Source of the DNA: Chloroflexota bacterium
GTDB lineage: Bacteria; Chloroflexota; Dehalococcoidia; JACPQK01
Direction: 5' to 3'
Length of the DNA: 7,921 nt
NCBI GenBank assembly: GCA_016190535.1
Contig: JACPQK010000114.1
Location: 1 to 7,921, forward strand
In this document: positions 1-7,921 of the stretch, in pieces
Layout of the letters: each line of letters begins with the position of its first letter
Position numbering within the stretch: the stretch's first letter is position 1
Notes under the pieces: generated by a model
Told to the model about the DNA's origin: nothing
Databases searched by the model: none
Seen by the model: only the letters and a program-made list of their open reading frames with translations
Made by a program: the position numbers and the translations under genes

Positions 1-167
1 GTCTCCAGCCGGGCACCGTTGTCCACATCCACCACCTGTACCATCTCGTAGGGGAGGATGTCAGCAGCTTCCATCAGCCCGGCGTCGATACTGATGCTGC
101 CCTCGTAGTGCAGGTCGGCCCTGGTTACCCTGGCCCTGTGGATTTTGGACTTGAGCATCGTGCGCAT
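1..167 (-). CDS. panD: Aspartate 1-decarboxylase precursor, N-terminal part (cut by window edge)
   Basis: Pyruvoyl enzyme that decarboxylates L-aspartate to beta-alanine for pantothenate and CoA synthesis. The 55 visible residues begin [20 protein letters not shown] and continue YEGSISID. The family self-cleaves at Gly-Ser in this segment (Gly23-Ser24 here), and the Ser becomes the pyruvoyl group. The Lys of KIHR (K8) matches the conserved active-site Lys. I chose ATG 167 because it gives the family's usual N-terminus and has GAGGTG just upstream. An in-frame ATG at 182 would add five residues. It follows the 141-residue ORF by 20 bases and is probably cotranscribed with it. The C-terminal half lies outside the window. 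Confidence 0.93.
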
Positions 168-187
168 GGTCACCTCTGTCATGGTAG

Positions 188-613
188 TCAGTTGGCCTCC
201 AGGCCAATACGCTGGCAAAGGGCCTCCAGCAGGCCCGTGATCTTTGCCGCTACCTTGGGGTCTTTCAAGCCTTCACCGAAGTGGTCCTCCAGTAATCCGT
301 AGATGCCCTGGGCTGGAGAGGAGGGGGGCCTTTTCCTGTAGGACTTCAGAGCTTCCCTGACCTCTTGAAGGACGTTGAGGAGGGCCTCCAGCCCTTCCGG
401 TACCAGGCGAAGCTCACCCCCGTCAGATTTGACTTTCATTCTCTCCAGTTGGGCATCAAGCTCAACCATGCCCTGGTCCTCCACCGCTATCAGGGCCAGG
501 CCCCGGGCCAGGGCGCTGGACCAGGCCCGGTGCACGGCCAGCGCCCTGGAGAGCATCTGGGTCTCCCCCTGGGTGCATGTCATGAAGTAGTAGCCCTCGC
601 TGGACCAGAACAT
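188..613 (-). CDS. Hypothetical protein in the panD operon (141 aa)
   Basis: I do not recognise the family. The protein is soluble-looking and mostly helical: no signal peptide, no convincing membrane segment, a charged middle (residues about 50-95) rich in Glu, Leu and Arg, and a Pro/Ser hinge (RPPSSPAQG, about 94-102) before a short C-terminal helical part. A real gene is supported by its tight packing: its ATG lies 2 bases after the stop of the DUF2520 gene, a GGAGG motif sits in the end of that gene, and its own stop is just before panD. Codon third positions are GC-rich like the neighbours. Position suggests a role tied to pantothenate/beta-alanine metabolism, but nothing in the protein itself shows this. 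Confidence 0.75.
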
Positions 614-615
614 AG

Positions 616-1503
616 CTACTCCGCCTCCAGCAGGGCGCTTATCTGCTGTGCGCCCCCGGAGTCCAGCCTGCCCTTGGCCAGGGCAATGGGGATGGTCTGC
701 TTGCCCAACTCCCGGTAGGCGAGCAGGAGGCTGGGGGCGCGCTCTGCCAGCGCGTGAAGGTGTTTCTGGATGGTGCCCAGGTCCCCCCGGGCGATGGGTC
801 CCGTCAGGCAGCCGGGCAGGCCCACCTTGTCCAGGTTGTTGACGGTCCCCTGAATAAGGGGAAGCAAGGCCCTCAGCGCCTCCTGCTGAGGGATGCCGAA
901 GGTGTCCCAGAGGTCGGTAGCCAGCTTGGCCAGGGTTACCAGATAGTTGCAGGCGATGACAGCGGCAGCGTGGTAGAGCACCTTGTCACCGGCGCCCAGC
1001 ACCAGGGGAGTGCCGCCCAGGGAGCGGGCCATGCCCTTCAGGACCTCCATCAGTCCGGGCGAGCTGGCCTCCAGGGCAAAGGTGGAGCCGGGCAGATTGT
1101 GGATAGCCTGCTCCCCACTGGCAAAGGACTGAAGGGGGTGAAAGGTGCCTGTCTCCGCCCCTTGACGGCGTGCGGGTTCCAGCACATCCAGGGAGTCGGC
1201 CCCGCTGCAATGGACTGCCGCCTGGTGGGGGTGCCAGTCCACCTGCTGGGCTACGGAGCCGATGGCCGCGTCTGGGATAGTGATGAAGACCAGGTCGGCC
1301 ATGCGGGCCGCCTCCTGGGGAGAGGAGCAGGCCCGGCTCCCGGTCAGTCGGGCTGCCAGGGCCTGCGCGGAAGCGGTGGAGCGGCTGGACACCGCCACCA
1401 CCCGGTAGCCCCGCTGGGCCAGGGATACCGCCAAGCCCGTGCCTACGGTGCCTGCGCCGATGAAGGCAATGGTTGGCGATCCTGCTCTGGCAGCCCTGGT
1501 CAT
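616..1503 (-). CDS. Rossmann-fold DUF2520 oxidoreductase, candidate ketopantoate reductase
   Basis: A 295-residue NAD(P)-binding protein. The N-terminal Rossmann motif GAGTVGTGL (about residues 16-24) starts a domain of the NADP oxidoreductase/F420-type fold, followed by HCSGADSLD and FHPLQSF and an all-helical DUF2520 C-terminal half with GPIARGD. DUF2520 proteins often sit beside panB, panC and panD, and proteins of this kind (PanG type) have been proposed as non-PanE ketopantoate reductases. That role is inference from context here. The start is ATG 1503, which overlaps the stop of the upstream peptidase gene as ATGA and has GGAGGGAG 5' of it. The upstream ATG at 1521 lacks such support. 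Coupled translation with the peptidase is likely. Confidence 0.88.
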   Translation of the reverse strand: MTRAARAGSPTIAFIGAGTVGTGLAVSLAQRGYRVVAVSSRSTASAQALAARLTGSRACSSPQEAARMADLVFITIPDAAIGSVAQQVDWHPHQAAVHCSGADSLDVLEPARRQGAETGTFHPLQSFASGEQAIHNLPGSTFALEASSPGLMEVLKGMARSLGGTPLVLGAGDKVLYHAAAVIACNYLVTLAKLATDLWDTFGIPQQEALRALLPLIQGTVNNLDKVGLPGCLTGPIARGDLGTIQKHLHALAERAPSLLLAYRELGKQTIPIALAKGRLDSGGAQQISALLEAE

Positions 1504-2462
1504 ACTGCTCCCTCCAGCCATTCCCTGGCGGATGGTATGCCACAGAGGCCGGTGGCCGTACCGATTCCTCTCACTACCGCCTGGGCCACCAGGCGCGAGG
1601 CCAGGGCTCCCAGGGCCATCATGTCCGCTGGTCCTCGCCTCAGGCCCAGGGCGAGGCAGAATATTGCGTCGCCATCGAGCAGGGTGTAGGCCGGGCGTAT
1701 GGCCTGGGCCAGCCCTGCCCCGGCCATGCGGGCCAGGCGATGGGCCTGCTCCCTGGAGAGCGTGGCGTCGGTAGCGATGACCCCCAGGGTAGTGCTGGTG
1801 CCGGGTGGGGGTAGGGCTGTCCTCCCCTCCTGGAGCAGGGTTAGGGTGTCGGCGAAGCCACCGGGGGGCAGGCGAGGCCCCGCCAGACGCCGCCCGCTAT
1901 CGGGGTCCACCACGTCGCCGAAGGCATTGACCACAGCCAGGGCCGCTACCCGAGTGCCATCCCCCAGGGAGGAAGGGGCACAGCCCAGGCCACCCTTGGT
2001 GGCCCAGGGAGGGCCCAGGGCCTTGCCCACGGTAGCCCCCGTGCCGGCACCCACACTGCCCTCTGCCACCGGGCCCTCAGTGGCCGCCAGGCAGGCCCGG
2101 TAGCCCTCCTCAGGGCCGGGGCGGACCATAGGGTCCCCCAGGCGAAGGTCGAAGATGATGGCTGCCGGAACGATGGGCACCCGGACCGTCCCCATGTCGA
2201 AGCCGCAGCCTTTCTCCTCCAGATAGCGCATCACGCCCGAGGCGGCCTCCAGCCCAAAGGCGCTACCCCCGCTCAAGACGATGGCATGAACCTGGCTCAC
2301 CAGGGAGGCTGGTCGCAGCAGGTCCGTCTCCCGGGTTCCCGGTGCTCCTCCGGGGATGTAAACACTGGCCACAGCTCCCTCCGGGCACAGCACCACCGTG
2401 CAGCCCGTGGCTGCCAAGGGGTCGGTATAGTGTCCAACCTTCAGACCCGGTAGGCCCAGCAT
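1500..2462 (-). CDS. P1-family peptidase (DmpA/BapA/NylC superfamily, MEROPS S58-like)
   Basis: A 320-residue Ntn-fold-like aminopeptidase/amidase precursor. Recognisable blocks are LPGLKVGHYTD at the N-terminus, VLSGGSAFGLEAASGV (about 62-77), GSVGAGTGATVGK (about 135-147), GDVVDPDSG (about 182-190) and TSTTLGVIATDATLS (about 222-236). In this superfamily the chain cleaves itself just before the nucleophile. By alignment the nucleophile here would be Thr224 (S223|T224), where NylC has Asn|Thr. Members hydrolyse N-terminal D-, L- or beta-amino acid peptides, nylon oligomers or amides; the substrate cannot be read from this sequence. ATG 2462 gives the usual family N-terminus. The frame stays open to 2708, but that extension is the untranslated leader. 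It is the first gene of the operon leading to panD. Confidence 0.93.
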   Translation of the reverse strand: MLGLPGLKVGHYTDPLAATGCTVVLCPEGAVASVYIPGGAPGTRETDLLRPASLVSQVHAIVLSGGSAFGLEAASGVMRYLEEKGCGFDMGTVRVPIVPAAIIFDLRLGDPMVRPGPEEGYRACLAATEGPVAEGSVGAGTGATVGKALGPPWATKGGLGCAPSSLGDGTRVAALAVVNAFGDVVDPDSGRRLAGPRLPPGGFADTLTLLQEGRTALPPPGTSTTLGVIATDATLSREQAHRLARMAGAGLAQAIRPAYTLLDGDAIFCLALGLRRGPADMMALGALASRLVAQAVVRGIGTATGLCGIPSAREWLEGAV

Positions 2463-2471
2463 GGCCCCCAA

Positions 2472-2499
2472 CAAAAAACCCCCCGGCAACGCCGAGGGG
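2472..2499 (-). terminator. Intrinsic terminator in the operon leader (attenuator)
   Basis: Read on the minus strand, CCCCTCGGC and GCCGGGGGG pair as a 9-bp stem (one G-U) closed by the 3-nt loop GTT and followed at once by six T and then G. It ends only 9 bases before the peptidase ATG at 2462, so it lies inside the operon's own 5' leader. That position argues for conditional termination. The U-run follows only on the minus strand, which fixes the orientation. Confidence 0.72.
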
Positions 2500-2580
2500 C
2501 ACAACTCCGCACCCTTTCCGTCTCGGTCGTTACCGATCCAAGCGGTAGCAAAGCTACTTTCTTTGCTGCCCCTAGGAAAG
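2495..2580 (-). promoter_or_regulatory. Candidate structured leader RNA / riboswitch upstream of the peptidase-panD operon
   Basis: Read 5' to 3' on the minus strand, hand folding gives these elements. P1 is CTTTCC (2580-2575) with GGAAAG (2519-2514). P2 is GGCAGCAAAG with CTTTGCTACC (2570-2561 with 2553-2544, one mismatch). P3 is TCGGT-AACG-ACCGA (2536-2523). After the junction, AGGGTGC (2515-2509) can pair with GCCCCT (2500-2495), one bulge, taking the 5' arm of the terminator. P1 and this antiterminator share bases, and the antiterminator and terminator exclude each other: riboswitch-like logic. I cannot match it to a known class. The 'pan' RNA motif found upstream of panB/C/D genes is a possibility I cannot verify. 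No convincing promoter was found upstream. Confidence 0.45.
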
Positions 2581-2592
2581 CATAAGTGGCAG

Positions 2593-2608
2593 CCCCCTGT
2601 CAAGGGGC
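2593..2608. repeat. Short palindromic repeat CCCCC-TGTCA-AGGGGC (copy 1)
   Basis: The 16-mer CCCCCTGTCAAGGGGC matches 15 of 16 bases at 7501-7516. CCCCT and AGGGG form the arms around a 4-base centre. It sits just outside the predicted leader RNA, in the divergent spacer. Both copies are intergenic, so this looks like a dispersed REP-like unit. Confidence 0.45.
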
Positions 2609-2625
2609 GCCGTTGAGCCATAAAC

Positions 2626-2665
2626 GGTGAGTTGAGCTTCAAGAAGCTCACCCACGGGGTGGGTG
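2626..2665. repeat. Two adjacent small hairpins in the divergent spacer
   Basis: GAGCTT and AAGCTC (2634-2649, loop CAAG) are followed by CACCCAC and GTGGGTG (2649-2665, loop GGG). GGTGAG at 2626-2631 could pair instead with CTCACC at 2647-2652, so alternative folds compete. There is no U-run on either side, so they are not clear terminators. They may be part of the long 5' region of the minus-strand operon or further spacer repeats. Confidence 0.35.
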
Positions 2666-2677
2666 CCCGGGTTTGTT

Positions 2678-2787
2678 TGTTATTGCGAGGCACGAAGTGC
2701 CGAAGCAATCTCTATCCCAACCCCCGCCGGCCTGGAGATTGCTTCGCAGGAGTTTACCCTGAGGCCGCCGAAGGGCTCGCAATAACA
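2678..2787. repeat. MITE/REP-like nested inverted repeat
   Basis: The outer arms TGTTATTGCGAG (2678-2689) and CTCGCAATAACA (2776-2787) are perfect 12-bp inverted repeats. The inner arms CGAAGCAATCTC (2701-2712) and GAGATTGCTTCG (2735-2746) are also perfect over 12 bp. A small hairpin GGCAC-GAA-GTGCC (2689-2701) lies between them. The right half contains CCCTGAGGCCGCCGAAGGG (2757-2775), related to the repeat inside uvrC. No coding potential is visible. From memory, elements with these core words are common in spacers of Dehalococcoidia and other environmental genomes. Confidence 0.7.
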
Positions 2788-2856
2788 GGCAAGAATTCCT
2801 ATCCACGGATTATGGTTGAGATTATCTATCAACACTCAATTAAGTACGGGCGCAGA

Positions 2857-2913
2857 GGCTGGCCCCTGCGCGGATAGCGCAGGCCAGCCCCGCCCTTCAG
2901 GGCGGGGCTGGCC
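2857..2913. repeat. Pair of mutually exclusive strong hairpins
   Basis: Hairpin A pairs 2857-2871 with 2877-2889 (13 bp with a 2-base bulge, loop GGATA). Hairpin B pairs GGCCAGCCCCGCCC (2882-2895) with its exact complement at 2900-2913 (14 bp, loop TTCA). Both use the same GGCCAGCC segment, so only one can form at a time; GGCTGGCC occurs on both sides. The flanking genes diverge from this spacer, so ordinary terminators are not expected here, and no U-run follows. Hairpin B's GCCCCGCCC/GGGCGGGGC core resembles hairpins at the ends of IS200/IS605-type elements. Confidence 0.6.
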
Positions 2914-2938
2914 TATTACCCCCGGCTGAAGTCAGGGG
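2912..2938 (-). repeat. Inverted repeat resembling an IS200/IS605-type element end
   Basis: On the minus strand this reads CCCCTGACTTCAGCCGGGGG followed by TAATAGG. It is an imperfect palindrome (TCAG/CTGA inner arms, CCC/GGG outer arms) like the right-end hairpins of IS200/IS605 and TnpB-carrying elements. No tnpA or tnpB is in the window, so at most it is a relic or solo end. CCTATTACCCCCGGCTGA (2912-2929) recurs with one change at 7427-7444. Confidence 0.3.
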
Positions 2939-3100
2939 CTTGATGCGCTCTTCGCGGCCAGGGTGCTGGAGGTGGCCAGGGAGGTGGTCACCCCGGACCA
3001 GCTACGCCAGGCAGACGAGGGGCAAATTTGCATTCCCCTCACTACCGCCGATAAGAGGCTCGGTGGAGCGCTTGACAGGCTTTTGCACCGGGAGTTATGA
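2930..3100 (+). pseudogene. 3' fragment of a protein gene, beginning lost at the repeat cluster
   Basis: From 2942 to the TGA at 3098-3100 there are 52 open codons with strongly GC-biased third positions, reading DALFAARVLEVAREVVTPDQ, then LRQADEGQICIPLTTADKRL and GGALDRLLHREL. The frame is closed by a TGA at 2927-2929 inside the palindrome and contains no ATG, only internal GTG codons without a ribosome site. This looks like the C-terminal end of a gene whose 5' part was replaced by the repeats. I do not recognise the family. VTPDQLRQADEGQICIPL vaguely recalls the C-termini of NAD-dependent malic enzymes, and LTTADKRL recalls PIN domains; neither is convincing. Confidence 0.45.
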
Positions 3101-3101
3101 T
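3072..3101 (+). promoter_or_regulatory. Sigma-70-type promoter for the RDD gene
   Basis: A perfect -35 TTGACA (3072-3077), an 18-bp spacer and -10 TATGAT (3096-3101). The predicted start is near 3108, leaving a leader of about 44 nt to the ATG at 3152. The promoter overlaps the end of the upstream gene fragment. Confidence 0.68.
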
Positions 3102-3151
3102 GCCCGCATCCTGAAAACTGGCAGTTGGTGACTAGCCGAAGGGAGGCACGT

Positions 3152-3559
3152 ATGCAGGCTACAGCAACCATGGATGGAGTGCAGTACGCGGGATTCTGGA
3201 GGCGTTTTGCGGCAATCATCATCGACAACGTCGTGCTGTTCATCATCGGTCTTGTCGTGGGCCTAGGCATTGGTGAAATCTCCAGCGCAGGGGCCAATGT
3301 CCTAGGTCTCATCATCGGAATTGTGTACATCGTCGGAATGTGGGCAGGGCGAGGCCAGACCCTGGGCAAGATGGCCATGGGTGTGCGCATTGTCAAGGCC
3401 GATGGCAGGCCCATCGACCTGGGGACGGCCATCCTCAGATACGTAGGGTACTGGGTATCCGGCATCATCCTGGCCATCGGCTTCCTCATGGTCGCCTGGG
3501 ATGGCAAGAAGCAAGGGTTACACGACAAGATTGCTGGCACCTACGTGGTGAGAGTATAA
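3152..3559 (+). CDS. RDD family integral membrane protein
   Basis: A 135-residue protein. The RDD signature runs from YAGFWRRFAAIIID (residues 12-25, with Arg17/Arg18 and Asp25) through GRGQTLGKMAMGVRIVKADG (66-85) to KKQGLHDKIAGTYVVR near the C-terminus. Hydrophobic segments at about 19-40, 46-64 and 96-116 suggest three membrane helices. Length is normal for a single-domain RDD protein. Some family members have been linked to Na+/H+ transport, but most are uncharacterised, so no function is assigned. ATG 3152 is chosen because GGGAGG lies 5 bases upstream; the in-frame TTG at 3125 has no ribosome site. The strong promoter at 3072 serves it. The stop is 24 bases before the proposed hflX start, so readthrough into hflX is possible. 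Confidence 0.9.
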   Translation: MQATATMDGVQYAGFWRRFAAIIIDNVVLFIIGLVVGLGIGEISSAGANVLGLIIGIVYIVGMWAGRGQTLGKMAMGVRIVKADGRPIDLGTAILRYVGYWVSGIILAIGFLMVAWDGKKQGLHDKIAGTYVVRV

Positions 3560-3560
3560 T
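3531..3560 (+). promoter_or_regulatory. Promoter for hflX inside the end of the RDD gene
   Basis: -35-like TTGCTG (3531-3536), an 18-bp spacer and a perfect -10 TATAAT (3555-3560) that spans the RDD stop codon. The predicted start is near 3567, giving a leader of about 17 nt that contains GGGGAGGGGG before the proposed AUA start at 3584. Confidence 0.5.
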
Positions 3561-3583
3561 ACCTTTGAGATGGGGAGGGGGCT

Positions 3584-4750
3584 ATAGGGCAGCGTATCCA
3601 TCCCACTACTGAACCCGAACGGGCCCTGTTGGTAGGGGCGGAGATAAGCCGTGCCGATGGGCTGGGTGTTGACAGTTCGCTGGACGAGTTGGCCTTGCTG
3701 GTCAAGACGGCGGGTGCTCAGGTAGTGGGGCGAGCAAAGCAGCGGCTGGAACATCCCCATCCCCGCTACTTCATCGGCCAGGGCAAGCTGGAGGAGATCC
3801 AGGCCCTCAGGTCCAACACCCCGTATAACCTGGTCGTCTTTGATGACGAACTCTCCCCCGGCCAGCAAACCAACCTGGAGGACGCCCTGAGCGTTCGTGT
3901 CATCGACCGCACTGCCCTCATCCTGGATGTCTTCGCCAAACGGGCACGCACCCACGAGGGCCGCCTACAGGTGGAGCTGGCCCAGCACCAGTACCTGTTG
4001 CCCCGGCTGGCCGGCCTGTGGCGGCACCTGGAGCGCCTGGGGGCAGGCATAGGCACCCGGGGCCCAGGCGAGAAACAGCTAGAGACGGACCGCCGCCTCA
4101 TCCACCGCCGCATCCAGAAGCTTAGGGAAGAGCTGGAGGCGGTGCGCCGTCACCGCGCCCAGTACCGGCGCAAGCGCTCCCGGCGAGGCATCCCGGTAGT
4201 ATCCCTGGTGGGCTATACCAACACCGGCAAGAGCACCCTGTTCAACGCCCTCACCCGCTCCGAGGTCTTCGTGGAGGACAAGCTCTTCGCCACGCTGGAC
4301 CCCACCACCCGCCGCCTCCGTCTGCCCAACGGGCAGACCATCCTGCTTACAGATACGGTGGGCTTTATCCATAAGCTGCCACCGGCAGTGGTGGCGGCCT
4401 TCCGGGCTACCCTGGAGGAACTGGAGGAGGCGGACCTCCTGCTGCATGTGGTGGACATTGCCCATACCCAGGCACCCCAGCAGAGCCAGGCAGTGGAAGG
4501 CATCCTGGACAGTCTGGGCCTGGAGCGAAAGCCCTGGGTGCTGGTGCTCAATAAGGTAGACCTGATGCTTCAGGACGGTAGCCAGGACACACACTCCATC
4601 ATCCAGGACTGGCGCCGGCGCAACGCAACCTTTGCCCACCCCGTTGTCCTGGTCTCAGCCACAAAGGGATGGGGGCTAGACCAGTTACTCCATACAGTGG
4701 CCCAGCAACTGGAAGCGGTCTGCCCCTTGGTTGCCCCGGTCCCTGGCTAG
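3584..4750 (+). CDS. hflX: GTPase HflX, probable non-canonical AUA start
   Basis: Ribosome-associated GTPase that in other bacteria splits stalled or stressed 70S ribosomes. With the AUA start it is 388 residues. The N-terminal HflX domain contains FIGQGKLEEI, NLVVFDDELSPGQQTNLED and VIDRTALILDVFAKRARTHE, then the linker RLGAGIGTRGPGEKQLETDR and a basic coiled helix. The G domain has G1 GYTNTGKST (about 210-218), G3 DTVGF (about 257), G4 NKVD (about 323) and SATKGWG as G5. Only a short tail follows. The frame has no ATG or GTG: the first standard start is TTG 3629, without a ribosome site and cutting into ERALLVGAEI, a conserved family segment. GGAGG five bases before ATA 3584 supports that codon, giving IHPTTEPERALLVG. 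Its own promoter lies at 3531-3560. Confidence 0.93.
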   Translation: MGQRIHPTTEPERALLVGAEISRADGLGVDSSLDELALLVKTAGAQVVGRAKQRLEHPHPRYFIGQGKLEEIQALRSNTPYNLVVFDDELSPGQQTNLEDALSVRVIDRTALILDVFAKRARTHEGRLQVELAQHQYLLPRLAGLWRHLERLGAGIGTRGPGEKQLETDRRLIHRRIQKLREELEAVRRHRAQYRRKRSRRGIPVVSLVGYTNTGKSTLFNALTRSEVFVEDKLFATLDPTTRRLRLPNGQTILLTDTVGFIHKLPPAVVAAFRATLEELEEADLLLHVVDIAHTQAPQQSQAVEGILDSLGLERKPWVLVLNKVDLMLQDGSQDTHSIIQDWRRRNATFAHPVVLVSATKGWGLDQLLHTVAQQLEAVCPLVAPVPG

Positions 4751-4808
4751 AGAGAGGGACCCATAACGGCCTAGTCTGGCTCGGGGGCCGCTGGGAAAGG
4801 GCCATCTG

Positions 4809-4985
4809 CTATCGGGCTTCTGATAGGTGCCTCTCCCAGTCCCGGTAGAGCCGGCGGAAGGTCCGGGCCAGTACCCAGCGTCTCTGGGAGGTTACCCCCC
4901 CGCTACGGATGACCATACGCATGTTGGTCAGGTACAGGCGGTACTCATCACAGGTGTCACAGCTAGCAACCATGCTCGTCTCCAT
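4809..4985 (-). CDS. Small CxxC protein of unknown function (58 aa)
   Basis: I do not recognise the family. It reads METSMVASCDTCDEYRLYL and continues as a basic, helix-prone chain rich in Arg with many aromatics, ending in RLYRDWERHLSEAR. Cys9 and Cys12 (CDTC) could hold half of a metal site, implying dimerisation or a simple redox pair. ATG 4985 is preceded by AAGGAGG with 6-base spacing, an excellent ribosome site that argues for a real gene; an upstream ATG at 5012 would swallow this site. It is transcribed towards hflX, so the two genes converge. An AT-rich stretch with TAGAAT (5024-5019) may be the -10, but no -35 is evident. Confidence 0.62.
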   Translation of the reverse strand: METSMVASCDTCDEYRLYLTNMRMVIRSGGVTSQRRWVLARTFRRLYRDWERHLSEAR

Positions 4986-5093
4986 GTCATGCCTCCTTCC
5001 ACTGCCCTTCATCTAATAATTCTAAACTAAAGGACCTGCTGCCTCACCTTGAAGCGGACACTGGCGATGCCCTTTAGCTGGCCCAGGATGTGG

Positions 5094-5123
5094 TTGTGCC
5101 TGGAGGGCGTCTAGCCTTATAAT
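5094..5123 (+). promoter_or_regulatory. Promoter for the small membrane protein gene
   Basis: -35-like TTGTGC (5094-5099), an 18-bp spacer and a perfect -10 TATAAT (5118-5123). Transcription would start near 5130, just before the GAGGAGAG ribosome site and the ATG at 5142. The spacer length equals that of the other two plus-strand promoters in the window. Confidence 0.55.
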
Positions 5124-5141
5124 GGCCTCCTGAGGAGAGAA

Positions 5142-5465
5142 ATGCCTAAGAAGAGCCGCCGCCAGCGGGCAGCCACCCGGAAGGGGCCAGTTCGACCGCC
5201 CCCGCGGCCCATCGTTCCCGCTGCTGGCGATCCTGCCGCCACATCCGCTCCTAGCGAGACCTCGCCGACTACCGCTGCCACAGCCCCGGCTCCTGGCCCC
5301 CGGCCTAGTGCCAGGCCAGCGGCAACCGGCGGTAGCAGGGTGGGCATGCCCTCCACCTCCCGGTTCGTCGCCGATTACAGCTACGTGGGCCAGGAGGCGC
5401 GCCGCATAGGCGTCCTGGCCATCCTCCTTTTCGCTGCCATAGCCGTACTGTCCCTGGTCCTCTAG
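5142..5465 (+). CDS. Small single-pass membrane protein with basic, Pro/Ala-rich N-terminal region
   Basis: A 107-residue protein. Residues 1-18 are strongly basic (MPKKSRRQRAATRKGPVR). Residues 19-66 are a low-complexity Pro/Ala/Thr/Ser stretch. Then SRFVADYSYVGQEARRIG (73-90) leads into one hydrophobic helix (about 89-107) that runs to the last residue, so the bulk probably faces the cytoplasm with a C-terminal anchor. There is no enzyme motif. Proteins of this architecture, ending in a 'Y(V)xxxxRRIGVLA' helix, seem familiar from Chloroflexota genomes, though I cannot name a family. It has a good promoter and the ribosome site GAGGAG. It ends 42 bases before the uvrC ATG. Confidence 0.75.
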   Translation: MPKKSRRQRAATRKGPVRPPPRPIVPAAGDPAATSAPSETSPTTAATAPAPGPRPSARPAATGGSRVGMPSTSRFVADYSYVGQEARRIGVLAILLFAAIAVLSLVL

Positions 5466-5490
5466 CAGCGCTAGCATCTTCCCCCAGGGG

Positions 5491-5499
5491 TGCTAGAAT
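5491..5499 (+). promoter_or_regulatory. Extended -10 promoter for uvrC (possible leaderless mRNA)
   Basis: TGCTAGAAT is an extended -10 (TGn + TAGAAT). Only eight bases separate it from the uvrC ATG at 5508, so transcription would begin at or within a few bases of the start codon. No clear -35 lies at 17-18 bp (CTAGCA or GCTAGC). Confidence 0.4.
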
Positions 5500-5507
5500 T
5501 GGGTGAG

Positions 5508-7352
5508 ATGGCTACGCTCCATCTGGAAGAGGTTCTCAAGAACCTGCCCGACCGCCCTGGCGTCTATGTCTTCAAGGATAGCCAGGGTATTCCTATCTAC
5601 GTGGGCAAGGCCTCCAGCCTGAGGAGCCGGGTCCGCTCCTATTTTGGTGCCCGCCCCGCTGAGCTTGTGCCCAAGCTGGAGAAGATGCTGCCCAAAGTAG
5701 CGGACCTGGAGTACATCCTTGCTGGCTCGGAGGATGAGGCCCTCATCCTGGAGTGCAACCTCATCAAGCGCTATCACCCCCGGTTCAACGTGGCCCTCAG
5801 GGACGATAAGAGCTACCCCTACCTCCAGATCACCGTCCACGAGGCTTATCCCCGGGTGCTGGTCACCCGCCGCCGGTTGGACGACGGCTCCCGCTACTTT
5901 GGCCCCTATGCCAGTGCCGGCTCCCTGCGCTCCAGCCTGGACCTGGCCAAGAAGCTCTTCCCCTTCTGTAGCCTCACCAGACCGATCACTGGCGCGACCA
6001 GGCGGCCTTGCCTGGACTACTACCTGGGCCGCTGCCTGGGGGCCTGTATCGGTGCCTGCACCCCAGAGGAGTACCGCGCCGTTGTGGACCGGCTCATCCT
6101 CTTCCTTCAGGGTAAGCAGGGGGCTGTAGTCCGGACGCTGCACCGGCAGATGGAGGGGGCGGCGGCCAGGCTGGAGTTCGAGCGGGCCGCCCGCCTGCGG
6201 GACCAGCTCGCTGCCCTGGAGCGGGTCATCGCCGGACAGAGGATAGTATCGCCCCGCAGGATAGATGCTGACGTGGTGGCCCTGGCCCAGGACCGCAACG
6301 AGGCCTGGGTGGAGGTCTTCTTCGTCCGGGAGGGCAAGCTGGTGGGGCGGGACCACTTTGTCATGGAGGGTGCCCAGGACGAGCACCCCAGCCGGATCAT
6401 GGCCAGCTTCATCCCCCAGTTCTATGGCGCGGGCTCGGACGTACCCCCTACCCTCTACCTCCAGGGCCTGCCCGCGGAGACGGAGGTGCTTCAGAGGTGG
6501 CTGGGGGGACTACGGGGCAAGGGGGTGCGCCTGGTAGTTCCCCGGCGGGGGCAGCCGCGCCAGCTTATGGACATGGTGGTGCAGAATGCCCAGGAGGGCC
6601 TGGCCCAGTTGAAGGTCCGCTGGTGGGCCGATGCCGAGAAGACCCATGCTGCCCTGGCGGATCTCCGGGAGGCGCTGTCGCTGCCCAGGCTGCCCCAGCG
6701 CATCGAGTGCTACGACATCTCCAATATCCAGGGCACCTCCGCCGTGGGCAGTATGGTGGTATTCCAGGAGGGGAGGCCCCGCACCGCTCACTATCGCCGC
6801 TTCCGCATCAAGGCAGTGCCCGGCGCCGATGACTACGCCATGCTCCAGGAGGTGCTCCGCCGCCGCTTCCACCGGGCTCCGGCGGAAGGGGCCCACCCTG
6901 AGCTTGCCGAAGGGGATATCTGGGCCATTGTCCCCGACCTGGTGCTCATAGACGGGGGCAAGGGACAGCTCAGCGCTGTCCTGGAGGTCCTAGGAGAGCT
7001 AGGGGTCAAGGACGTTCCCCTGGCCAGCCTGGCCAAGGAGAAAGAGGAGGTCTTCCTCCCCGGCAGGGCCGAGTCCCTGATGCTGCCCCGTACCTCTGGT
7101 GCCCTCTACCTGCTCCAGCGGGTGCGGGACGAGGCCCATCGCTTTGCCCTGGCCTACCACCTCCAGGTGAGGCAGCGGCGCACCATGCACTCCCCCCTGG
7201 ACGAGGTGCCCGGCATCGGCCCCAAGCGGAAGCGGGCCCTCATCCGCCATTTCGGCTCCCTGAAGGGGGTGAGGGAGGCCCCGGTGGAGGAGGTCGCTGC
7301 CCTCCCCGGCTTCACCCGGCAGCTTGCAGAGAAGGTCAAGGCCTACCTGTAG
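5508..7352 (+). CDS. uvrC: Excinuclease ABC subunit C (UvrC)
   Basis: Nuclease of nucleotide-excision repair that cuts on both sides of UvrAB-marked lesions. At 614 residues it is of normal length. The GIY-YIG domain (about 14-92) has PGVYVFKD and YVGKA with the EALILE segment (Glu77). Cys154, Cys168, Cys176 and Cys180 match the spacing of the Fe-S cysteines. The UVR domain (about 210-245) binds UvrB. The RNase H-like nuclease has CYDISN (Asp403), LIDGGKGQL and DEAHRFA (His544). Tandem HhH motifs (LDEVPGIGPKRKRALIRHFG) end the chain. ATG 5508 puts the GIY-YIG domain at the usual distance; GTG 5490 and TTG 5499 are in-frame alternatives, and ribosome sites are poor for all. Residues about 458-473 hold an unusual insertion encoded by a palindromic repeat. 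Confidence 0.97.
   Translation: MATLHLEEVLKNLPDRPGVYVFKDSQGIPIYVGKASSLRSRVRSYFGARPAELVPKLEKMLPKVADLEYILAGSEDEALILECNLIKRYHPRFNVALRDDKSYPYLQITVHEAYPRVLVTRRRLDDGSRYFGPYASAGSLRSSLDLAKKLFPFCSLTRPITGATRRPCLDYYLGRCLGACIGACTPEEYRAVVDRLILFLQGKQGAVVRTLHRQMEGAAARLEFERAARLRDQLAALERVIAGQRIVSPRRIDADVVALAQDRNEAWVEVFFVREGKLVGRDHFVMEGAQDEHPSRIMASFIPQFYGAGSDVPPTLYLQGLPAETEVLQRWLGGLRGKGVRLVVPRRGQPRQLMDMVVQNAQEGLAQLKVRWWADAEKTHAALADLREALSLPRLPQRIECYDISNIQGTSAVGSMVVFQEGRPRTAHYRRFRIKAVPGADDYAMLQEVLRRRFHRAPAEGAHPELAEGDIWAIVPDLVLIDGGKGQLSAVLEVLGELGVKDVPLASLAKEKEEVFLPGRAESLMLPRTSGALYLLQRVRDEAHRFALAYHLQVRQRRTMHSPLDEVPGIGPKRKRALIRHFGSLKGVREAPVEEVAALPGFTRQLAEKVKAYL
6896..6914 (+). repeat. Palindromic repeat translated in frame within uvrC
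   Basis: CCCTGAGCTTGCCGAAGGG encodes most of HPELAEG (residues 463-469). It matches 16 of 19 bases with the segment at 2757-2775 inside the MITE-like repeat. UvrC proteins I know have about 10 residues between RRRF/Y and PDLVLIDGG; here there are 21, so the repeat sits in an added loop. Confidence 0.6.
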
Positions 7353-7366
7353 GGGCAAGGCACGTG

Positions 7367-7390
7367 TGCCCCAGGCTTGAGCCTGGGGCA
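7367..7390 (+). terminator. Strong stem-loop after uvrC, terminator-like but without a U-run
   Basis: TGCCCCAGGC and GCCTGGGGCA form a perfect 10-bp stem with loop TTGA, 14 bases after the uvrC stop. The downstream bases are TAGACC, not T-rich, so it is not a classical intrinsic terminator. It may set or protect the mRNA 3' end. Confidence 0.4.
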
Positions 7391-7426
7391 TAGACCAAGG
7401 AGCAGCCCTCACTCCTGAGGCGGTTT

Positions 7427-7444
7427 CCTACTACCCCCGGCTGA
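7427..7444. repeat. Second copy of the CCTAYTACCCCCGGCTGA repeat
   Basis: This 18-mer differs by one base from 2912-2929. Here the palindromic right half (AAGTCAGGGG) is missing and is replaced by TGGTCATCAC. The shared core is therefore the repeated unit, not a symmetrical hairpin. Confidence 0.45.
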
Positions 7445-7500
7445 TGGTCATCACGTAAATAATATGCCTCATGGTGGGCGAGACCTACACCTCACCCTCA

Positions 7501-7516
7501 CCCCCCGTCAAGGGGC
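7501..7516. repeat. Short palindromic repeat CCCCCC-GTCA-AGGGGC (copy 2)
   Basis: 15 of 16 bases match 2593-2608. It is preceded by the C-rich run CTCACCCTCA (7491-7500), typical of dispersed intergenic REP-like sequences. The whole spacer 7353-7592 holds this, the 18-mer repeat, the post-uvrC stem-loop and no supported gene. Confidence 0.45.
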
Positions 7517-7540
7517 AGGGGACTGATTTCGAGTGGACTT

Positions 7541-7549
7541 TGCTATCAT
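7541..7549 (+). promoter_or_regulatory. Possible extended -10 for the secreted-protein gene
   Basis: TGCTATCAT has the TGn + TATCAT pattern and would start transcription near 7556, about 37 nt before the ATG. No -35 is recognisable. TTGAGA (7551) with TATAGT (7570) is an alternative, but its spacer is only 13 bp. Confidence 0.25.
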
Positions 7550-7592
7550 ATTGAGAAGGCGCATTAGCCTATAGTTTGTGGGAGGTGTTGGG

Positions 7593-7921
7593 ATGATGAG
7601 AAGGCTTGCCGCTCTGCTGGCCATCACCCTGCTGGTCGCGCTGGTCCCAGGCCTGGGGCAGACTAGCGCCGGGGGGCCCATGGTGGAGATCCTTTCCCCT
7701 ACCGAGGGGGAACTGGTCCTCGGCCCCGATGTCACTTTCGTCTTCCAGGTCACTAGCTTCACCCTGTCCCAGGAGGAGATTGGCATGGCGCCGGTGCCGG
7801 GCCGCGGCCATATGCACATCTACCTGGACGGCATGTTCAAGGGGACGGTGGCCTCTACGACCTTCACCCTGCCGGGGCTGTCCCCGGGGATGCACACGGT
7901 AAAGGTGGACCTGCACGAGAA
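7593..7921 (+). CDS. Secreted beta-sandwich-like protein, N-terminal part (runs off window)
   Basis: 109 residues are visible. A signal peptide MMRRLAALLAITLLVALVPG is followed by a probable signal-peptidase I site (TSA|GG, about residue 26/27); there is no lipobox Cys. The mature part has alternating strand-like stretches: MVEILSPTEGELVLGPDVTF, then GRGHMHIYLDG (about 71-80) and LPGLSPGMHTVKVDLHE at the cut. The 'GHxH..LDG ... GxHTVxVxLH' pattern is seen in small secreted Ig-like or DUF4399-like domains, so an extracellular, possibly metal-binding, domain is likely, but the family is not certain. ATG 7593 is chosen because GGAGGTG lies 5-7 bases upstream; the adjacent ATG at 7596 is equally in frame. 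Confidence 0.82.
   Translation, partial: MMRRLAALLAITLLVALVPGLGQTSAGGPMVEILSPTEGELVLGPDVTFVFQVTSFTLSQEEIGMAPVPGRGHMHIYLDGMFKGTVASTTFTLPGLSPGMHTVKVDLHE

Follow-up and report, generated by a model that had tools for sequence, protein, structure and literature searches.

What kind of regulator precedes the peptidase-panD operon of a Chloroflexota bacterium (GCA_016190535.1, contig JACPQK010000114.1) is the question raised by positions 2580-2463, minus strand, of a 7,921-nt stretch of its genome, referred to here at its full length as the window. A sequence-only reading had proposed a regulatory leader with an intrinsic terminator and a link to pantothenate, perhaps a new riboswitch, matched to no known class, with a three-way junction (stems P1, P2 and P3). 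The leader, the terminator and the pantothenate link were borne out, and the region is probably an attenuator; the claim of a new class was not. On sequence grounds, the core is a single-hairpin member of the known pan motif (RF01749). The reading preferred here, which is held to be fairly probable, is a transcription attenuator built on one pan hairpin, acting by feedback repression on an S58 peptidase-DUF2520-panD operon; its ligand, polarity and RNA start site are those that we infer below. The features are collected in Table 1.

Table 1. Features of the leader and the operon, in window coordinates
Feature	Positions	Strand	Basis and remarks
-35 element TTGACA	2598..2603	-	perfect by sequence; kept in L119
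Probable weak -10 element TTTCCT, TGC upstream	2574..2579	-	suggested by 18-nt spacing, L119 and other relatives
Plain 7-bp hairpin AGCAAAG/CUUUGCU	2547..2567	-	minimum-energy fold; occupies the usual site of the 5' pan hairpin
Pan-motif (3') hairpin, bulged A2537 and A2521	2518..2545	-	Rfam RF01749; model R1
Candidate antiterminator strand 1: pan apical loop and 3' strand	2522..2535	-	13 pairs with 2496-2484, A2527 bulged
Candidate antiterminator strand 2: part of terminator 5' arm, loop, start of 3' arm	2484..2496	-	pairs with 2535-2522
Intrinsic terminator with six-T tail	2473..2500	-	scanner: stem 2500-2478, 10 pairs, 8 G-C
S58/P1-family peptidase gene, first in operon	1500..2462	-	Pfam Peptidase_S58, 145.1 bits
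Rossmann-like/DUF2520 protein, possible ketopantoate reductase	616..1521	-	Pfam DUF2520, 123.3 bits; ApbA, 20.2 bits (below cut-off 22.2)
141-aa protein	188..613	-	between DUF2520 and panD, in L119 also
panD, aspartate 1-decarboxylase, truncated by window end	3..167	-	Pfam Asp_decarbox, 83.3 bits

Assignment of the leader core to the pan motif

The core hairpin (2545-2518) reads CCG-CUUGG-A-UCG-GUAA-CGA-CCGAG-A-CGG. An Rfam scan including pan had been named beforehand as a check, and it was the right test, with pan as the top match. At gathering scores nothing was reported in the window. In a permissive search RF01749 ranked first (2591-2514; E 0.0017 and 0.0011 in two runs) with 30.4 bits, which is below the gathering cut-off of 36.2 bits, a database rule; scores below it are common to many relatives with intact tandems, as in the 168 matching genomes described below. 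The second (3') pan hairpin of the alignment fits almost letter for letter, and the first fits badly. A covariance model (R1), built from 59 other hairpins with the window left out, gave the window hairpin 47.2 bits (E 1.1e-15) and the next window site 9.5 bits. The model was also applied to 16 further loci, none of them a model row (L119 and L206 are the same place, and L150 and L198 repeat the letters of another locus); 12 from the relatives' class scored 40.0-47.2 bits, and among the second-group loci L209, L212, L222 and L231, only L212 matched (20.4 bits). A new riboswitch class was rejected on the pan match.

According to the passages available from the 2010 description of the motif (PMC2864571), it occurs in three phyla, mostly in tandem, before panB, panC or aspartate decarboxylase operons. 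The hairpin is described there as interrupted by two bulged A, with an architecture suggestive of protein binding. The window hairpin has two bulged A and lies upstream of a pantothenate synthesis operon. No pan-like hairpin was found in the window upstream of 2545-2518, and the usual 5' pan hairpin is thus missing; since the wording of 2010 is 'most', a tandem was not taken as a defining feature.

Other candidates were also considered. No T-box match was obtained at gathering score in the window, nor at E up to 5 within 2350-2700, in line with the earlier statement that the leader is not a T-box by motif. The remaining weak Rfam matches (anti-hemB, 18 bits; int-alpA, 13.8 bits; and others) were far below their cut-offs, and the leader had no match in a plasmid collection. 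A coding function of the leader was rejected as well: the peptidase frame is open upstream (ORF 1500-2708), but most of the listed relatives align from residues 1-6 onwards, and what is conserved in the pan hairpin and the terminator are their features as RNA.

Pan leaders in the relatives

Pan was found in nine of 16 genomes holding peptidase relatives (E 1), two of them above the cut-off, and in 168 of 393 genomes from the class of one peptidase-relative genome (E 0.1), 76 of them above it. A pattern search with up to two substitutions, over 208 loci and the window, gave 129 distinct places; 114 leaders were kept (at most one substitution, L080 dropped), a mixture of loci found by pan and loci found by the peptidase. 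The first gene after pan in these leaders was DUF2520 (56), S58 (47), panD (6) or another (5). For 83 of the 88 best-scoring loci of the pan search (five were left out as duplicates or unmatched), the counts were 56, 21, 2 and 4, and the last four comprised panB (3) and DUF2520 (1). Since the S58 gene comes first so often in both sets, it is, as judged from gene order, a regular pan-associated gene in these relatives. Pan and an intrinsic terminator stand before the pantothenate genes, often in the order S58 peptidase-DUF2520-panD.

A perfect second pan-like hairpin lies upstream in 90 of the 114 leaders. The other 24 were inspected by eye: 16 have a near-perfect or masked 5' hairpin, and eight have no recognisable one (L005, L018, L119, L128, L136, L166, L191 and the window). 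The single-hairpin form is thus also seen in L119 and L018. L119 is the closest relative found, with a 70% identical peptidase and the same four genes. Its leader shares TTGACA, the terminator core and every one of the 28 bases of 2545-2518 with the window, while P1, P2 and the AGGGTGC/GCCCCT antiterminator of the sequence-only reading are not conserved there. A relaxed search gave a chance 5' hairpin in L119, upstream of its promoter.

The search patterns demanded the conserved 3'-hairpin letters, and at least eight of nine pairs and the bulged A in the 5' hairpin; therefore the percentages paired (97.0% of cells for the 11 pairs of 70 distinct 3' hairpins) and the invariant A are partly by construction. 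The 3' stem barely varies, with both-side changes in three pairs and 12 cells, and one slid control also gave 12 such cells. In the 5' hairpins (84 of 88; L119, L128, L179 and L202 were left out of the alignment) all nine pairs change on both sides, in 66 cells, compared with 9.5 in shuffles and at most 14 in slid versions; this covariation supports the class and not the window, because the window is without a 5' hairpin.

Genes of the operon

panD is the fourth gene behind the leader, and the gene order is the same in L119. The panD fragment scored 71.3 bits against TIGR00223, below the whole-protein cut-off, as expected for a fragment. The product of 188..613 had no match in Pfam or NCBIfam. 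The DUF2520 proteins may be ketopantoate reductases, as their genomic context suggests.

The best relatives of the peptidase, among the best 120 of 8000 scored, are 71% and 70% identical, the latter from a Chloroflexi bacterium. The nearest solved structure is the nylon-66 hydrolase 9cxr (E 3.9e-69), followed by the L-aminopeptidase/D-esterase 9yys (E 5.6e-52) and ThnT 3tm1 (E 6.1e-47); the match to the beta-peptidyl aminopeptidase 3n2w was weak (E 8.2e-6). ThnT converts the pantetheinyl group to cysteamine on the carbapenem core, according to the part of PMC6097109 available. An S58 peptidase that acts as an amidase and frees beta-alanine or pantothenate is possible and would fit the pan regulon.

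Nested inverted repeats upstream of the leader, at 2673-2792 (arms 2673-2689/2776-2792, 88%; 2701-2712/2735-2746, 100%), resemble a small mobile or REP-type element. A perfect, G+C-rich 16-bp inverted repeat with a 2-nt gap (2881-2914) lies between the two divergent gene groups.

Promoter position and the proposed three-way junction

The promoter scanner called no promoter in the leader. In the relatives, 83 of the 90 tandem leaders have a TTGACN (one substitution allowed, 20-40 nt searched) at a distance of 28-40 nt upstream of the 5' pan hairpin, 56 of the 83 at 29-31 nt; the foot of the first hairpin is therefore the probable start of the RNA. The gap between TTGACA and the pan hairpin is 52 nt in the window, 58 in L119 and 36 in L018, against a median of 83 nt for the 106 of 114 leaders with TTGACN. 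A gap of 52 nt leaves little room for tandem hairpins; the RNA of the window would start near 2567, and the 5' strand of P1 would fall at the -10 element.

The complementary segments listed earlier for P1, P2 and P3 are present as letters. P1 (2580-2575/2519-2514, 6 bp), however, is an unlikely stem: its 5' strand lies 17 nt behind TTGACA and overlaps the putative -10 element (2574..2579), and it is probably not transcribed because it falls where the -10 should be. The three-way junction including P1 is the minimum fold of 2580-2509 (-26.7 kcal/mol) if the RNA begins at 2580, but this start is opposed by the promoter position, and P1 is absent in L119. The inner 7 bp (2567-2561/2553-2547) of P2 (2570-2561/2553-2544, one mismatch) are part of the predicted fold; P2 is not conserved in the closest relative. 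The P3 pairing (UCGGU-AACG-ACCGA) corresponds to the tip of the larger hairpin 2545-2518, shifted in register.

The pairing of AGGGTGC with GCCCCT also exists, but it has no counterpart in L119 and no overlap with the pan hairpin. Both co-occur in the minimum of the pre-terminator transcript, and thus this pairing would provide no link between the conserved element and the terminator. With the pan match, the probable -10 element over P1 and the loss of P1, P2 and this antiterminator in L119 on one side, and the existing pairs and the fold from 2580 on the other, a new three-way-junction riboswitch is highly improbable. The switching proposed among P1, this antiterminator and the terminator is replaced here by a competition of pan hairpin, antiterminator and terminator, which the relatives support.

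Complementarity between the pan hairpin and the terminator

The intrinsic terminator with six T, already recognised in the sequence-only reading, was found by the scanner, and its core is kept in L119. Its letters are GCCCCTCGGC-GTT-GCCGGGGGGT followed by six T; between the last T (2473) and the ATG (2462) there are ten bases, not the nine counted before. A script found a terminator within 110 nt of pan in 109 of the 114 leaders (not in L169, L179, L186, L191 and L198); those of L150 and L166 look false and were dropped later, which left 107 leaders.

The leaders hardly vary in the pan 3' strand CCGAGACGG, and many have its partner, CC-U-UCUCGG, as their terminator 5' arm. Pairing of this strand with the 5' arm of its own terminator reached -8 kcal/mol or better in 80 of 109 leaders; for other terminators at the same loci the count was 12 of 82, and for shuffled arms 370 of 2180. 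The comparison with the other terminators is not perfectly even, as the background terminators were collected with a stem of 8 pairs and the leader terminators with 6. After dereplication the proportion was 31 of 46, against 18%, and 21 of the 46 ranked in the top 5% against their own shuffles. Taken by itself, the short arm pairing is significant neither in the window (p 0.23) nor in L119 (p 0.34).

Because the pan loop varies, the loop-extended pairing can be tested across leaders. The predicted pairing in the window (2535-2522/2496-2484) amounts to -23.4 kcal/mol. In 43 dereplicated leaders (under 50% linker identity), own terminators paired better than swapped ones (mean -17.9 vs -15.8 kcal/mol; z -6.0, 0 of 5000 permutations), and larger sets gave z -7.4 (69 leaders) and z -8.6 (107 leaders); since the leaders are related, these z values and counts are optimistic. 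The effect was gone with the pan loop reversed (z +0.15), in five shuffles (-0.4 to -1.2) and with the terminator reversed (-0.25). The median rank of a leader's own terminator among 42 is 0.24, and single leaders often do not stand out. By this comparison, the complementarity of the pan loop and 3' strand to the terminator 5' arm and loop is species-specific.

Some leaders depart from this pattern. L028, L041 and L057, with no pan-terminator pairing in the test of own against swapped terminators, have a variant of pan whose 5' strand contains CTGGGATC, and their terminators do not match the pan strand; these leaders perhaps use another expression platform. In L169 and L198 (before DUF2520-type genes) and in L166, L179 and L191 (before panB), an ATG lies within about 10 nt of pan and no true terminator is seen, which looks like translation-start control rather than attenuation.

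A second group of 32 leaders was analysed in the same way: 30 from the class of a Clostridium genome, one from a Clostridia bin and one from a Desulfobacteraceae bin; 22 had a terminator. Matched against swapped terminators gave z -4.8 (0 of 3000), but this is not counted as support, because the reversed control was not flat (z -2.9) and relatedness was left in. Single cases such as L222 look convincing despite that control; in L222, L231 and L224, among L212-L240 of the Clostridium class, the pan end and the next bases are complementary to the terminator arm in another register.

Pan might also be regulatory through protein recruitment, the terminator being basal and without competition, and the likeness of the arms coming from descent or another constraint. 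Protein binding was suggested for pan in the available text of Weinberg et al. 2010 (PMC2864571), the terminators of L028, L041 and L057 lack complementarity to pan, and the folding energies given below favour pan and terminator together in most of the chosen leaders. This explanation is nevertheless unlikely: the complementarity is species-specific and depends on the order of the loop letters, and other terminators of the same loci seldom match the pan strand.

Folding energies and the proposed mechanism

The leader 2567-2463 folds better than all of its 200 dinucleotide shuffles (z -3.55). Its minimum fold, without ligand, consists of the plain hairpin, the pan hairpin and the terminator (-47.3 kcal/mol), compared with -39.8 kcal/mol for the enforced antiterminator and -38.8 kcal/mol for the AGGGTGC/GCCCCT antiterminator. 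Before the terminator 3' arm is made, the values are -30.5 and -27.7 kcal/mol; in a shorter construct of the window, with the terminator still incomplete, pan is ahead by 4.7 kcal/mol. The position of the 5' end matters for this balance, since an RNA begun at 2580 has an extended antiterminator as its minimum (-50.2 kcal/mol). As long as the transcript is unfinished, blocking pan makes its 3' strand pair with the terminator arm in all 14 chosen leaders. Once the terminator is complete, this pairing is lost in eight of the 14 even with pan blocked, and therefore the antiterminator would have to act during transcription. Pan and terminator together are favoured in 11 of the 14; L136, L109 and L010 are the only ones without a formed pan hairpin in the free full minimum.

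In the attenuator preferred here, a putative ligand (metabolite or protein) would hold the pan hairpin, leaving the terminator 5' arm free; the terminator would then fold and the operon would be off. With pan open during transcription, the terminator 5' arm would instead be taken up by the pan loop and 3' strand, and the antiterminator so formed would leave the operon on. In effect, a signal that pantothenate or CoA is sufficient would repress the operon by feedback.

The ligand-free ground state of the window, pan with terminator, stands against this model. It would agree with the same parts working in reverse polarity, in which termination would be the default of the naked RNA, and the operon would be switched on when a shortage signal or a protein opens pan or makes the antiterminator more stable. 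What is conserved in a sensor, however, is usually part of its bound state, and here that is the pan hairpin together with its bulged A; operons for vitamin synthesis, moreover, are generally repressed by their product. The reverse polarity is therefore considered quite unlikely.

A wider version of the attenuator model is offered tentatively. Pan may be a true attenuator in which the sensor hairpin doubles as antiterminator; its variable apical loop and fixed 3' strand would co-evolve with the terminator loop and 5' arm in one class, perhaps also in Clostridia. The regulon might then include an S58 amidase releasing beta-alanine or pantothenate, for example from pantetheine-like amides, as an unrecognised step of CoA supply.

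Comparison with known systems

Described in 2010 in front of pantothenate operons, pan is still an orphan cis-regulatory RNA. No ligand or mechanism for it was found in the open-access literature searched. In the accessible parts of three transcriptome papers pan is listed as a 5' UTR element, in two of them with a panB operon named. By term search of the portions available, the review PMC7266159 contains neither 'pan motif' nor 'pantothenate', and PMC11487621, on CoA synthesis in B. subtilis, contains neither 'pan motif' nor 'riboswitch'. A concrete expression platform with named competing bases would open pan to searches for a ligand or protein with nothing more elaborate than a termination assay, and the single-hairpin form offers a compact natural object for such tests. 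Moreover, the link between S58 and pan suggests a role that can be tested for a family whose usual labels are P1 peptidase or nylon hydrolase.

T-box leaders also combine a terminator with an antiterminator. The leader of the window is similar in its terminator and possible antiterminator, whereas no T-box match was obtained in the Rfam scans. Attenuators of the trp-leader kind use mutually exclusive pairings (1:2 and 3:4 vs 2:3). The states proposed here would be comparable, pan with terminator being off and the antiterminator on; however, the sensing part would be the pan hairpin itself. The closest system is the pan motif RF01749, which the window resembles in the two bulged A, the near-identical letters and the site before a panD operon in a Chloroflexota-like genome. 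It differs in having one hairpin instead of the usual tandem and a score below the Rfam cut-off, and in its first gene, an S58 peptidase, whereas the 2010 text available names panB, panC and aspartate decarboxylase. What is added here to the known class is a single-hairpin pan member, the S58 gene in the pan regulon, and a candidate species-specific antiterminator.
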